A stretch of 64,000 nucleotides of DNA. It comes from Gymnodinialimonas sp. 202GB13-11 (GTDB lineage Bacteria; Pseudomonadota; Alphaproteobacteria; Rhodobacterales; Rhodobacteraceae). The notes beneath the pieces are model-generated. The model was not told where the DNA came from. It did not search any database and was given only the letters and a program-made list of their open reading frames with translations. The position numbers and the translations under genes are program-made. The stretch spans positions 1,798,001 to 1,862,000 of the forward strand of contig NZ_JBFRBH010000001.1 in assembly GCF_040932485.1 (NCBI RefSeq). The letters are read 5' to 3'. Below are positions 1 through 64,000 of the stretch, piece after piece (within the stretch, counting starts at the first letter, position 1; each line of letters opens with the position of its first letter).

Positions 1-925
1 CCCCTGAGGCGAGCGCCCCAACCGCCGCCCATTTCCGGATCGGGTAGCGCAAGGCAAGCGCGGGGATGAGAGCAAGGCCCAAACGCATTGCGGCGTAGAC
101 GAAGCCCGTCAGCAGCCCCATATGCAGGCCCGAGATGGCCAGCAGATGCGCGATATTACTGTCGCGCATATCCTGTATCGGCCCCTGCTCAAGCCCTGAC
201 CGGTCCCCCGTTAGCACCGCCGCCGCAAACGCGCCCGGTTGGCCCGGGATGGCCGCTTGCACTGCCGCCGACATGCGCATTCGCAAGCTGAACAGCGGCT
301 GGTCGCCTACCTCAGGCGGCGCCAGCAGCAAGGCGGGCACGCGGGTATAGCCGACCCCGCCGATCGACTGGAACCAGGCATGGCGCTGGAAATCGAAGCC
401 CTCAGGCTCCGCCGCGCCACCGGGCGGGCTCAGATGGCCTGTCATGATCACAACTGCACCCGGCACGGGGTCCAGATAGCCCTGCTCGCCATGCAGGGAG
501 ACGCGGACACGCCGCGGCACGGCCCGGACATCATCCAACCGCACCCGGTCGAGCGTCAGCCGGATCGCATCGCTGGCCGAACGGTCGATGCCCACAATCC
601 GCCCTTCAATCGGGCCGTAGTAGCGGAATTCCATCACCGGCCCCGCAACCTGATGTGCGCGCCAGCCCGCGACGCAAAGCCCAAGCGCCACAAGCGCCAG
701 CGCAATGCCCAAGGGGCCAAAGACCTCGCGCCGCCAGAACACCAAGACCAATCCACACAGCCCGATCACGGCGGCAAGCGCATATCCGGGCGCGCCGGGC
801 TCTACGGGCAAAGCAAAGTAAATCCCGACGCCAAGGCCAAGACACACGGCCGCCCACGGCATCAGCGCCCCGCGCTGGCCTTGCTGGACCGCGTTTACCG
901 CACCAAAGATCGTGCTGGCCTTCAC
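1..925 (-). CDS. comEC: ComEC/Rec2 family DNA uptake channel protein, C-terminus beyond window
   Basis: Reading the minus strand from a GTG at 925 gives an uninterrupted frame of about 308 codons that runs off the left edge. The N-terminal part has hydrophobic segments typical of a polytopic membrane protein and an OB-like soluble stretch. Close to the edge is the ComEC hallmark DSNIAHLLAISGLHMGLLTG, where the competence domain begins. A GGAGGGG Shine-Dalgarno-like run lies about 8 bases before the GTG, which decides the start. In this family the protein forms the inner-membrane channel for single-stranded DNA during transformation. It diverges from gltX with a 108-bp intergenic region. The C-terminal channel helices and any metallo-beta-lactamase-like domain are outside the window. 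Confidence 0.88.
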   Translation of the reverse strand, partial: MKASTIFGAVNAVQQGQRGALMPWAAVCLGLGVGIYFALPVEPGAPGYALAAVIGLCGLVLVFWRREVFGPLGIALALVALGLCVAGWRAHQVAGPVMEFRYYGPIEGRIVGIDRSASDAIRLTLDRVRLDDVRAVPRRVRVSLHGEQGYLDPVPGAVVIMTGHLSPPGGAAEPEGFDFQRHAWFQSIGGVGYTRVPALLLAPPEVGDQPLFSLRMRMSAAVQAAIPGQPGAFAAAVLTGDRSGLEQGPIQDMRDSNIAHLLAISGLHMGLLTGFVYAAMRLGLALIPALALRYPIRKWAAVGALASG

Positions 926-1033
926 CCTTGTCGCCCCTCCGCAACAGGTTTAGTGACCCGCCAAAGCTGCCACGACGTGGTTTAGGAAAGGTTAACGCGG
1001 GACTGCGCCAGTAACCCGCCGGAAAGGGCTCCC

Positions 1034-2449
1034 ATGTCCAACGACACGCAAATCGTCACCCGCATCGCCCCCTCGCCCACGGGGATGATGCATATCGGCA
1101 CTGCACGCACCGGCCTGTTCAACTGGCTTTTCGCGCGCCGGCATGGCGGCAAGTTCGTGCTCCGGATCGAAGACACCGACCGGGAACGCTCTACGCCCGA
1201 GGCGACGCAAGCCATCCTCGACGGAATGGCCTGGCTTGGCCTCGACTATGACGGCGAGCCAATCAGCCAATCCGCCCGCTCCGACCGCCACCGTGAGGTC
1301 GCGGAAACCATGCTGGCAAACGGCACCGCCTACAAATGCTTCTCCACGCAAGAGGAAATTGCAGCCTTCCGCGACGCCGCGCGCGAAAAGGGCGAAAGCA
1401 CCCTCTTCCTCAGCCCGTGGCGCGACGTGCCCGAGGCCGATCACCCCGATGCGCCCTATGTCATCCGCCTCAAGGCGCCGCGCAACGAACACGCGCTTGT
1501 CCTGACCGATGCGGTCCAGGGCGAGGTCATCTGGGGCGAACCCCTCGACGATATGATCCTCCTGCGCTCGGACGGCACGCCCACCTACATGCACGCTGTG
1601 GTGGTGGATGATCACGACATGGGCATCACTCACGTCATTCGCGGTGACGACCATCTGGCCAACGCGTTCCGGCAGGCGCAGCTCTATCGGGCTTTGGGCT
1701 GGTCGCAGCCGGTCTGGGCGCATATCCCGCTGATCCACGGCGAAGACGGCAAGAAGCTGTCCAAACGCCACGGTGCGACGGGCGTAATGGAATTCGCCGA
1801 AATGGGCATTCCGGCGGCGGCGATGCGCAATTACCTGGCGCGCCTGGGCTGGTCCCATGGCGATGATGAATTGTTCACAGACGAACAGGCGCGGGACTGG
1901 TTCGACCTCGGCGGTATCGGCAAATCCCCTGCTCGGCTCGACATGAAAAAACTCGCCAATGTCACAGGCTGGCACATCGCGCGCACCGACGACGATGAAT
2001 TGGTTCAACAGATCACCGATTTCCTTGCCCTCACAGATCAGCCCGCTCTTTCGCAAGTGCAGAAAGATGGGCTGAAAACCGCGATGTATTGCCTCAAGGA
2101 CCGCGCAAAGAACTTGCCGGATATTCTGGATAAAGCGCGGTTTGTATTGGAGAATCGGCCACTCGACCTTGATGAAAAGGCCGTGAACAGCCTCGATCCG
2201 GTATCCCGTGGTATACTGAATGAATTGACTGCGCAGTTGCAGAATGCTAGCTGGACCCGTGACACGCTGGAGGGTGTGCTAAACGCCGCCGCGGACTCCC
2301 ATGGGTTGAAATTCGGCAAGCTTGCCGGACCGCTGCGCGCGGCCCTGTCGGGTAGGACTGTATCTCCGTCAGTGTTCGATATGATGCTTGTCTTGGGGCG
2401 CGAAGAAACCCTCGCCCGACTGACAGACGCGGCCTCCCTCGGCGACTGA
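1034..2449 (+). CDS. gltX: Glutamyl-tRNA synthetase
   Basis: A 471-residue class I aminoacyl-tRNA synthetase that charges tRNA-Glu in the cytoplasm. The N-terminal Rossmann fold starts [13 protein letters not shown], with the HIGH-type signature at residues 19-22. The KMSKS equivalent appears as KKLSKRHG around residues 240-247. The remaining helical C-terminal part is the anticodon-binding region, and the length is normal for the bacterial family. Alphaproteobacteria often carry two gltX copies, so this may be one of two and could have a tRNA-Gln specificity bias; sequence alone does not settle that. It sits between comEC (divergent) and gltA (80 bp downstream, same strand). Confidence 0.96.
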
Positions 2450-2486
2450 CGGCGGGAGGCAAAAGGGGGCCACCGGCCTCCGCCTC

Positions 2487-2505
2487 CACCGGCATCCCGC
2501 CGGTG
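2487..2505 (+). terminator. Hairpin between gltX and gltA
   Basis: CACCGGC and GCCGGTG form a 7-bp perfect stem with a 5-base loop in the 80-bp gltX-gltA gap. There is no U-tract, so it may be a weak or Rho-assisted terminator, or a leader hairpin 25 bases before the gltA start. Confidence 0.35.
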
Positions 2506-2529
2506 TGCCAGTTGCAGGAAGGGACGCCT

Positions 2530-3828
2530 ATGGCCGACGACCAGACCAGAACCGCCACCTTGACGATTGACGGCAATTCTTACGAATTGCCAATGCATTC
2601 CCCCACAGCCGGCCCTGATGTGGTCGACATTGGCAAGCTCTACGGCCAAGCCGGTGTGTTCACCCACGATCCAGGCTTCACCTCTACTTCGGCCTGCGAG
2701 TCGTCCATCACCTTCATCGACGGTGGCAAGGGTGAGCTTCTGCACCGTGGCTATCCGATCGACCAACTGGCCGAACAGTCGAACTACATCGAAGTCTGCT
2801 TCCTTCTTCTCTACGGCTACCTGCCCTCGAAAGCGGAATACGAAGAATTCGAATACACCATCACGCGCCACACCATGTTGCACGAACAGATGGCGAATTT
2901 CTTCCGGGGCTTCCGCCGCGACGCGCACCCGATGGCCGTTATGGTCGGTGTCGTGGGCGCGATGTCGGCCTTCTACCACGACTCGACGGACATCAACGAT
3001 CCGCGCCAGCGCGAGATCGCCTCGCACCGCCTGATCGCCAAGATGCCCACCATCGCGGCCTGGGCCTATAAATACACGATCGGCCAGCCCTTCGTGTATC
3101 CGCGCAACGACATGTCCTACGCGGCCAACTTCCTGCGCATGTGCTTCGCGGTTCCGGCCGAGGAATACGTGGTCGACCCGATCCTCGAAAAAGCGATGGA
3201 CCGCATCTTCACTTTGCACGCGGACCACGAACAAAACGCCTCGACCTCCACCGTGCGCCTCGCCTCTTCGTCTGGTGCGAACCCGTTCGCCTGCATCGCG
3301 GCTGGCATTGCTTGCCTCTGGGGCCCGGCCCATGGCGGCGCCAACCAAGCCTGCCTTGAGATGCTGGAAGAGATCGGGACCGTGGATCGCATCCCCGAAT
3401 TCATCGCCCGTGCGAAAGACAAGAACGACGATTACCGCCTGATGGGCTTCGGCCACCGCGTCTACAAAAACTTCGATCCCCGCGCGACGGTGATGAAGAA
3501 ATCCGCCGACGAAGTGCTGGAGCTTCTGGGTGTTCAGAACAACCCGAAGCTGCAAGTGGCCAAAGAGCTTGAGAAGCAGGCGCTGAACGACCCGTATTTC
3601 AGCGACAAGAAGCTGTTCCCGAATGTCGACTTCTATTCCGGCATCATCCTCGAGGCGATGGGCTTCCCCACCTCGATGTTCACTCCGATCTTCGCTCTTT
3701 CGCGCACCGTTGGCTGGATCTCACAGTGGAAGGAACAACTCGCCGATCCAGCACTCAAGATCGGCCGCCCGCGGCAGCTCTATATGGGTGAGACGATGCG
3801 CGACTATGTCCACATCGACAAACGCTAA
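2530..3828 (+). CDS. gltA: Citrate synthase
   Basis: A 432-residue type I citrate synthase that condenses oxaloacetate with acetyl-CoA at the entry of the TCA cycle. The catalytic residues are recognisable: His233 in the [10 protein letters not shown] segment, His309 in [14 protein letters not shown] and Asp367 in NVDFYSG. The ATG at 2530 is preceded by AGGAAGGGA and gives the usual start [15 protein letters not shown]. An upstream in-frame ATG at 2503 would add nine non-conserved residues. A hairpin with a T-rich tail follows 25 bases after the stop codon. Confidence 0.97.
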
Positions 3829-3852
3829 ACACGGGTCAATCGTGATTTTTTG

Positions 3853-3882
3853 CGGCCGTCCCATGGGGCGGCCGTTTCCTTT
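3853..3882 (+). terminator. Rho-independent terminator of gltA
   Basis: CGGCCGTCCC pairs with GGGGCGGCCG (3853-3874, one G-T pair, tight loop), followed by TTTCCTTT. It lies just after the gltA stop codon and is correctly oriented for gltA. Confidence 0.7.
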
Positions 3883-3900
3883 ATAAGAACAGCCCCAAAG

Positions 3901-3980
3901 TCTTCCCGTTCGGGAACAGTCTTGGGGCCCGTTGACCAGAAACTCTTCCCGTTCGGGAACAACTCCTCCCAAACGGGAGG
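3901..3980. repeat. Two 17-bp palindromic repeats plus a third hairpin
   Basis: TCTTCCCGTTCGGGAAC occurs exactly twice (3901-3917 and 3944-3960); each copy is itself a small hairpin (TTCCC/GGGAA). A third hairpin, CCTCCC-AAAC-GGGAGG, follows at 3965-3980, four bases from the sufE stop codon. The cluster lies in the convergent gltA/sufE gap, so the last hairpin may end sufE transcription. No T-tract is visible on the minus strand. Confidence 0.6.
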
Positions 3981-3983
3981 GGT

Positions 3984-4394
3984 TCAGGCCGCCTCGGAGG
4001 CCAGCAAACGAATGCGTTCCACCATCGCGCGCACGCCGTTGGAGCGTTGCGACGACAGGTGCTCATCCAGCCCCAACCGCCCTAATTCCTCCGGTGCATC
4101 GACGGCGAGCACATCCTTGTGCGACAGACCGCCGTAAAGTGCATGCAGCACGGCAATCAGACCACGTACGATAATGGCGTCACTGTCGCCTTGAAAATCA
4201 AAGCGATCCCCATCGATCCGGGGCAGAATCCACACCTGGCTGGCGCACCCATCGACCTTGGTCGCGGGGACTTTCACAGCGTCGTCCAGCGGATCCATGG
4301 CTTTGCCAAGCTCGATCACATGGCGGTAGCGCTCTTCCCAATCATCAAGGAATTCAAAGGTTTCCGCGATCTCTTCAAAGGCTTCGCTGGCCAT
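3984..4394 (-). CDS. sufE: SufE family cysteine desulfurase sulfur acceptor
   Basis: A 136-residue SufE-like protein. In this family it takes persulfide sulfur from the cysteine desulfurase SufS and passes it to the SufBCD scaffold for Fe-S cluster assembly. The catalytic Cys is in the conserved segment VDGCASQVW near residue 50. The length and the mixed alpha/beta pattern fit the family. It is convergent with gltA and divergent from a lipoprotein gene. No other suf genes are adjacent, which is common for the solitary SufE of Rhodobacterales. Confidence 0.92.
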   Translation of the reverse strand: MASEAFEEIAETFEFLDDWEERYRHVIELGKAMDPLDDAVKVPATKVDGCASQVWILPRIDGDRFDFQGDSDAIIVRGLIAVLHALYGGLSHKDVLAVDAPEELGRLGLDEHLSSQRSNGVRAMVERIRLLASEAA

Positions 4395-4536
4395 GTTGAT
4401 GCTCCTGCGGGTTGTTTCATCCGTGACCTAGGGGCTGCACCCATCAAGGTAAAGGCCTCAAGGGTCGTGCGGCGCTTTCCAAGCCGTTCACGATCCGCTA
4501 GGCAGAGGCAAGATCGACTGCCCAAAGGGTTCTTTC

Positions 4537-4986
4537 ATGCTATTGCGCGCCGTACTTCTTCTGTCCCTGACCTTGTCCGTTGCGGCTTGCGGCGACAATC
4601 GGTTGAACCCGTTCAATTGGTTCGGAAATGACCGCGAGCAACGTGTGCGCGTTGACCCGGACGCAGCCGCCGGAACGCCGTCTGATCCGCGCAGCTTAGT
4701 CTCTGAAATTACACAGCTTTCTGTCGAACAAACGACTTCCGGCGCAATCCTGCGCGCCACGGGCGTGACCCCCGTCCAGGGATATTTCGATGCGGAACTG
4801 GTACTGGCAGAGATCAACAATGGCGCGATCGTATTCGAGTTCCGCGCCGCGCCTCCGGTCGGTCAACCCACCCCTGGGCTACAGACCATCGTTGCAGGCG
4901 TGGACTTGACGAATGGAGAGCTTGCCGGCATCCGCTCCATCACCGTCATTGGTGCAAATAATCGTCGCAGCGTTTCACGTCGCTGA
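4537..4986 (+). CDS. Putative lipoprotein of unknown function
   Basis: A 149-residue product with a short N-terminal signal ending in the lipobox LSVAAC, so Cys18 is the predicted lipidated residue after signal peptidase II cleavage. The remainder is a soluble, mostly beta-like domain without a motif I can name. AAAGGG lies seven bases before the ATG and supports this start. It diverges from sufE with a 142-bp shared upstream region and converges on rnd. Similar small lipoproteins sit beside sufE or rnd in other Rhodobacterales, so a cell-envelope role is plausible but unproven. Confidence 0.75.
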   Translation: MLLRAVLLLSLTLSVAACGDNRLNPFNWFGNDREQRVRVDPDAAAGTPSDPRSLVSEITQLSVEQTTSGAILRATGVTPVQGYFDAELVLAEINNGAIVFEFRAAPPVGQPTPGLQTIVAGVDLTNGELAGIRSITVIGANNRRSVSRR

Positions 4987-5025
4987 CATGAACTTCGCCG
5001 CATAAGCAACTGAGATCATTCATCT

Positions 5026-6186
5026 TCAGACGGCGACGATTTTGACCTTTTGACCTTTGGCGGAGAGCGCAACTTCACCGTTCAGCAGGCGTTCAGCATC
5101 TGCCCCGAATACCTCGCGCCGCCATCCCGACGACCAGACGCCATCCGTGTGACCCGAGGCGATATCGTCCAAATCGCTTGAAGATGCGATCAACTTGGGC
5201 GCAACGCCAGCCTCTTCGGCCTTCGCCTTCAGCAAGACCCGTAACAGATCCGCAAGCGCCGGGTTCAGGTTCGACCTGTCCTTGCCTTGCACAGGCTTCG
5301 GCACATCCGAGTTCGGCACCGCAAGGCCACGCGCAACGGCCTCGATCAGTCCTTCAGCAATCGCGCCTTTGCGGGCGTCCCGCAGGAGCAATCGAGATTT
5401 TCCAAGATCTTTCAGGGACTTCGGCTTCGTCCCCGCAATCTCCATCAGGGCGTCGTCCTTTAGAACCCGGTTGCGCGGGATGTTGCGCTCCTGCGCGTAG
5501 GTCTCCCGGAACGCCGCCAATTCGCGTGCGATGGCAACCATCCGGCCCGAATTCGAACGCAGCTTTAATCGCCGCCACGCCTCCTCCGGCTTAACCACGT
5601 AATTCCCTGCATCGGTCAACTGCGCGAGCTCTTCCTCAAGCCAATGCGTGCGACCAGTCTTTGCCAATTCTGCGGAAAGATGTTCGTAGATTTGCCGAAG
5701 ATGCGTGACATCCGCGATAGCATAGGTCTTTTGAGCATCGCTCAACGGGCGACGTGACCAGTCGGTAAACCGGCTTGATTTATCGAGAGACGCCTTCGCG
5801 ATCTTGCGCACAAGTGTCTCGTACCCAACCTGATCCCCAAAGCCGCAAACCATCGCAGCAACCTGAGTGTCAAAAAGGGGCGTTGGCACCACATTGCCTT
5901 CTACGTGAAAGATCTCAAGATCCTGCCGCGCGGCGTGGAAGACTTTGACAACATTGGTGTTTTTGAACAGCTCATAAAGTGGTTCAAGCGACATGCCATC
6001 GGCCAGCGGATCGATAAGAACCGCGTCGCTTTCATCCTCTCCGGGCAGGGCAACCTGCACCAGACACAGTTGTGCAAAATAGGTGCGTTCCCGCAGGAAT
6101 TCCGTGTCTACGGTGACGTACGGCACCTCGGCTGCGCGATTGCAAAAGGCTGCAAGTTCATCGGTTGTGGTCAGTGTTGTGGGCAC
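5026..6186 (-). CDS. rnd: Ribonuclease D
   Basis: A 3'-5' exoribonuclease of the DEDD superfamily, involved in tRNA 3' maturation. With the GTG start at 6186 the protein is 386 residues and begins MPTTLTTTDELAAFC, matching the family start. An ATG at 6246 would add 20 atypical residues. Exo motif I is TVDTEFLRERTY (Asp27, Glu29), motif II is FHAARQDLEIF and motif III YAIADVTHLRQIY, so all four acidic ligands and the Tyr are present. The C-terminal part contains the HRDC-type helical domain. It converges with the lipoprotein gene and lies about 155 bp downstream of purN on the same strand. Confidence 0.9.
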   Translation of the reverse strand: MPTTLTTTDELAAFCNRAAEVPYVTVDTEFLRERTYFAQLCLVQVALPGEDESDAVLIDPLADGMSLEPLYELFKNTNVVKVFHAARQDLEIFHVEGNVVPTPLFDTQVAAMVCGFGDQVGYETLVRKIAKASLDKSSRFTDWSRRPLSDAQKTYAIADVTHLRQIYEHLSAELAKTGRTHWLEEELAQLTDAGNYVVKPEEAWRRLKLRSNSGRMVAIARELAAFRETYAQERNIPRNRVLKDDALMEIAGTKPKSLKDLGKSRLLLRDARKGAIAEGLIEAVARGLAVPNSDVPKPVQGKDRSNLNPALADLLRVLLKAKAEEAGVAPKLIASSSDLDDIASGHTDGVWSSGWRREVFGADAERLLNGEVALSAKGQKVKIVAV

Positions 6187-6342
6187 GGGCGTTTTATTTG
6201 TTTCTTTGCAAAGGGGAGCCGTTTCGCGGTGATAGAGGAGGATCACAGGGAAGGGAAGAGAGGGGACGCGAAGGCAAGTGAGAGTGTGGCGGTGCGTCCA
6301 TGACCTTTGCCCGGTTTCGCGAGGCTTTTGCTTGGCTGGTCG

Positions 6343-6936
6343 TCAGGACAGCAGCATAGGCGTGCGGTCTCCGCTGGCGAACCGGTGCAACACCTCCGGA
6401 TAAAGCTGGTGTTCCAACGGCAGAATGCGCGCGGCCAAGGTCTCCGGCGTATCACCCGGAATAATCGGCACGCGCGCCTGCCCTAGGATTGGGCCATCGT
6501 CGAGTTCTGGCGTGACCTCATGCACCGTACACCCCGCCTCAGCATCGCCCGCCTCGATCGCGCGGGCATGGGTGTTCAGGCCTTTGTAATTCGGCAGCAG
6601 TGAGGGGTGGATGTTCAGCATTCGACCCGCCCATTTGCCAACGAAAGCGCCCGTGAGGATGCGCATGAACCCGGCTAGGCAAATGATGTCAGGGGCGTAA
6701 CCCTCAACTGTTTCGTGCAGTGCCCTTTCAAAGGCCGCGCGATCCGCGCCAAACGGGCGGTGGTCCACGCAAACTGCTGGAATCCCAAGGACTTCCGCCC
6801 GCTCCAGACCCTTAACATGTGGGACGTTCGACACCACGACACAGGGCCGTGCCGGGTGATCGCCGGTCATTGATTTGGCCAGCGCCACCATGTTGGAGCC
6901 GCCCCCTGAGATCAGGATTGCGACGCGCTTGGTCAC
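6343..6936 (-). CDS. purN: Phosphoribosylglycinamide formyltransferase
   Basis: A 197-residue formyltetrahydrofolate-dependent GAR transformylase, third step of purine synthesis. It begins [14 protein letters not shown], the phosphate-binding loop of the family. [12 protein letters not shown] contains the catalytic Asn and His, and the catalytic Asp lies in the later [11 protein letters not shown] segment. The start ATG overlaps the purM stop by four bases (ATGA), so the pair is translationally coupled. Confidence 0.96.
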
Positions 6937-7982
6937 GCAAGCTGCCCGGAATAGCGAACGCCATCACCGCCTGTAACGGTTCCAATGCGGTGCACTTGTT
7001 CGCCCGCGTCGGCTAATTCCGCAGCTAGTGCATCTGCGCGCGCCGCATCGACGACCAGGACCATTCCGATCCCTGCGTTGAAGGTCTTGAGCAGTTCCGC
7101 CTGGTCCAATGCGCCCTCTTGCGCCAGCCAACCGAAGACGGGCGGCAAGGGCCATGCACCCAGATCAATGTCTGCCCCCAGCCCGTCCGGAAGGACGCGC
7201 GGCAAGTTTTCCGTCAGACCGCCGCCGGTGATGTGTGCCAAGCCATGCACGCCCCCGCTGCGGATCGCCGCCAGCGCAGGTTTCACATAGAGCCGCGTCG
7301 GCGCAAGCAGCGCAGCCCCCAAAGAGGTTTGTGCGAAAGGTGCAGGCGCGTCCCAGCCAAGTCCAGTGCGTTCCACCACGCGGCGGACAAGCGAATAACC
7401 GTTGGAATGCACGCCGTCCGACCCAAGCCCCAGCAGAACATCGCCTTCAACCACGCCCGCGGGCAGGTCGGCACCGCGGTTCATGGCCCCCACGGCGAAC
7501 CCCGCGAGATCGAAATCGCCCGGCGCGTACATGCCCGGCATTTCTGCCGTCTCGCCACCAATCAGTGCGCAACCACTATCCGCGCAGCCCTTGGCAATGC
7601 CCTCCACTATCGTGGCCGCTGCTTCGACCTCTAGCTTGCCAGTGGCGAAATAGTCGAGGAAAAACAGAGGCTCCGCCCCTTGGCACACCAGGTCGTTCAC
7701 GCACATCGCAACCAGATCGACACCGATTGTGTCGAAATGGCCTGTATCAATCGCGATTTTCAGCTTTGTCCCGACACCATCTGTTGCAGCAACGAGAACC
7801 GGGTCGTCATACCCCGCTGCCTTGAGGTCAAACAGCGCCCCGAAACCGCCTAAGCCAGCCATCACACCGGGGCGTTTAGTGGCCGCCGCAGCCGGCTTGA
7901 TCCGGTCGACCAACGCGTTGCCCGCGTCGATATCAACGCCTGCTTGCGCATAGGTCAGCGCGGATTTGCTGTTGTCGGTCAT
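6933..7982 (-). CDS. purM: Phosphoribosylformylglycinamidine cyclo-ligase (AIR synthetase)
   Basis: A 349-residue ATP-dependent enzyme that closes the imidazole ring of AIR in purine synthesis. The start at 7982 ([17 protein letters not shown]) matches the normal PurM N-terminus; longer in-frame extensions up to 8204 are non-conserved. [12 protein letters not shown] and [11 protein letters not shown] are family signatures of the nucleotide-binding core. Gene order purM-purN with a 4-bp overlap is usual in alphaproteobacteria. The upstream neighbour is divergent. Confidence 0.96.
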
Positions 7983-8141
7983 TGCAGTGCACCCCCCGGT
8001 AGCGGCTTTCGTGGGTGCGTTAGCAGCACCTCGCGGCAAGGTCCATGCGCCACCCTGACCGGTTTCGCAAAGCGCATCGTAATTTGTACGAAAAAGGTGC
8101 ATATCAGTGCGGAAACAGAAAAACACGTCCCGAGGCACGAG

Positions 8142-9107
8142 ATGGCGAGCAAGTGCAAAACCGAGGTCTTCTTTATCGTTGATGGTTTGCGACTTGAGGC
8201 GCAAGCCTGCCTACTGGCGCCAAGCATGAAGGAGAACCTGACACCGGATCAGACAGGTGTAGCCTATGTGCGCGAGGACTATTGCTCTGAGCTCAACGAT
8301 ATGACCTCGGAGATTCTCGATGAATGTGAGATTGAAGTTCGATGCATCCCTAATACAGATGGTGGTCACGAACCTTGGGGCGCGCCCTACCCCCATGGTA
8401 ACAAAATACTCGCCGCAGCTGCGCCACGCGATTGCGACGTCTCGGTTTTCATCGATACGGATACGATCCTTGCCGCTCCGGTCGATTTTGAAGGCGAATT
8501 GGGGGATGCCCTCATCGCGGCCTGTGTCTCAGACTACGCGGCATCGGCTGGAAGTGATGAGGATTGGGCGGCCTACTACGCAGCTTTCGGTATGGAACCC
8601 ACGACGGACCGCGTGCAGTACAATGCGGGCCGCAGGATCACTTCTTTCCCGTACTACAATGCCGGTGTGATCCTGTTCCGGGAACGCGACGAAGATGGCA
8701 AGCCGACTGGCATAGGCGAGAGCTGGTTAGAAGCGGCCCTACAATTCGAGCGAGAGGTGAAGCGGGATTATTCCAGGCCCAATATCGACCAATTCACCCT
8801 GCCTATACTCGGGTATCTGCGCGGTGCCCCGGTCAAGAGCCTGCCACAGCATATGAATTTCAATATCCAAAGCTTTGGCCAGGGCGAGGGCCAGCGACAA
8901 AGCATCGTGCACTACCACCGTCTTGGCATTCTATGGGCGCATCAGAGGCACGGGCGACAGGCGCTGGAGCGTTTGATTTCCGTCCGAGGTCCGAACGCAC
9001 CAGACGAGTTTCTTGAGGTTTTCGGTGCCATCGCAAAGCGGAAGCGGATGAAGCACCATCTTTGGGCGATCCAGGAAGAGGCGGCTTTGAGCGGAGAATC
9101 CGCCTGA
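8142..9107 (+). CDS. Glycosyltransferase-like protein of unknown specificity
   Basis: About 321 residues from the ATG at 8142 ([15 protein letters not shown]). The fold pattern resembles nucleotide-diphospho-sugar transferases of the GT-A type: a beta-strand start, then [19 protein letters not shown] around residues 100-118, where DTD is a DxD-like metal-binding motif. [13 protein letters not shown] resembles the acceptor-side strand seen in GT8-like enzymes. The substrate cannot be inferred. An upstream in-frame extension to 7944 overlaps purM and lacks conservation, so the shorter start is preferred, although its Shine-Dalgarno is weak. It ends 78 bp before a tRNA gene. Confidence 0.6.
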
Positions 9108-9185
9108 CCGATTTGATGCCCCGTGCAGCGCACACAGCGGCTTCCAACCCGAGAAATGCTCTGCTACCAGTTTCGCCATCTAAGG

Positions 9186-9262
9186 GGGCCTGTAGCTCAA
9201 TTGGTTAGAGCAGAGCGCTCATAACGCTTTGGTTGCGGGTTCAAGTCCTGCCGGGCCTACCA
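9186..9262 (+). tRNA. tRNA with CAT anticodon, probably tRNA-Ile2 (lysidine-modified)
   Basis: A full 77-nt cloverleaf with encoded CCA. The acceptor arm is GGGCCTG paired with CGGGCCT (two G-U pairs), the D-stem GCTC/GAGC, the anticodon loop CTCATAA and the T-arm GCGGG/CCTGC. The CAT anticodon fits elongator Met or Ile2. C4-G69 and C5-G68 in the acceptor stem are, as I recall, determinants used by TilS to pick tRNA-Ile2 in E. coli, which favours Ile2 over Met. Confidence 0.9.
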
Positions 9263-9358
9263 AATTCCCCACAATTGTCTGGCTGGAGACTGCTCAGAGT
9301 TCTAGCTGTGCGAAAAAACCCTGGACCGGTTGGCACGATTCACTGAAAATTAAGCGCA

Positions 9359-9562
9359 ATGAACGACCCTCATGCGATCAAGAGGGTGACGATGGACCGC
9401 CTAAAAATCATTTTGTTCATGCTGAACCATGCATCCGCGCGGGCAATTGACCGCGCCGGTGCGGACTGGATTGGCGGCGAAATCCGCCGGGCGCGGGCCG
9501 ATGCGCATGAAAGTCTTGCCAATGAAGCGACCCGCGCATTGCTGCGATCGCGCCGGAATTGA
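9359..9562 (+). CDS. Small hypothetical protein
   Basis: A 67-residue frame with GC-rich third positions typical of the surrounding genes. An internal ATG at 9392 would give a 56-residue product beginning MDRLKIILFMLNHASARAID. The product is helical and charged, with many Arg and Ala residues, and shows no signal peptide or known motif. It sits between the CAT tRNA and a convergent secreted-protein gene. Coding status is moderately likely and the function is unknown. Confidence 0.45.
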   Translation: MNDPHAIKRVTMDRLKIILFMLNHASARAIDRAGADWIGGEIRRARADAHESLANEATRALLRSRRN

Positions 9563-9589
9563 TACCCTCCAGCGCGACCCTAAGCAGGC

Positions 9590-10063
9590 TTAGCGATAGC
9601 GAATGCGCAGTGTCGTAAGGCAATAGCTGTTGCGGTAGGAGCCGACCCAGATGTTGTACGTGCCATCCCCCATTGCAGGCAGCGGAATGGCTGGGTCGAG
9701 GCCACGGCCAATCGTTGAATTGTCATCGTCAAAGGCAATCTGACCCGTCGGAAGCTCAATCAATAAGGTCGGATCACAATCGCTTTCGGCAACAACCTCC
9801 AGCCCGCGCGCCGAAGCATTGGTCAGGCGCATGGTGAGCGTCGGGGCCACGTTGACGTAGCCAACCATGTAGAAGGCCTCGCAATCCCACGCGTCGATTT
9901 GTGTACCTGCAATTACCTCGGTGCGGATACCGCGGTTCAGCGACGAACCGTCAACCTCAACGACACTGCCTGTCGACCCAAGTGCCGGGCATTGCTGAGC
10001 TGAGGCGGCGAGCGTTCCGGCAAGTGTAAGCGCGGAGGCAATAGCAATGGTCTTTAAGTGCAT
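9590..10063 (-). CDS. Secreted protein with PPC-like domain
   Basis: 157 residues starting MHLKTIAIASALTLAGTLAASAQQ, a clear Sec signal peptide with cleavage after ASA. The mature part has four Cys residues and the pattern DCDPTLLIELPTGQIAFDDD followed by DGTYNIWVGSY. This resembles the bacterial pre-peptidase C-terminal (PPC) beta-sandwich, found as a binding or folding module on secreted proteins. AGGAC precedes the ATG at 10063; a longer frame to 10189 lacks a signal peptide and is rejected. The gene stands alone, downstream of a histidine kinase gene on the same strand. Confidence 0.75.
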   Translation of the reverse strand: MHLKTIAIASALTLAGTLAASAQQCPALGSTGSVVEVDGSSLNRGIRTEVIAGTQIDAWDCEAFYMVGYVNVAPTLTMRLTNASARGLEVVAESDCDPTLLIELPTGQIAFDDDNSTIGRGLDPAIPLPAMGDGTYNIWVGSYRNSYCLTTLRIRYR

Positions 10064-10204
10064 GGAGGTGTCCTTTTTGCAAAGCGTGTGGGCAGGTAAC
10101 ATATTGAAGGATCGAGAATTTTTCGAGCGTTCGTCAAGGGGCCCGACGGATTTAGTTGACGGGAGCCTTGGTTGCTGCACACAAAGCATAGCGAAAAAGA
10201 CAGG

Positions 10205-11512
10205 TTAGCGTGGAAGGGTCAATTCAACCCTCAAGCCACCCATTTCCATGCTTTGTCCCAAGGATAGGCTGCCACCATGGCGGCGCGCGATGTCATCGGC
10301 AATCGCCAACCCCAAACCGACCCCTGACCCCATGTTCTGATTGCGCGCTTCATCAAGTCGAATGAATGGTCTCAAAGCTTCTGCACGGCGATCCTCTGGA
10401 ATGCCGGGGCCATCATCTTCGACGGTAAACCGAAGGGCCCGTTCGATCAGGGTCACACTTACCTTGGCTCGGTTTCCGTAACGCAGCGCGTTCGAGACCA
10501 AGTTCATCAATGCACGTTGGACCGCCATTGGGCGCATCAGAACAGTCTGCGCGTCACCCGGCACCGTAAGGTCCACCGACTGGCCGCCGCGCCGCGCATT
10601 CTCAACCACGCCCGTGGCCAGGGCGACGGGGTCATACGGCTCAGGATCATCCAACGCCTCGCCGCGGACAAAATCGAGAAATGTGTTGAGAAGTGCCTCC
10701 ATCTCTTCGACGTCGCGGGCCAAATCGTCGCGATCAGGACCATCCTCCATCATACCCAATGCAAGGCGCATACGGGTCAAAGGTGTGCGGAGGTCATGGC
10801 TGACACCCGACAGCATCAAGGTGCGTTGTTCCATATGCCCTTCGATACGGGCGCGCATATCAAGGAAGGCACGGCCTGCCGATCGCACCTCGGTCGCACC
10901 AGACGGATGATAATCCACCGACCGCCCCTTGCCGAACGCCTCCGCTGCGCCCGAAAGCCGCCGGATCGGGCGCAACTGATTTCGCAAGAAGAGATACGCC
11001 ACAAGCGTCATGAGGATACCGGTGGCGACCATGATGACCAGAAGTTGGTGCGGCGCGGGTGACGAGGCGCGGCGCCTTGCCGTGGTAAATGCAACCGGTG
11101 CCCCTTGCCCGCGGTCAACGACGATTTGCACTTCGCTTTGATTGCTGCGCAAATCGATGCCAGCCAACCCCGGAACTGCCGCGTCGATCACATCGATCAC
11201 CGTGATCCCCGAAATGTCATAGAAAAACCGTTGGTTGCCGCCCTCGATACGCGGTTGGCCAATCTCTATCTCCAGAACCTCGGCCATCTCGGCTGCAGCT
11301 TCGGCCCCTTGCTCGTCCCAAGTCTGCAATATGAGGTTCAGGTCCAAGCTCAGCGCGCGCGACAATTGCTCGGCCACATCTTCGAAATGACGCTGCAAAA
11401 AGACGGAACTGACCACGAGCTGAATAGTCACAACCGGAACGATCAGGATCAGAGCGGCGCGACCGTAAAGGCCGCGGGGCAAAAACTGTTTGATCCAACG
11501 CTCCACTCGCAT
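10205..11512 (-). CDS. EnvZ-like sensor histidine kinase, orphan
   Basis: A 435-residue membrane histidine kinase. A transmembrane helix lies around residues 17-39, a periplasmic sensor of about 120 residues follows, and the second helix is near residue 160-180, then a HAMP linker. The H-box is SGVSHDLRTPLTRMRLAL with the phosphorylated His. The N-box is LMNLVSNALRYG and the ATP-lid glycine boxes are VEDDGPGIP and GSGVGLGLAI. The overall layout matches the EnvZ group. The start MRVERWIKQF at 11512 matches relatives; an ATG at 11566 adds 18 residues. No response regulator gene is adjacent, so the partner must be encoded elsewhere. Confidence 0.88.
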   Translation of the reverse strand: MRVERWIKQFLPRGLYGRAALILIVPVVTIQLVVSSVFLQRHFEDVAEQLSRALSLDLNLILQTWDEQGAEAAAEMAEVLEIEIGQPRIEGGNQRFFYDISGITVIDVIDAAVPGLAGIDLRSNQSEVQIVVDRGQGAPVAFTTARRRASSPAPHQLLVIMVATGILMTLVAYLFLRNQLRPIRRLSGAAEAFGKGRSVDYHPSGATEVRSAGRAFLDMRARIEGHMEQRTLMLSGVSHDLRTPLTRMRLALGMMEDGPDRDDLARDVEEMEALLNTFLDFVRGEALDDPEPYDPVALATGVVENARRGGQSVDLTVPGDAQTVLMRPMAVQRALMNLVSNALRYGNRAKVSVTLIERALRFTVEDDGPGIPEDRRAEALRPFIRLDEARNQNMGSGVGLGLAIADDIARRHGGSLSLGQSMEMGGLRVELTLPR

Positions 11513-11601
11513 GTCGTTTCTATATCTGGTTGGATTGGCGGGAGACAGGTTTGTTCGCCATGTCACGTTTAAAATAGTGTGCCGACGCCAGCGTCCGGTC
11601 G

Positions 11602-12513
11602 ATGTGCAAGAGAAAGGGCGCCCTCACCGTGCCACATGACATTCTTCGACCCGGCCTTCGCCGTGTGACGGCCCCTAACCCATCCCCAATGACCTTCAAC
11701 GGAACGCAAACCTATTTGCTGGGGGAAGGCGATGTGGTGGTCATCGACCCGGGCCCTGCCCTTCCCGGCCATCACGACGCCCTTCTGGAGGCCCTCGCCC
11801 CCGGGGAACGCGTGGTGCAGATCCTCGTGACACACTCCCATCTCGACCATTCGCCCTTGGCCGCCCCACTGGCGCAAACCACCGGGGCGCCCGTTCTGGC
11901 CGCCGGTCCGTCAGAGTGGGGGCGTCGTCCGGTCATGCAAAGGCTTGCGGAGAGCGGGATGCTTGGAGGGGGCGAAGGCGTGGATACGACGTTCGCGCCG
12001 GACGAGCGAATAGCGCAAGGCGAACAGATCACCGGCGCGTGGGGTAGCATCGAGGTTTTGGAAACCCCCGGCCACATGGCAAATCACCTGAGCTTTGCAT
12101 GGGAGGACGCTCTGTTTTCAGGGGATCTTGTCATGGGTTGGTCAACATCGCTCGTGTCACCACCCGATGGCGATATGACCGCGTTTTTTGCCTCAGTTGA
12201 GCACCTGGCGTCCCGCACGGCCGATCGGGTCTACTATCCTGGCCATGGCGACCCAGTCGTGGATCCGGTCGTTCGGTGCCGGGAATTGCTTGAGCATCGG
12301 CGTGGACGTGAAGCGCAGATCTTGGACGCGCTTAAGAAAAACGGAGAGGCAGATGCAGCGACCTTGGCAGCACGCATCTATACTGACATCGCGCCAGCCC
12401 TTCTACCGGCGGCTGCGCGCAACGTTCTCGCGCATCTTATAGATTTGTCCGACCGGGGAGTGATTGAAGCAGATGGTCCGATCACATCAACCACCCACTT
12501 TTTGCTCGAGTGA
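11602..12513 (+). CDS. MBL-fold metal-dependent hydrolase (LACTB2-like)
   Basis: About 303 residues with the metallo-beta-lactamase signature THSHLDHS near residue 76. Downstream metal ligands are seen in ETPGHMANHLSF, FSGDLVMG and YYPGHGDPV. The C-terminal winged-helix-like stretch (residues 235-295) is typical of the LACTB2 and beta-lactamase-like hydrolase branch. Known relatives include RNases and thioesterases, so the substrate is open. The start is uncertain: an in-frame GTG at 11629 would shorten the protein by nine residues. It diverges from the histidine kinase and is followed 57 bp later by tRNA-Asn. Confidence 0.85.
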   Translation: MCKRKGALTVPHDILRPGLRRVTAPNPSPMTFNGTQTYLLGEGDVVVIDPGPALPGHHDALLEALAPGERVVQILVTHSHLDHSPLAAPLAQTTGAPVLAAGPSEWGRRPVMQRLAESGMLGGGEGVDTTFAPDERIAQGEQITGAWGSIEVLETPGHMANHLSFAWEDALFSGDLVMGWSTSLVSPPDGDMTAFFASVEHLASRTADRVYYPGHGDPVVDPVVRCRELLEHRRGREAQILDALKKNGEADAATLAARIYTDIAPALLPAAARNVLAHLIDLSDRGVIEADGPITSTTHFLLE

Positions 12514-12570
12514 ATTTTTCCGATTCCCCCACTGGACGACCCAAAATCGCCTTGCTATATGCGCCTCAGT

Positions 12571-12645
12571 TCCGGCGTAGCTCAGCGGTAGAGCAGTTGA
12601 CTGTTAATCAATTGGTCGTAGGTTCGATCCCTACCGCCGGAGCCA
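12571..12645 (+). tRNA. tRNA-Asn (GTT)
   Basis: A 75-nt cloverleaf with encoded CCA. The acceptor stem is TCCGGCG/CGCCGGA, the D-stem GCTC/GAGC, the anticodon loop CTGTTAA (GTT) and the T-loop TTCGATC. Its 3' 45 bases and one following base are the attachment core of the downstream element and are restored exactly by the integration, so the tRNA remains intact. Confidence 0.97.
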
Positions 12646-12646
12646 A
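12601..12646 (+). repeat. Left attachment site (attL core, 46 bp)
   Basis: It starts at CTGTTAATCA in the anticodon loop of tRNA-Asn and ends one base past CCA. All 46 bases are identical to 21314-21359, and the flanking bases differ on both sides. Confidence 0.95.
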
Positions 12647-13044
12647 ATTTCCCTAATATAATAAACTCTTAGCCTAAATGTCGGTCCGTGCTTCTTCCGT
12701 CTTCGGATACTTCGGAAGCACTGCGGAAGCACTAGCACGAAGATTTTGACCGTGGTTCCTATGCCACAGAGATCGATTTCCTGAAGTCGAGCGTGGCACG
12801 CATGCCGGCCGCACCTACCCTCGCTTCGCTCGGCGCGTCTCACGCGCGGGGTGTCGGTCGGCTGGCAATTGGACCGCTAGCTTGGAGCCCGAGGGGACCA
12901 TTCGCCATGGCCCCCTTCTCGATCCCCCTAGGCACTGCCCGATAGGAGGAAGGGAAGCTAGCGGCCCTAAGCCGACATCGAGCCCTAGTTTAAACTACCG
13001 CGTTCGCAGCCCGCATTGCAGACCTTCTTCTGATAGCACTTCAA
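12647..13044. other. Non-coding left end of the element
   Basis: About 400 bp with no convincing gene. It holds the left arm-type repeats (12711-12732) and a 10-bp inverted repeat, CCGCTAGCTT at 12874-12883 against AAGCTAGCGG at 12955-12964, enclosing 71 bases that can form smaller internal hairpins. Given the replication initiator on the element, this structured stretch is a candidate replication origin or regulatory region; that is inference. Confidence 0.5.
12711..12732 (+). repeat. Arm-type tandem repeat, left end
   Basis: TTCGGAAGCACTGCGGAAGCAC contains CGGAAGCAC twice with an 11-bp period. It matches 21162-21183 at 21 of 22 positions, in the same orientation. The placement, 64 bp inside the left core, suits integrase arm-binding sites. 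Confidence 0.7.
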
Positions 13045-13527
13045 TCATGAAATTGTGGGGTTGCTGGCCCCATACCATGCCCTGATGGTTCTCGTCAGCG
13101 TTGACAGCGCAAAACCTCGGCTCATACGCATATCAAGCGAGGCGAAGTGTTCGGCGAACTTCACAGCGTCTTCCCCCAAAGCTGTGAATTCAAAACGACC
13201 GCCTAAATACTCATCATCTGGGTCATAGCCAACAACGCGCCAATTGCCGATGATCTCCCCGTCGCGAGTTATGACATCGCCTTGCGACAACTTGGGGTCG
13301 TACCCGCTGTTCATCCACTCATCGTGGCCAACAGAATTTATGGGGTAAGTGTATTCCATGGCAGGCAGAATAAGCTGTCCACTTGTTTGCGCAAGCCAAT
13401 CAAACGCGCGATGGATATGCAGACCCGATGGATGCACTAATCTCGAACCACTGCGCCGTTGCCCGGCGCGCCTTGGCACCATATGTTGTGGCATGTCCCA
13501 CAGCCGTCGCAGCATGGGGCCCGGCAC
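13045..13527 (-). CDS. Element-encoded protein of unknown function
   Basis: A frame of 160 residues. The part from about residue 30 onward reads as a plausible soluble protein (HIHRAFDWLAQTSGQLILP, then GDVITRDGEIIGNWRVVGYD), while the first 30 residues are Arg-rich and may not be translated. A shorter start at 13359 (MEYTYPINSVG) would give 104 residues. The middle contains Asp- and Gly-rich turns suggesting a beta-rich fold; no family was recognised. It diverges from the 1316-residue nuclease gene. With the longest start only 19 bp separate them, which argues for the shorter start to leave room for a promoter. It could be an accessory or control partner. Confidence 0.5.
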   Translation of the reverse strand: MPGPMLRRLWDMPQHMVPRRAGQRRSGSRLVHPSGLHIHRAFDWLAQTSGQLILPAMEYTYPINSVGHDEWMNSGYDPKLSQGDVITRDGEIIGNWRVVGYDPDDEYLGGRFEFTALGEDAVKFAEHFASLDMRMSRGFALSTLTRTIRAWYGASNPTIS

Positions 13528-13546
13528 CCTCTAAGCGAGTACAGTA

Positions 13547-16500
13547 ATGTCCCTATCCAATCGCTCACTGCCGAAGCCCGAAAATTGGCAGGATTTCGAG
13601 CACCATGCCTGGTTGTTGTTTAGGTCTGAGCTTAACGATCCAGCCACTGAAAAGAATGGCAGGCAAGGCCAAGCTCAACACGGCGTTGACGTCTACGGCA
13701 GAAGAGATTGCAAGCATTGGGTCGGTGTTCAGTGTAAGCAAAAAATGGATGAAGCTGTAACTGAAACTGAACTTCGTGACGAAGTTGAGAAAGCGAAATC
13801 GTTCTCACCGAAAATCAAAGAGTACATTCTCGTTACTACAGCTCGTCGCGATGCTGCCATCCAAAAAGCGGCTAGGGAAATCACGGAGGAACTTGCAGGT
13901 ACAGACCATGGCTTCTCTGTTTCTGTTTGGGGATGGGATCAATTCCAAGAGCACGCTTCTCTACATTCCGATGTTTGGGAGCAGATCGACCCTACATACG
14001 ATCCGTTTTCAAAGAGGGGCCTTGAACAGGTCGCCGTGAAGATTGATGAGGTGAAAGACCTCGTTACATCTGCTTTGCCGGATGCCCAGAATGATCTTCG
14101 TCCGCCTCGCTTCGACGCTCAGGCGGAAAATGAAAGCTCTCCTCGACATACGAAGATCACGATCTTCGTGGAGATGATAGAAAATGGCAATTTAGAAATA
14201 GGCCGCACCGGTCTGGCTGATTTGAAAGAAACGGATTGGGAATCTGCTACTTCATCAGAGAAGTATCGAGTTCTGATTGGCCTTGCTTCAGCCGCATTGA
14301 AGATGGGGGCCGACAACGAGGCGCACTCACTAATAGAGCGCGCCTACGACATTTGCCCAGAACACAAGTCTGCAAAGAGGAATCTTGCGACGTCAAAGTT
14401 GTTGCGGGGCGAGTACGATCAAGCGAGGAAGTTGGCAGGAGAGGCAGTACATGCGCGACCTGATGACCACATCGCTGCAGCCGTGCTCGTTCAAGCTCGA
14501 AGCTTCTTTCCAGCCGATGATCTGTTGGAGGGGCTTTCGAAGAATGTGCAAGGCAAGTCGGCTGTAAAGGCGGCTTTGTGTCAGGCCTATCGAAATCGCG
14601 ATGACGCAGATTGGCTTACGTTGGCAGTCGATGCGTACCAGTCCGACCAATCCGATGACCAGATTCGTTTGAACTGGGCGGAGGCTGTTCTGGAGCTTGA
14701 AATCCAGAACAATGCGAAAAGCGCGCTAGGTGGCATCAGTGTATTTCCTAGCTTTCAGGACCTGAATTCCGCTGCCGAAGAACTATACCAGGCGTGTGTT
14801 TCGAGACGATCACGATTTTCCTTGGCTACAATCCACAATGCAGGATTGGCCCTGCGCCTTGTTGATCGTAACGACGAGGCCAAACAGGTATTGGAAATGG
14901 GGCTCTCCCTTTGCGCTGGGGAGCCTTCGATATCGCTTCAGCTAGCCATAATCGCCCATGAGGATCGAGACTTCGGCAGAATCCTTGAGCTTCTCGACGA
15001 GGACAGTGAGCACCCTGAGGTCATTTCGCTAAGAACTGAGGCGATGGCTCACATACTGAGCCCGTCAGACGCGTTAGAAGCAATTGATCGCATTGATACG
15101 ACGCACTGGTCCGAAGAACACCGTCTGATGCTGCTTTCGTCTGAGCTGACCTCCCTTTCGGAAGTGGGAGATTGGCCCACGGCAATCAAGAGATGTGGGC
15201 AGGGCATTGCGGAAAACCCGGACTCACTTCGTTTCAATATAGTATTGGCTAGGGTGCTTCGCATAAGCGGGGACGGTGAAGCGGCGGTTTCTCATCTTGA
15301 TGAGATTGTAGCCGATCTTTCGCCGGATGCCACGATGGCGGAACGGGTCGAAATCTCCACAGAATACAGACAGCTTGGTAGCCATGACCCAATCGTGTCC
15401 TTGCTAGAGGATCAGGTTTCAACACAACACGACAGTGAAGCGCTTCGGTTACTGCTTAGCGCCCTGATTTCCGGTCAAAAGCATCGTGGGGCGTTAAATC
15501 TTTTTAATGCCTTCCCGCCAGAACTATCAAATGATGAGTGGTACCTTCGCGCAAGATCAATCCTAGCGATCAATTCTGGCGCTGCGGATATTGAGAACCA
15601 CCTTAACGCCTACCTTCGGGTCGAACCCAACGACTTAGAAATGCAAATCTCGAGGCTGGGGTTGTGGCAACTGCAAGGTCGCGAAAATGAAATCCGACAG
15701 AAACTGCGAACTTTTGAGAAGAAAATTCCTGACGGTAACTCGCTGGAACGTATGCGCCTCTGTCACCTTGCCGTCCAGTACGGCAACAGAAAGTGGGGAG
15801 TAGATACAGCCTATCAGGAGTTGATTTCAAACTGGGATGATCCGGCCATACATCTTGCTTATCAAGGCCTTATCCTGATGTATGATCACTTGGAGGACGC
15901 AATCCCTAAGTCCACGACGATACAAGAGAATTGCGTTTTCGAGGCAATGTCCAGTGATGGTGTTCGACGCGCTCGTATTGAAGGAACAAACGCTCACAAT
16001 TTTGAGGCTGAAAGACACGCGCCGACCAGCGAATTCGCGAAGGCCTGCATTGGCAAAACAGTAGGCGAGAAGTTCGTTATCGCCACTCAGTATGAAAGCA
16101 TCGAGTTCGAGGTCTTGTGGATCAAGCCGCGAGCCCTCGACCTTCTGCACAAGTCACTAGAGGAATTCAACAAGAGGTTCCCGACGAACTCAGGTATGCA
16201 GCGAATGACCTTTGACTTCCAAGCCGACAATCCTCTCGCCGACATGGACCGTATCACGAAGGCAGCACATGATCGCGACCAATCCGTTTTGGACAATTAC
16301 GCTGCAAACGCACTCCCATTCTGTTTTGTTGCTGAAGCGCTTGGGAAGGACGTAATTGACGGTTGGGCGGGCCTTCCTGGAGTAGGTATCCAGCCGCGTG
16401 TCTGTATTGGCAGTCGCGATGAGCGCAACAATGCAATCAAGGAAATCCAGTCCAAAGCCGAAAGTGGGTGCGTACTTGACCCGATCACCGCCGCTCTGGC

Positions 16501-17497
16501 TTCGGACTTTCATCTTTGGGAAATCATTTCGAAAGTCTGCGGCCCAATTCACGTAACTCAATCAACGCTGGAGTTCTTTGCAAAACGGGAAATTGAGTCA
16601 AAGAACAACATCGACCGGCGATCCGGAATAACATCTTGGCAAGACGGTCGTTTCACGATGATTGAGGTTACGCCTGAGCACAACCAAATCGACTTCGAAG
16701 TCAAGAAACGTCAACGCGAAGACGTTCTAGCTCACTGCAAAATCGCTAGTTCAGTTCCGCAGGCCGATCTAGAAGGCCAAAACCTTGAGATATCTGAGGT
16801 TTTAGGCTCGTCGGCGAGAGACAGTGTCTTGGCGGCTGAAGGGAATGGTTTGCTGCTGCTATCAGAGGATCAAGGATTGCGACAATGGGCGGCAGCCGCG
16901 CTTGGGGTCGGCTCGAGTTGGCTACAGCCAGTTCTGCTGCTTGCCAAAGATCGAGGCTTAGTTTCGATTGAGGATTACACCAAATTCATCGTTGACTGCC
17001 TGGACCGCGACTTCACTTACGTGTCAATGGACTCGCAAACTTTGCTCACCCAAGCCAAAGCGGATGGGTTCAGCGCGCAAAACACCGTGAAGCGGATGTT
17101 GGAAGTGGTTGGCGGGAAGAACGCAGACTTGGAAACCAACATTGATGTCGCTGCTCTTTTCCTTGACTTAGTTTTTCATGAAACAAAGCAAGAGCACCTG
17201 CGAGACCGGTACGCAAGTCTAGTTCTGGAAGCATTCTGTGCACCACGTAGGGATAATGCGGTCGAGGTCGTAAAGTTGCTGACCGCGCAGGTTTCCATTC
17301 GCGTGTTCAATTTGATTGAGCACGCCTTTTGGTGGCTTGTTGGTCGAGAGCTTGGAACGCCGGATTTCCATCAACAAGTTAAAGAAGCTAAGAAATCTCA
17401 GCTACAGCGGCCAGTTTCACTTCCTCCTACCATTCGGTTTCTTGTGACGGGGAAGACTAGGCTCCTCGGTTCATGCTTCCCAAACCAAACCTTCTAA
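13547..17497 (+). CDS. REase-like / TPR / GreAB-C-like / PIN multidomain protein, predicted defence effector
   Basis: A 1316-residue protein. Residues 10-130 look like a PD-(D/E)XK nuclease: LPKPENWQDFE, then NGRQGQAQHGVDVYG (Asp48) and GVQCKQK (Gln62, Lys64), with the strand KEYILVTTA. Residues about 205-790 are repeated helical pairs of TPR type. Residues about 810-865 contain HAPTSEFAKACIGKTVGEKF, resembling the FKBP-like C-terminal domain of GreA/GreB. Residues about 975-1150 look like a PIN nuclease (Asp978, Glu1009, and LLLLSEDQGLRQWA with Asp1108). From memory, a TPR-GreAB-C-PIN architecture has been predicted computationally as a conflict system. Here it is fused to a second nuclease and is the main cargo of a tRNA-integrated element. 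Codon use is AT-richer than in the flanking core genes. The function is inferred, not shown. Confidence 0.8.
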   Translation: MSLSNRSLPKPENWQDFEHHAWLLFRSELNDPATEKNGRQGQAQHGVDVYGRRDCKHWVGVQCKQKMDEAVTETELRDEVEKAKSFSPKIKEYILVTTARRDAAIQKAAREITEELAGTDHGFSVSVWGWDQFQEHASLHSDVWEQIDPTYDPFSKRGLEQVAVKIDEVKDLVTSALPDAQNDLRPPRFDAQAENESSPRHTKITIFVEMIENGNLEIGRTGLADLKETDWESATSSEKYRVLIGLASAALKMGADNEAHSLIERAYDICPEHKSAKRNLATSKLLRGEYDQARKLAGEAVHARPDDHIAAAVLVQARSFFPADDLLEGLSKNVQGKSAVKAALCQAYRNRDDADWLTLAVDAYQSDQSDDQIRLNWAEAVLELEIQNNAKSALGGISVFPSFQDLNSAAEELYQACVSRRSRFSLATIHNAGLALRLVDRNDEAKQVLEMGLSLCAGEPSISLQLAIIAHEDRDFGRILELLDEDSEHPEVISLRTEAMAHILSPSDALEAIDRIDTTHWSEEHRLMLLSSELTSLSEVGDWPTAIKRCGQGIAENPDSLRFNIVLARVLRISGDGEAAVSHLDEIVADLSPDATMAERVEISTEYRQLGSHDPIVSLLEDQVSTQHDSEALRLLLSALISGQKHRGALNLFNAFPPELSNDEWYLRARSILAINSGAADIENHLNAYLRVEPNDLEMQISRLGLWQLQGRENEIRQKLRTFEKKIPDGNSLERMRLCHLAVQYGNRKWGVDTAYQELISNWDDPAIHLAYQGLILMYDHLEDAIPKSTTIQENCVFEAMSSDGVRRARIEGTNAHNFEAERHAPTSEFAKACIGKTVGEKFVIATQYESIEFEVLWIKPRALDLLHKSLEEFNKRFPTNSGMQRMTFDFQADNPLADMDRITKAAHDRDQSVLDNYAANALPFCFVAEALGKDVIDGWAGLPGVGIQPRVCIGSRDERNNAIKEIQSKAESGCVLDPITAALASDFHLWEIISKVCGPIHVTQSTLEFFAKREIESKNNIDRRSGITSWQDGRFTMIEVTPEHNQIDFEVKKRQREDVLAHCKIASSVPQADLEGQNLEISEVLGSSARDSVLAAEGNGLLLLSEDQGLRQWAAAALGVGSSWLQPVLLLAKDRGLVSIEDYTKFIVDCLDRDFTYVSMDSQTLLTQAKADGFSAQNTVKRMLEVVGGKNADLETNIDVAALFLDLVFHETKQEHLRDRYASLVLEAFCAPRRDNAVEVVKLLTAQVSIRVFNLIEHAFWWLVGRELGTPDFHQQVKEAKKSQLQRPVSLPPTIRFLVTGKTRLLGSCFPNQTF

Positions 17498-17571
17498 TGG
17501 TGGCGTGAACGTCCGCTTTTCAACCTGCCAATTCGCAGTGCGCGCGTGCAGCGAACTGCCGCTTCGCGCCC

Positions 17572-18726
17572 CTACGTACTCAGCAACGCGCCATACTTCT
17601 TTTTTGCATCCCTAAGGCGATCCGCAATCGACCGCGGGCTTTGTTCGACACAAGCTTGTAGACGCCACGGTAAGTCTTCCAGAAAAGCATCGATGTCCGA
17701 AGCTGTAACGCCTTCAAGTGCTGCAAAAGTGATCGCATGCCCAGCAGTTAGTTTCAAAAACTCGTTCTGCTTATACCGTAAATCTTCCGCCGTAAGAGCG
17801 ACCTCATCAATTTCGACCTCATGCTCGAATAACTCGTTTGACAATACATCGCGTAGAACTTCCCAGTTTGCGTGAACGGTCCAATCCGTGCGGTCGGCTG
17901 TTTCTGATGGCACACGCAACTCAATGTCTTGGGTGAGCTTCTGCAACTCACCAGCTAGACTGGAGTAGAGACTAGCCCAACCTTTGATCCTTGCCCGGTC
18001 ACGCAGGGCGCGTTTAGCCAACCGAAACTCAGTTCTCCAAACCCGGCTTCCTGCAGGATCGGAGTAATCGAACGCCGGTTGTCCCAAGCGTTCCATGGCC
18101 TCGTCCCAAATGAAGAACCAATCCAACTTGTTCTTCGCCAACGCTTCCTCGCGCTTATCGTAGACGATGACCTGTCTTCCCGGCATCTTTCCGAAGGTTG
18201 CGGACGAGACACGTCCGGATCGACCGTTTACACGCGCATCCGATAATTCGAGGTATGTACTACTCTTAGTTTGCGAGTGCGTTACGAAGTCGTATGGGTC
18301 AAGAACGAAGCTAGGGTCATGGAAATCGATGGCATAGTCGACGCGTCGGATACTCACCCCATCGTTTGGAACCGCGCAGCCGAGGGCGTCTAGCATCATG
18401 TCGATATCCTCGCGGACGTAGTCGATTCCCTTCATTGCAAGCGGACGCGCACGACTTGAATACGCGAGACCCCAAGGATCCTTCGCGTTTGGTTTCTTTA
18501 TGGTCCAGATACCTCGGCACCGACCTGCATCGAGCACGAAAGCGTAGCCACCAATACCACCAGAGGGACCAACCTCGAAGCGTGCACCGTTTAGATCAAT
18601 GCCTACACTTTGCTTGACGGCCTCGGCCTCATTTTTGGCGGACTCAAGTCGCGCAACCAGCTCCGGCGAGATCGCTGATCTGAACGATATATCTAGCCCA
18701 TCAAAGCCTGAATGAAGAATGATCAT
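17572..18726 (-). CDS. Replication initiation factor (Rep_trans-like)
   Basis: 384 residues from the ATG at 18726 (MIILHSGFDGLDISF). The segment DGVSIRRVDYAIDFHD, near residue 120-136, and VIVYDKREEALAK, about 225-238, match the pattern of rolling-circle initiators of the Rep_trans family, where a Tyr nicks the origin. Such proteins occur on plasmids, filamentous phages and integrative elements. The 43 extra residues of a longer frame to 18855 come from a GC-rich non-conserved stretch and are rejected. It suggests that the excised element can replicate. It is convergent with the large nuclease gene, about 75 bp apart. Confidence 0.75.
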   Translation of the reverse strand: MIILHSGFDGLDISFRSAISPELVARLESAKNEAEAVKQSVGIDLNGARFEVGPSGGIGGYAFVLDAGRCRGIWTIKKPNAKDPWGLAYSSRARPLAMKGIDYVREDIDMMLDALGCAVPNDGVSIRRVDYAIDFHDPSFVLDPYDFVTHSQTKSSTYLELSDARVNGRSGRVSSATFGKMPGRQVIVYDKREEALAKNKLDWFFIWDEAMERLGQPAFDYSDPAGSRVWRTEFRLAKRALRDRARIKGWASLYSSLAGELQKLTQDIELRVPSETADRTDWTVHANWEVLRDVLSNELFEHEVEIDEVALTAEDLRYKQNEFLKLTAGHAITFAALEGVTASDIDAFLEDLPWRLQACVEQSPRSIADRLRDAKKKYGALLST

Positions 18727-18756
18727 TGGGTGATTGTCCTTGCTAGGTTTCTGAGA

Positions 18757-18777
18757 GGGGGTGTTACATAAACCCCC
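18757..18777 (-). other. Hairpin in the rep leader
   Basis: GGGGGT and ACCCCC form a 6-bp stem about 30 bases upstream of the rep start codon. It may be a translational or transcriptional control element for the initiator. There is no further support. Confidence 0.3.
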
Positions 18778-18876
18778 TTTGGGGCCTTGAGCGCCGCGCT
18801 TGGCCGCACACCGCACGCCCCGCCTGACGGCGGCAGCGCGCGGTCGCGCGTCCAATCTGAGCGGGTGTGAGGCAGA

Positions 18877-19110
18877 TCATTGGGAGGTACTGCCCTTCCG
18901 ACGGGAATCGACCCAAGCAAGGACGTCAGATCGGCGGTACCGCACTGAACGTCCAAGCTTGAAAAACTCCGGTCCCTGTCCAGTTACGCGCCATTTCTGG
19001 ATTGTGCGAACTGAATGGCAGATAAGATCAGCCACAGCGTGCTCGTCGAGTAGGCCTTGCGGATCAGATCCAGAGGGTGACGCGATGCTTCCATCCATTT
19101 GACGCTCCAT
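18877..19110 (-). CDS. AlpA-like MerR/HTH_17 DNA-binding protein, candidate excisionase
   Basis: 77 residues with a single winged-helix DNA-binding domain: LLDEHAVADLICHSVRTIQK followed by FFKLGRSVRYRRSDVLAWVD. This is the pattern of AlpA and phage excisionase-type regulators. A second ATG at 19098 would remove four residues. Lying between rep and the integrase operon, it probably governs excision, integrase expression or rep expression. Excisionases of this type commonly accompany tRNA-targeting tyrosine integrases. Confidence 0.8.
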   Translation of the reverse strand: MERQMDGSIASPSGSDPQGLLDEHAVADLICHSVRTIQKWRVTGQGPEFFKLGRSVRYRRSDVLAWVDSRRKGSTSQ

Positions 19111-19194
19111 TGCGATTGCGATGGGGCGAACCTAGTAAGCGCGGTTTTGAAAATCGCTTGAAACCGTACGCGAAATTACTTGGTGCGGAGGAGA

Positions 19195-19950
19195 CTAATT
19201 CTGTAAGTTCTTGGCTTTGCGATGGAATTCCAAAAAGCTCCTAAGCTTGTTTATGGTTTCGCGTTCGGTTTGATCGGGATCCAACGGCCTGAACGCGGCC
19301 ACGCAAAACCGCGCGGCATCAGAAATGGCGCCACCTGCTTTGGCATCGTAGGTGAAATCGCGTCGCAGAGTAGAACACCACATGGATGCGATTGACCGCA
19401 CCCATTCGTTGAACGCCAGGTCGCGCTTAGGGCCCGGTTTTCCACGAAACTGACCCTCCAGTAGCTCGACGATGTAAGCGCGCTCCGCCAGCGCATCAAG
19501 AATCGCAACTATCTCGGAGATAGAAGCTGAGTGAGGCTGGAAACTCGGCCCGGTCTCCACTGAGAGCCTGATCTCATACAGGCTCCAATCGTCGAGTAGC
19601 TCTCCGCGTACCTCATATTTGTTTGGGCCTTCGTCAAACCATTGCGGTGCCTCGCCCAGGCTTCTCCACACTTCTTCCGGCAAGGATTTGAGCTTTTCGC
19701 TCGTAGCGCTGAGATCCGCGCCGATCCTTGCGAGAGCTTGTCTGATCGATGAGACTTGGCTTTGGTCGCGGGCGCGCCACTCGTGCCATCTTTGACCTGC
19801 GATCTGCAACTCGCGCGCGAACTGCTCAGTCAATTCGACCGGAACGTCAAATTCTGTCGTGATGTCTTGAAGCTGCGCCTCCGAGTAGAAGTCTATCAAC
19901 CTCGCCTCGTCCGCTGCTTCGTATTCGCGATCCCGATACTGCCCAATCAT
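19195..19950 (-). CDS. Element-encoded protein of unknown function, co-translated with the integrase
   Basis: 251 residues, mostly helical and acidic, with no signal peptide or membrane segment and no family I can name. The middle has WHEWRARDQSQVSSIRQALA and the C-terminal half has AFNEWVRSIASMWCSTLRRDF. The ATG lies in a 4-bp overlap with the integrase stop codon, so it is made together with the integrase. Comparable short proteins after integrase genes are common in Rhodobacterales islands. It could be a recombination accessory factor or unrelated cargo. Confidence 0.7.
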   Translation of the reverse strand: MIGQYRDREYEAADEARLIDFYSEAQLQDITTEFDVPVELTEQFARELQIAGQRWHEWRARDQSQVSSIRQALARIGADLSATSEKLKSLPEEVWRSLGEAPQWFDEGPNKYEVRGELLDDWSLYEIRLSVETGPSFQPHSASISEIVAILDALAERAYIVELLEGQFRGKPGPKRDLAFNEWVRSIASMWCSTLRRDFTYDAKAGGAISDAARFCVAAFRPLDPDQTERETINKLRSFLEFHRKAKNLQN

Positions 19951-21131
19951 GAAACGACCCTCAGCTGGGGGCCGTTAGATCGACGGCCCATTGCGTTAGC
20001 CAGCCTGCCTGCAACCGAACCCGCCGCCCTTTGCACCGCCTCGTCCGCAAAATGGGCATAGCGTAGCGTGGTCTGCAGATTCCGGTGGCCCATGATCTCT
20101 TTCAACAAGAACGGATCAATCCCACTCATCACTGCAACGCTGGCGTAGGTATGGCGCAAATCGTGCATCCTTACGTCATCGAGGCCCGCTGCGTGTTTCA
20201 CTCTTATCCAAGTCTTCTGCAGGTTCACGAGATGTCCGTCGGGCTTTTCACCGAGGATCACGTATGGGTTCCCTTCCATGCGCGGTAAAGATATCAGGAT
20301 GTCATACGCTTCACGCGGCAGCGGTATGCGCCGCCGCCCAGTCTTGCTGTCCGGCAACTCGAGGTGATGCGGCGTCACGTAATCCCATTGCAGCGTTAGG
20401 ATTTCACTGAGGCGGCAACCCGTCAGGATCAATAGCGAAATCGCGGCGACCGCGTATTGGGTTTCCTCACCGCTTTCCAAAACGTCGGCCAATACTTGTC
20501 CCAGGCGGGCTTGTTCGTCTTCGGACAGATACCGCTTTTTTTCTTCTTCGCGGAACTTGCGGATGCGGCGCGCTGGATTGGAACCATCTCGGCGCAGCCC
20601 CCAATCCTCGGCCAGGTTAAACATCTTCGAAAGCATCGCCACACACCGGTTCGCTGTATAGGGACGGTCCCGGAGGTCGTGATGAAACGCCACCACATCG
20701 GCCCGCGTAACATCTCCGATCTTGCGGCTGCCGAAGTGCGGTCTGACGCAGTTGTTGACGTAGGCTTTGTAGGCTTTCTGCGTCGTCGGCTTACAGTGAT
20801 GCGCCACATATTCGGTCAGGAACCGATCACACAGCGACGCCACGGTCGGTTCACGATGTTTCCGCCGCCGATCCTCCGCCGGGTTTTCACCTCGAGCAAC
20901 GTCTCCCAATAGCTTTCTTGCCTCAGCACGGGCTTGGTCCGCCGTTAGGACGCCGTGGGGGCCAATGGTACGCCGCCGAGACCGCCCGCCTGCCCGGTAT
21001 TGCACGAGGTAGGATTTTCGGCCCGATGGCATCACGCGAAGACCGAAACCGGACAAGTCTTTGTCCCAGACAAAGTACTCGTTTGCGGTGACTTCCAACT
21101 GTTCGACGGATCGCTTTGTGAGCCTCTTCAT
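19947..21131 (-). CDS. int: Tyrosine recombinase/integrase
   Basis: 394 residues from the ATG at 21131 (MKRLTKRSVEQLEV). Residues 1-90 form the DUF4102-type arm-binding domain (FGLRVMPSGRKSYLVQYR), 95-190 the core-binding SAM-like domain, and 200-375 the catalytic domain. All catalytic residues are visible: Arg240 in TGCRLSEIL, Lys263, His323 and Arg326 in HDLRHTYA, His349 in GHRNLQTTLRYAH and the nucleophile Tyr358. The family integrates into tRNA 3' ends, consistent with the duplicated tRNA-Asn end 183 bp upstream of its start. The right arm-type repeat begins 30 bp before the ATG, so binding there could also repress int. Confidence 0.95.
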   Translation of the reverse strand: MKRLTKRSVEQLEVTANEYFVWDKDLSGFGLRVMPSGRKSYLVQYRAGGRSRRRTIGPHGVLTADQARAEARKLLGDVARGENPAEDRRRKHREPTVASLCDRFLTEYVAHHCKPTTQKAYKAYVNNCVRPHFGSRKIGDVTRADVVAFHHDLRDRPYTANRCVAMLSKMFNLAEDWGLRRDGSNPARRIRKFREEEKKRYLSEDEQARLGQVLADVLESGEETQYAVAAISLLILTGCRLSEILTLQWDYVTPHHLELPDSKTGRRRIPLPREAYDILISLPRMEGNPYVILGEKPDGHLVNLQKTWIRVKHAAGLDDVRMHDLRHTYASVAVMSGIDPFLLKEIMGHRNLQTTLRYAHFADEAVQRAAGSVAGRLANAMGRRSNGPQLRVVS

Positions 21132-21161
21132 CGCATCTACCCTCGCTTCTCTACCGTTCAT

Positions 21162-21183
21162 TTCGGAAGCACTACGGAAGCAC
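21162..21183 (+). repeat. Arm-type tandem repeat, right end
   Basis: TTCGGAAGCACTACGGAAGCAC, with CGGAAGCAC twice at an 11-bp period, one mismatch from the left copy. It sits 130 bp inside the right core and in the integrase promoter region. Confidence 0.7.
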
Positions 21184-21313
21184 CAGAACCGAAAAACTAG
21201 GGTATTGGGTGGGACAGGATCGCACTGACCGTCAACAGAAAAACGTTTCCTTACATGTATTTACCGCAAAACAGCGCAACCGGGCGAAAGCCGTCGAAAT
21301 CGACTTCTGGCCT

Positions 21314-21359
21314 CTGTTAATCAATTGGTCGTAGGTTCGATCCCTACCGCCGGAGCCAA
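21314..21359 (+). repeat. Right attachment site (attR core, 46 bp)
   Basis: An exact duplicate of the tRNA-Asn 3' part. It lacks the 5' half of the tRNA, so it is not a second tRNA gene. It marks the right border of the element. Confidence 0.95.
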
Positions 21360-21415
21360 TATCCCAACGATCCCAATCGCGATGGCAGTGCCTCTTTCCG
21401 ATGTAAATGGGCTGT

Positions 21416-21441
21416 GTTTTCGGTGAAGGAACACCGGAAAC
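21416..21441. terminator. Hairpin downstream of the M20 deacylase gene
   Basis: GTTTTCGGTG and CACCGGAAAC pair over 10 bp (one G-T) around AAGGAA. It lies 22 bp past the stop codon of the minus-strand operon and just outside attR. There is no clear T-tract on the minus strand. It may end the catabolic operon or shield it from the element. Confidence 0.45.
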
Positions 21442-21462
21442 TGACGATGCTTTGAGCATTTT

Positions 21463-22590
21463 TCAGAGCTCTTCCACCAAACGCTCCAGCAGATCATCGC
21501 AAGCTGACAGCTGACTTTCCAGAATGAACTCGTCAGCTTTGTGACCCTGCCCCTCCATCAAACCCGGCCCGCACACCAACGTGGGCACGCCCATCCCGCT
21601 CAGCAGCCCGGCTTCGGTTCCAAAAGCAACTTTGATAGGAGCACTTTGCGTTTTGAGAACAACATCCTGTACCCAGCTTTGGTTACGGGCAACCTCAAGT
21701 CCTGGGTAGGAGTTGGTGATCTCAACCGTCGCGCGCGCAGCATGTGCGCCCTCGTTGAAGCGTTCAGCGAACGCGGCAACCTGTTTATTCAACAGCGTCA
21801 TATCCTGATCGGCAAGGTTGCGGATTTCGAACCGCATTTCGGCTTCGGCAGGCACAACGTTCAAGGCCATTCCGCCAGACAATTTCCCCACATGCACTGT
21901 GCTGTAGGGAATATCATATGCAGCGTCGAACGGCCCGACCTTTGAAAACTCGTCCTGCAACACCCTGAGATCAGACATGAAATCGGCCGCGAGGTGCAAG
22001 GCGTTCCGGAATTTGGGGGCCAATGCCGAATGTCCAGCCTCGCCCGTGAAGGTGGCCTTGTACGCGGTCTTGCCCTTATGGCCGGTTGCAACCTGCATTT
22101 GCGTCGGTTCCCCCACGATACACAGCGCGGGTGGGCGCAATAGTGGCGCGAGGTCCGGTTGCATTTGCTGCAAACCGACACAGCCAATTTCTTCATCATA
22201 GGACAACAGGATCGCTAGCGGGCGGTGAAGCCTTTCAGCATCCACTCGCGCCGCCAAAGCCAAGGCAGAGGCGACAAAACCTTTCATGTCGGTTGTGCCG
22301 CGACCAAACAATTTGTCTTTCTCAGTGGTCAGTCGAAATGGGGGCCGTGTCCAGGTTTGGCCTTCCACCGGAACGACATCCGTGTGAGCGGAAAGAAGCA
22401 GGCCGCCTTCTCCCTCCGGCCCAATCTCTGCGTATAGGCCCGCTTTCAGCCCGCATGGAGATGGGATCCGTGAAACCCGGAAACCGTTGGATTTCAGAAA
22501 TGCTTCCACAAATGAAATCAAGGGAAGGTTGCTTTGAGCACTTACGGTCTCAAAAGAGATCAGCCGGTCGAGTAGTTCAAGCGTCTTCAC
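21463..22590 (-). CDS. M20 family deacylase, ArgE/DapE type
   Basis: 375 residues of the M20 zinc peptidase family. The metal-binding segments are LLLSAHTDVVPV, FGRGTTDMKGF and SYDEEIGCVG (general-base Glu followed by a metal-binding Glu), with GEPTQMQVATGHKG entering the dimerisation domain. It resembles acetylornithine deacetylase, yet its place as the last gene of a catabolic operon with oxygenases and RidA suggests removal of an N-acyl group from a catabolic intermediate rather than arginine synthesis. The start overlaps the LysR stop codon by four bases. Confidence 0.85.
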   Translation of the reverse strand: MKTLELLDRLISFETVSAQSNLPLISFVEAFLKSNGFRVSRIPSPCGLKAGLYAEIGPEGEGGLLLSAHTDVVPVEGQTWTRPPFRLTTEKDKLFGRGTTDMKGFVASALALAARVDAERLHRPLAILLSYDEEIGCVGLQQMQPDLAPLLRPPALCIVGEPTQMQVATGHKGKTAYKATFTGEAGHSALAPKFRNALHLAADFMSDLRVLQDEFSKVGPFDAAYDIPYSTVHVGKLSGGMALNVVPAEAEMRFEIRNLADQDMTLLNKQVAAFAERFNEGAHAARATVEITNSYPGLEVARNQSWVQDVVLKTQSAPIKVAFGTEAGLLSGMGVPTLVCGPGLMEGQGHKADEFILESQLSACDDLLERLVEEL

Positions 22591-23489
22591 GGCGTCATCA
22601 CCTCAATGCAGTGCTTCAGGAACTCGGCACAGGTTCGTCGATCCATCACGCCTTTGGCTGACAGCATACCCACCGCGATCGGCGGCACATCACTGTCTAA
22701 GGGGACGAAAATCAGTGGCTTTCCGTCTGGCGCGGCTGATCCGATGGGTCGGAAATTGACGATGGAATAGCCGAAGCCGTTTGCCACGAGACTGCGCGCA
22801 ACAGCCATGTCACGGGTCCGCTCCGCAACGACAGGAGCGACGTTTTCAACATCAAAGAATGTCCGGAAATAGTCCGAACTCAACGGCAGATCGAGCAGCA
22901 CCATCTCGTGCGGGGCAAGGTCGCGCACCGTCAGGCGCTCACGTCGCGCCAAAGCGTGATCCGGCGCAAGCATGACATAGGGCGGCAGTGTTTTGATCGG
23001 ATGAAACTGCAGATCATCCGGAACATCGATGGCGTAGCTCAACCCAAGGTCGATATCTCCACGGCGCAGCCCCGCAAAGATGTCGGGCTGGGTAAGTTCC
23101 GTTTGGCTGATCGTGACCGACGGAAAGCGATCCTCAAAACTGCGTCGCAGATCTGGCACAACGATTTGCGCAAATGTAACCAGACAACCCAGGCGAAGCG
23201 GGCCTTGAACCGCGTCGGAAACTGTGCCGGCAAGCCGCGTAAGTTCAATAGCCTCGGAAAGAACCACTCGAGCCTGCGCGGCCAGCCTGCGTCCTGCTTC
23301 CGTCAAGGCCAGCCCTTGAGATGGCTGGCGAATAAACAGCGCGGTTCCTAGTTCATTTTCGAGTTGTGACAGCGCGGTCGAGATAGACGGAGAAGAGACG
23401 TTCAAAGCACGGCTTGCAGCGGCGATGCTGCCTGTCTCGGCAGCCGAGGCGAAGTATTCAAGCTGCCGAAGTGTGAACCGTGTTTGCAT
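22587..23489 (-). CDS. LysR family transcriptional regulator, within the catabolic operon
   Basis: 300 residues from the ATG at 23489 (MQTRFTLRQLEYF). The N-terminal winged helix (residues 5-65, ASAAETGSIAAASRALNVSSPSISTALSQLE) is followed by the effector-binding domain, with a substrate-pocket strand near GPLRLGCLVTFAQ. A frame to 23588 adds an unrelated extension and is rejected. Unusually for a LysR regulator it is encoded inside the operon and transcribed with it, which would give positive feedback if it activates. The likely target is the divergent operator at 28338-28369. Confidence 0.9.
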   Translation of the reverse strand: MQTRFTLRQLEYFASAAETGSIAAASRALNVSSPSISTALSQLENELGTALFIRQPSQGLALTEAGRRLAAQARVVLSEAIELTRLAGTVSDAVQGPLRLGCLVTFAQIVVPDLRRSFEDRFPSVTISQTELTQPDIFAGLRRGDIDLGLSYAIDVPDDLQFHPIKTLPPYVMLAPDHALARRERLTVRDLAPHEMVLLDLPLSSDYFRTFFDVENVAPVVAERTRDMAVARSLVANGFGYSIVNFRPIGSAAPDGKPLIFVPLDSDVPPIAVGMLSAKGVMDRRTCAEFLKHCIEVMTP

Positions 23490-23520
23490 AGGCAGATCGT
23501 GGCTGAGGTGATGATGGCCG

Positions 23521-24195
23521 TCAATTGTCGCCGGGCACGCCGTAAGATGGCGCTCCGCGGGGATCGATGGCGCGTTGAATGTACGCATCCAACTGGGGTT
23601 TGTAGACCTCCCACGCTGTGGCGATTGCCTCTATCGGGCAATCCTCGGTCCAGTCGCAGCGCAAGTCAGCGATGGGCCACGTCACCTTGTCCACAATCTT
23701 CATGCCTGCGGAATGGACTGGCCCGGCTTCCCCACCGGCGGCAAGCCCGGCCCTCATGGCAGCGATCAAGCGGTCGCCGAGATGGCCCTGGCTTGCGACG
23801 AAGCCTTCGACAATCGCCGATGGCACGTTCTCGTTCGCCAACAGGTTCCCGCCGGACGCGACATCAGGGCCGTCTGCCTGGGTCCAGATGCCGAGCGAAT
23901 TGGGGCCGGAATGGATCGCGGTTTGCCCATTGGTGTCGATGCACAACACTTGTCGGTATTCGATGAAGCTGCCGCGCGATTGGATCTCAGCAATGGCCTC
24001 AGTCGCCGAAAGCCCACGTTCCATTAGGTCCAGTGCCATTGGTCCAAGTCGGGGATCGGTCACGTTCTGGGTCGCCACCGCCCCGACCCCTGCCCTCGCA
24101 AAGGAACAGCGCGCAGCAACAGCTGGCGACGACGAAGAGATTGCCAAGCCGAACATCCCTGTATCGGCACAGCGGGCGACCAGCGAGAATGTCAT
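23521..24195 (-). CDS. DUF1028 family protein
   Basis: 224 residues beginning MTFSLVARCADTGMFGLAISSSSPAVAARC, the DUF1028 pattern. The family is thought to have an Ntn-hydrolase-like fold, and members often sit in amino-acid or amide catabolic operons beside RidA proteins, as here. GLAISSSSPAVAARCSFARAG and the Gly-rich segment GGEAGPVHSAGM are conserved. The start overlaps the ridA stop by four bases. An amidohydrolase-like role on a deaminated or acylated intermediate is plausible but not established. Confidence 0.85.
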   Translation of the reverse strand: MTFSLVARCADTGMFGLAISSSSPAVAARCSFARAGVGAVATQNVTDPRLGPMALDLMERGLSATEAIAEIQSRGSFIEYRQVLCIDTNGQTAIHSGPNSLGIWTQADGPDVASGGNLLANENVPSAIVEGFVASQGHLGDRLIAAMRAGLAAGGEAGPVHSAGMKIVDKVTWPIADLRCDWTEDCPIEAIATAWEVYKPQLDAYIQRAIDPRGAPSYGVPGDN

Positions 24196-24611
24196 GCGGG
24201 GATCACCGCTGTGCCATCAATCTCAACCAGCCATTCCGGCCGCGCGAGGGCCTGAACAACCAACCCTGTCGACACGGGGTGAACGCCTTTGATGTATTCC
24301 CCCATTGTCCGGTAAACCGCCTCTCGGTGGCGCACGTCGGTTATGTAGACGACAACTTTCACCAGGTGGCTCATATCGCCGCCAGCTTCTTCGATCAGTT
24401 GCTTGATGTTTTGCATGACCTTGTGGGTCTGTTCGACCGGATCATGGCTATCGATATTCACAGCATCGTCCAGGTTTTGCGGGCATTGACCGCGCAGCCA
24501 AACGATCTTGCCAGAGGCCTCCGTTACGACTGCCTGACACAGATCGTTGTCCAGGTTTTGTTCCGGATAAGTATCGGATGTGTTGAACTTGCGAATGCGC
24601 GTATGGGCCAT
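24192..24611 (-). CDS. RidA/YjgF/UK114 family protein
   Basis: 139 residues. RidA proteins hydrolyse reactive enamine or imine intermediates; catabolic paralogs act as deaminases within dedicated pathways. The conserved C-terminal strand LARPEWLVEIDGTAVIP contains the Arg that binds substrate carboxylates, and MSHLVKVVVYITDV matches the family core. Placement between a Rieske oxygenase and DUF1028 implies that an imine or enamine arises during breakdown of the imported compound. Confidence 0.9.
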   Translation of the reverse strand: MAHTRIRKFNTSDTYPEQNLDNDLCQAVVTEASGKIVWLRGQCPQNLDDAVNIDSHDPVEQTHKVMQNIKQLIEEAGGDMSHLVKVVVYITDVRHREAVYRTMGEYIKGVHPVSTGLVVQALARPEWLVEIDGTAVIPA

Positions 24612-24619
24612 GCTTTCCC

Positions 24620-25717
24620 TCAGATACGGTCTTGGGCGGCGAGCCAGAGTTGAAAATCGCGGATAGTGCCTTCGTAATCGTCTTCCGCAAGCGGGCCGGA
24701 CACGGCGTGTTGTGACCCCAACGCGATCTGCATGCGCTCAAGCTTTTCGCGATCTTCCTGGTTCACCTTTTCCCAAAGCGCGATGCGGGCAACGATCGTG
24801 TCGTCGTCCAGATCATCGCCATAAGTCGATAGGGTCCACTTCACTCGAATTTGGCCCGCGCTCAACGGGAAAATACTCAGCGAAACCAGAAGGCTTGCAG
24901 CTTGACTGGCGACTTGCGTCGGAAACAGCGCGAAAAGCGTGGAGCGTAGGCGTTCATCGTCTGTCAGATTTGGAGCGCCGAGGCCACGCGGCGGAATGTT
25001 CTTGGGATAATTCGCTGCGTAGGACGTAAAGCCATCACCCACCGCAAGCTTTCGCGCCAGGCCCGTTGGCGTGTAATCGTGCAGGGTTTGCGGGTGCACG
25101 ACGGACAGGTGATAGCCCTCCATGAAATTCTCAACGAGGCATTTCCAATTCGTGTTCCACACCTCTTCGGCAACATGTGCCAGGCGGAAGCTCTCCGTCT
25201 CATAATTGGTCAGCAAACCATTGAGTGCCGGCAAATCGAACGGGGCAGCCGCGCTATCCAGATTTACATAGATAAATCCGTTCCAGAGCACCCGATTATG
25301 ACGGTGCAGGCCGCAGGATTTCGCGTCAAAAGCCGCATTCTTCATGCGCGCGGCCCGCATCAAGCCGCCGTCGAGGTCGTAGGCCCAGGCGTGGTAGGAG
25401 CACACAAAACGTTTCGTGTTCCCGCGCCCCTCCGCAAGGGGCATTCCACGGTGACGGCACACATTCGCAAGGACCACGATGTCCCCATCGACCTGTCGTA
25501 CCACAATCAAGGGCTCATTCAGCAACTGGACCGCGAAGAAATCGCCCGGTGCGGGGATTTCGTCGATGCGGCCAAGGCAATGCCATCCCCGGCGCAGAAC
25601 GGTGTCAGCCTCGTGGCGAAAGCGGTCTTTCGATGTGTAAAACGCGCCCGGCATCGTCATGGGGCGATCCGGTGGAAGTGCTGCAATGGCCTGCAACTCG
25701 GATGAAAGCCACGACAT
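24620..25717 (-). CDS. Rieske non-heme iron oxygenase alpha subunit (second in operon)
   Basis: 365 residues. The Rieske [2Fe-2S] centre is formed by CRHRG and CSYHAW (about residues 87-110), the Cys-X-His and Cys-X2-His pairs of ring-hydroxylating oxygenases. The catalytic domain holds the mononuclear iron facial triad within NFMEGYHLSVVH and a later acidic residue. The size and layout resemble the group that includes quaternary-amine demethylases such as GbcA, as well as aromatic hydroxylases. No reductase gene is adjacent. It is separated from the first Rieske gene by two bases, so the two are coupled. Confidence 0.9.
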   Translation of the reverse strand: MSWLSSELQAIAALPPDRPMTMPGAFYTSKDRFRHEADTVLRRGWHCLGRIDEIPAPGDFFAVQLLNEPLIVVRQVDGDIVVLANVCRHRGMPLAEGRGNTKRFVCSYHAWAYDLDGGLMRAARMKNAAFDAKSCGLHRHNRVLWNGFIYVNLDSAAAPFDLPALNGLLTNYETESFRLAHVAEEVWNTNWKCLVENFMEGYHLSVVHPQTLHDYTPTGLARKLAVGDGFTSYAANYPKNIPPRGLGAPNLTDDERLRSTLFALFPTQVASQAASLLVSLSIFPLSAGQIRVKWTLSTYGDDLDDDTIVARIALWEKVNQEDREKLERMQIALGSQHAVSGPLAEDDYEGTIRDFQLWLAAQDRI

Positions 25718-25719
25718 GA

Positions 25720-26886
25720 TTAGGCACCCCCATTCAACGCTGGCCTAAACGACGGGTCCATGCGGCTCATGAGGTACTGGGCGAAATCGAAGTTGGGCCG
25801 TTCAAGGTGCGACAGGTGCCCTGGCTCAGCCCCATCCGCTGATAAACCGCGAAAAACCTTCTCGGTGCATCCGCGATCTTCAACATTCACGTCATCCAGC
25901 AACGCTTTGAGATCAATAAGATTCTGTTGCGCTTCGGCGTCGTCCTTATAGTCGTCGGACATGCCCCCACCGAACCGGATTTGAACCTGACCCGGGCCAT
26001 TGGGATGTAGGCTGAGATACCAAAAATAGCCGGGGGTAAGCGTGATCAAAAGGCTCGGGTATATTGCCAGCAGAAACGTCGTCCGCCGCTCATCGCCGTG
26101 AAGCCGGTCATTGCTGGGATGCGCCATTGCGATGCGCAACGACTCATCTTTGAGGATGGTATGGTAGTTGAACGCGTTGCGTCCGGGCGGGCAGATCATC
26201 TCATCCAGTTTTGAAAGCCCGCCAATCGTACCCGCATGGCAGACGGGCAAATGGTAACTCTCCATGAAATTCTCAGCGAGGACCTTCCAGTTCGTATCCC
26301 ACAGGTGCTCTTCAAAGAAGGTCTCGGTGTAGTTGGTCATGTCGTAGCCTTTGACCAAATCCTCAACCTCTTGCAGCTCCTCCCGAACCGGGTGCGCACT
26401 TGGGTTGAGAGAGATGAAGACCCAACCAAGCCAATCCTCGCAGGCAATGTCAGGCAGGCTATAATCGTCTTTGCAAAACGCCTTATTGCCGTTCATTGCC
26501 GGCGCACCACGCAAGCTGCCGTCAAGATTGTAGGTCCAAGCATGATAGGGGCAAACGATGGTCTTGGCGTTGCCCCGACCGTGCAGAAGCGTCGACATGC
26601 GGTGTCGGCAAACGTTCGAATAGGCCTTCAGGGCCCCTTCCCTATCGCGCAGCACGATGACGGGCTGCCCCGCCAATTCGCAGGTCACGTAATCGCCCGG
26701 GTTCGCCAACGCGCTTGCCCGCCCAACGCAATACCATGAGGTCTTGAAGATGTTTTCCAGCTCCGCGTCCAGAAAGGCATCCGACGTGTAGACCGATGGC
26801 GGCATCGCTCGGGCTTGCTCAAACGGGACGGAAACACTGGCCCGCAAAGCGTCGATGGGGTTTGGAACTGGCTTTGCAATGGTCAT
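25720..26886 (-). CDS. Rieske non-heme iron oxygenase alpha subunit (first in operon)
   Basis: 388 residues. The Rieske ligands are in CRHRMSTLLHG and CPYHAWTYNLDG. The iron facial triad lies in NFMESYHLPVCH with a downstream Asp. It is a paralog of the next gene but clearly diverged, so the two either act on successive substrates or form a hetero-oligomer. It begins 16 bp after the flavin monooxygenase gene. Electron donors must come from elsewhere in the genome, as no ferredoxin or reductase gene is in the operon. Confidence 0.9.
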   Translation of the reverse strand: MTIAKPVPNPIDALRASVSVPFEQARAMPPSVYTSDAFLDAELENIFKTSWYCVGRASALANPGDYVTCELAGQPVIVLRDREGALKAYSNVCRHRMSTLLHGRGNAKTIVCPYHAWTYNLDGSLRGAPAMNGNKAFCKDDYSLPDIACEDWLGWVFISLNPSAHPVREELQEVEDLVKGYDMTNYTETFFEEHLWDTNWKVLAENFMESYHLPVCHAGTIGGLSKLDEMICPPGRNAFNYHTILKDESLRIAMAHPSNDRLHGDERRTTFLLAIYPSLLITLTPGYFWYLSLHPNGPGQVQIRFGGGMSDDYKDDAEAQQNLIDLKALLDDVNVEDRGCTEKVFRGLSADGAEPGHLSHLERPNFDFAQYLMSRMDPSFRPALNGGA

Positions 26887-26902
26887 GGCGACGGCTCCAT
26901 TC

Positions 26903-28159
26903 TCAGGCGGATGCAGGACGGTATTCGCGGTAATTGCGTTGGATTTCTATCTGATCTGCGACATAGGCCGCGTCGTGCCAGACACCCCAGATAAAGGTCG
27001 ATCCGCGGCGCGATTGCCAGGGAAGACCAAGATAATAGAGGCCAGGTTCAGGCGAAACGCCACGCTGGTGCAGCGGCGCGCCAGTGGCATCAAACGCATC
27101 AGGAAGATTAATCCAGGAAAAGTCCTGTCGGTAGCCCGTTGCCCAAAGGACCGTTGAAATGCCCGCCTCGGCCAAATCCAGCTCTCGAATGGGATCGGTC
27201 ACGCAGACAGGATCATCGGGCAAAAGATGCGCCTCGGGCTCTTCCGGCAGGTCGAGGCCAAACTTCGCGATATACGCGTCGGCTTGCGCCAACATATCAA
27301 GATAGTTCGCATCACCGGCTGCTAGGTTGTCTCTTAGGTCATCATCCAGCAGCAATCGGCCATCCTGATAACCGGACGCCCGGCCGAGCAAGGTCATGCC
27401 TCGATGGGCCAGCCACCGGAAATCCACAGTTTCGCCGCCGCGGGCGCCGCTGACCGATATCGTAACGTGCTCCGTGCCCGGCGCTTTGGCCGGGATGTCC
27501 CACAGGCCCAACACGCCGAGCCACCAGCAATAATCCCTGCCCCGATAGGCGCGTGGCGGGCGGTCGTGCGGACCAACACAAAGGTAAACCTTGCGCCCTG
27601 CCCGTTGCAGTTCATCGGCGATCTGTCCGCCAGATGACCCCGCACCAACGACAAGCACGGCGCCGTCGGCAAGCTGATCCGGATTGCGGTATGAGGCGGA
27701 ATGCATCTGCACTACCCCGGCACTCTCAGGGATCAGCGATGGGAAAACAGGATGTTGGAACGCGCCGGTCGCGGAAATGACGTTCTCCGCCTGGAACACG
27801 CCCTGCGAGGTTTCAACGACAAAGCCCGAACGCCCTGTCGCACGTTTTAGCAACTTCACATCAACGCCGGTTCTGATTGGCGCACTATGGGTCTGTGCAA
27901 AGGTCTCCAACGCTGTGGCAACCTCTTCTTTGTCGGGGAACGCATCGGGACCAGAGGTTGGAAAGCGCATGCCGGGGAAACAATCATGCCAGGCCGGTCC
28001 ATTTGCGACGAGCGAATCCCAGCGACGCGTGCGCCAGCTTTCCGCCACCCGGTCTTTTTCCAGGACCAAATGCGGGATAGCGTGGCGCGAAAGATGGGCG
28101 CTGGCCGCGATCCCGGCCTGGCCTGCGCCAACTACGAGGGTGTCGATGGATTCGCTCAT
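26903..28159 (-). CDS. Flavin-containing monooxygenase (class B type)
   Basis: 418 residues from MSESIDTLVVGAGQAG at 28159. The FAD-binding GAGQAG is at residues 12-17 and the NADPH-binding loop LVVGAGSSGGQIADEL near residue 180. The ATGYRQDFSW motif near residue 360 is the ATG motif of single-component flavin monooxygenases. Relatives oxygenate soft nucleophiles (N or S) or carbonyls. As the first gene of the catabolic operon it likely performs an early oxidation of the imported substrate. A longer frame to 28246 has no supporting Shine-Dalgarno. Confidence 0.9.
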   Translation of the reverse strand: MSESIDTLVVGAGQAGIAASAHLSRHAIPHLVLEKDRVAESWRTRRWDSLVANGPAWHDCFPGMRFPTSGPDAFPDKEEVATALETFAQTHSAPIRTGVDVKLLKRATGRSGFVVETSQGVFQAENVISATGAFQHPVFPSLIPESAGVVQMHSASYRNPDQLADGAVLVVGAGSSGGQIADELQRAGRKVYLCVGPHDRPPRAYRGRDYCWWLGVLGLWDIPAKAPGTEHVTISVSGARGGETVDFRWLAHRGMTLLGRASGYQDGRLLLDDDLRDNLAAGDANYLDMLAQADAYIAKFGLDLPEEPEAHLLPDDPVCVTDPIRELDLAEAGISTVLWATGYRQDFSWINLPDAFDATGAPLHQRGVSPEPGLYYLGLPWQSRRGSTFIWGVWHDAAYVADQIEIQRNYREYRPASA

Positions 28160-28490
28160 AGGCGCTGCCTCCAAATTTCGGGAGGATTTTGCAGGATCAA
28201 CATGACTGAGAAAGATGTTTTTATCTGGGGTGCCCTTAGGCCTCACCTAACAACAAGAGAAGGCGGCTTGCCCTGCTCATCCTTGGGGCATCGGCACACC
28301 TTTACGCGCACTGGTGAGCGGGGATGCCTGTGGTGCGAATTTACAGCTTTTAGGCTTGCGCTGTAAATTTCCTTACAAAACGATCTTCCGCGGACGCAGT
28401 GTCGTGGATTATGAAAGTTTCGTCCGCCATGGTTTGCGGGAGCTTTTTGTGCGGGAGGATGCGCAATAGCTCGAACCATGGGAGGAATAC
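28160..28490. promoter_or_regulatory. Divergent control region between oxygenase operon and ABC importer operon
   Basis: 331 bp without a gene. It carries the perfect inverted repeat at 28338-28369 and must hold both divergent promoters. A GGGAGGAA Shine-Dalgarno precedes the importer binding-protein ATG at 28491. Confidence 0.7.
28338..28369. promoter_or_regulatory. Candidate LysR-type operator (perfect 10-bp inverted repeat)
   Basis: AATTTACAGC and GCTGTAAATT are exact inverted copies separated by 12 bases. The spacing and the AT-rich outer half resemble LysR binding sites. It is located between the divergent operons and is best assigned to the operon-borne LysR (22587-23489) or the LysR at 33878. 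Confidence 0.75.
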
Positions 28491-29849
28491 ATGAGTTTTT
28501 CGAAAGTCTCGCGTCGCGGGGTCATGAAGGCTGGCGCGGCAACTGGTGTTGCTTTGGCCACGCCAACGCTGTTCACCGGTGCAGTTTGGGCCGATGGCCA
28601 TACCGGTTTCACCAACGCTCCAGGCGAAGGATCGGTCACACTCGGGTTCAACGTGCCCCAGACCGGCGCCTATGCAGATGAGGGTGCGGACGAGCTGCGC
28701 GCCTACCAGCTGGCGGTTCAGCATCTGAACGGCGAAGGCGACGGTGGCATGCTGAACACCTTCTCCGAGCGCAACCTCGACGGCACCGGCATTCTTGGCC
28801 GCCGCGTTGAGTTCGTGACCGGTGATACCCAAACCAACTCTGACGCCGCACGTGCATCTGCACGTTCGATGATCGAACGCGATGGCGCCATCATGATCAC
28901 CGGCGGTTCGTCGTCCGGTGTGGCTGTGGCCGTTCAGGGCCTCTGCCAGGATGCGGGCGTGATCTTCATGGCGGGTCTGACCCACGCCAATGACACGACC
29001 GGTAAGGACCGCCGCGCAAACGGCTTCCGTCACTTCTTCAACACGGAGATGACGGGTCGCGCCCTCGCGCCGATTCTGGAAGGCCTCTATGGTGCTGACC
29101 GTAAAGCCTACCACCTGACCGCCGACTATAACTGGGGCTGGAGCCAGGAGCGGTCGATCCGCGCCTACACCGAAGGCCTCGGCTGGGAGACCGTAAACTC
29201 GGTCCTGACGCCTGTGGGCGCGGGCGACTTCTCGTCCTACCTGACACCGGTTGCAAACTCCGGCGCGGACGTGCTGATCCTGAACCACTACGGTGGCGAC
29301 ATGGTGAACTCGCTCACGCAAGCCGTGCAGTTTGGTCTGCGCGACATGCAGGCAAACGGTGTGGACTTTGCCGTTGTGGTTCCGCTGTTCTCGCGCCTGA
29401 TGGCGCAGGGTGCAGGCTCCGCAATTGCCAACATCCACGGTTCCACCAACTGGCACTGGTCGCTCAGCGACGAAGGCTCGCAGGCTTTCACCCGCTCCTT
29501 CGGCACCGAGTACGGCTTCCCGCCGTCGCAGGCCGCACACACGTGCTACGTGCAAACCCTGCTTTATGCAGACGCCGTACAGCGTGCAGGCAGCTTCAAC
29601 CCCTGTGCGGTTGTCGAAGCCCTCGAAGGGTTCGAGTTCGACGGTCTGGGCAACGGCCCGACCCTCTACCGTGCCGACGACCACCAGTGCTTCAAAGACG
29701 TGCTGGTCGTGCGTGGTAAAGAGAACCCCGAGAACGAGTATGACCTTCTGGAAGTTGTGGAAGTCACGCCGCGTGACGCAGTCACCTACGCGGTTGACCA
29801 CCCTGACTTCGTCGAAGGCCAGCTCGGCTCCTGCAACCCGGGCGCGTAA
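28491..29849 (+). CDS. ABC transporter substrate-binding protein, LivK/AmiC type
   Basis: 452 residues. The N-terminus MSFSKVSRRGVMKAGAAT carries a twin-arginine type signal (SRRGVMK), cleaved near VWADG, so it is a periplasmic protein. The mature part is a type I periplasmic binding fold of the branched-chain amino acid/amide group (VTLGFNVPQTGAYADEGADE at the N-lobe). It delivers substrate to the two permeases downstream. The ligand is unknown and could be an amino acid, amide or betaine-like solute. It is followed by a strong hairpin that may raise its mRNA level over that of the permeases. Confidence 0.93.
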   Translation: MSFSKVSRRGVMKAGAATGVALATPTLFTGAVWADGHTGFTNAPGEGSVTLGFNVPQTGAYADEGADELRAYQLAVQHLNGEGDGGMLNTFSERNLDGTGILGRRVEFVTGDTQTNSDAARASARSMIERDGAIMITGGSSSGVAVAVQGLCQDAGVIFMAGLTHANDTTGKDRRANGFRHFFNTEMTGRALAPILEGLYGADRKAYHLTADYNWGWSQERSIRAYTEGLGWETVNSVLTPVGAGDFSSYLTPVANSGADVLILNHYGGDMVNSLTQAVQFGLRDMQANGVDFAVVVPLFSRLMAQGAGSAIANIHGSTNWHWSLSDEGSQAFTRSFGTEYGFPPSQAAHTCYVQTLLYADAVQRAGSFNPCAVVEALEGFEFDGLGNGPTLYRADDHQCFKDVLVVRGKENPENEYDLLEVVEVTPRDAVTYAVDHPDFVEGQLGSCNPGA

Positions 29850-29872
29850 GCCCAGGGCTATTCACACCATTC

Positions 29873-29900
29873 GATCCGGGCGCCATGCTGCGCCCGGATC
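29873..29900 (+). other. Intercistronic stabilising hairpin
   Basis: GATCCGGGCGC and GCGCCCGGATC form a perfect 11-bp stem with a 6-base loop and no T-tract. Such hairpins after binding-protein genes commonly protect the upstream mRNA or attenuate read-through. Confidence 0.7.
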
Positions 29901-29956
29901 TACCGTGACACTGCGCGCCCCTCGTGCTGCGCAGCTTTTTTGGGGATCCAGGGACA

Positions 29957-30988
29957 ATGGAATCGATCATCCTTCAGTTGCTGAACGGATTGGACAAGGG
30001 TTCAGCCTATGCGCTGATCGCACTTGGCCTGACGCTCATCTTCGGCACGCTCGGTGTTGTGAACTTCGCCCACGGCGCGCTGTTCATGATGGGCGCCTTC
30101 ATCGCAGTGACGCTGAACATGCTGTTTGGCGTCTCGTTTGAAGTCGAAGATCCAACCCGAACGGACTTCCTCGGTAATGTCATGATGGTCGACACGCCAT
30201 ACGTCGTCTATTGGTTCGGAGAGGATTTCGGCAATTGGCTGATTGACTGGTCCGTCCCGATCTCAGTCCTCGTCGCCATCCCTGTCATGGCGTTGATTGG
30301 CGTCGCGATGGAACGCGGCCTGATCCGGTTCTTCTATAAACGCCCCCACGCCGACCAGATCCTTGTGACCTTTGGGCTTGCCATCGTTCTGCAGGAGATC
30401 ATCAAGGCCTTCTACGGCGCCAACCCGATCCCGACCCCTGCCCCCGAAGCCTTCGTTGGTTCGTTCGATGTGGGCCAGCTTCTGGGCTTTGACCCGTTCG
30501 CGGTCATGTATCCGTACTGGCGCCTCGTCTACTTCTTCTTTGCCGCGCTGATCATCGGCCTTGTCTTTGCCTTCCTTCAGTTCACGACCTTCGGAATGGT
30601 CGTGCGCGCCGGTATGGCAGACCGTGAAACCGTAGGCCTTTTGGGCATCGACATCGACAAACGCTTTGTCACCATGTTCGCCATTGCTGCGATCGTCGCA
30701 GGCCTTGCAGGCGTGATGTACACGCCGATCTTGTCGCCCAACTACCATATCGGGATGGACTTCCTTGTCCTCAGCTTCGTGGTGGTCGTGGTCGGCGGCA
30801 TGGGATCCCTGCCCGGCGCGGTCGCCGCAGGCTTCCTTCTGGGCATCCTTCAAAGCTTTGCCTCCATGTCGTGGATCATCGAGTTGATCCCGGGCATCAA
30901 CCAGGTGGTCATCTACCTTGTCGCAATCGTCATTTTGCTGACCCGTCCGCGTGGCCTGATGGGCCGCAAGGGCGTGATGGAGGAATAA
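29957..30988 (+). CDS. Branched-chain-type ABC transporter permease, LivH family
   Basis: 343 residues from the ATG at 29957 (MESIILQLLNGLDKGSAYAL), preceded by AGGGA. It is an inner-membrane protein with about eight hydrophobic helices. GLTLIFGTLGVVNFAHGALFM is the LivH signature and GMGSLPGAVAAGFLLG the conserved loop that contacts the ATPases. A 33-base longer frame from 29924 lies immediately after the hairpin and is less likely. It pairs with the LivM-type permease that starts three bases after its stop codon. Confidence 0.92.
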   Translation: MESIILQLLNGLDKGSAYALIALGLTLIFGTLGVVNFAHGALFMMGAFIAVTLNMLFGVSFEVEDPTRTDFLGNVMMVDTPYVVYWFGEDFGNWLIDWSVPISVLVAIPVMALIGVAMERGLIRFFYKRPHADQILVTFGLAIVLQEIIKAFYGANPIPTPAPEAFVGSFDVGQLLGFDPFAVMYPYWRLVYFFFAALIIGLVFAFLQFTTFGMVVRAGMADRETVGLLGIDIDKRFVTMFAIAAIVAGLAGVMYTPILSPNYHIGMDFLVLSFVVVVVGGMGSLPGAVAAGFLLGILQSFASMSWIIELIPGINQVVIYLVAIVILLTRPRGLMGRKGVMEE

Positions 30989-30991
30989 GAA

Positions 30992-32206
30992 ATGCTGGGT
31001 CTCAACGCAAAAGACGCGCGTCTCTACATCATTGTTCTGGTGATGCTGGTCTTCGCCCCGTTCTTCCTCAACCCCTTCCCCGAAGGCTCGGGTCTGGCGC
31101 AGTTCAATGCGGGCTATCCCGACATGATGCAACGCCTTGTGATCTTCGGCCTCTTCGCGGTGGGCTTTAACATCCTTTTCGGGCTGACGGGCTACCTGTC
31201 GTTCGGCCACGCTGCCTTCTTGGGTGTGGGTTCCTATGCAGGGGTCTGGATGTTCAAACTCCTGACGATGAACGTCATCCCGGCATTGATCGTATCGACC
31301 ATTGCGGCGGGTCTGTTCTCTTTGCTGATCGGGTACATCTCCCTACGGCGTTCGGGCATCTACTTCTCGATCCTGACGCTCGCTTTCGCGCAAATGTGCT
31401 ACAGCCTCGCCTATTCGGTTCTGACGCCCATCACGGGCGGTGAGACCGGCTTGCAATTGGCTTTGGATGATCCGCGCATCATCGGCGTGCAGCAAACGGC
31501 GGAGGGCAATATCCCGGTGCCACACCTGTTCGGCCTGCAGATGAACGCCAACACCACGTTGGAGCTTGGCGCTTGGTCGTTCACCTTCTCTGTCGGTTAC
31601 TATTTCGCTGCCGTCATCTTCGCACTGGCCTTCTACTTCACCATCCGCCTCTTCCGGTCGCCCTTTGGCCTGATGCTTCGCGCGGTGAAATCGAACCAGA
31701 GCCGGATGAGCTATACCGGTCTCAATGCGCGGCCCTATACGCTGGCGGCTTTCGTGATCTCCGGCATGTTCGCAGGTCTCGCAGGCGGTCTGATGGTCTC
31801 CATGGACCCGCTGGCCGGGGCCGAGCGGATGCTTTGGACAGCCTCGGGTGAAGTGGTCCTTATGACGATCCTCGGCGGTGTCGGGACGTTGATCGGCCCC
31901 ATTCTGGGCGCTGGCGTGATCACCTATCTTGAGGCGATCGTTTCCACAATTAACTCGACCATCCTGCACGAATGGTTCGGCGGTTTGCCGGATGGGTTGG
32001 AAAACTTCATGGTGAACATCCTTTACCCCTTCGTAGGCAAAGGCTGGCACCTGACCCTCGGCCTTGTCTTCATGGTCGTGGTGATCTTCCTGCCCGGCGG
32101 CATTGTTGAGGGGGGCCGCAAGATCTTCGGCCTGTTCTCCCGCAAACAGAAAGAACCGGGTGACGTGCCCCCCAACGCAGCAGCCCAACCGGGCCCCGGT
32201 GAGTAA
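30992..32206 (+). CDS. Branched-chain-type ABC transporter permease, LivM family
   Basis: 404 residues with about ten membrane helices. [20 protein letters not shown] is the LivM signature, and the coupling loop [16 protein letters not shown] lies near residue 300. The C-terminus is a short charged cytoplasmic tail ending GPGE. It forms the heterodimeric channel with the preceding gene. It is 12 bp from the first ATPase gene. Confidence 0.92.
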
Positions 32207-32217
32207 GGAGAGGACGG

Positions 32218-32976
32218 ATGGGAATTCTTGAAGTCCAGAACATCAACAAACGCTTCGGCGGCCTTCAGGCCCTGGGAGATGTGAACCTGAGCGTGCAGGA
32301 AGGAAGCTGCCACGCGATCATCGGGCCGAACGGTGCGGGGAAGTCGACGCTGCTCAACGTGCTGGTCGGCAAACTGATCCCAGATACAGGATCGGTGACG
32401 TTTGAGGAGAAGAACGTCCTCGGCCGCAAACCGCACGAGATCAACCAGATGGGCATCAGCCGTGTGTTCCAGACGCCTGAGATCTTTGGGGATCTGACGG
32501 TGATGGAGAATATGCTGATCCCATGCCTCGCGCGGCGTGACGGATCCTACAGCCTGAAAGCCTTTATCAGCATACCGTCCGAGAAGGCGCTGAATACCGA
32601 AGCCGAAGAGATGTTGGACGAAGTCAATATGCTCGAAAAGCGAGACATGCAGGCCAGCTCACTGTCTCGCGGCGATAAGCGGCGCCTGGAAATGGCCATG
32701 TGCTTGGTTCAGCAACCGCGCCTGTTGCTGTTGGATGAGCCGACCGCGGGCATGGCGCGGGCCGATACCAACAACACCATCGAGCTCCTCAAGGAGATCA
32801 AGGACAAGCGCAACATCACCATGGCGATCATCGAGCATGACATGCACGTGGTCTTCTCGCTTGCCGACCGGATCACAGTGCTTGCGCAAGGCACACCGCT
32901 GGTTGAGGACACGCCCGAAAACATCAAAGGCCATCCCAAGGTACGTGAAGCCTATCTTGGCGAAGCACAGGTCTGA
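32218..32976 (+). CDS. Branched-chain-type ABC transporter ATPase, LivG family
   Basis: 252 residues. Walker A is GPNGAGKST (around residues 37-45), Walker B is LLLLDEPTAGM and the signature is SLSRGDKRRLEMAM. The signature reads LSRGD rather than LSGGQ, as in the LivG/UrtD branch of importers. The H-switch His is in IIEHDMHVV. It drives transport by the two permeases together with the next gene. Confidence 0.93.
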   Translation: MGILEVQNINKRFGGLQALGDVNLSVQEGSCHAIIGPNGAGKSTLLNVLVGKLIPDTGSVTFEEKNVLGRKPHEINQMGISRVFQTPEIFGDLTVMENMLIPCLARRDGSYSLKAFISIPSEKALNTEAEEMLDEVNMLEKRDMQASSLSRGDKRRLEMAMCLVQQPRLLLLDEPTAGMARADTNNTIELLKEIKDKRNITMAIIEHDMHVVFSLADRITVLAQGTPLVEDTPENIKGHPKVREAYLGEAQV

Positions 32977-32991
32977 GGAAGGGATACAGAC

Positions 32992-33747
32992 ATGAACGAG
33001 AAGCCGAAGTTCGACAAGTCGACCAACTTTTCCTCTCACGCCCCGGCCTTTCTTTCGGTCTGGGAAATCGACGCCTATTACGACGAAAGCTACATCGTCC
33101 AGCACGTGTCGTTTAACGTGCATGAAGGCGAAATCCTTGCCCTTCTGGGCCGGAATGGCGCCGGCAAAACCTCGACCTTGCGCACCATTGCACGGGTGGA
33201 TGACCCTGAGTTGAGGCACGGTGAGATCTGGCTGGATCACCAGCCCCTGCACAACATGAAAAGCCATCAGGCCGCAGGCGCAGGCATCGGATTGGTGCCC
33301 GAAGACCGCCGCATCATCCCCGGCCTGACGGTCGAGGAAAACTTGAAGCTCGCCCAAATCGCCCCGCCCATCGGCTGGTCGTTTGAGCGCCTGTATGAGC
33401 TGTTCCCCCGCCTCGGCGAACGTCGCAAGCAAGAAGGCGTGACGCTGTCGGGAGGTGAGCAACAGATGCTGGCGATTGCGCGCGCTTTGGCCCGGGACGT
33501 GAAGGTCCTGCTTCTGGATGAGCCTTATGAGGGCCTCGCCCCCGTCATCGTCCAGGAAATCGCCAAGACGCTGGACGTGATCCGCGAACAGGGCATCACC
33601 ACGATCATCGTGGAGCAGAATGCCGTGGCGGCCCTGAACCTCGCCGACCGCGCCGTCATCCTCGATACCGGTAGTGTCGTCTTTGACGGATCAGCCAAGG
33701 AAGTGCTCGACAACAAGGAATTGCGCGAGGAATACCTCGCGATCTGA
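32992..33747 (+). CDS. Branched-chain-type ABC transporter ATPase, LivF family
   Basis: 251 residues. Walker A is LLGRNGAGKTS, the signature LSGGEQQML and Walker B VLLLDEPYEGL; the Q-loop region has the LivF-like GIGLVPEDRRIIPGLTVEENL. The N-terminus carries about 18 residues more than typical LivF, before the first strand. It is the last gene of the importer operon and is followed by a strong Rho-independent terminator. Confidence 0.93.
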   Translation: MNEKPKFDKSTNFSSHAPAFLSVWEIDAYYDESYIVQHVSFNVHEGEILALLGRNGAGKTSTLRTIARVDDPELRHGEIWLDHQPLHNMKSHQAAGAGIGLVPEDRRIIPGLTVEENLKLAQIAPPIGWSFERLYELFPRLGERRKQEGVTLSGGEQQMLAIARALARDVKVLLLDEPYEGLAPVIVQEIAKTLDVIREQGITTIIVEQNAVAALNLADRAVILDTGSVVFDGSAKEVLDNKELREEYLAI

Positions 33748-33769
33748 CCTGCTTCACATCGCGATATCA

Positions 33770-33803
33770 AACGGCCCGCACTCTCACCTGCGGGTCGTTT
33801 TTT
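33770..33803 (+). terminator. Rho-independent terminator of the ABC importer operon
   Basis: AACGGCCCGCA and TGCGGGTCGTT form an 11-bp stem (one G-T) followed by a run of six T residues, 22 bp past the stop codon. Confidence 0.9.
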
Positions 33804-33814
33804 GTTGAAGTCCC

Positions 33815-33853
33815 GCTTACAACCTGCGCGTAGTTTGCCGGCAATTTGTAAGC
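33815..33853. promoter_or_regulatory. Inverted repeat upstream of the LysR gene
   Basis: GCTTACAA (33815-33822) and TTGTAAGC (33846-33853) are exact inverted copies separated by 23 bases and end 24 bases before the regulator start. The TTACA/TGTAA core recalls the 28338 operator. It is likely an autoregulatory or activator site. Confidence 0.5.
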
Positions 33854-33877
33854 CCAACTTTCACACGACGCGCAGAC

Positions 33878-34762
33878 ATGACCATTCGCCTTCTCAAGAC
33901 CTTGGTGGCTGTCGCCGATACCAAAACGTTCAGCGCGGCGGCGGAGGCCGTGCATGTCACCCATGCCGCCGTCAGTCAGCAAATGCGGACGCTGGAAGAC
34001 GATTTGGGCCTGACCTTGTTCGACCGCTCAAAGCGCACCCCGACCCTGACGGCCGCTGGCCAACAGGTGGTCGAACGCGCCCGCCGCCTGATTGCAGATT
34101 ATGACGGGTTGGTAGACGCGGTGCTGTCAGAGGATGGGCTAAGCGGAACCTTCAAACTTGGCGTTCTGCGCACAACCCTGACCGGTCTGACCCCGAAAGC
34201 CATGGCGATCCTGAAAACGCGTTTCCCGGAGGTCGGCCTGCATCTTCGGACCGGCCTGACCAGCGCGCTGCTTGCAGATCTGCAGCGCGGTGATCTGGAC
34301 GCTGCTATCACCTCAAAACCGCACCTGCTTCCCAAGGGTCTCGCCTTCCATGACCTCGCCCATGAACCGTTGGAGCTTATTGCCTCCCCCGATGAACAAC
34401 ATGACGATCCCCTCACCCTGCTCGCAAATCGCCCCTATATCCGGTTCAACCGGAACGCGGTCGTGGGCACGCTGATCGACAATTGGATCGTGTCGCAAGG
34501 CGTGGACGTCCATGAAACAATGGAACTCGACAGTCCGGAGGCCATTACCAGTATGGTGCACGCGAACCTTGGCGTTTCGATCCTGCCACGGCTTGCCGTG
34601 CCACCGGCTGAAGCCGCGCCCGTCAAACGGCTCAGGCTTGGTCCGGATGCCCCGGAACGCGTCGTGGGCCTCGCGCACGCGGTCCCGCCGCTCAAAGCGA
34701 AGGCCATCCAAGAGGTGTTGAGCGCCCTCACCCATGTTATCGGCACCGCCCATGACGCCTGA
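33878..34762 (+). CDS. LysR family transcriptional regulator
   Basis: 294 residues. The N-terminal winged helix is VAVADTKTFSAAAEAVHVTHAAVSQQMRTLE (residues 10-40), followed by the periplasmic-binding-protein-like effector domain beginning GTFKLGVLRTTLTG. Its stop codon overlaps the start of the TauE/SafE permease gene, so the two are translated together and the permease is probably under its control. It may respond to the same ligand family as the neighbouring ABC importer. Confidence 0.92.
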   Translation: MTIRLLKTLVAVADTKTFSAAAEAVHVTHAAVSQQMRTLEDDLGLTLFDRSKRTPTLTAAGQQVVERARRLIADYDGLVDAVLSEDGLSGTFKLGVLRTTLTGLTPKAMAILKTRFPEVGLHLRTGLTSALLADLQRGDLDAAITSKPHLLPKGLAFHDLAHEPLELIASPDEQHDDPLTLLANRPYIRFNRNAVVGTLIDNWIVSQGVDVHETMELDSPEAITSMVHANLGVSILPRLAVPPAEAAPVKRLRLGPDAPERVVGLAHAVPPLKAKAIQEVLSALTHVIGTAHDA

Positions 34763-35492
34763 AACCATCCTGTTCCTCATCGCTGGCGCATGTGCGGGCG
34801 GGTTCATCAACGGGCTGTCAGGTACAGGCACAGCCTTGTTTGCATTGGGCTTCTACCTTGTCGTGCTGGACCCAGTCACTGCCGTGGCCATTGTCGCGCT
34901 GATGTCGGTGGTCGCTGGCATCCAGGGCCTTTGGGTCGTGCGCCACGCCATCCTGGATCATCCCAATCGGCTGCTTCGGTTCGCCTTGCCCGGTCTGGTC
35001 GGCGTGCCCATTGGCGTTTGGCTACTCAGCGGTCTGGACACCAGCGTTTTGCGCCTCGGGGTGGCTGCGTTCCTGATCCTCTACGGCAGCTATTTCGCCT
35101 TTCGTAAAGCCTTGCCCGCCTTCTCGCGCCCTACCCCTGTGCTGGACAGTCTGATCGGTGGCATCGGCGGTCTGCTTGGCGGGGCCGCCGGCATGTCGGG
35201 TGCCCTGCCGTCGATGTGGATGTCGCTGCGCCCATGGACGAAGTTCGAAACCCGCGCCGTTTTGCAACCGTTCAACATGGTAATGCTCGTGACAACAGTG
35301 GTCTTGCTGTACCTGCGAGGCGGCTATGACAGCGCGCTACCGGCACTGGCAATCACAATCCCAGGCGGGTTGCTTGCGGCGCAAGTTGGCATCTTCGTTT
35401 TCAAACGGCTCAGCGACACCGGCTTTCGGCGCATCCTGATCCTGCTTTGCCTTGCCATGGGGATCGGCGTGTTGTTGAGCGAAATCCTCTAG
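34752..35492 (+). CDS. TauE/SafE family membrane permease
   Basis: About 246 residues from the ATG at 34752 (MTPETILFLIAGACAGGFING), with seven to eight hydrophobic segments and the repeated Gly-rich loops GGFINGLSGTGTALFAL and GGIGGLLGGAAGMSGALPSMW of the family. Members are implicated in export or uptake of organosulfur or organic anions such as sulfite and sulfoacetate. The start lies inside the LysR stop region (11-base overlap). The 3' end overlaps the fumarase beta gene on the opposite strand by four bases. Confidence 0.88.
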   Translation: MTPETILFLIAGACAGGFINGLSGTGTALFALGFYLVVLDPVTAVAIVALMSVVAGIQGLWVVRHAILDHPNRLLRFALPGLVGVPIGVWLLSGLDTSVLRLGVAAFLILYGSYFAFRKALPAFSRPTPVLDSLIGGIGGLLGGAAGMSGALPSMWMSLRPWTKFETRAVLQPFNMVMLVTTVVLLYLRGGYDSALPALAITIPGGLLAAQVGIFVFKRLSDTGFRRILILLCLAMGIGVLLSEIL

Positions 35493-36154
35493 ATCACTTC
35501 GTCCGTACGATCATCGCTTTCGCCATAGCGCTTCAACACAGCCGGCTTCGTGCCTTCATACACACGCGCGACATTCTCGGCGATCTTCGCGTTTTCACGC
35601 TCGAACAGGCAGTTCCCGTTCAGGTCTGACGCCACAATAAACGGCCCCATCCTGTTGCACTTGATCACCCACATCGCCTGCGCGAGGCCCAGTTCCTCAT
35701 TCCAATGCACCGCTTCGACATTCTCCACCCCGCGCCCCAAAAGCGCGCCGGTGCCGTAGCCCACGGTGCTCAGATAAACCGCCCCATTGGGCACGAAGTA
35801 TTCCTTGTAATCCTTCGACGACATCCCGCCCTTGCCCACGATCAGCTTCGCGCCGGTCTTCGCCATCCATTCGGGCAGCCATTTGGCAAAGCGGAAGCTG
35901 GCCGTTGCGGTCACGGCCCCCATATCGAACGATCCATCCGGATTGATGCGAGCGGCCGGAGAACAGTGGAAGTTCGCCGCCGATTGCGACGGCAATTCCA
36001 TCGGAATATTCGCCTGCTCCTCCAGCGCGCGCATGTAGACGCCTTCCCGCGCGGTGTACATCAGGCCAGAGAGGTAAACGACGTCGCCAAGGCGAAGCTG
36101 TGCGATGTCTTCATCGGTGGGGGTGGTCGAAAGGACAATCTCGCGCGGGCTCAT
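35489..36154 (-). CDS. Class I fumarase/tartrate dehydratase beta subunit
   Basis: 221 residues from the ATG at 36154 (MSPREIVLSTTPTDEDI). This is the C-terminal swivelling domain of class I (Fe-S) fumarases, encoded separately as in TtdB-type enzymes. LRLGDVVYLSGLMYTARE and LIVGKGGMSSKDY are family signatures and shape the dicarboxylate pocket. The start overlaps the alpha subunit stop by four bases. Possible substrates are fumarate, mesaconate or tartrate. It is the last gene of the six-gene operon. Confidence 0.92.
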   Translation of the reverse strand: MSPREIVLSTTPTDEDIAQLRLGDVVYLSGLMYTAREGVYMRALEEQANIPMELPSQSAANFHCSPAARINPDGSFDMGAVTATASFRFAKWLPEWMAKTGAKLIVGKGGMSSKDYKEYFVPNGAVYLSTVGYGTGALLGRGVENVEAVHWNEELGLAQAMWVIKCNRMGPFIVASDLNGNCLFERENAKIAENVARVYEGTKPAVLKRYGESDDRTDEVI

Positions 36155-37107
36155 TCTGCAGCCTCCCGCACAGGTTCCCATTCCACGGTTTCGCGGCGCT
36201 GGTAGTCAGTGAACCAATCCGGGTCTGTCCGGTGTTCGACTCGCCCATCCGCATGAATGCGTGCAACGGCGCGGCGGGACGATAGGCAGAAGGCATGAAC
36301 GCTCATCGGCATCCCGCCTGTATGGCAGTAACCCACTTCAATATTGCAGTCTATCACCATGTTTTTGCCTACAAATCCCATGGCGCCCATGCCGATGGAA
36401 TTTCCGAGTTCCTTGAACTCATCCTCCATCTCGGCAATGCGCGGATCGGAGTTTCGGCTGCCCACGGTGCGCAGGATCGAGGCCCGTTTTCCAAGCACCA
36501 TGCAGGTATCCTTGGACCCACCCAGACCGATCCCAATGATAGCAGGCTGGCACGCAAGGCCACGCTTACCGAACGCCATAAGGCTGTCGAGGTAGAACCG
36601 TTTGATCCCTTGAATGCCATCGGAGGGAAACAGCATCCGGTAGTCGGTGCCAAAAAGCCCACCTTTATGCACGGTGATCAGATCAACCCACTCCCCTTCG
36701 GGCTCGAACCCATATTCGATCTCGGGCGCGCCGATGCCGACATTGTTGTCATGGTCCGTGCGCCACAGCGGATGCACACGATTGGGCCGCAGCGGAACAC
36801 CATTCGTGGCGCTCGCCGTTGCCCGCCGCAACGCCGCCTCAAGTGCCACCATGCCGCCTTCAACGCGCGCCTCATTTCCCATCTTCACAAACCAACGCGG
36901 CACGCCGGTATCCCCACACATCGCGCGTCGGTCTTCCTTGGCGGCTTCGTAATTGTCGAGCATCGCTTTCAACACGAACGACGACAGGTCGCCATCTTCG
37001 GTCTGAGCCGCCTTCTTCAAGCCGTCGAGGTAATCCTGAGGGATCTCGATTGCCGCCTTGTCCATAAGGGTTTCAGCCGTCTCTTGTATCAGCTTGATCG
37101 GTATCAT
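36151..37107 (-). CDS. Class I fumarase/tartrate dehydratase alpha subunit
   Basis: 318 residues of the N-terminal Fe-S domain of class I hydratases. The likely three cluster-ligand cysteines are in MCGDTGVPRWFV, LACQPAIIG and DCNIEVGYCHTGGMP. The split alpha/beta arrangement is that of TtdAB-like and thermophile fumarases rather than the single-chain FumA. Such enzymes are oxygen-sensitive compared with class II fumarase. It overlaps the flavoprotein gene stop by four bases, which ties it to the reductase-like complex encoded upstream. Confidence 0.92.
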   Translation of the reverse strand: MIPIKLIQETAETLMDKAAIEIPQDYLDGLKKAAQTEDGDLSSFVLKAMLDNYEAAKEDRRAMCGDTGVPRWFVKMGNEARVEGGMVALEAALRRATASATNGVPLRPNRVHPLWRTDHDNNVGIGAPEIEYGFEPEGEWVDLITVHKGGLFGTDYRMLFPSDGIQGIKRFYLDSLMAFGKRGLACQPAIIGIGLGGSKDTCMVLGKRASILRTVGSRNSDPRIAEMEDEFKELGNSIGMGAMGFVGKNMVIDCNIEVGYCHTGGMPMSVHAFCLSSRRAVARIHADGRVEHRTDPDWFTDYQRRETVEWEPVREAAE

Positions 37108-38855
37108 TGTGCTGCCACCAATGTTTCGGGTTCGCCATCGGGCAAGATCGTCTCACCCGGGCGAACGATGGTGAATTGAACGGGCTCACGGGTGACATCG
37201 ACCGTGCCGCCCTTCATCTGAGCCACCGTGAAATCGCTGTTTTCCAACCCGCCGTCATCCGGGAAATCCTCGCGGAAATGCGCGCCGCGTGAGTTTTCAC
37301 GAGCAATCCCGGCCTTGGTGATGACCTCGGAGATATCGCAGAGCGAGCGGAGGTTCAGCCAATCGTGCCAGGTCAGGTTGAACGCAAGGTTGCTGTCATC
37401 AACGCCGACATCCATCAACGCGTCCGAGACTTTTGCGATCCCGTCGAGGCCACGTTTCATCCCCGCTTCGGTGCGCATCACGCCGACCTCGTCCCACATG
37501 ACCTCCTGCAACTCCTTTCGCAGGGGCAGGATCAGATCAGGGGTCTTGGACATGGGGTAAACCGCCCGCGCAACCTCGGCCTGAAGCACCTCTTCATCCG
37601 GATCACGCAAGGACATGCCGCGAACGTCAGCGCCCATCGTATCACCCGCAATGCCGCCATAAACCGTTGAATTTGCAACACCATTCCCGCCGAGCCTGTT
37701 CGAGCCGTGGGCACCGCCAGCATCCTCCCCGGCAACATAAAGCCCCTCCATCTCGGTCCGCGTGTCCACGTCAACGACAACGCCGCCCATGAAGTAATGG
37801 GCCGTTGGCACGACCTCCACCTTTCCGCCTGCCAGGTCGAAACCGCTATCCGCACAGCGCTTGACCATACCCTTGAACTTCTTGGCCACCCAATCTGGGC
37901 CAAGGTGGGACATCGAAATGAAGACGCCCTCCTGCTCCGGATTGTTGTTCTTGCGCATCTCGGCGTAGATCCCGCGGCTCACCACGTCGCGGGTCGCGCG
38001 CTCTCCCTTGCCGTCATAGTCGAACATGAACCGCTGACCCGAGTGGTTGATCAGTTGCCCACCTGCCCCGCGCAGCCCTTCCTCCAAAACGGTGCCAGTC
38101 ATCCGCGTGTGGTCGCCCGCCAGAAGGCCCGTGGGGTGGAACTGCACCATCTCCATATCGCGCAAGCGCAGGCCCGCGCGCAAAGCCATGGCGAGGCCGT
38201 CCATCGTCTTGTCACCTGACGGCGTATGATACTTGTACATCGTCGGGCCACCACCTGTGGCCATCAGCACCGTCTTCGCGCGCACAAAGCGGAAGCCACC
38301 CGTCCTCATGTCGATCATCAAGACGCCCGCCAGCGCCGATCCGTCTTTCGTTGGGATCAGTCCAATCGCGCGGTGCTCCTGCAGCTTCTCAACACCACTC
38401 GCCAGCACCTTCTCCATCAAGCGGTTGATGATCTCGATGCCAGTCAGGTCGCCCTTATGCACCGTGCGATCCGCCGTTTGCCCCGCAAAGGCCTTTTGAT
38501 GCAGCGAGCCGTCCGGGTTTCGGTCAAAGAAACAGCCAACCTCGTTCTCCAACTCACGAATGCGCACCACGGCTTGTTCGCACAGCCGCCAAGCCATGTC
38601 CTGATTGGGCAGCCACTTGCCGCCGTTGATGGTATCCATGAAGTGCCGCTCGACGGTATCGCCACCACCCAGCGCCACGTTATATCCGCCCTGCACCATC
38701 CGTGTGCAGCCGCATTTGCCGATCAACCCTTTGACGGCAATTGTGATTTTCGTGCCCTCAGGCGCGGTCTGTTGTGCGTGGAGCGCCGCGAAAAGACCCG
38801 CACCTCCGGTGCCGAGGATCAGGATATCCGTGTCATGCCGTTCAATCGCAACCAT
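37104..38855 (-). CDS. Succinate dehydrogenase/fumarate reductase-like flavoprotein
   Basis: 583 residues from the ATG at 38855 (MVAIERHDTDILIL). The FAD-binding GTGGAGLFAA lies near residues 16-25. Substrate-site motifs are VQFHPTGLLAG, PTAHYFMGG and GSNRLGGNGVANSTVYG. At the position where SdhA/FrdA bind FAD covalently (RSHTVSAQGG in E. coli) this protein reads KCGCTRMVQGG, so the His is replaced by Cys50. Covalent flavinylation is thus doubtful. With its own Fe-S subunit and two membrane anchors it forms a quinone-linked complex distinct from the canonical Sdh expected elsewhere in the genome. Confidence 0.9.
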   Translation of the reverse strand: MVAIERHDTDILILGTGGAGLFAALHAQQTAPEGTKITIAVKGLIGKCGCTRMVQGGYNVALGGGDTVERHFMDTINGGKWLPNQDMAWRLCEQAVVRIRELENEVGCFFDRNPDGSLHQKAFAGQTADRTVHKGDLTGIEIINRLMEKVLASGVEKLQEHRAIGLIPTKDGSALAGVLMIDMRTGGFRFVRAKTVLMATGGGPTMYKYHTPSGDKTMDGLAMALRAGLRLRDMEMVQFHPTGLLAGDHTRMTGTVLEEGLRGAGGQLINHSGQRFMFDYDGKGERATRDVVSRGIYAEMRKNNNPEQEGVFISMSHLGPDWVAKKFKGMVKRCADSGFDLAGGKVEVVPTAHYFMGGVVVDVDTRTEMEGLYVAGEDAGGAHGSNRLGGNGVANSTVYGGIAGDTMGADVRGMSLRDPDEEVLQAEVARAVYPMSKTPDLILPLRKELQEVMWDEVGVMRTEAGMKRGLDGIAKVSDALMDVGVDDSNLAFNLTWHDWLNLRSLCDISEVITKAGIARENSRGAHFREDFPDDGGLENSDFTVAQMKGGTVDVTREPVQFTIVRPGETILPDGEPETLVAAQ

Positions 38856-38856
38856 C

Positions 38857-39198
38857 TCACACCGCCTGTAGGAAAAACGCGCCCGCAATCAGGAACGACA
38901 CAGCCGCCGCCCCAGCTGCCAGCGACTTCTGCGCAGGGCGCCAAGGCAGCCATTCCAGCGCCAGCAAACGCAGCCCGCCGAACATGTGGACCGCTAGAAG
39001 GAAGACGAGGCCGAATTCCGCGACCTTTACCGTGGTCGCCTCTGTCATCGCAAGAAATCCGTCAAGGCGCCCCGGCTCAGACACGGCCATGGCCAGCACC
39101 CAGAAATGCAGTGGCAAGAATGCCGCCAAAGCCACGCCCGACAGGCGATGCACGATGTAAGCAATCCAAAGCGGATGGGCACGCGCCGGGGCCTTCAT
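38857..39198 (-). CDS. SdhC-like cytochrome b membrane anchor
   Basis: 113 residues from the ATG at 39198 (MKAPARAHPLWIAYIVHRLSGVALA). The HRLSGVALAAFLPLHFW segment is the SdhC family signature near the quinone site. Three membrane helices are visible. His in FLLAVHMFGGLRL is a candidate heme b ligand. An upstream extension to 39312 overlaps the next gene and is rejected. The start overlaps the neighbouring anchor stop by four bases. Confidence 0.85.
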   Translation of the reverse strand: MKAPARAHPLWIAYIVHRLSGVALAAFLPLHFWVLAMAVSEPGRLDGFLAMTEATTVKVAEFGLVFLLAVHMFGGLRLLALEWLPWRPAQKSLAAGAAAVSFLIAGAFFLQAV

Positions 39199-39539
39199 GC
39201 GCCTACTCCCGCAAATGTCACGGCCCATACTGCCCGTGCGCCAAGCGCAAAGAAGGCAAGGCCCATGCCCCACATCAACACATCCAGCGCCCGGCCCGAA
39301 ACCTTGCCCCATTCATGGGCAATCACCCGCAAGCCAATCGCGCCGTGGATGGAGACCGCCACCACGAAAAGACCGTAGAATAGGAACCACAGGATCGAGC
39401 CTTGGGTGCGCCCGAGGATTTCTGCCGCCGAAAGCCCGCCTTGGATCGCGTAGATCATCACCGCAATATGACCCAACACGAACGGCCCCATAAAAAGCGC
39501 CGTGATGCGCTGCGCCATGTATAGCCTCAGCCCTAACAT
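39195..39539 (-). CDS. SdhD-like membrane anchor
   Basis: 114 residues with three predicted membrane helices. SIHGAIGLRVIAHEW contains a His placed like a heme or quinone ligand in SdhD/FrdD-type anchors. Its ATG shares its last base with the TGA stop of the upstream Fe-S subunit gene at 39539, so translation is coupled. Similarity to canonical SdhD is limited, so identification rests on size, topology and position. Confidence 0.78.
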   Translation of the reverse strand: MLGLRLYMAQRITALFMGPFVLGHIAVMIYAIQGGLSAAEILGRTQGSILWFLFYGLFVVAVSIHGAIGLRVIAHEWGKVSGRALDVLMWGMGLAFFALGARAVWAVTFAGVGA

Positions 39540-40249
39540 CAGCGCCGCCTCCGAAAGAAATCCTTCGCAGTTTCCCGCTTGAGGCCGGCTATAGCGGACA
39601 TCGGATCAAGCTCGTTCGGGCAATAGGCCGTGCAGGACCCCATCGAATGGCAGTTATGGCACCCGCCTGTGCCACTGACCGCATCCAGAATGTTCTGCCG
39701 TGCCTCATCTTTTGCGTCATTCAGCAAGGTCCAGGCCCGCTGCAACGCCGCAGGCCCCAAATAATCCGCATTCCCGGCAACCGTATCGCACGCCGCATAG
39801 CAGACCGAGCAGTTGATGCACTCGATCCCTGCATTCGCCTCAACCCGTGCGGCGCTGTCCGCATCAACAGGGGCAATCGGATCATCCCGCGTCAGCGCGC
39901 CATGGTGCACCCCTTCCGCTGCCACCCATTTATCGAAGAACGGGTCCATATCGACCGCTAGATCCTTGATAACAGGCAGATTTCGCAGGGGCGCGATATG
40001 GATGCTATCGCCGTCCGTCACCTTTGACACATGCGTACGGCAAGTCCAGCGCGGCACGTCGTTGACCATCATCGCGCAGCTTCCGCACATCCCTACGCGG
40101 CAGGCAAAGCGATAACTCAGCGTCGGATCGGTGTTTTGCTGCAACCAACTAACCACATCCAGAACCGTCTGATTGTCGTAAGCCGGAACCTCAAACCGCT
40201 CCGCTCCCCCGTCACGGTCAATGGTCACGTTCAAAACGCCCTCAGACAT
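39539..40249 (-). CDS. Succinate dehydrogenase/fumarate reductase-like iron-sulfur subunit
   Basis: 236 residues. The [2Fe-2S] ligands are in CRVGMCGSC with a later Cys. The [4Fe-4S] motif is CINCSVCYAACD, where the usual Pro after the fourth Cys is Asp. The [3Fe-4S] motif is CHSMGSCTAYCP, with spacing as in SdhB/FrdB. It is the first gene of the six-gene operon and starts 61 bp from the divergent nitroreductase gene. Confidence 0.92.
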   Translation of the reverse strand: MSEGVLNVTIDRDGGAERFEVPAYDNQTVLDVVSWLQQNTDPTLSYRFACRVGMCGSCAMMVNDVPRWTCRTHVSKVTDGDSIHIAPLRNLPVIKDLAVDMDPFFDKWVAAEGVHHGALTRDDPIAPVDADSAARVEANAGIECINCSVCYAACDTVAGNADYLGPAALQRAWTLLNDAKDEARQNILDAVSGTGGCHNCHSMGSCTAYCPNELDPMSAIAGLKRETAKDFFRRRR

Positions 40250-40309
40250 CTTTGCTCCGCTACTTGGCTTGGCTTACCGTGGCTCTACACTGAAAGCGCG
40301 TCTTAATGA

Positions 40310-41164
40310 ATGAGAATTATTGTGACAGATAGCGTAAGTAATACTAACGAAAATCCACTTCAGGCCTCGCTGGATGCGCGATTTGAGGACGCACCGCCAA
40401 CGCAGATGCGGCCAGAATTGGAAACCATGGCGCGTCGCGGCTCCTGCCGTCATTTCACCGATAAGGCCGTTGACCCCGCATTGCTACGCACGCTCAGCGC
40501 CATCGCCCTGTCTTCGCCAACCAAAAGCGACCTGCAGCAGCGCGACATCATCCTGCTTGAAGACCCCGACCGGCGCGCACGCCTTGCCGCGCTTGTGGGC
40601 GGGCAGGATTGGGTCGCGCAGGCCCCCATGCTCGCGGTGTTCTGCGGCAACAACCGACGTCAGCGCCTGTTGCACGAACAGGCCAACATCCCCTTCGCGA
40701 ACGATCATTTCGATGCAGTCTTCAACGCTGCCTGTGACGCGGCCATTGCGTTGGGGGCGTTCACGTCTGCCGCAGACGCCATCGGCTTGGGCACCTGCCC
40801 GATCAGCGCAGTTCGGAACGAGGCGCGCGCTGTCGCCGACCTTCTCGATTTACCCGACCACGTCTTCCCATTTGCAGGGCTGGCGATCGGTTGGCCGAAG
40901 CACCCGCCCCGCATTGCCAAACGCCTGCCCCTATCCGTCACCGTTCACACGGACCGATACCAGGAAACCGACCTTCCAGAGGCCATCGCTCGCTACGACG
41001 CCGACCGCGCCGCGGCCCAACCCTACCGGAGCCAACGTTTCGTTGAGACCTTCGGCGAAGCGGACCCTTACACATGGTCCGAAGACAAGATGCGCCAATA
41101 CAGCCAGCCAGAGCGGGCCGATTTCGGGGCCTATATCCGCTCCATCGGGTTCAAACTCGACTAG
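40310..41164 (+). CDS. Nitroreductase family protein (NfsA-like)
   Basis: About 284 residues. ARRGSCRHFTDKAVD and IALSSPTKSDLQQRD are the FMN-binding N-terminal segments of the nitroreductase family, and GLGTCPISAVRN the later conserved loop. The family uses NAD(P)H to reduce nitro groups, quinones or enones. The start is uncertain: ATG at 40310 and GTG at 40322 lack a clear Shine-Dalgarno, and ATG at 40406 directly before the conserved part is possible. It diverges from the reductase-like operon. The stop codon overlaps the alcohol dehydrogenase gene end on the opposite strand. Confidence 0.8.
   Translation: MRIIVTDSVSNTNENPLQASLDARFEDAPPTQMRPELETMARRGSCRHFTDKAVDPALLRTLSAIALSSPTKSDLQQRDIILLEDPDRRARLAALVGGQDWVAQAPMLAVFCGNNRRQRLLHEQANIPFANDHFDAVFNAACDAAIALGAFTSAADAIGLGTCPISAVRNEARAVADLLDLPDHVFPFAGLAIGWPKHPPRIAKRLPLSVTVHTDRYQETDLPEAIARYDADRAAAQPYRSQRFVETFGEADPYTWSEDKMRQYSQPERADFGAYIRSIGFKLD
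40311..40325. promoter_or_regulatory. Fur/Iron-Rhodo-like palindrome
   Basis: TGAGAATTATTGTGA is an imperfect 7-1-7 palindrome close to the Fur-type consensus TGATAATNATTATCA. It lies upstream of the Fe-S operon start and at the start of the nitroreductase gene. This is a weak call from similarity alone. Confidence 0.3.
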
Positions 41165-42195
41165 GCTGCGAAGTCGGTGATCACGGCCGTACCGGGCGAA
41201 GTAGGCCCCCTCATGGCGTGCAATTCCGCACTCGCCCCCGAAAGCGGCACCTCCCGTGCCACCATGGGGGAGATATCGACGGCCCGGCGTTGAATCATCT
41301 CAAGCAGGCTGGGATATTTCCACGACGGCATCCCGCGTGTACCAAAGAAAGACAGCTGCTTAGCGTAGATGGCGCGCATGTTCACCTCCATCATGCCGCT
41401 GCCCGCCGGCATTCCAACCTGCACGTGTCGGCCCAAAATCCGCAAACACTCCAAAGACGCATTGGTCGTCGGCCCAATCCCCAGTGCCTCGATAGAGACG
41501 TGAGCACCACCGCTCGTAATATCGCGGATCGCTTCAGCGGCGTTTCCATTGGCGGCGTTTACCACAGCCTCCGCCCCATGGGCGGTCGCATGTTCCAGCT
41601 TTTCGTCCACGACATCGACGGCCACCACGCGTGCGCCCAATGCCCGCGCCAAAAGCAGTGTCGCCAGACCAATCCCTCCGGTTCCGTGGACGGCCACCCA
41701 CTCCCCCGCCCGCACCTGCGCGCGGTCGGTCAAGGCATGCCAGGCCGTTGTCACGCGGCACCCCAGCCCCGCCGCCAGGGCAGGTGAAATGCTGTCAGGC
41801 AACGCCACAAGGTTATGATCGAACGGGACCGACACGAATTGCGCGTAAGCCCCGGGCGTGCCGAACCCAGGCGTAATCTGATTGGCGCACGCGTTTGAAA
41901 CGCCCGTCGCGCAGGATGGGCAGGTGCCGCAGGCAAGGATAAACGGCGCGATCAGCCGGTCGCCGATCCGATGGCGCGCTTGCGGGCCAGCTTCTACGAC
42001 CGTTCCGCAGTACTCGTGGCCAAGAATGGAGCCTTTGCCCACCTTAGGATGCTCCCCCACCCAGCCATGGAAATCGGAACGGCAAACGCCACAAGCAGCA
42101 ACTTCCAGAACGACGCCGTTGTCCGGGCACGCGGGATCGTCGACCGTTTCAATCGACAGGTCCTCACTAAAGTCACGAATGACGGCTGCACGCAT
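41161..42195 (-). CDS. Zinc-dependent alcohol dehydrogenase
   Basis: 344 residues of the medium-chain dehydrogenase family. The catalytic zinc ligands are Cys38 in CGVCRSD, His60-Glu61 in GHEYCG and a later Cys. The structural zinc is bound by Cys89, 92, 95 and 103 in LACGTCPSCATGVSNAC. The NAD(P)-binding loop is GTGGIGLATL. It oxidises an alcohol intermediate, substrate unknown. It is convergent with the nitroreductase gene (4-bp overlap) and lies 27 bp after the racemase trio on the same strand, so it is likely part of that operon. Confidence 0.92.
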   Translation of the reverse strand: MRAAVIRDFSEDLSIETVDDPACPDNGVVLEVAACGVCRSDFHGWVGEHPKVGKGSILGHEYCGTVVEAGPQARHRIGDRLIAPFILACGTCPSCATGVSNACANQITPGFGTPGAYAQFVSVPFDHNLVALPDSISPALAAGLGCRVTTAWHALTDRAQVRAGEWVAVHGTGGIGLATLLLARALGARVVAVDVVDEKLEHATAHGAEAVVNAANGNAAEAIRDITSGGAHVSIEALGIGPTTNASLECLRILGRHVQVGMPAGSGMMEVNMRAIYAKQLSFFGTRGMPSWKYPSLLEMIQRRAVDISPMVAREVPLSGASAELHAMRGPTSPGTAVITDFAA

Positions 42196-42222
42196 AGGAC
42201 CACTCCCCCTTTTGGCCTTGTC

Positions 42223-43008
42223 TTAAACCGCAGAACTTAGATCTGAGCTTTGCCCGTTTGTGCGCAAAACGTCGGCATTAAACAACCGACCCGGCGCCTC
42301 CGCCCGCGCCGAAAGGCCCGTATGGCGCAGCATGTCCCACGCCAGCACAAGATTGCTCGACAAGACAGGAAGGCCGGTCGCGTCTTCGATGTCTTCAATC
42401 AAATCCAGCGTCCGAAGGTTGGTGCAGGACAGAAAGATCGCGTCACACTTCGCTTTCCTTGCGACCGCCATGGCCCCGTCACTCACTGAGTCCGGCGCGA
42501 TGCGCACCACCTGCGCCTCCAGCTGTTCGTCGAAACTTCCAAAGGCCGGAATGTCCAAACCCCTGCTTTCCAATTCATTCATCAATCGCTCAGACACCGA
42601 CGCGACATAGGGGCTTACAAACGCCAGCTTGCGCACCTGCAAAGCCTCGCACGCGGCCAAGAGGGCCGAGACGGGCTGCGTCACGACGCGGCTGTTGCAC
42701 TTCGAACGGACAAGATCAGTGATCCGATCCACACCGATCTGGGCCGTGCCAGACGTGCAGCCATAGCCCACCACCGAAAACGAAGCGGCCCGCGGGAACA
42801 GAGATACAGCGCGCGACAGCTCTGGCTCCATCGCTGCGAGCGTTTCCGGCGTGACATCCTCGGCCGACGGGATACGCGTGACCAGCAGTTCCACGCTGTC
42901 GGGCAGAAGCTGGCGCATATCCCGTTCGATGGTTTCATCGGATTGCAGCGCCACAAGACCAAGTTGCGGCGGCATCTGGTCGACCAAAGTGTAGGGAAGC
43001 GCGCTCAT
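42223..43008 (-). CDS. Asp/Glu racemase superfamily protein (maleate isomerase/EutA-like)
   Basis: 261 residues with the two catalytic Cys positions of the superfamily, Cys84 in VVGYGCTSGTAQ and Cys195 in IFLSCTNLRTL. The group includes maleate isomerase, arylmalonate decarboxylase and EutA, which is found in ectoine-utilisation clusters. It is coupled to the M24 peptidase gene by a 4-bp overlap. An isomerisation or ring-strain-type step on a dicarboxylate or amino acid is expected. Confidence 0.85.
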   Translation of the reverse strand: MSALPYTLVDQMPPQLGLVALQSDETIERDMRQLLPDSVELLVTRIPSAEDVTPETLAAMEPELSRAVSLFPRAASFSVVGYGCTSGTAQIGVDRITDLVRSKCNSRVVTQPVSALLAACEALQVRKLAFVSPYVASVSERLMNELESRGLDIPAFGSFDEQLEAQVVRIAPDSVSDGAMAVARKAKCDAIFLSCTNLRTLDLIEDIEDATGLPVLSSNLVLAWDMLRHTGLSARAEAPGRLFNADVLRTNGQSSDLSSAV

Positions 43009-44162
43009 ATCACTCTCATCTCGCGGGTCTCACGCTGGCTCAGGCAAACGGGCCCGTTCTCACGGATCACGATGTCTTCTTCGTGGACAAGTATTTTCCC
43101 GCCCCCCACCGCCACACTTGGCTCCAGGGTAAGGACCATACCGGGCTCCAGCACCGTCTGGTCCGCCGGTATGATCGACGGACCCTCGGTCAACTGCATC
43201 CCCAGTCCATGTCCCAGGCGACCGGCATCTGAAGGCGCTCCACCATCGCTGACAACCGTGTTCATGGCGTGGAAGATATCACAGAAGCGAGCACCGGGCT
43301 TCGCCGCATCCAGCCCCGCGTCTATTGCTTCAATCAGCCGCGAATGCCCCATTTTCACCGCCTCCGCTGGCGCGCCGACACTGAAATTTCGGTCGAAATC
43401 GCTGAAATACCCGTCGCGGATCACGCCGGTATCCAGCATCAAGACATCGCCCACCCGCAAAGGCGCGTTCGTCGCCGGAGAGATCACATCATTATATCCG
43501 CCCTGCCCGGCGGCCCCCGCCAGGTAAGGCACCCAATCCGCCCCCTCGTCCAGACAAAGCATCTGAAAGCGGCGGAACACCTCGGACAGGGCCACGCCTA
43601 CGCGCGCGATTTCACCCACCCGATTGAACGCCCGATCAGCAACACCGACAGCCGCCGTGATCTTGGCAATCTCGGCTTCCGATTTCACCATACGCAGCCG
43701 CCACGTAATTTCGTCATCCGGCACAAGCCGACGCGACCCAAGTGCGGCTTCCAGCGCCTCCATTCCGGCGCGCGGCATACGCACATGGCTTTCCAGATGC
43801 GCCGCCAGCCCAATCCGGCCACCTTCCGGAACAAGCTCTCGCAGCGTCTCAACCAGCAACCCAATCCCATCATCGTCATAGTCCGGCGACGCCCAGGTTC
43901 GGATGTCATCGACCCAAGTCTGTTGCATCAGATGCGTACCGATGGAGGGGATCACGGCAATTGGCGCACCTGTCGCTGGCAGAACCACAAACCAAGGCCG
44001 TGTGGGGCTTTCCCAAAACCGCGTCAGAAAACCAGTATAGTATCGAACCTCAACCTCGGTTGTCAGCAGGAGCGCATCCAGCCCCGTCTCCGCCATCAGC
44101 GACTGGGCTTTGGTACAACGGGATCGGAACTCCTCATCCGGAAACCCACGCGGAACTGTCAT
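43005..44162 (-). CDS. M24 family peptidase/hydrolase (creatinase, DoeA-like)
   Basis: 385 residues. The N-terminal creatinase-type domain is followed by the pita-bread catalytic domain. All five metal ligands are present: Asp in MLDTGVIRDGYFSDFDRNF (two), His in GHGLGMQL, Glu in VLTLEPSV and Glu in LVHEEDIV. Relatives include Xaa-Pro aminopeptidase, creatinase and ectoine hydrolase. With a PLP lyase and an EutA-like racemase as overlapping neighbours, hydrolysis of a small cyclic or amide-bonded nitrogen compound is more likely than peptide trimming. Confidence 0.87.
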   Translation of the reverse strand: MTVPRGFPDEEFRSRCTKAQSLMAETGLDALLLTTEVEVRYYTGFLTRFWESPTRPWFVVLPATGAPIAVIPSIGTHLMQQTWVDDIRTWASPDYDDDGIGLLVETLRELVPEGGRIGLAAHLESHVRMPRAGMEALEAALGSRRLVPDDEITWRLRMVKSEAEIAKITAAVGVADRAFNRVGEIARVGVALSEVFRRFQMLCLDEGADWVPYLAGAAGQGGYNDVISPATNAPLRVGDVLMLDTGVIRDGYFSDFDRNFSVGAPAEAVKMGHSRLIEAIDAGLDAAKPGARFCDIFHAMNTVVSDGGAPSDAGRLGHGLGMQLTEGPSIIPADQTVLEPGMVLTLEPSVAVGGGKILVHEEDIVIRENGPVCLSQRETREMRVI

Positions 44163-45187
44163 TCTGGCCCCTCGCTTAGGATCAAAAGGACACGAGACGC
44201 AGGTCCAACGCCTGCATCTGCAACCAAAAGCCCTGCCAAACCGGCAGCCCCAGACGGCGTGGAGGGCAAACCAAGCTGCGCCGCCTTGTTCGCGCCCGCC
44301 TCACCGTCTGCTTCGCTAATTGTCAGAAAGTCATCGGCATCCCGCGCCAGCCCTTTCAGCGCGATCAGCGACGGCTCCTTACAATCGAGCCGCCCCATGG
44401 CGGATGGCGGGCCTTCGGACACGACCGCCTGCCCTGCCTGCATCGAAGCCTGCAACGCCGGGGCGGCCTCCGGCTCTACGACGATGATCCGCGGGGCATC
44501 CCCCCAAACCTTGCGCGCATAAGCGGCACAGGCACAGGCCAGCCCACCAACGCCCGCCTGCAAGAAGATATGCGTGGGTGGCTCAGCGAGCTGTTCCGTC
44601 ACCTCATGCATCAAGACAAGATAGCCCTCCATCAATCGATGCGGGCGCTCCAGATAACCTGGCCAAGACGAGTCCGACAGTAATATGGCGCCGTCCGCTA
44701 CAGACTCACGCGCTGCGGCCTCCATGCTGTCTTCGTAGATCGCACCCCGCCACCGCACCTCCGCGCCCATGGCTTCCAAACGCTCCGCAAAAGCCACTGG
44801 CACAGTTTCCGCAAGGAAAATTACCGCCTGTGCTCCGAACGCTTTCGCCCCAGCAGCAACCGATAGGCCGTGATTTCCCGCACTGGCGGTGTAATACGCT
44901 GCGCCCTCTGCGCGACCCTCTTCCGCGTCACAGGCGATCACGTAAGCCGCGCCCAACGCTTTGAAACTGCCCAGATCCATCCGGGCCCTTTCATCCTTGA
45001 TATGCACAGCAGCCGCGCCAACCTCCCCGGCAAGCTCGGATGCGGGCACCAAAGGCGTGGCTTTCGCGGCGGGGCAACGAAGAAGCAAGTCTGCGGGGCG
45101 TTCGGCTGATGTGGACGGAAATGGGATATCGTCCAGACTTGCAAGGACGGTGTCGCGGAGCGCGGGCGTGTTCTGGAGCATTTTCAT
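44159..45187 (-). CDS. PLP-dependent fold-type II lyase (diaminopropionate ammonia-lyase/threonine dehydratase-like)
   Basis: 342 residues. Lys76 in DLGSFKALGA is the PLP Schiff-base lysine. Glycine-rich phosphate-binding segments are TASAGNHGLSVAAGAKAFG and AGVGGLACACA. It most resembles diaminopropionate ammonia-lyase, while EutB of ectoine clusters is another relative. It releases ammonia from a beta-substituted amino acid. It is the first gene of the trio, with a 4-bp overlap to the M24 gene. It is shorter than a typical 400-residue diaminopropionate lyase. Confidence 0.85.
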   Translation of the reverse strand: MKMLQNTPALRDTVLASLDDIPFPSTSAERPADLLLRCPAAKATPLVPASELAGEVGAAAVHIKDERARMDLGSFKALGAAYVIACDAEEGRAEGAAYYTASAGNHGLSVAAGAKAFGAQAVIFLAETVPVAFAERLEAMGAEVRWRGAIYEDSMEAAARESVADGAILLSDSSWPGYLERPHRLMEGYLVLMHEVTEQLAEPPTHIFLQAGVGGLACACAAYARKVWGDAPRIIVVEPEAAPALQASMQAGQAVVSEGPPSAMGRLDCKEPSLIALKGLARDADDFLTISEADGEAGANKAAQLGLPSTPSGAAGLAGLLVADAGVGPASRVLLILSEGPE

Positions 45188-45691
45188 GAACCACCAATAC
45201 GGCGAACAGGCAGCGCCTATCCCGCAGAAAACCGACGCCCGGTGCGAAAAGGACGCCGCATCGCGCGCAAGAAGCGACTCATTCGATTAGACAACGTCGT
45301 GAGAGCCCTTCTGTCCCAGAGCGACCCACAACAGATTGCTCGTTCGCAATCCAAAACCCACTGCAACGTGCTTCATTATTGGGCGACCGAAAAAACCAAG
45401 GGCATCCATCGCGGCTTGCGCTTCCTGCGCAGCCTAATCTGTCGCTAGCTGATGTTGCGCATATGTGTGAGGTCGTCTCCTCCCTTCCTTGACGTCACGC
45501 ATCCGCACACCTTGGTGCTGGCGGCCTACTCTCTCGTCTCTCTTCCACTTGAGTTGGCCGTCAGCGCACTTCTTTCCCTAATCATTGAGCTTTGGGCAGG
45601 TGCGCCACAGTTTCGCCACATTAATGCCCCGGGAAATGACAGATTTGCGGCGGAGGCTTTTGGAATAACCAAAAAAAATTGGAGCAGTTCC
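45188..45691. other. Intergenic region upstream of the PLP lyase gene
   Basis: About 500 bp without a convincing gene. It should hold the promoter of the minus-strand trio and that of the small protein at 45692. A perfect 6-bp inverted repeat GATTGC/GCAATC with a 6-base spacer (45334-45351) is the only notable structure. Short open frames on the plus strand here do not look coding. Confidence 0.5.
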
Positions 45692-45790
45692 ATGCCAACG
45701 CAAAAGCCAGCGCCGACACCGGCCAAGGGGCAGGCCCCTGCAAAAGAGCGTCCTGTACCGATCCGCTTCTCGGATTGGGCCAGCATCTGA
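45692..45790 (+). CDS. Small Pro/Ala-rich protein, 32 residues
   Basis: Starts at the ATG at 45692 and reads MPTQKPAPTPAKGQAPAKER followed by a short tail ending FSDWASI. GGAG lies seven bases before the ATG, a good Shine-Dalgarno. The basic, disordered N-terminal half and the Trp-containing tail suggest a small binding peptide. It is followed 27 bp later by the TfoX C-terminal gene on the same strand. Function unknown. Confidence 0.55.
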   Translation: MPTQKPAPTPAKGQAPAKERPVPIRFSDWASI

Positions 45791-45796
45791 TACATG

Positions 45797-45817
45797 CTGA
45801 GGCTGAGGAGGCCTCAG
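45797..45817 (+). promoter_or_regulatory. Hairpin enclosing the Shine-Dalgarno of the TfoX-like gene
   Basis: CTGAGGC and GCCTCAG form a perfect 7-bp stem; the 7-base loop TGAGGAG contains the ribosome-binding sequence, and the stem abuts the ATG at 45818. It could gate translation. Confidence 0.5.
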
Positions 45818-46165
45818 ATGACACAGGACAAAGTGGAGGATGATCTCACATCTATCCGCAATATTGGGCCCGCCTTGGCGGAGACCCTCACAAAGGCGGG
45901 CATCAAAGACGCCAAGGCCTTGCGCAGCCTCGGCGCACATGAAGCCTACCGCCTCATCCTGCGCACCGGCATCAGAGCGCACTTCATCACTTATTATGTG
46001 TTGGAGATGTCGTTGCAGGGTCGCGCTTGGAATGATTGCAAGGGTGCTGAGAAGGATGCCCTGCGCGCAAAGTTCGACCAATTAAAGCAGGAAGAGGCTG
46101 GACCGGGCGCGGATACCGAGGTTGAACGCGTTCTGAACCTGATTGGCACTGGCAGGAGCCGATAG
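45818..46165 (+). CDS. TfoX/Sxy C-terminal domain protein
   Basis: 115 residues from the ATG at 45818 (MTQDKVEDDLTSIRNIGPAL). The whole protein is the TfoX C-terminal domain, a helix-hairpin-helix-like fold with the segment IRNIGPALAETLTKAGI. The N-terminal TfoX domain is absent, as in many alphaproteobacterial homologs. In gammaproteobacteria TfoX/Sxy controls competence; the alphaproteobacterial role is unclear. An earlier ATG at 45794 would add eight residues encoded by the hairpin. comEC is also in the window, but about 45 kb away. Confidence 0.85.
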   Translation: MTQDKVEDDLTSIRNIGPALAETLTKAGIKDAKALRSLGAHEAYRLILRTGIRAHFITYYVLEMSLQGRAWNDCKGAEKDALRAKFDQLKQEEAGPGADTEVERVLNLIGTGRSR

Positions 46166-46476
46166 GCCGGCGGACTGAACCTACGACTCGGCCTAAGACC
46201 CCCGAATCCTCCAAATATTTCAATCACCCCTCCCCCGTCTCACGCCACCGCGAGCCGTGATCACGCGGGCGTGGGGTTCGTGCAGCGCATGGGGAAGTCT
46301 GTGCACATGCGCACCTATATCCGCCAATTCTCGCGCTTCCGTGTATGGAATGTCAGGCCCTCACCCCGCATATTCATCTCATCGGACGGCCACAGAGGCT
46401 CTCCACCGAAACCAAACCAAACCCGGGCCACCTCCCAAATCAGGCCCACACACCAAAACTGAATAGGACCAGTAAA
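46166..46476. other. Intergenic region
   Basis: 311 bp between the TfoX-like gene and a small exported protein gene. It presumably holds the promoter of the latter. No RNA gene, repeat or clear operator was recognised. Confidence 0.5.
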
Positions 46477-46797
46477 ATGAAAAAGATCGCTCTCATCGCC
46501 GCCGTTGCCGCCACCGTTGCCGCCCCGGCTTTCGCCCAATCCGCAGCCTCCGTCGCCGCGATCCAGCACTTCAACATGTTCGAGGACAACGCGCTGGAGC
46601 GCACCAATGTGAACGGTGTTGGCCAGTCGGTATCGCCCAGCGGCGCGCTTGGCCAGACCTTCGAGATCCTCAACAGCGACCAGGACGTCGCCTCCGACCT
46701 GCGCGGCGTGAACGGCGCGACGCTCGTCAACGGCCAGCCCGCCTACGGCGCCGACATCTTCGACCGCCTGCGCGCAGCGTCGCTCGAAGACGAATAA
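46477..46797 (+). CDS. Small exported protein of unknown function
   Basis: 106 residues from the ATG at 46477. MKKIALIAAVAATVAAPAFA is a textbook Sec signal peptide, with cleavage after AFA. The mature 86 residues are acidic and rich in Asn, Gly and Ala (FNMFEDNALERTNVNGVGQS), with no Cys and no recognised domain. AGGACC precedes the start codon at the expected distance. It probably resides in the periplasm or is secreted. It stands alone between tfoX and the convergent ndk. Confidence 0.75.
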   Translation: MKKIALIAAVAATVAAPAFAQSAASVAAIQHFNMFEDNALERTNVNGVGQSVSPSGALGQTFEILNSDQDVASDLRGVNGATLVNGQPAYGADIFDRLRAASLEDE

Positions 46798-46863
46798 GAC
46801 TTCTCCGGTTTCTCTCCCCCGGACGCGCCCTTCACCCGAAACGGTGGGGGGCGTTTTCATATG

Positions 46864-46892
46864 AAAAAAGGGCGCCCGATTGGGCGCCCTTT
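46864..46892 (-). terminator. Rho-independent terminator of ndk
   Basis: AAAGGGCGCCC and GGGCGCCCTTT form a perfect 11-bp stem with a 4-base loop. On the minus strand the stem continues into a run of T residues, 23 bp past the ndk stop codon. Confidence 0.92.
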
Positions 46893-46915
46893 GCATGTTC
46901 TCGTAAGGGGCTGGA

Positions 46916-47338
46916 TTAACCGACGAGCTCAAGCCCCGAGAAGAAGAATGCGATCTCTTCCGCAGCTGTTTCAGGCGCGTCGGAGCCGTGGACCGAGTTC
47001 TCACCGATCGACAGCGCGAATTCCTTGCGGATCGTACCCTCTGCGGCTTCGGCCGGGTTGGTCGCGCCCATGACTTCGCGGTTCTTCGCGATCGCGTCTT
47101 CACCTTCCAGAACCTGCACAACAATCGGCTCGGAAATCATGAATTCGCACAGCTCGTCAAAGAAGGGGCGTTCCTTGTGCACACCGTAGAAGGTCTGGGC
47201 TTGTGCCAGCGTCAGCTGGATACGCTTGGACGCAACAATGCGCAGGCCCGCCTCTTCGAACTTGGCGGCGATCTGGCCGGTCAGGTTCCGCTTGGTGGCG
47301 TCGGGCTTGATGATGGAGAAAGTGCGCTGGATAGCCAT
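46916..47338 (-). CDS. ndk: Nucleoside diphosphate kinase
   Basis: 140 residues, full length. It transfers the gamma-phosphate between nucleoside triphosphates and diphosphates through a phospho-His. The active-site motif is [10 protein letters not shown], with the catalytic His. [17 protein letters not shown] is the conserved N-terminus and FFFSGLELV the C-terminal strand. It is monocistronic with its own terminator and is followed upstream by an MFS exporter gene on the same strand. Confidence 0.97.
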
Positions 47339-47422
47339 GGGATGTGCTCCGTTCGGGCGTTTGAATTTGCGCGCGGGCTAACATGCCAATCCAGTCTTGA
47401 AAAGGCCCCTACACGCCCGAGA

Positions 47423-48601
47423 TTACCCTCTGGCGGGCACGTCTTTGTCGAGCATTCTGGCAGCACCGGCCGAGGCCAGCGCACCCAAAGCGACCAGCCC
47501 CATGACTGCCAGCAATGTAGCCGGTGTCGTTTGCGCTCCGACCACAGCCGTGGCCATCGCCGTTAATCCGGCGCCCATGGCTAGCACCGCCGCACCACTC
47601 AACCCAGATGCGCTACCGGCAAGCTCGGGCTGGACCGACAAGGCCCCCGCTGCTGAGCTGGGAATGGACAACCCATTTCCAAATCCCACGCACAAAGTGG
47701 CACAAAGCAGGGGCCAAAGGGCCACCCCGCCACCGGCGAAATAGACCCACGCCGCACAGATGCCGATCACGGGAAGCATTCGACCGAATAAGATCAGCCG
47801 CATTCCGCCCAAGCGCTCTACAATCCGCGCACTAACACCAGCCCCCACAAGAAAACCCGCCGTGGTAGAGCCCAAGACCAAGCCCGTCTGCGCCGATCCC
47901 AACCCGAAAAACTCAACCATCACAAACGGCGCGCCCGTCAGGAAGATGTAGAACACCCCTACACCGAGCGCCTGCACACCGACATACGACCAGAAAAGCG
48001 CCGAACCCAGCAATTGGGACACGCCCCTTGCTGCGATCCCACCCGACGCCTTGGTTTCCCCAAGATCGCGCCAGCACCAAAGCAACAACGCCGCGCCCAA
48101 CCCGGCATAGGCCATGAAGATGGAGTTCCAGCCAAAGGCTGCCTCCATGGCGCCACCAACCATGGGCGCGAGCATCGGGGCCACGGCCATGGCAGAAGCG
48201 ATCAGCGACAGCTTCGCCGCCGCACCCCGACCCTCATAAAGGTCCCGCACTATCGCCGAAGACAGGATGCCGCCACCAACAGCAACTGCCTGCGCTGTGC
48301 GCGCGATCAGGAAAACCGTGATGTCCGTCGCCAACAGGCACAGAATGGACGCAACCACGTAGATCACCAACATGCCGAGGATCACCGGACGCCGCCCGAT
48401 TCGATCCGACAACGGCCCAAGGATCAGCTGCAAAACCGCAGCCGCCGCCATGTAGAGTGAAATCGACTGCCCGATCACCTGCTCGGACACGCCAAAGGCT
48501 TCCTGCATCGCGGGAAGCGCGGGCAGGAACATGTTCAGCGTCAAAACCGTCAACGCCGTCAGCAGAACAAGGGTAGCAAGATGGGGTGCAGTGCGGGTCA
48601 T
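47423..48601 (-). CDS. MFS exporter, Bcr/CflA drug-resistance type
   Basis: 392 residues with twelve predicted membrane helices. SLYMAAAAVLQLILGPLSDRIGRRPVILG is the motif A region of drug:H+ antiporters, and MAVAPMLAPMVGGAME is the helix 5 motif C-like segment. The Bcr/CflA group exports bicyclomycin, chloramphenicol or metabolites. It diverges from the ABC-F gene with an 81-bp gap. No adjacent regulator was seen. Confidence 0.88.
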   Translation of the reverse strand: MTRTAPHLATLVLLTALTVLTLNMFLPALPAMQEAFGVSEQVIGQSISLYMAAAAVLQLILGPLSDRIGRRPVILGMLVIYVVASILCLLATDITVFLIARTAQAVAVGGGILSSAIVRDLYEGRGAAAKLSLIASAMAVAPMLAPMVGGAMEAAFGWNSIFMAYAGLGAALLLWCWRDLGETKASGGIAARGVSQLLGSALFWSYVGVQALGVGVFYIFLTGAPFVMVEFFGLGSAQTGLVLGSTTAGFLVGAGVSARIVERLGGMRLILFGRMLPVIGICAAWVYFAGGGVALWPLLCATLCVGFGNGLSIPSSAAGALSVQPELAGSASGLSGAAVLAMGAGLTAMATAVVGAQTTPATLLAVMGLVALGALASAGAARMLDKDVPARG

Positions 48602-48682
48602 GCCATCCGCCTATCAGCGCCCTTCCCGCCCCGCCAGCCAAGACCGATTGACGCCGCCGCGCCCATTCGTCATGTCCCCCCC

Positions 48683-50521
48683 ATGCTGCGCATTGATGAC
48701 ATAAGTTATTCCGTCGCCGGACGCCCTTTGTTGGAGGGGGCCTCTGCCTCCATCCCCACGGGCCACAAGGTGGGCATCGTTGGTCGCAACGGCACGGGCA
48801 AAACCACGCTTTTCCGGCTGATGCGCGGTGAATTGAGCCTTGATACGGGCTCGATCACCCTGCCGTCGGGCGCGAAGATCGGCGGTGTCGCGCAGGAAGT
48901 CCCATCGTCCGAGACATCGCTGATCGACACCGTGCTGGAGGCGGATACCGAACGCGCGGCCCTTCTGGCGGAAGACCCGACTGACCCAGCCCGCATCGCC
49001 GAGGTACAGGAGCGTCTCACCGCGATTGACGCCTGGGGCGCGGAAGCCCGCGCGGCCTCCATCCTGAAAGGCTTGGGCTTCACCCATGCCGAGCAGCAAA
49101 TGCCCTGTTCGGCCTTTTCTGGCGGCTGGCGGATGCGCGTGGCGCTTGCAGGCGTGTTGTTTGCACAGCCTGACCTGCTGCTTTTGGACGAACCGACCAA
49201 CTACCTCGACTTGGAAGGCGCGCTCTGGCTCGAAGCCTACCTCGCCAAATACCCGCATACAGTGCTGGTTATCTCCCACGATCGCGGCCTTCTGAACCGC
49301 GCCGTCGGGCATATCCTGCACCTCAATGACCGGCAGCTGACGCTTTATACCGGCGGCTATGACACCTTCGCCAAAACGCGGGCCGAGCGTCGCGCCGTGC
49401 AGGCCGCCGCCGCCAAGAAACAGGAAGCGCAGCGCGCGCACCTGCAAAGCTTCGTGGACCGTTTCAAGGCCAAAGCCTCAAAGGCGAAGCAAGCCCAATC
49501 CCGCGTGAAGATGCTTGAGCGGATGGAGACAATCCGCGCGCCGGAGGATGCTGCACGCACCGTATTCACTTTTCCTGAACCCGAAGAACTCAGCCCACCC
49601 ATCGTGAACATGGACGGCACGGCCGTCGGCTATACCGACACGCCTGTTTTGAAGCGTCTCAACCTGCGCCTCGATCAAGATGACCGCATTGCCCTTCTAG
49701 GCCGAAACGGCGAAGGAAAGTCTACGCTTTCCAAGCTGTTGGCGGGCAAACTGAAGGCCATGGACGGGCGCATCACAAGCTCCTCCAAACTGCGCATCGG
49801 GTATTTCGCACAGCATCAGGTGGATGAGCTTCACCTCGATGAAACGCCGCTGGACCATATCCGCCGGGAACGCCCCGATGAAGCGCCGCCACGTCTGCGC
49901 GCGCGCCTTGCCTCCTTCGGGCTTGGTGCGGATCAGGCGGAAACGCTGGTGGCCAAGCTTTCCGGTGGGCAAAAAGCGCGACTGTCGCTGCTGCTGGCCA
50001 CCCTAGATGCGCCCCATTTGCTGATCCTTGATGAACCCACAAACCACTTGGATATTGAAAGCCGGGAGGCTCTGGTCGAAGCACTGACAGCCTATTCAGG
50101 TGCGGTCGTGCTCGTGTCGCATGACATGCGTCTGCTCAGCCTCGTGGCAGACCGCCTTTGGCTTGTGAAAGATGGCCATGTCGCCCCGTATGAGCATGAT
50201 CTTGAAACCTACCGAGCCTCGCTTCTGAATACCGCGCCGCCCAAGGAAAAGGCCCCCAAGCCCAAGAAAAAGGTCAGCCAAGCGGACATCAAGGACCTCA
50301 AGTCTGAGGTTAAACGTGCGGAGGCGCGTGTCGCCAAGATTGAAGAAATGCGCGATAAACTGGCCACCAAACTCGCCGATCCTGCGCTCTACGAAGAAGA
50401 AAACGCGGATAGCCTTCAGGTTTGGCAGGCGAAATATGCCGAAGTGATGGAAGGGCTCGACCGGGCGGAAGCGCTTTGGGTGAAGGCCGAAGAAAAGCTT
50501 GAAAAGGCGTCGGCCACCTGA
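48683..50521 (+). CDS. ABC-F family ATP-binding protein
   Basis: 612 residues from the ATG at 48683 (MLRIDDISYSVAG). There are two fused ABC domains: Walker A GRNGTGKTT (about residue 35) and GRNGEGKST (about 340), signatures FSGGWRMR and LSGGQKAR, and Walker B LLLLDEPTN and LLILDEPTN. The linker is the highly charged P-site tRNA-interaction motif region around residues 235-290. The C-terminus is a coiled coil of about 80 residues. There are no membrane segments. ABC-F proteins act on the ribosome in translation or antibiotic protection; this is closest in layout to housekeeping Uup/YheS-like types. A 34-residue longer frame is rejected. Confidence 0.9.
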   Translation: MLRIDDISYSVAGRPLLEGASASIPTGHKVGIVGRNGTGKTTLFRLMRGELSLDTGSITLPSGAKIGGVAQEVPSSETSLIDTVLEADTERAALLAEDPTDPARIAEVQERLTAIDAWGAEARAASILKGLGFTHAEQQMPCSAFSGGWRMRVALAGVLFAQPDLLLLDEPTNYLDLEGALWLEAYLAKYPHTVLVISHDRGLLNRAVGHILHLNDRQLTLYTGGYDTFAKTRAERRAVQAAAAKKQEAQRAHLQSFVDRFKAKASKAKQAQSRVKMLERMETIRAPEDAARTVFTFPEPEELSPPIVNMDGTAVGYTDTPVLKRLNLRLDQDDRIALLGRNGEGKSTLSKLLAGKLKAMDGRITSSSKLRIGYFAQHQVDELHLDETPLDHIRRERPDEAPPRLRARLASFGLGADQAETLVAKLSGGQKARLSLLLATLDAPHLLILDEPTNHLDIESREALVEALTAYSGAVVLVSHDMRLLSLVADRLWLVKDGHVAPYEHDLETYRASLLNTAPPKEKAPKPKKKVSQADIKDLKSEVKRAEARVAKIEEMRDKLATKLADPALYEEENADSLQVWQAKYAEVMEGLDRAEALWVKAEEKLEKASAT

Positions 50522-50554
50522 CGCCGCACCGCGCGACAACAGCCAAGAGACCCG

Positions 50555-51181
50555 ATGGACCTCAGCCTCTATATCCCCGCTTTCGTCACGTTGTTCGTGG
50601 TAATCGACCCGATTGGTCTGACGCCTCTGTTCGTGGCGCTCACTCAAGGCATGACAGCGAAGCAAAGGCGGATCATCGCGATCCGCTCGGTCGGCGTGGC
50701 GTTCGGCATCCTGTTGCTTTTCGGACTGGCGGGTGAGGCGGTGCTGAACTTTCTCGGCATCTCCATGCCCGCTTTCCGCATGGCAGGCGGTATCCTTCTG
50801 TTTCTGACCGCCCTCGACATGCTGTTTGAGCGGCGCACCCAGCGCCGTCAGGATCAGGCGGACAACGCGCAGGCTGAAGAAACCCATGATGACCCATCCG
50901 TTTTCCCCCTCGCCATCCCGCTGATCGGTGGCCCCGGCGCCATCGCCTCCATGATCCTGCTCACCGGACAGGAAGTCGGAGCGCTTCATGTCGCAGCCGT
51001 TCACGGCGTGATGCTGCTTGTGCTGCTGATCGTGCTGGCCCTGTTCCTGCTCGCCGCCCCTCTGGAACGGCTGCTTGGCCCCACGGGCATCACCGTCGTC
51101 ACGCGCCTTCTCGGGATGCTATTGGCAGCCCTTTCAGTGCAATTCGTCATCGACGGATTGAAAGACCTGCAAGTCATCTGA
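50555..51181 (+). CDS. MarC family integral membrane protein
   Basis: 208 residues with six predicted helices. FVVIDPIGLTPLFVALTQG and FPLAIPLIGGPGAIASMIL are the two repeated MarC signatures, and a hydrophilic cytoplasmic loop lies around residues 90-115. Despite the historical name, the family has no proven role in multidrug resistance. It starts 33 bp after the ABC-F gene and is probably co-transcribed with it. Confidence 0.9.
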   Translation: MDLSLYIPAFVTLFVVIDPIGLTPLFVALTQGMTAKQRRIIAIRSVGVAFGILLLFGLAGEAVLNFLGISMPAFRMAGGILLFLTALDMLFERRTQRRQDQADNAQAEETHDDPSVFPLAIPLIGGPGAIASMILLTGQEVGALHVAAVHGVMLLVLLIVLALFLLAAPLERLLGPTGITVVTRLLGMLLAALSVQFVIDGLKDLQVI

Positions 51182-51217
51182 TCTGCCCCTATATCAAGCC
51201 GATCGGAGGATGCGCCA

Positions 51218-51793
51218 ATGGACATGGTCACTGGAAATCTCATTTACCTCGTAGTGCTGCTGGTGGGTCTGGTCGGATTCACCCTGATCAATCGACGTCC
51301 GAATTTCAGCCAGATGGGCAAAGCCCTTGCGCTGTGGGGCGTGATTTTCATGACTATCCTCGTGGGCGTTCTGCTGTGGAACGACCTGCGCGGCCAGATC
51401 CAGCCGCAGCAAGTGGTCCTGACAGAAGGCGTTGTGACCGTGCCCCGCGCGTCAGACGGCCATTTCTATCTGACGCTGGAGGTCAACGGCACCCCAACCC
51501 GGTTCGTTGTCGACACCGGTGCGACCGCCATCGTCTTGACCCGTGCTGACGCCGAGGCCGCCGGCGTTGATACTGCAAACCTCGTGTTTTCGGGGCGCGC
51601 GAACACGGCCAACGGCACGGTCGAGACTGCGCCAGTCCGCCTCGACACGCTGGCCTTGGGCGGGAGCCTTGATACCGGCGTGCGCGCAGTTGTGAACAAT
51701 GGCGAGATGGACGAAAGCCTGTTGGGGATGAGTTACCTCAGCCGGTTCTCGCGGCTGGAAATCGCGAACGGTCAGTTGGTTTTGGAACGCTAG
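51218..51793 (+). CDS. Membrane-anchored retropepsin-like aspartic protease
   Basis: 191 residues with two N-terminal membrane helices (about residues 8-25 and 40-55). They are followed by a single retropepsin-like domain with the catalytic motif FVVDTGATAIVLTRADA and the second conserved region LLGMSYLSRFSRLEI. This matches the clan AA TIGR02281-type family common in alphaproteobacteria. It probably acts as a dimer facing the periplasm. Substrates are unknown. It follows marC by 36 bp and converges on holC. Confidence 0.85.
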   Translation: MDMVTGNLIYLVVLLVGLVGFTLINRRPNFSQMGKALALWGVIFMTILVGVLLWNDLRGQIQPQQVVLTEGVVTVPRASDGHFYLTLEVNGTPTRFVVDTGATAIVLTRADAEAAGVDTANLVFSGRANTANGTVETAPVRLDTLALGGSLDTGVRAVVNNGEMDESLLGMSYLSRFSRLEIANGQLVLER

Positions 51794-51845
51794 CGGCTAT
51801 CCGCTCCTGACATACCTGAAGCCTCAGGTATCCATATTGAGGATA

Positions 51846-52310
51846 TCAGGCGCCACCGCTTTCCGCTTTCATCTCCCACCGCCCGGACTCCTCGGACCAG
51901 TATTTTGCGGCCACGCCCGCGCCCGTCAGCGCTTTCCACTGCTCACGCGCCGTTTGCACAGCCGCATCATCATGGCCATCGAACAACACCATAACACGCG
52001 CCATCTGGCTGACCTCATCTGCCGTTACGCCCGCCCCTTCGACGGAGACCAGACAAGTCGGATCATTGACCGCCTGATCTTTGGTCAACAGAACCGGCTG
52101 CGCGGCATCATGCGGGCCACCTGCACGGCCATGGGGCAGAAACCCATCCTCAGGACGTAGCCAAAGCTGCTCGTCCAACCGCTCCAACATGGCATCGGTG
52201 CGCCCCCGGACGGCGATTTGCCATCCGGCCTGCAGCGACTTTCCAAGCAAGGTTGCAAGGGTCACCTCAAGCGGCGCCCGCGTCAGGTGATAGAAATACG
52301 CCTCACCCAT
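51846..52310 (-). CDS. holC: DNA polymerase III chi subunit
   Basis: 154 residues. Chi links the clamp loader to SSB during replication. AYFYHLTRAPLEVTLATLLGKSLQAGW is the conserved N-terminus and VMVLFDGHDDAAVQTAREQWKAL the C-terminal nucleotide-binding-like fold segment. The neighbour pepA lies 26 bp upstream on the same strand, the usual alphaproteobacterial pepA-holC pair. Confidence 0.93.
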   Translation of the reverse strand: MGEAYFYHLTRAPLEVTLATLLGKSLQAGWQIAVRGRTDAMLERLDEQLWLRPEDGFLPHGRAGGPHDAAQPVLLTKDQAVNDPTCLVSVEGAGVTADEVSQMARVMVLFDGHDDAAVQTAREQWKALTGAGVAAKYWSEESGRWEMKAESGGA

Positions 52311-52336
52311 GGTTTAGCCGACGGTCTTCATGTGGA

Positions 52337-53806
52337 TCACGCGACTTCATATCCATCCCGAACCAAGCGATCCAAGGCCATCACGCCCCAGCCTGTTGCC
52401 CCTTTCGGGGCCAGCATCGTGTCGGATTTCACGCTGGCCGTGCCCGCAATATCAAGGTGAATCCAGGGAGTTTCCTCTTTCACGAAACGCTGCAGGAACT
52501 GTGCCGCGGTGATCGAACCCGCTGCACGCCCGCCGACATTCTTCATATCCGCGATCCGGCTTTTCAGCATGTCGTCATAGGCCTTCCCAAGCGGCATCCG
52601 CCATGCACCCTCACTCTCAGCCTCCGCCGCTTTAAGGAACGCACCGCAAATCGCGTCATTGTTCGAGAAGACGCCCGCGTTTTCATGGCCAAGGCCAATG
52701 ATGATCGCCCCGGTCAACGTGGCCAGATCAATCATGCCAGTCGGCTTGAACCGCTCCTGCGCATACCACATCACGTCACACAGAACGAGGCGGCCTTCGG
52801 CGTCGGTGTTAATAACCTCGATCGTGTCGCCCTTCATGGATTTCACAACATCGCCAGGACGTTGCGCGCGACCATCGGGCATGTTCTCCACCAATCCGAC
52901 AAGGCCCACGACGTTGGCTTTCGCGCCGCGCAGCGCCAACGTTTTCATCACGCCCGAGACCACGCCCGCTCCACCCATATCCATGGTCATGTCTTCCATG
53001 CCGCCCGCAGGCTTCAGGCTGATGCCGCCGGTGTCGAACACGACTCCCTTACCGACCAGCGCAAGCGGCGCCTCATCGCCGCCGCCGTTCCACTCCATCA
53101 CAACGACCTTCGACGGGCTTTCCGAGCCAACGCCCACACCCAGTAGTGAATGCATCCCGAGCTTTTCCAGCGCCGGTTCATCCAGAACCTCGACCTTGAG
53201 GCCGATCTTTTTCATCGCCTCCAACCGGTCTGCAAACTCTTGTGTTGTCAGAACGTTAGCAGGTTCGTTGACAAGATCGCGGGTGAAAAACACGCCTTCG
53301 GCCACAGCCATTGCAGTCTTGCCAGCCTCTGCGGCTTCCTCCGGCTTGGAACACAGGATCGTCGCGCCATCCGAGGCTTCTTTATCGCCAGTCTTGTGAT
53401 CGGTGAATTCATATCCGCGCAGTGCAAGCCCCAGTGTAAGGTCGCCCACCTTGTTCAGCGCACCCACGCAAACCGTCAGCGCGCCTTTGCCTTTGAACTT
53501 CGCCAGCGATGCACCGGCCCGCCGCGCATCTTCCACGCTCGGCCGACGATCCAGCTTCACGACCAACAGCGCCTTGGCGGCGAGCCCTGCCGGGAAGCCC
53601 ATGGTAAACCCCTCACCCGCCTTCACTTTTTCCCAGCGCTCGCTTTCAACCAGCCGCGCCACCGCTTGCTTGGTCAAACGGTTCACTCGCCGCCCCGCAG
53701 GATCAAGCTTGCCGTCGGGCGTTACCAGAATCGCCAGCATCCCCTCCGCGCCTGCCAGCGCATCAAGATCGGTTTCAACGAAATCTATGGCGATCGGGTT
53801 GGTCAT
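52337..53806 (-). CDS. pepA: Leucyl aminopeptidase
   Basis: 489 residues from the ATG at 53806 (MTNPIAIDFVETD). It is an M17 metallopeptidase that removes N-terminal residues and acts as a hexamer. The catalytic core includes VGKGVVFDTGGISLKP (metal-binding Lys and Asp), TMDMGGAG and the family signature NTDAEGRLVL with metal Asp and Glu and the catalytic Arg. An upstream ATG at 53824 would add six residues. It precedes holC in the transcript. Confidence 0.95.
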   Translation of the reverse strand: MTNPIAIDFVETDLDALAGAEGMLAILVTPDGKLDPAGRRVNRLTKQAVARLVESERWEKVKAGEGFTMGFPAGLAAKALLVVKLDRRPSVEDARRAGASLAKFKGKGALTVCVGALNKVGDLTLGLALRGYEFTDHKTGDKEASDGATILCSKPEEAAEAGKTAMAVAEGVFFTRDLVNEPANVLTTQEFADRLEAMKKIGLKVEVLDEPALEKLGMHSLLGVGVGSESPSKVVVMEWNGGGDEAPLALVGKGVVFDTGGISLKPAGGMEDMTMDMGGAGVVSGVMKTLALRGAKANVVGLVGLVENMPDGRAQRPGDVVKSMKGDTIEVINTDAEGRLVLCDVMWYAQERFKPTGMIDLATLTGAIIIGLGHENAGVFSNNDAICGAFLKAAEAESEGAWRMPLGKAYDDMLKSRIADMKNVGGRAAGSITAAQFLQRFVKEETPWIHLDIAGTASVKSDTMLAPKGATGWGVMALDRLVRDGYEVA

Positions 53807-53970
53807 CTGGCGGCTCCTGCGCATGAAAAGCGTGACATTCAGGTCGCGACATTAGGCCGGTGTATGTGGGTTGACCAGATCACCCCTACGCTTCCCGAAA
53901 AAACTGATTTAGAACATAGATGACGCGGTCGGTCTGCCAACCACACACCGCATATGGGGGTTTGCGCATC

Positions 53971-55089
53971 TTGGGTCAGTACGACCGATATGTCCTTCGA
54001 CAGCTTGTGATGTTGTTTGGGTTTTTCAGCCTTGTGCTGGTGTCGGTCTATTGGGTCAATCAGGCCGCGCGCCTCTTCGACAGCTTGATCGCAGATGGCC
54101 AAAACGTAAGCGTGTTTCTGGAGTTTTCAGCGCTGACCCTGCCGTGGATCGTGCAACTGATCCTGCCTGTCGCGGCAATAGTCGCGACGCTTTACATTTT
54201 TAACCGGATGATTGGGGAAAGCGAACTTGTGGTTCTACAAACCGCCGGTTTGTCTGCTTTGCGACTGTTGCGACCCGTCTTGGTCTTTGGCCTGTTGATG
54301 GCCGTGCTGATTGGCATACTTGGCCACTTTCTTGCCCCGACAGCTCGCGCGCAATTCATCGACAGACAGGATGAGGTCCGCGATGATCTGACGGGTCGAT
54401 TCCTACGCGCGGGCGAGTTCATTCATCCGACGGGCAGTCTGACCGTTTACATCCGAGAGATCACGGAACTGGGTGAGTTTCGGGACCTTTTCTTGCAGGA
54501 CTCATCCAATCGTGGTGTCGAGGTCACCTACTCGGCCACCAATGCCCTGTTGGTACGATCCTCCACTGGCCCACGCCTTGTTATGTTTGACGGGATTGCG
54601 CAGACCTTGGATCTGGACACCGGGCGCTTGGCGACGGTCTCGTTCAGCGATTTCACCTACGATGTGGGCGCCCTGATCGATGGGGGCGACTTGCGGCAGG
54701 TCGATGTACGAGAGCTTCCGACACCGCTTCTTCTTAGCGCGGACGATGTGATGGCCGAGGCCCTGAATATCCCAATCGCGCACATGGTATTCGAAGGCCA
54801 TGACCGGATCGCTCAATCGCTTTTCGTCATCTTCGTGCCTTTGATTGGCGCTGCATCTTTGATGTTGGGTTCATTCAGTCGATTTGGTGTCTGGCGGCAG
54901 ATACTTGTTGCCGTTTTGCTTGTGCTGCCCATGCAGATTGTCCGCAATGCAGGCGAAGCTGCAGTGCGAGCGGATGAAGACGCCTGGCTGATGGCCTATG
55001 CGCAGCCAGCAGTCGCAGCCTTTGTTGCCACGATCATGGTCGCGCTGGCCATGCGCCGCCGAAAAGGGTGGAGGGCCATACCAGCATGA
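53971..55089 (+). CDS. lptF: LPS export system permease LptF
   Basis: 372 residues from the TTG at 53971 (LGQYDRYVLRQLV), with GGGGG about ten bases upstream. An ATG at 53920 would add 17 residues unlike the family start. Six membrane helices in two sets of three flank a periplasmic beta-jellyroll domain (about residues 130-270), the YjgP/YjgQ layout. With LptG it forms the channel that extracts lipopolysaccharide from the inner membrane using LptB. It overlaps lptG by four bases and diverges from pepA. Confidence 0.92.
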   Translation: MGQYDRYVLRQLVMLFGFFSLVLVSVYWVNQAARLFDSLIADGQNVSVFLEFSALTLPWIVQLILPVAAIVATLYIFNRMIGESELVVLQTAGLSALRLLRPVLVFGLLMAVLIGILGHFLAPTARAQFIDRQDEVRDDLTGRFLRAGEFIHPTGSLTVYIREITELGEFRDLFLQDSSNRGVEVTYSATNALLVRSSTGPRLVMFDGIAQTLDLDTGRLATVSFSDFTYDVGALIDGGDLRQVDVRELPTPLLLSADDVMAEALNIPIAHMVFEGHDRIAQSLFVIFVPLIGAASLMLGSFSRFGVWRQILVAVLLVLPMQIVRNAGEAAVRADEDAWLMAYAQPAVAAFVATIMVALAMRRRKGWRAIPA

Positions 55090-56180
55090 TCCTTCACTTC
55101 TACATCGCGGGTCGCTTTCTACGCGCGTTCGGCATTGTTCTGGCGGTGTTCATCGCCATCCTCCTGCCTATCGACATGGCCGACCAGCTGCGCCGCATTG
55201 GTGGCGACCAAGGGTTTAGCGCGGTTCTGGAGCTTGCCTTGTTGAACCTGCCACGCAGCCTGAACGGACTAATGCCTCTATTCGTGATGCTGGCGACTCT
55301 GGTGCTTTTCCTTGGTTTGTCCCGCACGTCAGAGCTTGTGGTTGTCCGCGCAGCAGGGCGCTCGGCCCTGCGGTCCGCGGCGGCGCCGGTCGTGACCGCG
55401 CTTCTGATTGGTGTGTTGTCGTTGCTGGTCCTCAACCCGTTGGTCGCGGCAACGGCCCGGCAATATGACCTTACGCTTGCGCAGCTTCTTGGTCAGGAAA
55501 GCAGAACCGTGTCCGTCACCGGCCAGGGGCTGTGGCTGCGTCAGGGTGTTGGAAGCGAGCAGACAGTTATCCGAGCCGCTGTCACCAACGGGGACGGCAC
55601 GCATCTGTTCGACACGTCGTTCTTCACATTCGACGCAGACGGCCAATTGTTGGAGCGGATGGACGCGCGTGAAGCCTTGTTGGACGCAGGCGCCTGGACG
55701 CTTTCTGACGTGCGGCGATGGCCTTTGGTCGGGTCCAGCAATCCTGAGGCTGACGCGACAACGCATGACGTGCTCACCCTGCCCTCAACCCTGACCGCCG
55801 AACAAATCCGCGACAGCTTCGGCAAGCCTGAGACGGTCCCGATCTTTGAGCTGCCTGGGTTCATCCGACAGCTGAACGAGGCCGGCTTTGCCGCGCTTCA
55901 GCACCGGACATGGTTCCAGATGCAGCTCTCCTCCCCGCTTCTTCTGGCGGCAATGGTTCTGATTGGGGCGGGCTTCACGATGCGCCACACACGGTTCGGG
56001 AAAACGGGCGTCATGGTCCTGAGCGCGATCTTGTTGGGCTTTGGCGTCGTGTTCATTCGACGGTTCGCCGAAGTGCTTGGCGAGACAGGACAGCTTTCGG
56101 CAACACTTGTGGCTTGGACGCCCCCGATTGCCGCAATTCTCTTGGCCACCGGCCTCTTATTGCATACGGAGGATGGGTGA
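55086..56180 (+). CDS. lptG: LPS export system permease LptG
   Basis: 364 residues from the ATG at 55086 (MILHFYIAGRFLRAFGIVL). It has the same YjgP/YjgQ fold as LptF: three helices, a periplasmic jellyroll around residues 130-260, then three helices. SRTSELVVVRAAGRSA is the coupling-helix segment that contacts LptB. The start lies in the lptF stop codon and the end in the lptD start, so the three are tightly coupled. Confidence 0.93.
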   Translation: MILHFYIAGRFLRAFGIVLAVFIAILLPIDMADQLRRIGGDQGFSAVLELALLNLPRSLNGLMPLFVMLATLVLFLGLSRTSELVVVRAAGRSALRSAAAPVVTALLIGVLSLLVLNPLVAATARQYDLTLAQLLGQESRTVSVTGQGLWLRQGVGSEQTVIRAAVTNGDGTHLFDTSFFTFDADGQLLERMDAREALLDAGAWTLSDVRRWPLVGSSNPEADATTHDVLTLPSTLTAEQIRDSFGKPETVPIFELPGFIRQLNEAGFAALQHRTWFQMQLSSPLLLAAMVLIGAGFTMRHTRFGKTGVMVLSAILLGFGVVFIRRFAEVLGETGQLSATLVAWTPPIAAILLATGLLLHTEDG

Positions 56181-58333
56181 CGCGCCGCATGCGCCATATG
56201 TTTGCGGCCCTTATGGCCGTGTTCCTCTGCTGGGGTGCCCCCCTCGCAGCGCAGGGTGCCCCTTCGCTGCCGCCAGCCACGTTGATCGCCGACAATATCC
56301 GCTTTGACGGAACCTCTTCCGTCGCAGCCAATGGCTCGGTTGAGGTGTTCTACAATGGCGCGCGGTTGCGGGCGCAATCCATCAGTTTCGACGGCGCGAC
56401 CGAGCAGTTGCGGGTTCAGGGTCCGCTGACGCTGACCGATGCTGCGGGAAATACACATTTTTTCGCCGAGTTCGCCGAGCTGTCGGGCGACCTCCAAAAC
56501 GGTGTGCTTCAATCTGCAAGGCTGGTTCTGGATCGGCAGTTGCAAATCGCAGCAACCCAGATTGACCGAACCGATGGGCGTTATACCCAACTCTATCAGG
56601 CCGTCGCTTCGACATGTGAGGTCTGCTTCGAGAACCCGACGCCGATCTGGGAAATCAGGGCGCGTCGGATCGTTCACGATCAGGTTGAGCAGCAGCTTTA
56701 TTTCGACAACGCCACGTTCCGGGTCATGGGGGTTCCGGTCTTCTACTTACCCCGCATGCGTCTGCCCGACCCGACGCTCGAACGAGCGACCGGGTTCCTG
56801 GCCCCGTCCATTCGCGCCGATGACAGAACCGGCACGCAAATCCGCGTACCCTATTTCATCATGTTGGGGGACCACGCCGATGTGACGGTGACGCCATGGA
56901 TCGGCCTTGGCACGCAAACCGTTGAATTGCGCTACCGCCAGGCCTTCAGAAACGGAAACTTGGAAGCGCAAGGCGCGGTCAGCTGGGACGACCTTACGGA
57001 TGACCCCACCCGCGCGTACCTGTTTGCAGATGCACAATTTGACGTCGGCGGCGGGTTCATTCTCGACCTTCAGGCACAAGCCGTTAGCGATCGCGGCTAC
57101 CTGACGACATACGGCTTCCCGGACCCAGACATTCTGGAAACGTATGCGCGGATCAGTCGGGTACGCCGTGACGAATACATCGAGGCGCATGGCACCCTTT
57201 TCGAATACTTGCGCGAAGGCGTCGACAACGACGTGCTTCCCACACGGGTCGGACATGCCGAGATCATTCGGCGGTACGCCCCGTCGTTGATCGGCGGCAC
57301 ATTGACGGCCGAGTTGGAAGGCACCGGATTCTATCGGTTCTCAACCGCTGAAAGTGTTGGCGACGACGCAAATGGGCGTGACGTGTTCCGTGTCACGGGC
57401 GAGCTGGATTGGCGACGGACCGAGATTTTCGGCGGACTGGAGCTGACTTTTGAAGGCGCGCTGCACGGCGGCGTCTATTCAACCCAGCAAGGCGGTGTGT
57501 TGAATGGCACAGAAACCCGGATCACGCCCTACGGCGCAGTGGAACTTCGTTATCCGCTGCAAGCCGTCAGCGCGAGCGGGGTCAGCCATATCATCGAACC
57601 CGTGGTCCAACTTGTGTGGTCCGAGACATATGGCAACGAAGTGCCTAACGAGGACAGCTTCATCGTGGAATTCGACGAGGCAAACCTGTTCTCGCTGGAC
57701 CGGTTCCCAGGCTCCGATGAACGCGAGGTTGGTCCACGCGCGAACCTTGGCCTCACCTACACTCGCACCGCGCCGTCCGGATTCAGCTATTCGCTGGCAG
57801 GCGGTGTTGTGTTGCGGACCGACGAACAGGGGCAATTAACCGATGGCTCCGGCCTGAACGGTGTACAATCCGACTTCCTCGTCGCGGCCCATGTGCGGTT
57901 CAACGACCATCTCAGCCTCGTGAACAGGGCACTTTTCGATACGGACTTCGACTTCACTTCGTCCGAGATGTCGCTTTACTGGATGGGCGAACGGCATCAG
58001 GTTGTTTCATCCTACACCTTCCTCGAAGCTGATAGCGGCGAACAGCGCCCGAACGACATCTCGGAATGGGCGTTTGAGGCGGAATATGGCCTCGCGAACG
58101 GATGGGAAGCCGGTGTCGACTGGCGTTACGACTTCATTGAAAACGCACCAAGTCGCGCGCGCCTTTCACTTGGCTACAGCAATGAGTGTGTCGATATGGA
58201 ATTCTTCGTGTCGCGCAGATATACGGACAGCACTAGTCTCGATCCATCGAGCCGGGTTGGGCTAACCGTATCCCTGGCCGGCTTTGGTGCCGGACGTGAG
58301 GGACGGTCCGTGTCGCGGAGTTGTCGCGGGTAA
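56177..58333 (+). CDS. lptD: LPS assembly outer-membrane protein LptD
   Basis: 718 residues from the GTG at 56177, which overlaps the lptG stop codon (GTGA). A signal peptide, MRHMFAALMAVFLCWGAPLAAQ, follows the first four residues. The OstA/LptA-like jellyroll occupies about residues 35-150 (LIADNIRFDGTSSVAANGSVEV), and the remainder is the C-terminal 26-stranded barrel, rich in alternating hydrophobic and charged strands. One Cys pair is visible near residue 150 and another at the C-terminus. With LptE it inserts lipopolysaccharide into the outer leaflet. An in-frame extension into lptG is rejected. Confidence 0.95.
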   Translation: MTRRMRHMFAALMAVFLCWGAPLAAQGAPSLPPATLIADNIRFDGTSSVAANGSVEVFYNGARLRAQSISFDGATEQLRVQGPLTLTDAAGNTHFFAEFAELSGDLQNGVLQSARLVLDRQLQIAATQIDRTDGRYTQLYQAVASTCEVCFENPTPIWEIRARRIVHDQVEQQLYFDNATFRVMGVPVFYLPRMRLPDPTLERATGFLAPSIRADDRTGTQIRVPYFIMLGDHADVTVTPWIGLGTQTVELRYRQAFRNGNLEAQGAVSWDDLTDDPTRAYLFADAQFDVGGGFILDLQAQAVSDRGYLTTYGFPDPDILETYARISRVRRDEYIEAHGTLFEYLREGVDNDVLPTRVGHAEIIRRYAPSLIGGTLTAELEGTGFYRFSTAESVGDDANGRDVFRVTGELDWRRTEIFGGLELTFEGALHGGVYSTQQGGVLNGTETRITPYGAVELRYPLQAVSASGVSHIIEPVVQLVWSETYGNEVPNEDSFIVEFDEANLFSLDRFPGSDEREVGPRANLGLTYTRTAPSGFSYSLAGGVVLRTDEQGQLTDGSGLNGVQSDFLVAAHVRFNDHLSLVNRALFDTDFDFTSSEMSLYWMGERHQVVSSYTFLEADSGEQRPNDISEWAFEAEYGLANGWEAGVDWRYDFIENAPSRARLSLGYSNECVDMEFFVSRRYTDSTSLDPSSRVGLTVSLAGFGAGREGRSVSRSCRG

Positions 58334-58400
58334 TACAAAGACGAACGGCACCTTTAACGGGCCGCAAAAGCGAATGATTGATGTGAGCTGGGAGACGGGC

Positions 58401-59651
58401 ATGATTGGAACATTGAAGCGATTGCTCGAAGGAGCACGCACTGTGTTCGTCGCTGGATTGGCAGCAGGCGCCTTGGCGTTAACCGCAACTCCCGCATTGG
58501 CTCAGAACCCATTCTCTGTTGCTGTGCGCGTCGATGACGCAGTTGTCACGAATTATGAGATCCAGCAGCGGGCGCTTTTCCTTCAGATCCTCAATGCCCA
58601 AGGTGATTTGCGCCAGCAGGCGACCGAGGCCCTTATCAACGAACGCTTACAGGTTGCCGCAGCGCTTGCTGTTGGGGCGGAGGCTTCGCCTGATGATATC
58701 GAAACCGGGCTGACCGAATTCGCGGCCCGCGCAAATCTGGGGCCTGAGCAATTCCTGCGCCAGATGGCATCGCAAGGCGTCGCACCGGAAACCGTGCGCG
58801 ACTTCGTGGCCAATGGCATCACCTGGCGCAATGTCGTCCGGTCGCGCTTCGCCTCCCGCGCGGAGGTCACCGATGAAGAGGTCGACCGCGCGATGGAGTT
58901 GGGCACCATTCTTGGCGGCGGTATTCAGATCGCGCTGGCAGAAATCATCATTCCCGTGACGCCGGAAAACCAGGCGAACCTCGTGTCGGAACTGTTGCGC
59001 CTGCGCACCCAGATCGCGGGCAGCACCGAGACATTCTCGGAAGCCGCGCGGCGCTTTTCTGCGGCCCCAACGCGGGAAAATGGTGGCCTGACTGGCTGGC
59101 GCGGTCTGAACGAATTGCCCGAAGGTCTACGGGATCTGTTCATGTCCATGCGCGTGGGCCAGGTCACGGAGCCTGTCCCGCTCGGTGGCGGTCAGGCCTA
59201 TGCCCTATTCCAATTCCGCGGCCAGCGTGAGGTAGAGGCGCCCGACCTGCCCGTCACTGCAATTGACTATGTCTCCATTGCCATTCCCGGCGGTCGTACT
59301 CCCGAGGCTTTGGCCGAGGCCGAGCGTCTGCGCAACGCCGTCGATACTTGCAACGATTTCAACGGCGTAATCCCCGGCGGGTTCCAGCGCCAATCGGTTG
59401 CTCCGCGTGATTTGCCAGAGGACGTAGCGCTGGCGCTGCGTGCCCTGGACGAGCGTGAGATGTCCATGTCCGTCACCCGCTCGAACGGCACGGTTCTGTT
59501 GGCTCTGATGCTTTGTGATCGGGAACGGTCCGAGCCTGAACAGGGCCGCGACGCCGTACGCCAGCAGCTTATCGGGCAGCGGCTGGAAGCCTACGCCACC
59601 GGCTATCTTGAGGAATTGCGGGCTGAGGCGCGCATCACGTTCGAGAATTGA
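58401..59651 (+). CDS. SurA-like periplasmic peptidyl-prolyl isomerase/chaperone
   Basis: 416 residues from the ATG at 58401 (MIGTLKRLLEGARTVF), with GGGAG upstream and a signal peptide ending TPALAQ. The N-terminal chaperone domain begins SVAVRVDDAVVTNYEIQQRAL, as in SurA. A parvulin-type rotamase domain follows, around residues 165-285 (IALAEIIIPVTPE, RRFSAAPTRENGGLTGWRGL). Only one parvulin domain is clear. Following lptD, it assists folding of outer-membrane barrels, including LptD. A longer frame from 58284 overlaps lptD and is rejected. Confidence 0.88.
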   Translation: MIGTLKRLLEGARTVFVAGLAAGALALTATPALAQNPFSVAVRVDDAVVTNYEIQQRALFLQILNAQGDLRQQATEALINERLQVAAALAVGAEASPDDIETGLTEFAARANLGPEQFLRQMASQGVAPETVRDFVANGITWRNVVRSRFASRAEVTDEEVDRAMELGTILGGGIQIALAEIIIPVTPENQANLVSELLRLRTQIAGSTETFSEAARRFSAAPTRENGGLTGWRGLNELPEGLRDLFMSMRVGQVTEPVPLGGGQAYALFQFRGQREVEAPDLPVTAIDYVSIAIPGGRTPEALAEAERLRNAVDTCNDFNGVIPGGFQRQSVAPRDLPEDVALALRALDEREMSMSVTRSNGTVLLALMLCDRERSEPEQGRDAVRQQLIGQRLEAYATGYLEELRAEARITFEN

Positions 59652-59662
59652 GCGGGCGGCCC

Positions 59663-60649
59663 ATGGGCCTTACCAAACCCGTTGCGCTCAGCATCGGGGA
59701 ACCGGCGGGCGTCGGCCCCGAAATCGCTGCCAAGGCGTGGCACCGGCTTCGCTCGGACCTGCCCTTCTTCGTGATTGGCGATCCACGGCATTTGGCCAAT
59801 CTGGATACCCCGTTGTCCGAAATCTCTGCCCCCGCAGACGCGATGGAGGCGTCGGCCAGCGGCCTGCCCGTCTTGCCCATGGCCTTCGGCGGGACCGTCT
59901 CGCCGGGCGACCCTGATCCAGAGAACGCCGGTTCCGTTATCGAAGCGATCACGCTTGGCGTTGATCTGGTCATGCGGGGTGAAGCCGCCGCGCTCACCAC
60001 TGGCCCTATCCACAAAAAAGCGCTCATCGACGGCGCGGACTTTGCCTTTCCTGGCCATACCGAATTTCTTGCTCACCTTGCTGGCGTGAACCGCGTTGTG
60101 ATGATGCTGGCGTGTTCTGAGCTTAAGGTCGTACCGGCCACGATCCACATCGCGCTCGCGCAAGTGCCAGAGGTTCTGACAGAGGCGCTGCTGACGGAGA
60201 CGCTGGAAATCACCCGCGCCGCTTTGATCAAAGATTTCGGCATGACAGATCCCCGGATCGCTGTGGCCGGACTGAACCCCCATGCGGGCGAAGGCGGTGC
60301 CATGGGGCAGGAAGAGATCGACCTGATTATCCCAACCCTGGATAGGCTGCGCGCAAAGGGCATGACGCTGTTGGGGCCGATGTCCGCCGACACCATGTTT
60401 CATGCTGGCGCGCGGGCGGGATATGACGCGGCTGTTGCGATGTATCACGATCAGGCGCTGATCCCGATCAAGACCATCGATTTCGCGGGCGGCGTGAACG
60501 TGACGCTTGGCCTACCGTTCATTCGGACCTCACCCGATCATGGCACCGCGCTGGACATCGCCGGGAAAGGTTTGGCGGATCCGACCAGCTTGATTGCCGC
60601 GCTGGAAATGGCGCGCGACATGGCCATCGCGCGGGCAGGCGCAAAGTGA
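59663..60649 (+). CDS. pdxA: 4-hydroxythreonine-4-phosphate dehydrogenase
   Basis: 328 residues from the ATG at 59663 (MGLTKPVALSIGEPAGVGPE). It oxidises 4-phosphohydroxythreonine in pyridoxal phosphate synthesis. The metal-binding His residues are in FPGHTEFLAHL, ADTMFHAGA and the later YHDQALIPIK. GLNPHAGEGGAMGQEE is the family signature. The order surA-pdxA-rsmA is conserved from alphaproteobacteria to E. coli. Confidence 0.96.
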   Translation: MGLTKPVALSIGEPAGVGPEIAAKAWHRLRSDLPFFVIGDPRHLANLDTPLSEISAPADAMEASASGLPVLPMAFGGTVSPGDPDPENAGSVIEAITLGVDLVMRGEAAALTTGPIHKKALIDGADFAFPGHTEFLAHLAGVNRVVMMLACSELKVVPATIHIALAQVPEVLTEALLTETLEITRAALIKDFGMTDPRIAVAGLNPHAGEGGAMGQEEIDLIIPTLDRLRAKGMTLLGPMSADTMFHAGARAGYDAAVAMYHDQALIPIKTIDFAGGVNVTLGLPFIRTSPDHGTALDIAGKGLADPTSLIAALEMARDMAIARAGAK

Positions 60650-60661
60650 CGGGGTCGGCAC

Positions 60662-61504
60662 ATGAGCACGATTGACGAACTGCCCCCCCTGCGGGAGGTC
60701 ATTGCCACCCATGGCCTGTCGGCCCGCAAGGCGCTTGGGCAGAACTTCCTTCTGGACTTGAACCTGACGGCCAAGATTGCACGCGTGGCCGGGGATCTTA
60801 CGGAAGCTGATGTTCTGGAAGTTGGCCCCGGCCCCGGAGGGCTTACGCGCGGGCTATTGGCCGAAGGCGCACGCCGGGTTGTGGCGATTGAGAAAGATGC
60901 TCGCTGCCTGCCCGCCCTTGCGGACATCGCAGCCGCCTATCCGGGCCGCCTCGATGTGTTGAATGAGGACGCGTTGCAGGTGGATTGGGCGGCGGAACTC
61001 AAGGCGCCGCGCAAGATCGTCGCCAACCTGCCCTACAATGTGGGGACGGAGCTTTTGGTGCGCTGGCTAACCCCTGCCACCTGGCCCCCGCCTTGGGAAA
61101 GCCTGACACTGATGTTCCAGCGCGAAGTGGCCGAACGGATCGTGGCGCAACCGGGGGGCAAAGCCTACGGACGGCTTGCAGTCCTCGCGCAATGGCGGGC
61201 CTCGGCACGCATCGCCATGACGTTGCCGCCCGAAGCCTTCACACCACCGCCCAAGGTCCGCTCGGCCGTTGTACACCTAGAGGCCTTGCCGGAGCCGCGC
61301 TTTGAGGCGGATGCAGATACCCTTAGTCGCGTGGTCAAAGCCGCGTTCGCACAACGCCGCAAGATGTTGCGCGCGGCCTTGAAAGGCCTGTCTCCTGATA
61401 TCGAAGATCGCTTACAGGCTGCTGGCCTCAAACCCACGGACCGGGCAGAACAAGTGCCCATCGAAGGGTTCTGCGCACTGGCACGGGAAATCACGCGCCC
61501 ATGA
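60662..61504 (+). CDS. rsmA: 16S rRNA (adenine1518-N6/adenine1519-N6) dimethyltransferase
   Basis: 280 residues. It dimethylates two adjacent adenines near the 3' end of 16S rRNA during small-subunit maturation. [13 protein letters not shown] is the conserved N-terminus, [16 protein letters not shown] is SAM motif I and [18 protein letters not shown] contains the catalytic NLPY. It starts 12 bp after pdxA. The gene ends at a strong hairpin shared with the convergent DUF4167 gene. Confidence 0.96.
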
Positions 61505-61525
61505 AAAAGGGCCCCTCGGGGCCCT
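61504..61525 (-). terminator. Terminator of the DUF4167 gene
   Basis: AGGGCCCC and GGGGCCCT form an 8-bp stem with a very short loop (61508-61525). On the minus strand it is followed by five T residues. It may also stop rsmA transcription from the other side. Confidence 0.8.
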
Positions 61526-61531
61526 CGATCC

Positions 61532-62152
61532 TTACTCGGCGGCTTCCTGCGGCGGCTGATCGCCACCACCATCGCCCCCTTCACCCTCGGGCTTGCGACG
61601 CCTGCGTTGCCGCTTGGGCTTCGGCGCGCTTTCGGGGGTTTCTACCAAACCGCTTTCACCACCGGCTGCGTTGTCGATCACCGCATCGAAGGAGCCTTGC
61701 TCAGGCGCGGCGGCAGGCTGCTCAGCGGGCTGCTGTGCTGCAACCTCGGGCTGCGGCTGATCTCCGGCACCGGGTTGGCCTTGCTGATCGCGGTCGCGGT
61801 CCCGGTTGCGGCGGTTGTTCTTGCCGCCACCGCCTCCGCCATCACCACCACCTTGCTGGTTGTTCTGCTGCTGTTGCTGCTGCTGCGCCTCGCGCTTCGC
61901 GTCCATCTCGCGCTGTGCTTCGGCCAACATGCGCAGATAATGCTCGGCATGTTGCTGGAAGTTCTCGGCAGCGACGCGGTCATTGGCCAGCTGCGCATCG
62001 CGCGTAAGCTGGTTGTACTTGTCGATGATCTGCTGCGGAGTGCCACGCACCTTGCCCTCAGGCCCCGAGCTGTCAAACACGCGGTTGACGATGTTTCCGA
62101 CAGAGCGGTTGCGGTTCCCTTTGGACCGCGAGCGGTTCTTCGATGATCTCAT
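61532..62152 (-). CDS. DUF4167 family protein
   Basis: 206 residues from the ATG at 62152 (MRSSKNRSRSKGNRNRSVGN). The N-terminal 75 residues are the DUF4167 domain (FDSSGPEGKVRGTPQQIIDK, then LANDRVAAENFQQHAEHYLR). The remainder is low complexity: Gln runs, Gly runs, Arg/Asp repeats and a basic tail, KPKRQRRRRKPEG. The strongly basic ends suggest RNA or ribosome binding, but the role is not established. The gene is a stable neighbour of prmC in alphaproteobacteria. A frame extending to 62323 lacks conservation. Confidence 0.9.
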   Translation of the reverse strand: MRSSKNRSRSKGNRNRSVGNIVNRVFDSSGPEGKVRGTPQQIIDKYNQLTRDAQLANDRVAAENFQQHAEHYLRMLAEAQREMDAKREAQQQQQQQNNQQGGGDGGGGGGKNNRRNRDRDRDQQGQPGAGDQPQPEVAAQQPAEQPAAAPEQGSFDAVIDNAAGGESGLVETPESAPKPKRQRRRRKPEGEGGDGGGDQPPQEAAE

Positions 62153-62410
62153 GTGTGTCTTGGTCCAGTTGTCCTGGTTGATCGGCCACTCGCACTTTGG
62201 CGGGCCTGAATTAATCTCAGTTTGCGCGTGCCTGCATCCCCGCTGGCCTCTCCGCTGTCTGGTAAGGAAGGCGCGGTTGGGCCGAACAAGCCCGGTAGTG
62301 CGCACCTGAGCTTGAGTAAACATGGGCAGGCACGCCTGTCCAGCGCAAACTCGGAAAAACGTCGAAAAACGCGGAGTTTCGCGGTTTTTCGGGCGAGAAC
62401 CGCGCAGAAC

Positions 62411-63250
62411 CTAGGGCAAGCGCCCCTCTACCACACGGTCCTTTCCACTCATGTCGGTATGCAGAAGCACCTGATCAAGACCGGCCTCCTCAAACAGCTG
62501 ATACACTGCAGGTCCTTGGCTGTACCCGATCTCAACCATCAACCGCCCTCTCGGCGACAGATGCATGGCCGCGCCAGTAGTAAGAGTCCGATAAGCCGCA
62601 AGTCCGTCGTCGCCCGGTGACAGGGCCATGTGCGGCTCCCAATCGCGGACTTCCGGCGCAAGATCCGGCATCTCAACTTCCGCGATATAGGGCGGGTTCG
62701 AGACGATTAGGTCGAATTGCCCCTCCACCTCAGCAAACCAATCCGACCGCTGAAGCGTGGCCCGGTCCGCCATCCCATGCCGGTCGACATTGCGCGCGGC
62801 CACATCGAGGGCTGCCGTCGAAAGATCGGTCCCCATCCCCTTCGCCGTCGTCCGCTCCGCCAACAGCGTCGCCAGAATACAGCCGGAGCCCGTTGCAAGG
62901 TCGAGCACATAGGCAAACGGCTCAGACAGGGCAATATCGACCAGCGTTTCCGTGTCCGCGCGCGGGGTCAGGACGTCCGGCGTCACATGAAACGGGCGGC
63001 CATAGAATTCGACTTCCCCCAGGATCTGGCTCAGCGGTTGGCGATCCAGCCGCGCGGAGAGGATGCGATTGAGGGTCTCATGCGCATCGGATTCAAGCGC
63101 GCTGTCGGGGTCAGCGATAAGGCTTGCCTGACTGCGCCCGGTGATGCGGGCAAGGATCAGCCGCGCCTCACGATCGGCGTCGCGTTCATCCAGAATCTCT
63201 GCCAAGGCGGAGCGTGTTGCTTTCAACGCAGCACCAATGGTGAGGCTCAC
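62411..63250 (-). CDS. prmC: Peptide chain release factor N5-glutamine methyltransferase
   Basis: 279 residues. It methylates the Gln of the GGQ motif in release factors. The N-terminal helical domain (about residues 1-80) binds the factor. [15 protein letters not shown] is SAM motif I and [13 protein letters not shown] contains the catalytic NPPY. The start codon overlaps the prfA stop by four bases, so enzyme and substrate are co-translated. Confidence 0.96.
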
Positions 63251-64000
63251 CCCTCCATCTCCGCAAGTTTCATGGCCTGATCCTCGGCCGTCAGAGCATC
63301 CACAATCTCATCCAGATCACCCGCCATCACCTGATCCAGTTTATAAAGCGTCAGATTGATCCGGTGGTCCGTCATGCGCCCTTGCGGGAAATTGTAAGTG
63401 CGGATGCGTTCAGACCGATCGCCAGACCCGACCTGCGATTTGCGGTCTGCCGCGCGTTCATCATCGATCTTCTGCCGTTCCAGATCGTAAAGACGTGCCC
63501 GCAGGACCGACATGGCAATCTCACGGTTGCGGTGTTGGGATTTCTCGGAGGATGTCACCACGATACCAGACGGCAAGTGCGTGATCCGCACAGCCGAGTC
63601 CGTCGTGTTGACGTGCTGCCCCCCTGCCCCGGATGACCGCATCGTGTCGATCCGGATGTCACCGGCGGGAATGTCGATATCCACTTCCTCCGCCTCAGGC
63701 AACACCGCGACTGTCGCCGCCGACGTGTGAATGCGGCCACCGGACTCAGTTTCAGGCACACGCTGGACGCGGTGCACGCCAGATTCGAATTTCAGGCGCG
63801 CAAAGACATTTTCACCCTCGATGCGCGCGGTGACTTCCTTGATGCCGCCAAGCTCTGTCTCAGCGAGATCAATGATCTCCAGCCGCCAGCCCCGCGCTTC
63901 TGCATATCGCGTATACATGCGCAGTAGATCGCCCGCGAAAAGCGCCGCCTCATCACCACCAGTCCCCGGACGGATTTCGATCATCGCGGGCTTCGCATCC
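63247..64000 (-). CDS. prfA: Peptide chain release factor 1, N-terminus beyond window
   Basis: The frame stays open to the right edge; the last complete codons before the edge read [21 protein letters not shown], matching RF1 domain 2. The peptidyl-hydrolysis motif is [15 protein letters not shown], with the GGQ methylated by PrmC. The UAG/UAA recognition region lies before it. About 250 of some 350 residues are present and the N-terminal helical domain is missing because of the window edge. [20 protein letters not shown] is also a release-factor signature. Confidence 0.95.

Follow-up and report, generated by a model that had tools for sequence, protein, structure and literature searches.

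The window analysed here, a stretch of 64,000 nucleotides from Gymnodinialimonas sp. 202GB13-11, carries an 8.7-kb element bounded by an exact 46-bp direct repeat, with the following features.

12571 to 12645, plus strand: tRNA-Asn(GTT), the integration site and left end of the element
12601 to 12646, plus strand: attL-like copy of the 46-bp repeat, 3' part of the tRNA-Asn
12962 to 17543, no strand: exchangeable cargo block, from DNA comparison with L022 and L130
13045 to 13359, minus strand: conserved 104-aa ORF, a plasmid passenger gene that is not a constant partner of the 1316-aa gene
13547 to 17497, plus strand: REase-TPR-GreA/B-C-PIN gene, 1316 aa
13568 to 13966, plus strand: Mrr-type PD-(D/E)XK nuclease domain spanning residues 8-140, with D48, Q62 and K64 as predicted catalytic residues and E18 in helix 1
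14162 to 15901, plus strand: TPR region, residues 206-785, from Pfam matches
15932 to 16132, plus strand: GreA/B-C-like (FKBP-like) domain, residues 796-862
16367 to 16936, plus strand: PIN domain spanning residues 941-1130, with D978, E1009, D1092 and D1108 as predicted catalytic residues
17572 to 18855, minus strand: replication-initiator-like protein, related to Pf1 orf430
18877 to 19110, minus strand: HTH/excisionase-like protein, element backbone
19195 to 19950, minus strand: 251-aa backbone protein, function unassigned
19947 to 21161, minus strand: tyrosine integrase, element backbone
21314 to 21359, plus strand: attR-like copy of the 46-bp direct repeat

The GC content of the element is 0.536 versus 0.601 in the remainder of the window, and that of the 1316-residue gene, an intact ORF with an ATG start and no internal stops, is 0.510, below all 241 same-length stretches sampled along the window, in agreement with an earlier note that had called the gene AT-richer than its surroundings. 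The cargo block is sharply delimited: its 89% DNA identity to L022 (Litoreibacter halocynthiae) stops at both edges, and the element DNA flanking it (12495-12958 and 17547-21366) is common to L130 and not to L022. No obvious shared repeat was seen by eye at the 3' junction of the block. The proposal that the gene is cargo of a tRNA-integrated element was thus upheld by the tRNA-Asn, the 46-bp repeats and the precise cargo block. Sequence comparison relates the Rep-like protein of the element to the replication initiator of the filamentous phage Pf1 (E 2e-4 over 255 aa), and its profile scored 32.6 bits against Pf1 and at most 1.1 bits in 200 shuffles. Reading this protein as Rep_trans was rejected, as the Pfam match was weak (E 0.18), no PDB match was obtained and the Pf1 match was better.

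We infer from sequence and modelled fold that the N-terminus of the 1316-aa protein is an Mrr-type PD-(D/E)XK nuclease with predicted activity. The AlphaFold2 model of this part had a mean pLDDT of 92.7, and a PDB search with it, with a best E of 2.7e-3 and no match at E<=0.001, returned nucleases at all of ranks 1-11 (including R.BspD6I2, EcoO109I, Cdn1, Can2, HindIII and MUS81), which we take to be of the PD-(D/E)XK/ERCC4 type. D48 and Q62-C63-K64 lie where the earlier note had placed them. In a comparison of 63 proteins D48, Q62 and K64 were invariant and E18 was present in at least 90%; among 39 distinct full-length relatives, D48 and Q62 were found in 39 of 39 and K64 in 36 of 39, with Arg in its place in L009, L010 and L151, and the REase may therefore be inactive in those three. 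As for the Pfam Mrr models (Mrr_cat and Mrr_cat_2), the window N-terminus alone gave no match, L061, L063 and L099 scored above the cut-off, and other relatives scored below it. The PD-(D/E)XK-like start that had been read from the letters is consistent with this fold and with the conserved D48, Q62 and K64.

The other domains recognised in the earlier note, namely a TPR-like middle, a GreA/GreB C-terminal-like segment (HAPTSEFAKACIGKTVG) and a PIN-like end (LLLLSEDQGLRQWA), were recovered as well, in the order TPR, GreA/B-C and PIN. Several TPR models matched the protein in the profile search (TPR_19, E 1.3e-10; TPR_14, E 1.7e-10). For the window protein alone, PF01272 (GreA_GreB) matched residues 798-860 at E 0.0012 and 19.2 bits, under the cut-off of 26.9. 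The assignment became significant once relatives were included: PF01272 was matched by 17 of 20 family members at E<=1 (best 1.5e-7), and a search of PDB sequences with a 20-row GreA/B-C profile retrieved GreB at E 2.8e-6 and GreA at E 1.2e-5. The C-terminal model likewise had GreA, GreB and Gfh1 as its best structural neighbours in the PDB search, none of the listed matches reaching E<=0.001. PF20698 (PIN-TPR-GreABC) matched residues 976-1117 with an E of 2.8e-16 (60.5 bits versus a cut-off of 27.8), and all 20 relatives tested matched it too. Among the distinct full-length proteins, D978 was present in 39 of 39, an acidic residue at 1009 in 36 of 39, D1092 in 36 of 39 (plus two Glu) and D1108 in 38 of 39 (plus one Glu). 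No solved PIN structure was among the 50 PDB matches listed for the multi-domain C-terminal model, so the PIN call is based on Pfam and on the conserved residues.

Compared with a 92%-identical relative, dN/dS was 0.108 across the whole gene and 0.05-0.14 part by part, showing that purifying selection acts on every domain. In 741 pairwise comparisons the REase was the best-conserved part, with a median identity of 38.5% versus 20-27% for the other parts, and the TPR region was the least conserved part among the 39 distinct full-length proteins. Homologous REases also head the REase-SAVED protein L050 (SAVED, E 2.8e-39) and occur in the double-PIN proteins L048 and L082 and the weakly STAND-like L012 and L046; in all of these the effector is probably the REase. 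SAVED is a sensor of cyclic oligonucleotides. Such conservation and such company would suit a protein that is mainly a restriction-like or abortive DNA nuclease, with the REase as main weapon and TPR-GreA/B-C-PIN as sensor and switch. We consider this account doubtful, though to be taken seriously: the PIN acidic residues are as strongly conserved as those of the REase, the PIN dN/dS is 0.098, and L019 and L020, which like L153 lack this REase, retain GreA/B-C-PIN.

The family is thinly spread. With E<=0.001 as the threshold, PF20698 was found in 3 of the 385 genomes examined for the class and in 14 of the 398 examined for the phylum. The fused REase had been regarded as the special feature of this protein; in the phylum sample, however, 9 of 10 members above the Pfam cut-off bear the same REase, which makes this fusion the common form there. 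A GreA/B-C domain joined to a PIN domain would also fit transcript quality control by a housekeeping RNA-surveillance factor on RNA polymerase, but with so patchy a distribution, and with mobile elements and plasmids as the carriers, such a role appears highly improbable. A phage origin of the gene was likewise unsupported: one viral-contig relative (L102) was found among 67 pattern matches, and in the phage collection a single record matched, at the N-terminus only.

Beside the gene lies the divergent 104-aa ORF, whose product also adjoins the related gene in L022 (87.5% identity) and a REase-less TPR-GreA/B-C-PIN gene in L019 (78.8%). This conservation, and the presence on an integrated element of two nuclease domains that could be toxic, might suggest that the gene stabilises the element by addiction (toxin-antitoxin), with the 104-aa protein as antitoxin. 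Yet the 104-aa gene also occurs in four other plasmid records, in the fetched stretches of which GreA/B-C, PIN, TPR and REase profiles found nothing at E<=0.1, and most family members have no such ORF, because only L022 and L019 matched strongly among the loci compared. Being mostly found beside other plasmid genes, the ORF was rejected as antitoxin or obligate partner, and we regard addiction as quite improbable. Among the 16 plasmid loci of relatives, neighbours vary and no partner gene is constant.

The wider setting of the element points to defence. A second att copy at the tRNA-Asn site was found in 4 of 13 genomes of the genus; an empty site was deduced in 4 of 7 fetched congeners from single att copies rather than from both flanks, and a right-flank probe (21360-21900) was found in this genome only among the 13. 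At the same tRNA-Asn, the element of congener L130 has a 93.8% identical backbone and a SIR2-like/kinase-like cargo, and that of L132 has a related backbone and a Gabija cargo (GajA, E 2.8e-268; GajB, E 1e-233). Related elements were sampled as 20 regions fetched out of 41 Rep-like places; with one hand-picked cargo protein tested per element, 13 of 19 matched a PADLOC model at E<=1e-5, a raw count, and methyltransferase models match many enzymes. The other six, including the cargo of this genome's second element, matched none. In addition, a product named SIR2, TIR, Shedu, CBASS or Abi lies at most 6 kb away in 6 of 16 fetched plasmid loci (L006, L007, L010, L016, L018 and L019; again a raw count), and 10 of 16 have no such neighbour within 6 kb. 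The survey of homologue neighbourhoods thus agrees with the defence setting proposed earlier, and a defence role is well supported by context.

Taken together, these results make it quite probable that the 1316-aa gene belongs to the TPR-GreA/B-C-PIN class, works against invaders as a stand-alone gene with a REase effector of Mrr type, and is the exchangeable cargo of a small tRNA-Asn-integrated element. Our confidence is high for the identity and defence role of the gene, REase action on DNA is likely, and GreA/B-C docking on RNA polymerase has a little less than an even chance; the docking, like both cleavage activities, is inferred. Under the proposed mechanism, the TPR region would keep the protein off until invasion releases it; the GreA/B-C domain would then dock at the secondary channel of RNA polymerase and let the PIN domain cut the transcript, and the REase would cut DNA, the invader's or the cell's own, as a second or lethal blow. 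More tentatively, the locus might combine an RNA-polymerase-docked two-nuclease immune machine, in which PIN cuts the transcript and the REase the template or genome, with an unnamed family of tRNA-integrated elements in this alphaproteobacterial family, carrying one exchangeable defence system each, 6-10 kb long, with a filamentous-phage-type (Pf1-like) initiator and without recognised coat genes. If this is true, the unmatched same-slot cargoes L195, L211, L212 and L214 would be candidate new defence genes. The slot occupied by the gene provides independent support for defence and a route to more defence genes by position. Furthermore, as an intact, conserved single gene with two mappable active sites, it allows the prediction to be tested with point mutants.

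The TPR-GreA/B-C-PIN conflict system was defined by sequence prediction (Kaur, Iyer, Burroughs and Aravind 2021; PMC8195603), as the earlier note had stated. The accessible text of that paper predicts counter-invader activity and action on RNA polymerase and describes exchangeable N-terminal effectors, 13 of them named and REase among these, and so the proposal of a new defence system is not supported. Like that system (PF20698), the window protein has the TPR, GreA/B-C and PIN core, is encoded by a stand-alone gene with no constant partner and bears an exchangeable N-terminal effector; it differs from the described archetype, which has EAD10 at the N-terminus, in having a REase there. That the GreA/B-C domain would sense foreign transcription is a view common to the earlier note, the accessible part of PMC8195603 and the present analysis. 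The literature searched contained no experimental test of these proteins, the prediction being purely in silico so far; no mention of the system was found in the available portions of PMC7159879 and PMC10907252, and no family of PADLOC-DB 2.0.0 matched the window protein at E<=0.1. What is added here is that the REase is the usual effector in the Pseudomonadota sample, the slowest-evolving part and of Mrr type, and the novelty sits in the context, a gene in the exchangeable slot of a tRNA-integrated element.

Among other known systems, two PIN systems of DefensePredictor (PMC13092281), the first having a split PIN and the second consisting of two genes, were not linked to this family by the descriptions available, and the marine mobile elements of PMC12324425 were ruled out as the same type, since the accessible account presents them as archaeal and without a replication gene. 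GreA, GreB and Gfh1 share the C-terminal FKBP-like domain, whereas in the window protein this domain is joined to TPR and PIN and the N-terminal Gre coiled coil was not seen on inspection of the domain map by eye. The CBASS-type REase-SAVED protein and the other REase users have a homologous N-terminal REase with an identical D..QxK pattern but a different sensor half (SAVED, STAND-like or double-PIN). Finally, the window element resembles the hotspots of P2/P4 satellites and islands, which the available text of PMC9122126 describes as small mobile elements where antiviral systems can be exchanged in a slot: it too is small and mobile and has an exchangeable slot. Its backbone consists of an integrase, a ~250-aa protein, an HTH protein and a Pf1-like initiator, and belongs to one alphaproteobacterial family.

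An intact ORF at 13547-17497 (+) encodes a protein of 1316 aa, and the domains that the earlier note had read from the sequence were recovered along its length. Pfam placed PIN-TPR-GreABC (PF20698) at residues 976-1117 (E 2.8e-16) and also matched TPR models, in agreement with the proposed PIN-like end and TPR-like middle. On its own, the window protein matched GreA_GreB at residues 798-860 with an E of 0.0012, below the Pfam cut-off; 17 of 20 family members matched this model at E<=1, and a 20-row profile found GreB (E 2.8e-6) and GreA (E 1.2e-5). GreA, Gfh1 and GreB were likewise the top structural matches (best E 1.1e-3) of a model of the C-terminal part (pLDDT 81.4). Once relatives are included, the GreA/B-C assignment is firm, and the proposed GreA/GreB C-terminal-like segment stands. 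The 50 structural matches listed for this model comprised no PIN structure, so the evidence for the PIN domain is the Pfam match together with its residues.

The PD-(D/E)XK-like start was confirmed as well. No Mrr model in Pfam matched the window N-terminus on its own; relatives matched Mrr_cat or Mrr_cat_2, three of them above the cut-off. When the window was aligned with 62 of the 82 listed REase stretches (20 were dropped by hand for thinning), D48, Q62 and K64 were invariant and E18 occurred in at least 90%. The model of this domain reached a pLDDT of 92.7, and its PDB matches (best E 2.7e-3) were, at ranks 1-11, nucleases that we take to be of PD-(D/E)XK/ERCC4 type.

Relatives were found in 55 plasmid records (nine reaching 80% coverage or more at a single place), in one viral contig, and in the genome collection, where at least 101 were confirmed among at least 592 pattern matches and the best 80 of these were retained. 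Within the own family, 16 of 295 genomes matched at E<=0.001; judged from match length and position, five (G000, G564, G481, G540 and G443), some cut by contig ends, were counted as carrying the gene family, and the remainder were single-domain or repeat matches. Among the matches listed, the closest was L022 from Litoreibacter halocynthiae (92% protein identity), followed by L023 from a Syntrophaceae bin of another phylum (35%), a placement possibly due to a binning error; both grouped with the studied protein at support 100/100. Both predicted active sites are retained, with few exceptions, across a set of 39 distinct full-length proteins, from which two duplicates and the split, short or incomplete copies had been removed. 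D48 and Q62 were present in all 39 and K64 in 36, with Arg in L009, L010 and L151; D978 was present in 39, an acid at 1009 in 36 (absent in L024, L037 and L047), D1092 in 36 plus two Glu (acid absent in L102), and D1108 in 38 plus one Glu. Over 741 pairs the REase had a median identity of 38.5%, compared with 26.5% in Gre, 24.9% in PIN, 21.2% at the C-terminus and 23.1 and 20.5% in the two TPR halves. Against L022, dN/dS was 0.108 overall, 0.088 for the REase and 0.098 for the PIN domain.

The earlier note had held the fused REase to be the distinguishing feature, which the samples contradict. PF20698 was matched at E<=0.001 in 14 of 398 genomes of the phylum, 10 of them over the cut-off; eight of the nine fetched over-cut-off members besides the window carried this REase (L153 did not), therefore nine of 10 with the window counted. 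The class sample gave matches in three of 385 genomes; the other two, L159 and L160, carried the REase, and the Gre and PIN family profiles found nothing in their 1411- and 2072-aa frames. Four rows of the tree were labelled as lacking the REase, two of which (L021 and L034) are broken copies. L019 and L020 have another N-terminus and were placed among REase-bearing rows, with branch support of 89/84 and 94/91, not full; this position suggests that the N-terminal effector may have been exchanged in these lineages. Homologues of the REase domain also occur in other combinations: with SAVED in L050, with a double PIN in L048 and L082, and with a weak nSTAND match in L012 and L046; the domain is a defence effector reused widely. 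In L048 and L082 its fusion partners are HTH_upst_double_PIN and PF20698 domains, with no GreA/B-C domain recognised, a layout that by its domain matches is a putative sister architecture.

The gene is indeed cargo of a tRNA-integrated element. An exact 46-bp repeat of the tRNA-Asn 3' part bounds 12601-21359, and the backbone encodes, besides an integrase and a Rep-like protein, an HTH protein and one of 251 aa. The 13 genomes of the genus all had the tRNA-Asn and its upstream gene, and four, the window genome among them, had a second att copy; of seven congener regions fetched, three were occupied and four had a single att copy. The occupied region L130 matched the window over 17547-21366 (93.8%) and 12495-12958 (79.4%), and its slot held instead an 802-aa protein with an LmuA match in the first part, whose N-terminus we read as possibly SIR2-like, and kinase-type matches after it. 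L022 shared exactly 12962-17543 (89.4%) in a different setting with no tRNA. Since L130 shares the flanks and L022 only this interval, the gene sits in a block that is exchanged as one unit. L132 carried GajA/GajB on a related backbone. L131, another element at the same tRNA-Asn (in G385), differed in its integrase and had an AbiZ-like match (E 1.6e-10) adjoining a 331-aa protein that may be an HUH-type Rep. Two smaller genes were recorded in these elements:

13045-13359 (-), window: 104-aa conserved plasmid gene, preceded by a hypothetical-XRE-DUF3892 gene row in three of five plasmid records
4717-5709 (-), L131: the 331-aa protein, with an HLHG stretch

Of 394 genomes of the family, 31 had relatives of the Rep-like protein (E<=0.001), at 41 listed places, some of which contain in-frame stops; 20 of the places were fetched as regions (L195-L214). 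Seventeen regions had direct repeats of 20 bp or more, spaced 5.9-9.9 kb apart (median 8.1), 15 of them at a tRNA gene, and L205, L207 and L209 had none; an integrase was recognised in some, not all, of the 20. The Rep-like protein resembled orf430 of the filamentous phage Pf1 (26% over 255 aa, E 2e-4), its profile scoring 32.6 bits against at most 1.1 bits in 200 shuffles, and proteins of this type are annotated as replication initiation proteins in Pf-like phage records. This Pf1-initiator-related protein (window 17572-18855 (-); L195-L214) marks a family of small elements that are integrated at tRNA genes and have a cargo slot; no description of this family was found among the literature results listed. 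In 19 regions, one hand-picked cargo protein each (two from L199) was searched against PADLOC with a threshold of E<=1e-5; L209, which appears rearranged, was left out. Matches were obtained in 13 regions, 10 to named types. As the only background figure, none of the four backbone proteins in the window element matched.

Cargoes of the related elements (PADLOC)
L196: type I methyltransferase
L198, L207, L210: type IIG
L199: AriA/PtuA-like and AriB
L200: Dsr1
L201: cytosine methyltransferase
L202: dCTPase
L203: ThsB
L206: AbiU
L204, L205, L213: candidate or less specific models
L197, L208: no match
L195, 5580-8810 (-): 1077-aa cargo, no match
L211, 6017-8263 (-): 749-aa slot protein, no match
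L212, 5349-6998 (-): 550-aa slot protein, no match
L214, 5209-10149 (-): 1647-aa slot protein, no match

L195 is a second element of this family in the window's own genome (C1:1054423-1068700, at tRNA-Thr). Its cargo is a candidate unknown defence gene, and the slot proteins of L211, L212 and L214 are, by position, further candidates.

The survey of homologues for defence neighbours was positive by product name: SIR2, TIR, Shedu, CBASS or Abi lay within 6 kb in six of 16 fetched plasmid loci as a raw count (L006, L007, L010, L016, L018 and L019), and L006 and L007 also held an ATP-dependent endonuclease and a UvrD helicase, together a Gabija-like pair. Most likely, as we infer for every step, a sensor would be held in check by the TPR region, the GreA/B-C domain would dock on RNA polymerase, the PIN domain would cut RNA and the REase domain would cut DNA. 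What the analysis shows is the parts list, the conservation and the context. No experimental test of the system was found in the literature searched, a scope mostly outside subscription papers and bioRxiv. The architecture is not the new defence system that had been proposed: the TPR-GreA/B-C-PIN system, given correctly in the earlier note as an in-silico prediction, was described by Kaur et al. 2021 (PMC8195603), who also predicted its REase variant and RNA polymerase as its site of action.
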